This document shows, one piece after another, positions 1-5,407 of a stretch of DNA of 5,407 nt. Origin of the DNA: Chloroflexota bacterium (GTDB lineage: Bacteria; Chloroflexota; Dehalococcoidia; SAR202; UBA11138). The notes beneath the pieces were generated by a model. The model was not told where the DNA came from. It saw only the letters and a list, made by a program, of their open reading frames with translations, and ran no database searches. Both the position numbers and the translations under genes were made by a program. Within the stretch, counting starts at the first letter, position 1. Every line of letters starts with the position of its first letter. The DNA lies in NCBI GenBank assembly GCA_002710885.1, contig PAIW01000020.1, forward strand, positions 4,345 through 9,751, read 5' to 3'.

Positions 1-410
1 CCTCCCAGGAGTTCGATGCACGAAACGCCCATCTCCTGGCCAAGCAGGTCGAATGCAAGAATACTCATCCAACCGTGCGCCCAGAAAATCTTCTTGTGAG
101 CCTCGCGCACGCCGACAACCCGGTTCTCGGAGACTTCCAGTAATTCATCCACCCGACGGCCCAAAAACACCTCACGAAGCAAGGGGATCAAACCTCGAAC
201 CGTCCCTATCGACGACTCGAAGCCGTTGAACTGCTGCATGAATCGGTTGGCGATAGTCACGCCTTCCGATCCGCCGTCAGTTCGCGCCTGCACCAGCCAT
301 TCCGTGCTCTGGTTGCCGATGTTATCGCCAAAGGCAACCTTGCCCAGTTCCTTGATATGGTGGACCGGAATGGGTGTGACGCTCAATTCGACTATTTTCT
401 GTCCTGGCAT
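1..410 (-). CDS. Mandelate racemase/muconate lactonizing enzyme family protein (enolase superfamily), N-terminal part, truncated by window edge
   Basis: The minus strand is open from ATG at 410 to the left edge (136 complete codons, no stop), so only the N-terminal part is present. The visible residues fit the capping (MR_MLE N-terminal) domain: an opening beta strand (KIVELSVTPIPV), a second strand around residues 36-44 (TEWLVQARTDG), then the helical part ending near residues 112-136 with AHGWMSILAFDLLGQEMGVS followed by CIELLGG. That ending corresponds to the family pattern 'A.DiALwDl.GKalG.Pv..LLGG' that leads into the TIM barrel. Enolase-superfamily enzymes abstract a proton alpha to a carboxylate using Mg2+, but the Lys/Asp/Glu catalytic residues lie beyond the edge, so the substrate cannot be named. 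A GTG at 419 is an alternative start with little support. The gene begins 19 nt after the split-barrel gene stop, which suggests co-transcription. The fold call is fairly secure; the function is unknown. Confidence 0.72.
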   Translation of the reverse strand, partial: MPGQKIVELSVTPIPVHHIKELGKVAFGDNIGNQSTEWLVQARTDGGSEGVTIANRFMQQFNGFESSIGTVRGLIPLLREVFLGRRVDELLEVSENRVVGVREAHKKIFWAHGWMSILAFDLLGQEMGVSCIELLG

Positions 411-429
411 GTTTCTCACAATGGTAGTT

Positions 430-849
430 TTAGTTCCTGAACGTGACCTTCTCTGGTGTAAGCCACAGGATTACCCGACCCTCGTCCTTCATACGTTCGA
501 TCATCCCATCGGCGTTTTCAAGGGGCGTATACCGACCGATGATGCTGCGGGTGGTCGGCCATATCGAGTCGTCATCACTGATGAACACCGGGCCGGAAAT
601 TGACACGTAGTCCCCTGCCATAGGTTCAGATGCAATGCACACCGTCATGCGTGGGTCTCGGGAAAGGTTGCGATACTTCACCCGGTCTTTGGTGGTCGAA
701 ATAGCGACCCGGTCCCCATCGAAAAAGTACCAGTTGGGCGTCATCTGAGGCATGCCGTCTCGTCCAATCGTCGCCACCATGACGATTCTCGACGGCTCCA
801 AAAACTGGACAAGTCTTGCCCGTTGGTCGTCGGTCATATTCGTTGACAA
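430..849 (-). CDS. PPOX-class split-barrel protein (F420- or FMN-dependent), pyridoxamine 5'-phosphate oxidase-like
   Basis: A 139-aa protein of the normal length for small PPOX-class F420-dependent enzymes. The N-terminal helix (TDDQRARLVQFLEPSR) is followed by the first barrel strands (IVMVATIGRDGMPQMTPNWYFFDGDRVAIST), the cofactor-contacting 'K.RNLSRDPRMTVCI' segment around residues 57-72, and a later strand YVSISGPVFI. These enzymes bind a deazaflavin or flavin and catalyse hydride transfer to varied substrates in the cytoplasm; the substrate is unknown here. The start is taken as TTG at 849 because a strong GAGGAGG ribosome binding site lies 10 nt upstream (866-860). The ATG at 837 would be 22 nt from it. 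The gene lies between the DUF2277 gene (66-nt gap) and the enolase-superfamily gene (19-nt gap), probably in one transcript. F420 versus FMN use cannot be settled by eye. Confidence 0.85.
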   Translation of the reverse strand: MSTNMTDDQRARLVQFLEPSRIVMVATIGRDGMPQMTPNWYFFDGDRVAISTTKDRVKYRNLSRDPRMTVCIASEPMAGDYVSISGPVFISDDDSIWPTTRSIIGRYTPLENADGMIERMKDEGRVILWLTPEKVTFRN

Positions 850-859
850 CGTGATACAG

Positions 860-866
860 CCTCCTC
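860..866 (-). promoter_or_regulatory. Strong ribosome binding site that fixes a TTG start
   Basis: Read on the minus strand the motif is GAGGAGG, 10 nt before TTG at 849. It is a near-perfect anti-Shine-Dalgarno match and is too far (22 nt) from the next in-frame ATG at 837. It therefore supports the non-ATG start of the split-barrel gene. Confidence 0.75.
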
Positions 867-915
867 ATTAACTCGGAATAAATCAATGGGACGGTATCGC
901 TTCGTCAAAGCCGTG

Positions 916-1131
916 TCAACGCGTCGCTCTGACCCGATACTCCAGATTCGCCAGCAGTTTAGTCGAGACGCCTGCGATCTCGTCCATGGCGATGTCGAAC
1001 ACCTCTTCGTTAGCCTTCGACGGCTTGCGATAGCTGGATATTTTACGGACGAGCTGGAGGGCGGCGGCCTTGATCTCTTCGTCCGAGACCGGCGTGTTTC
1101 CTTCTCTGAGAAGCTTTATGCTGCAGCACAT
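916..1131 (-). CDS. DUF2277 family small protein
   Basis: This 71-aa protein matches the DUF2277 pattern as I recall it: an N-terminal MC.(S/N)IK.L (here MCCSIKLLREG), then a 'p.sdEEI.AAALQ.VRKiS...KPSKANE..F..A.dEia......LL..L' block. Here the block spans residues 15-62 and includes SDEEIKAAALQLVRKISSYR and KPSKANEEVFDIAMDEIAG. The family is small, mostly helical and of unknown function, and is scattered among Actinobacteria, Chloroflexota and Proteobacteria. It is somewhat shorter than typical members (about 80-95 aa), which carry a charged, Arg/Ala-rich tail that is absent here. ATG at 1131 is preceded by AGGAAG at about 10 nt, which supports the start. The gene ends in TGA (918-916). It is the first gene of the minus-strand cluster and is divergent from the flavoprotein gene. 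Confidence 0.82.
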   Translation of the reverse strand: MCCSIKLLREGNTPVSDEEIKAAALQLVRKISSYRKPSKANEEVFDIAMDEIAGVSTKLLANLEYRVRATR

Positions 1132-1211
1132 GTCTTGTGCTTCCTGTAATGAATTTACAAAATGCGTTCAAATGTGTTTGTGTTTCTCGTAACCTGTCGC
1201 CCAATTAGCTG

Positions 1212-1237
1212 TGTGGGGGCATCATGATACACCCGCA
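1212..1237. repeat. Imperfect 26-bp palindrome, candidate operator
   Basis: The dyad is centred on a perfect 8-bp palindrome, ATCATGAT (1221-1228). Further symmetric matches are G1219/C1230, GGG 1215-1217 with CCC 1232-1234, and GT 1212-1213 with AC 1236-1237. In total 10 of 13 base pairs are symmetric. It lies about 47 nt upstream of the -35 box of the plus-strand promoter and about 80 nt upstream of the DUF2277 start, a plausible place for a regulator of the divergent genes. No regulator gene is visible in the window. Confidence 0.3.
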
Positions 1238-1283
1238 TCGTTCGGGTTTCTTCATCAATATAGCCCCATTTCGCGTAGTTCGA

Positions 1284-1312
1284 TTGACAGCGCCAGCAGG
1301 CGGTCGTATAGT
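1284..1312 (+). promoter_or_regulatory. Near-consensus sigma-70 promoter for the flavoprotein operon
   Basis: A -35 box TTGACA (1284-1289, exact consensus) and a -10 box TATAGT (1307-1312, one mismatch to TATAAT) are separated by exactly 17 nt (1290-1306). Transcription would start near 1319, giving a 5' leader of about 70 nt before ATG at 1390. This also argues that the GTG at 1315, which opens the same frame, is not the real start of the flavoprotein. Confidence 0.72.
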
Positions 1313-1389
1313 CGGTGCCACGCCAGATTGTAGCGCCCACGTGGGCAGAGAGTTCCATCTGGCAATTTCAGGAACCGGGTGACGAAAAC

Positions 1390-3366
1390 ATGGCGACACC
1401 GCAGTTTCAACATCTGTTTACCCCGTTCACCGTCGGCTCTGTGACCGTGCGAAACCGAATCGTCGTCCCCGGCCATGCCACTCTGTTCATGCCGGCTGAC
1501 GGACTTCCCACGGAACGGATGCTGCATTACTGGCTCGCCAAGGCCCGTGGCGGTGTTGGCCTGATTATGACCCATGTCCACAACGTCATGCCGCACCATA
1601 CCGGCGCTCCTCCAGTCGCTCTCCAGACCGACGCCATAGTACCGGCTTACCGAAAAGTTGTGGACGCGCTACACGATGAAGGCGTTAAGTTCTTTCTCCA
1701 ACTCAACCACGTTGGAGGCGAGGGCAATTCGCGCATGTTCGGCGGCGTTGTGCTGGCTCCCTCTGCTGTGCGCTCGACGAGAGCGAACTTCCTGCCGACC
1801 GCCCAGGAGACTCCACATGAGATGGAGATCAAAGACATAGACGAAGTAGTCGAAGCGTTCCGCCAGGCGGCGTCGAAAGCCAGAGAGGCCGGGTTTGACG
1901 GCGTCGAGATTCAGGGCGAGGTCTCGTTCATGCTGGCCCAGTTCATGTCCCCGGCCAGGAACCACCGTCAGGATAGTTACGGCGGAAGCCTCGACAATCG
2001 GCTCAGATTCGCCAGAGAAGTGATCGCCGCCGTGCGAGGTGGAATAGGCTCGGGCAGAGTCGTAGGAATGCGGATCAGCGGCGATGAGTACTTCGAAGGC
2101 GGCCTAACTCTCGACGACACAATCCTAATTGTTCCGCGCCTTGAGGCCACAGGGCAACTGGACTTCATTCATGTTGGCGCAGGCCCCGGCGCAGCGTCAC
2201 ACATCCCGCCGTCGTACCGCAAGGCCGGCAGTTTCGTTTACCTCACAGAGGCGATACGAAAGGTTACTGACCTGGCACTGATATGCTCTCAGCGGGTCAA
2301 TGACCCTCTGATAGCCGAATCTGTGCTGGCCAGCGGCGCGGCAGATCTCGTGTCAATGAACCGAGCTATCATGACCGACCCGGAGATGCCGACCAAAGCG
2401 CGAGAGGGTCGTCTGGAGGAAATTCGCCACTGCATCGCCTGCAACGAGTGCATCGCGCGCGGTAGAATCGGCATGCCCATCGCCTGCACGATGAACGCCG
2501 AATTGGGCCGCGAGCAGCAGATGGCGATTGAAAAGACCGATACGCCCAGGCACGTTCTGGTCGTTGGTGGCGGCCCTGCTGGGCTTGAGGCTGCGCGAGT
2601 GGCGTCCCTGAGAGGACACCGGGTGACGCTATACGAGAAAGGCGACACCCTCGGAGGCCAACCGCTGATCGCATCTCAGGCTCCGGGCAGGGAAGAACTG
2701 GACGAAGTGCGACGCTATTACACCTACCAGATGGGATTGCAGGAGGTGGACGTTCACCTGAACACAGAAGCCACCTCCGAGACTATCGAACAGGAAGCGC
2801 CAGACGCCGTTGTGATCGCCACCGGATCGCGCGCTATTCTGTCCGAACTCACCGCCGACGACGTCCCCGTTGTGGACGTGAGAACTATCCTGTCTGGAGA
2901 AGCTGACATCGAGCCCGGCCAGCGTGTCGTCCTTCAAGCTGAAGACCACCACATGCAAGGTTTGACTGCCGCTGATTTTCTGGTCGAAAAGGGCTGCGAA
3001 GTGCAGGTCCTGACCGAAGCCGTGTACGCCGGATCGCAGATCGAGACTGGCACTCTTGAAACTTTATATCAACGCCTGCTGACCAAAGGAGTGACCCTCA
3101 CGCCGCTAACGACAATCAAACTCATTGACGGGCGCACCGTGGTCACAGAGAATACAATCTCGAAAGCGGAGGCCCGGATTCAGGGCGTTGACATGATCGT
3201 GGCATCCTACGGCAACGAGGCTTCTGACGAGCTTTACCGCGAGGTTAAGAGCGATGCAGATTCAACTAGCACCACCCCAGCCCTCTATCTGATAGGGGAC
3301 GCCTCGGCTCCTCGTCGATTGATGGACGCGATTCTCGACGGCGCTCGTGTGGGGCGCATTCTCTAG
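1390..3366 (+). CDS. FMN/4Fe-4S/FAD oxidoreductase of the trimethylamine dehydrogenase/2,4-dienoyl-CoA reductase family, with altered active site
   Basis: A 658-aa cytoplasmic flavoprotein. Residues 1 to about 340 form an old-yellow-enzyme TIM barrel that binds FMN (opening FQHLFTPFTVGSVTVRNRIV; signature SYGGSLDNRLRF). Residues 348-366 carry a 4Fe-4S site, C348-x2-C351-x2-C354-x11-C366, closer to trimethylamine dehydrogenase spacing than to FadH. Residues 388 onward form a nucleotide-binding domain with VVGGGPAG (about 391-398) and the C-terminal LIGDASAPRRLMDAI motif. The second dinucleotide fold (VVLQAEDHHMQG...) lacks GxGxxG, as in trimethylamine dehydrogenase. The usual H-G-A-H-x-Y segment of the barrel reads Q175-G-E-V178-S-F180, so the His and Tyr residues used by relatives are missing and the substrate is probably unusual. 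ATG at 1390 is chosen because the family N-terminus begins there, GGGTGA lies 7 nt upstream, and the promoter ends near 1312. It is the first gene of the plus-strand operon. Confidence 0.9.
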   Translation: MATPQFQHLFTPFTVGSVTVRNRIVVPGHATLFMPADGLPTERMLHYWLAKARGGVGLIMTHVHNVMPHHTGAPPVALQTDAIVPAYRKVVDALHDEGVKFFLQLNHVGGEGNSRMFGGVVLAPSAVRSTRANFLPTAQETPHEMEIKDIDEVVEAFRQAASKAREAGFDGVEIQGEVSFMLAQFMSPARNHRQDSYGGSLDNRLRFAREVIAAVRGGIGSGRVVGMRISGDEYFEGGLTLDDTILIVPRLEATGQLDFIHVGAGPGAASHIPPSYRKAGSFVYLTEAIRKVTDLALICSQRVNDPLIAESVLASGAADLVSMNRAIMTDPEMPTKAREGRLEEIRHCIACNECIARGRIGMPIACTMNAELGREQQMAIEKTDTPRHVLVVGGGPAGLEAARVASLRGHRVTLYEKGDTLGGQPLIASQAPGREELDEVRRYYTYQMGLQEVDVHLNTEATSETIEQEAPDAVVIATGSRAILSELTADDVPVVDVRTILSGEADIEPGQRVVLQAEDHHMQGLTAADFLVEKGCEVQVLTEAVYAGSQIETGTLETLYQRLLTKGVTLTPLTTIKLIDGRTVVTENTISKAEARIQGVDMIVASYGNEASDELYREVKSDADSTSTTPALYLIGDASAPRRLMDAILDGARVGRIL

Positions 3367-3379
3367 CCTGATTATCGAA

Positions 3380-3389
3380 TCAACGTTGA
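3380..3389. repeat. 10-bp perfect palindrome in the flavoprotein-MerB gap
   Basis: TCAACGTTGA is a perfect palindrome in the 48-nt gap between the flavoprotein stop and the MerB-like start. It is not followed by a T-run, so it is not a terminator. It may be chance or a minor regulatory or RNA-processing site. Confidence 0.2.
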
Positions 3390-3399
3390 ATGAAATGTT

Positions 3400-3405
3400 G
3401 GGAGG
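3400..3405 (+). promoter_or_regulatory. Ribosome binding site of the MerB-like selenoprotein
   Basis: GGGAGG lies 9 nt before ATG at 3415, a strong and well-placed Shine-Dalgarno sequence. It supports active translation of the gene rather than a decayed remnant. Confidence 0.75.
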
Positions 3406-3414
3406 AATACGGAT

Positions 3415-4050
3415 ATGGCCGACAATCAAATGCTCGACCGGGCGTTTCATAGCGTGATGCAGCGCTTCATAGACACCGGGCAAGCACCCCACTACACTGA
3501 GCTTGCAAGTGCGCTCGATGTGCCTGTGGAGGAAGGGCGTCAGATACTCCACGACCTCGTTGATAGCGGGATTCCGGCATGGCTCCATCCGGGAACAGAC
3601 TACATCGTCTCCTTCCCCCCGTTCAACAACCTGCCAACACAGTATCGTATCTCGGTCGACGGCCAACAGAGTTGGTTCGCGCAATGAGGATTCGAGGCGC
3701 TGGCGGTTCGCTGGCTGTTCCCCGGAAAAACGATACGCGTGGACGCCCCCTGCCTGGATTGCGGCGAGTCTATCGCAATCGAAATGAAGGACGAGGACTT
3801 GCTGTCCGTTGAGCCTGAAGGGATGGTAGGGTACGCCTACAGCGAGGTGGGTGGGTCTCCAGACAACAGACCCTGGAGGTGAGCGGGCATGAATCTCTTC
3901 CGGTCGGAAGAGCATGCTCGCAACTGGTCAGAATTCAATTCCGATTTCGAGGCCCAACCCTTATCGTTTTGGTTAGATCGTTTCAGCGCACCAATGTTCC
4001 GTGGGCGAAGCCGCAAGGACTACATTTCTTGGCGCGCTCAACAAGGCTAG
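3415..4050 (+). CDS. merB: MerB-like (organomercurial/alkylmercury lyase family) predicted selenoprotein with two selenocysteines, Sec91 and Sec156
   Basis: ATG at 3415 to TAG at 4048-4050 gives 211 codons if TGA at 3685-3687 (codon 91) and 3880-3882 (codon 156) are read as selenocysteine. MerB is about 212 aa. Residues 1-60 resemble the MerB winged-helix N-terminus; the core follows (PPFNNLPTQYRISVDGQ, then WFAQ-U-GFEAL; GKTIRVDAPCLDCGES; LLSVEPEGM; PWR-U-AGMNLFRSEEHA). Compared with MerB from R831b as recalled, Sec91 aligns with Cys96 (YAWCALDTL), Glu94 with Asp99, Cys113 with Cys117, and Sec156 with Cys159 (SFCCHVHFF). In MerB, Cys96, Asp99 and Cys159 cleave carbon-mercury bonds. No frameshift or other internal stop is present, and hairpins follow each TGA. 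Cytoplasmic; no signal peptide. It lies between the flavoprotein and cupin genes. The real substrate is uncertain because no other mer gene is visible. The alternative, a pseudogene with two nonsense mutations, is much less likely given their exact positions. Confidence 0.86.
3685..3687 (+). other. Predicted selenocysteine codon (UGA), Sec91
   Basis: In-frame TGA at codon 91 in the context WFAQ-U-GFEAL. It aligns with catalytic Cys96 of MerB (YAWC-ALDTL). The frame continues with clear family similarity after it. Confidence 0.82.
3688..3715 (+). promoter_or_regulatory. Candidate bacterial SECIS element for Sec91
   Basis: Inside the coding region, GCTGGCG (3699-3705) can pair with CGCTGGC (3709-3715): five Watson-Crick pairs and two G-U wobbles, closing a GUU loop. 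If the top G-C pair opens, the loop is GGUUC. The loop G sits 17-18 nt after the UGA, about the spacing in E. coli fdhF. The hairpin is modest, but its position and the GGU at the apex match the bacterial SECIS model recognised by SelB. Confidence 0.62.
3880..3882 (+). other. Predicted selenocysteine codon (UGA), Sec156
   Basis: In-frame TGA at codon 156 in the context PWR-U-AGMNLFRSEEHA. It aligns with catalytic Cys159 of MerB (SFC-CHVHFF). It lies 65 codons after the first TGA; MerB Cys96 and Cys159 are 63 apart. Confidence 0.85.
3883..3921 (+). promoter_or_regulatory. Strong bacterial SECIS element for Sec156
   Basis: The hairpin starts at the base right after the UGA. The lower stem is GCGGGCATG (3883-3891) with CATGCTCGC (3913-3921): 9 bp including one G-U. 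A 3-nt bulge AAU (3892-3894) follows on the 5' side. The upper stem CTCTTCC (3895-3901) pairs with GGAAGAG (3906-3912), 7 perfect bp, closing a GGUC loop (3902-3905). The loop begins 19 nt after the UGA. The E. coli fdhF SECIS likewise has a GGUCU loop and a bulged U below it. This is the strongest RNA structure I found in the window. Confidence 0.85.
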
Positions 4051-4135
4051 CAAGAAACCTGTGATTTCGGTGACGCTCGAAAGAGCATCGAAAACCTGAA
4101 TCGCGAGAAACAAAGCGTTCAGCCCGGAGGATGGA
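4051..4135 (+). other. Short intergenic gap with a small hairpin
   Basis: This 85-nt gap lies between the MerB-like gene and the cupin gene. It holds a small hairpin, GCTC-GAAA-GAGC (4075-4086, GNRA-type tetraloop), extendable by a few pairs across one mismatch. No T-run follows, so it is not an intrinsic terminator, and no convincing promoter is visible. The transcript therefore probably continues. GGAGG at 4126-4130 is the cupin ribosome binding site. Confidence 0.4.
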
Positions 4136-4486
4136 ATGCCAATAATCGAACACAGCGAAGCGCCTATGGCAGATGTCACGGAATACCGCCGCGAACGCGC
4201 TCTGGTGTCCAAAGAACAGGGCGCAACCTCGCTGACAGTGAAAGAACTAGAGCTTCAGCCAGGTTGGGAGGGCCGCCTGCACACGCACTCTACCGACATC
4301 GCCATTATGGTGATGGCTGGCGCGGTCCAGATCATCGTTGATGACGAAATCCGCACCGTTCGCGCAGGCTCCACGCTGCTGGCCCCGCCAGGAACGCCCC
4401 ACAAGCTAATCAACGAACTCTGGATACCAGCACAATTGCTGGCTATCTATCCCACAACTGAACTCGAAACCGCCTACTTAGAGTAG
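4136..4486 (+). CDS. Small single-domain cupin protein
   Basis: A 116-aa single-domain cupin beta-barrel. Cupin motif 1 is seen at G46-R-L-H49-T-H51 through G62; the two metal-binding His are present, but the usual Glu is absent, with Asp54 nearby. Cupin motif 2 is complete at residues 78-93 (G78-STLLA-P-P-G-T-P-H89-KLI-N93), so three His can hold a metal ion. The start ATG at 4136 follows GGAGG (4126-4130) by 5 nt and gives the common cupin opening MPIIEHSE; ATG at 4166 is a weaker alternative. Small cupins can be dioxygenases, isomerases, metal-dependent hydrolases or non-catalytic binding proteins, so the activity cannot be named. Its place between the MerB-like selenoprotein and the molybdoprotein suggests a role in the same process. 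Confidence 0.88.
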   Translation: MPIIEHSEAPMADVTEYRRERALVSKEQGATSLTVKELELQPGWEGRLHTHSTDIAIMVMAGAVQIIVDDEIRTVRAGSTLLAPPGTPHKLINELWIPAQLLAIYPTTELETAYLE

Positions 4487-4514
4487 ACGAACAGATAATC
4501 GAAAGAGAGTCACA

Positions 4515-5407
4515 ATGGTCATACAGTCAAGGATTGCCAAGGCGAAGCCGCAGATAATTCCCACCAACGCTGGAGGGCGGACTTTCGCCGTGCCGCCTAA
4601 AGCGCTGCAAAACAACATTGTGCCCAACGATCTTTTCTACATCAGAAATCACTGGAAAGAAGTCCCTGATATCGACGTCGCGTCCTATCGGTTAGCGGTG
4701 GGTGGCGAAGTTGAACGTCCGATCAGCCTGACGTTTGACGAGATAAAACAGCTTCCGCAAAAGCGATTTCAAGTCACTTTCGAGTGCTGCGGCAACAGCC
4801 CCGTGCCTGAATACTGGGCAAAATCCACCAGAACAAGCTCCGTAATGGAGCAGATCAAGGGCCACGGAATCATGGGCAACGCCGAGTGGGCAGGCGTGTC
4901 ACTGGCCGACGTCCTTGAACTAGCCGGCGTTAAATCTTCCGCGGTAGAGGTCATGTTCGAGGGCGCAGATCACGGCCCGGACGAAATTGTGGGCGATCCG
5001 GCGGAAGTTACCTACGAGCGGGCCATACCCATCGCCAAAGCGACACACGCCGACACACTGCTCGCCTACGAAATGAACGGAGACCCGCTGCCGCCGCCCC
5101 ACGGCTTCCCCCTGCGCCTCCTGGTTCCTGGCTGGTACGGCATGACGTCGATCAAGTGGTTGATGGGCATTCACGTCCTTGACCACGAGTTCCAGGGCTT
5201 CTACCAAAAAGAGCGGTACATGACCATGAACGAACCTGGGTCAGAAATCGCTTACACCGCCTACACCACAATGAAAATCAAATCCATCATCACCAACCCC
5301 GTTCCGGGCGAAATCGTCCCTACCGGCGACTACGTGGTTGCGGGGAAAGCGTGGTCCGGCGAGGATGACGTTGTTAAGGTGGAAATAAGCTCAGATGGCG
5401 GCGACAC
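4515..5407 (+). CDS. Sulfite-oxidase-family molybdopterin-dependent oxidoreductase, truncated by window edge
   Basis: ATG at 4515 opens a frame that runs without a stop to the right edge (297 complete codons). The sulfite oxidase fold is clear: an N-terminal YIRNHWKEVPDIDVASYRLAV block (about residues 42-62), GEVERPISLTFDEIKQLP, FECCGNS with C91 at the position of the molybdenum-ligating Cys, GNAEWAGVSLADVLELAGV, VPGWYGMTSIKWLMGIHVLD, and the start of the Mo-co dimerization domain (IITNPVPGEIVPTG...VVKVEISSDGGD). No Tat or Sec signal is visible at the N-terminus, so the protein is probably cytoplasmic. In animal sulfite oxidase the Cys loop reads C-A-G-N-R-R; here it is C-C-G-N-S-P, so the substrate-binding Arg is not conserved at this position and sulfite may not be the substrate. 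The ribosome binding site is weak (AGAGAG). The gap after the cupin is 28 nt, consistent with one operon. Confidence 0.88.
   Translation, partial: MVIQSRIAKAKPQIIPTNAGGRTFAVPPKALQNNIVPNDLFYIRNHWKEVPDIDVASYRLAVGGEVERPISLTFDEIKQLPQKRFQVTFECCGNSPVPEYWAKSTRTSSVMEQIKGHGIMGNAEWAGVSLADVLELAGVKSSAVEVMFEGADHGPDEIVGDPAEVTYERAIPIAKATHADTLLAYEMNGDPLPPPHGFPLRLLVPGWYGMTSIKWLMGIHVLDHEFQGFYQKERYMTMNEPGSEIAYTAYTTMKIKSIITNPVPGEIVPTGDYVVAGKAWSGEDDVVKVEISSDGGD

Follow-up and report, generated by a model that had tools for sequence, protein, structure and literature searches.

A single reading frame that is interrupted by two TGA codons may be a gene in decay, a gene that is read short or a gene for a selenoprotein, and the present locus raises this question for a relative of the organomercurial lyase MerB. 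The window, by which we mean the whole stretch of 5,407 nucleotides that was analysed, carries on its forward strand, at 3415-4050, one frame of 211 codons whose sole internal stops are TGA codons 91 and 156 (TGA read as U). An earlier note on this DNA had described such a frame, with two TGA codons, a terminal TAG and a ribosome binding site in front, and had read it as a MerB fold with selenocysteine (Sec) at both catalytic cysteine positions. Read-through translation confirmed the frame, and the ribosome binding site is indeed found upstream of the ATG (Table 1). The best NCBIfam model for the flavoprotein encoded at 1390-3366 is mycofactocin OYE 2, with 581 bits and under the cut-off of 793. 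Within the window, no match was obtained with Rfam at E <= 1 and no tRNA with ARAGORN.

Table 1. Coordinates of the features in the window
Feature	Position	Strand	Remarks
F420-dependent PPOX-class protein	430-849	-	upstream; TIGR03618 above cut-off
Oxidored_FMN / pyridine nucleotide flavoprotein (old yellow enzyme family)	1390-3366	+	upstream, 48 bases before the selenoprotein gene
Ribosome binding site GGAGG	3401-3405	+	9 bases to ATG; from sequence
Read-through gene, MerB-family predicted selenoprotein, Sec91 + Sec156	3415-4050	+	ATG to terminal TAG
TGA codon 91, at MerB Cys96	3685-3687	+	TGA 69, TGC 30, TGT 4 of 103 genes
Glu94 codon, at MerB Asp99 (proton donor position)	3694-3696	+	invariant, 37/37 rows of alignment A2
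Putative SECIS hairpin 1	3699-3715	+	6-bp stem, 5-nt loop starting 17 nt past TGA
TGA codon 156, at MerB Cys159	3880-3882	+	TGA by column 95/103; 98 gap-corrected (L102, L103, L104)
Putative SECIS hairpin 2, CTCTTCC-GGTC-GGAAGAG	3895-3912	+	loop starts 19 nt past TGA; -9.1 kcal/mol alone
Cupin protein	4136-4486	+	downstream; profile match
Sulfite-oxidase-like molybdopterin oxidoreductase	4515-5405	+	downstream; PF00174; continues beyond window

The Pfam search proposed in the earlier note placed the read-through protein in the MerB family (PF03243, 65.2 bits against a gathering cut-off of 27), over residues 72-183 and thus across both TGA codons, and its predicted fold is the MerB fold. In the solved MerB chains, we take the key residues to be numbered Cys96, Asp99, Cys117 and Cys159. 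Profile alignment to these chains sets residue 91 on Cys96, 94 on Asp99, 113 on Cys117 and 156 on Cys159, in agreement with the manual alignment of the earlier note. These four are the signature positions of MerB named by a survey of the family, which describes Cys96, Asp99 and Cys159 as essential (PMC8261052). In the window protein, Cys117 is present (Cys113), Asp99 is replaced by Glu94, and Cys96 and Cys159 correspond to the TGA codons, where Sec would be a chemical homologue of Cys. Most relatives share the Glu at this proton donor position, and divergent copies have Asp there. The canonical MerB models NF009710 and NF033555 miss the window protein (43.5 bits versus a cut-off of 193, and 32.7 versus 200, respectively).

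The distribution of TGA and Cys codons at the two sites was analysed at DNA level. Among the best 80 of 169 confirmed matches in genome contigs, 55 loci had TGA at both sites, 24 had Cys at 91 and TGA at 156, and one had TGA at 91 and then the contig end, with no other stop on the aligned columns. A search of 393 genomes from the class of the nearest relative yielded 25 copies in 23 genomes. After removal of two duplicates and one unalignable copy, the set comprised 103 distinct genes, window included. By column (91/156), these were U/U in 66 genes, C/U in 29, U/unread in 2, C/C in 2, C/Asp in 2, C/unread in 1 and U/Thr in 1. L102, L103 and L104 are gap shifts in which the stop stands beside column 156 and was reported as TGA by the genome search; for L102 and L103 it falls in a gap column next to 156. 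With these gaps corrected, the counts become 67 TGA/TGA, 31 Cys/TGA, 2 Cys/Cys and 3 unreadable at 156. Site 91 is TGA or Cys in all 103 genes, with no TGG, and site 156 is TGA (98) or Cys (2) in all 100 readable ones, so that, in these genes, the non-Cys residues which the earlier note had considered a danger to its reading are found at neither site. The scattered extra stops of which it had also warned are reduced to one. Indeed, in-frame stops on the query columns were TGA at column 156 (95 times), TGA at column 91 (69 times), one TGA at column 157, which is the gap shift of L104, and one TAG, which belongs to L095. This last gene (TGA91, Ala94, in-frame TAG at 125) is perhaps decaying.

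Site 91 was masked for the building of a tree of 102 rows, on which its Sec/Cys state then changes 10 times, with at least 8 of the changes on well-supported branches. Such repeated exchange of Sec and Cys at a catalytic residue typically marks a selenoprotein family. According to the labels of the MAG records, Sec91 occurs in Chloroflexota, Thermodesulfobacteriota, Myxococcota, Actinomycetota, Pseudomonadota, Poribacteria and Hydrogenedentota, while Cys91 is commonest in Acidimicrobiia records and is the state of four out of four Rokuibacteriota rows. No relative was found in the viral collections scanned. The genome nearest to the window also carries a second, divergent copy (L104, G001:C74:40539-41069), in which both sites are TGA and residue 94 is Asp. 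Other divergent copies (L097, L101, L102, L103 and L105) combine Cys91 and Asp94 with TGA at 156, a combination which suggests that Sec156 may be older than Sec91.

Each TGA codon is followed by a candidate SECIS element. The rules for bacterial SECIS elements given in a 2026 review (PMC13188914) include a stem of 4-16 bp, a loop of 3-9 nt with G in the first two loop positions, a spacing of 16-37 nt and an MFE <= -7.5. In the window, the isolated stem-loops of both sites conform to them, with -7.7 kcal/mol, 18 nt spacing, 7 bp and loop GUU at site 91, and -9.1 kcal/mol, 19 nt spacing, 7 bp and loop GGUC at site 156. Family-wide, the energy rule holds in 85 of 97 genes at site 156 and in 18 of 70 TGA91 genes at site 91 (two duplicate loci counted). 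The motif at site 156, CTCTTCCGGTCGGAAGAG, is nearly frozen: its seven stem pairs are kept in 89-95 of 95 genes (raw counts over related genes), and the outermost pair changes from C-G to T-A in six genes. The 48 bases of the window gene at this site fold far more stably than shuffled sequences (z -4.66), and the mean z over 80 sequences is -1.87. Codon choice within hairpin 2 is also constrained, TCG being used for Ser164 in 93/93 genes versus 23% in the rest of these genes, CTC for Leu161 in 89/89 versus 28%, and CGG for Arg163 in 92/96 versus 29% (raw counts, two duplicate loci included). Just beyond the stem, codon use at His167 and Ala168 is at background. Some bias also lies outside the hairpin, between the TGA and the stem, with AGC for Ser157 in 41/48 genes versus 26% expected, and less at Gly158. 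Taken as a prediction from sequence, the hairpin after codon 156 is a strong SECIS candidate.

The hairpin after codon 91 is less firmly supported as a SECIS element than hairpin 2. Its six stem pairs are kept in 67-69 of 69 TGA genes versus 23-29 of 34 Cys genes (raw counts over related genes). Comparison of phylogenetically independent pairs of genes went in the expected direction and was not significant (8 pairs, 3.4 same, 0 opposite, median p 0.25). Folds of 48 bases at this site were no better than shuffled sequences (window z 0.75; mean z 0.44 over 57 TGA91 genes). Mean folding energies were -17.6 kcal/mol for TGC, -15.9 for TGT and -12.4 for TGA; since the 48-base stretches of the Cys91 genes are thus on average the more stable, folding energy by itself does not distinguish Sec91.

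The earlier note had also proposed to look for the Sec machinery. The genome of L001, a 98%-identical relative of the gene in Dehalococcoidia UBA1123 (genome G001), holds tRNA-Sec (67.6 bits), selA (542.6), selD (386.9), which itself carries an in-frame TGA, and, close to the end of a contig, an N-terminal piece of selB (286 bits). Of three further genomes searched, all gave a selD match and one a selA match. Over 39 carrier genomes, tRNA-Sec passed the cut-off in 34, with best hits of at least 64.8 bits, the cut-off of 47 being lenient, as 5 of 14 controls pass it. SelB was likewise above its cut-off in 34 of the 39, versus 2 of the 14 controls. Five carrier genomes fell below the cut-off for tRNA-Sec and five for SelB, G008 and G033 for both, although a SelB fragment scoring 106.5 bits is present in G008. 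Of the 393 genomes of the class sample, 258 gave a tRNA-Sec match at E <= 1e-10, namely 18 of 19 with a TGA-bearing copy versus 240 of 374 others; among the former, G397 is the exception. As Sec users are common in this class, the enrichment is modest.

Protein databases give a different picture of the family, and from it come two of the explanations that compete with Sec. The protein search found 695 homologues, and all protein tallies refer to the 120 listed among them (P0002-P0121), where most entries are either fragments that break off after residue 155 or sequences that carry Trp at the two Sec positions. Of these, 83 stop exactly at residue 155 (81 with Cys91, 1 with Trp, 1 with Gly); Trp stands at both sites in 30 and Cys in 3, another combines Cys with Trp, and the other 3 stop before that point or are aligned irregularly there. 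The 83 fragments could mean that only residue 91 is Sec or Cys and that translation terminates at codon 156, giving a deliberate protein of about 155 residues. We consider this very unlikely given that conserved sequence continues beyond the second TGA, with M159, F162, R163 and H167 invariant in 37/37 rows of alignment A2, that the Cys/Cys homologues P0043, P0049 and P0090 run on through site 156, and that hairpin 2 is the stronger SECIS candidate. The Trp rows, in turn, would fit a UGA codon that is read as Trp, by a code 4-like table or a suppressor tRNA, both sites being ordinary tryptophans. At protein level, site 91 is Trp in 31 of the 120 listed rows and Gly in one, but TGG never stands at this site in the 103 DNA-level genes, and the Trp rows come mostly from short metagenome contigs, so that they are most simply explained as TGA translated with table 4. 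Moreover, in the nearest genome neither selA nor the top MerA-like match contains an in-frame stop. We rejected Trp recoding, which appears extremely improbable in view of the exclusive use of TGA, TGC and TGT at site 91, the hairpin constraint and the Sec machinery.

Decay of the gene by two nonsense mutations would account for the two in-frame stops of the window copy. The distribution of the TGA columns refutes it, as TGA recurs at the same two columns in several phyla, the 103 genes show one other stop in all, and their codons remain under constraint; this explanation was rejected, with a probability that we regard as negligible. Homology and fold, Cys/Sec exchange, the frozen hairpin after codon 156 and the Sec machinery in carrier genomes are strongly supported by computation. 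The earlier reading of a double-Sec active site on a MerB fold is thus supported by homology, TGA/Cys exchange, hairpins and Sec machinery. Sec at both codons 91 and 156 is, as a sequence-based prediction, almost certain, and a double-Sec enzyme with a MerB fold as a whole is very likely.

What such an enzyme might do can be considered from the chemistry of MerB, in which the metal is held by two chalcogenolates and an acid delivers a proton to the leaving carbon. In the predicted selenoprotein, UGA would be decoded as Sec at both MerB catalytic cysteine positions, each Sec being directed by its own SECIS hairpin just downstream, together with SelB and tRNA-Sec. The two selenolates might then clasp the soft metal of an organometal compound, and Glu94, in place of Asp99, might protonate the leaving carbon, whereby the carbon-metal bond would be cleaved. 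Selenolates should favour a mechanism of the MerB type; selone mimics are faster than their sulfur analogues in Hg-C cleavage according to a review (PMC11639659). A role as a carbon-metal lyase is in our view rather probable, and organomercury would be the likeliest substrate, a suggestion that we hold about evenly balanced.

The same double-Sec MerB fold might have another role, such as binding or conversion of a different soft metal or metalloid, attack on a C-X bond of another kind, or redox chemistry through a diselenide, and we regard this as quite possible, if short of probable. It would be consistent with the Glu that most relatives, like the window protein, have in place of the proton donor Asp, whereas divergent copies keep Asp at 94 and the catalytic positions retain Cys or Sec plus an acid. 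MerA was above cut-off in only 6 of 39 carrier genomes, which could point the same way; nevertheless, its absence is not decisive, since 906 of 1795 merB-carrying genomes were also without merA in one survey (PMC8261052). The 765 neighbouring ORFs around 81 sequences fell into 572 clusters, the most frequent of which occurs in 10 of 81 loci. Gene neighbours vary between loci and are therefore a poor guide to function, and substrate evidence is thin. No mer gene was recognised in a Pfam scan of 20 neighbour-cluster representatives, three of which were without any Pfam match, and this negative result also fits another role. Beside the gene in the window, too, no mer gene was recognised.

A further point on the side of another role comes from five Chloroflexota loci (L008, L009, L012, L015 and L018, the last titled SAR202), where the double-TGA gene heads a molybdate-transporter-like cluster. 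The order in these loci is a divergent HTH/PBP-like regulator, the MerB-like gene, a binding-protein gene and an ABC ATPase, followed in four of the five by the permease of one cluster. Examples from the cluster scored 143 bits for ModA (cut-off 62.5), 202.7 for ModB (182.6) and 263 for ModC, which is under the cut-off of 285. In the Sec-assisted organometal (SAO) system, the MerB-like organometallic lyase SaoL is paired with an ABC transporter, a pairing which this arrangement recalls. No Sao binding-protein family was listed for the transporter proteins of the five loci.

The family defined by the predicted double-Sec MerB fold has several implications. The systematic annotation error is one of them: merB surveys may overlook the family because its genes are annotated as 155-residue fragments, are given Trp at the Sec sites or are absent from the annotation. 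We tentatively propose, as a possibility that is still doubtful, a selenium-dependent organometal-cleaving family with a paired-selenolate site and with members in Chloroflexota (SAR202 records among them), in lineages of sulfate reducers, in Actinomycetota and elsewhere, which would provide an unrecorded route for the breakdown of methylmercury or other organometals, overlooked by these surveys. If methylmercury is the substrate, ocean and sediment merB inventories may overlook a widespread family. It would moreover be unusual for both members of a catalytic Cys pair to become Sec and, though far apart in the sequence, to share one metal site. The natural Cys/Cys, Cys/Sec and Sec/Sec relatives offer a direct test of what selenium gains in carbon-metal bond cleavage.

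To conclude, the protein can be compared with known systems. MerB (PDB 3f0o, 1s6l) and MerB2 (5c17) share 16-18% identity with the window protein over the structural alignment. In contrast to MerB, which has Cys96 and Cys159 together with Asp99, the window protein has predicted Sec at both positions together with Glu94, and a screen requiring Cys96, Asp99 and Cys159 would probably pass over the double-TGA family. The MerB-like 99Ser and 117alt variants (PMC8261052) also depart from the signature residues, but at Asp99 or Cys117. No NCBIfam 20 model passes its cut-off for the window protein.

The closest counterpart among selenoproteins is SaoL (NF040728), which is also a MerB-like selenoprotein and whose profile aligns to window residues 13-136. 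SaoL has one Sec whereas the window protein has two predicted, and the latter scores 39.4 bits against the SaoL cut-off of 140. No Sao family is among those listed for the neighbours of the gene in the 5.4 kb window (for the flavoprotein, the best 25 of 88 families). The 159-position NF040728 profile ends at about site 156, and the Sec of SaoL may therefore lie near that site; in that case, the novelty would be the Sec at site 91.

The 2026 review (PMC13188914) counts 119 selenoprotein families and subfamilies, and its table lists SaoL as MerB-like with one Sec and the motif CU. MerB occurs twice in its main text, in the SaoL row only, and is absent from the main text of PMC2398784, PMC5029168 and PMC12013277. 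The same table lists a UxxU metal-binding protein and a Prx-like UxxU protein, which also have two Sec each, in a UxxU motif. Unlike in these, the two predicted Sec of the window protein are 65 residues apart and would be joined by the MerB fold, as judged from MerB. The earlier note had known of no MerB-family selenoprotein with both catalytic Cys replaced. This part of its remark stands, as we found no report of a double-Sec MerB in the open-access literature, but a one-Sec MerB-like protein, SaoL, was already on record (PMC13188914). Thus, what is new here is a predicted selenoprotein of the MerB superfamily in which both catalytic residues would be Sec.
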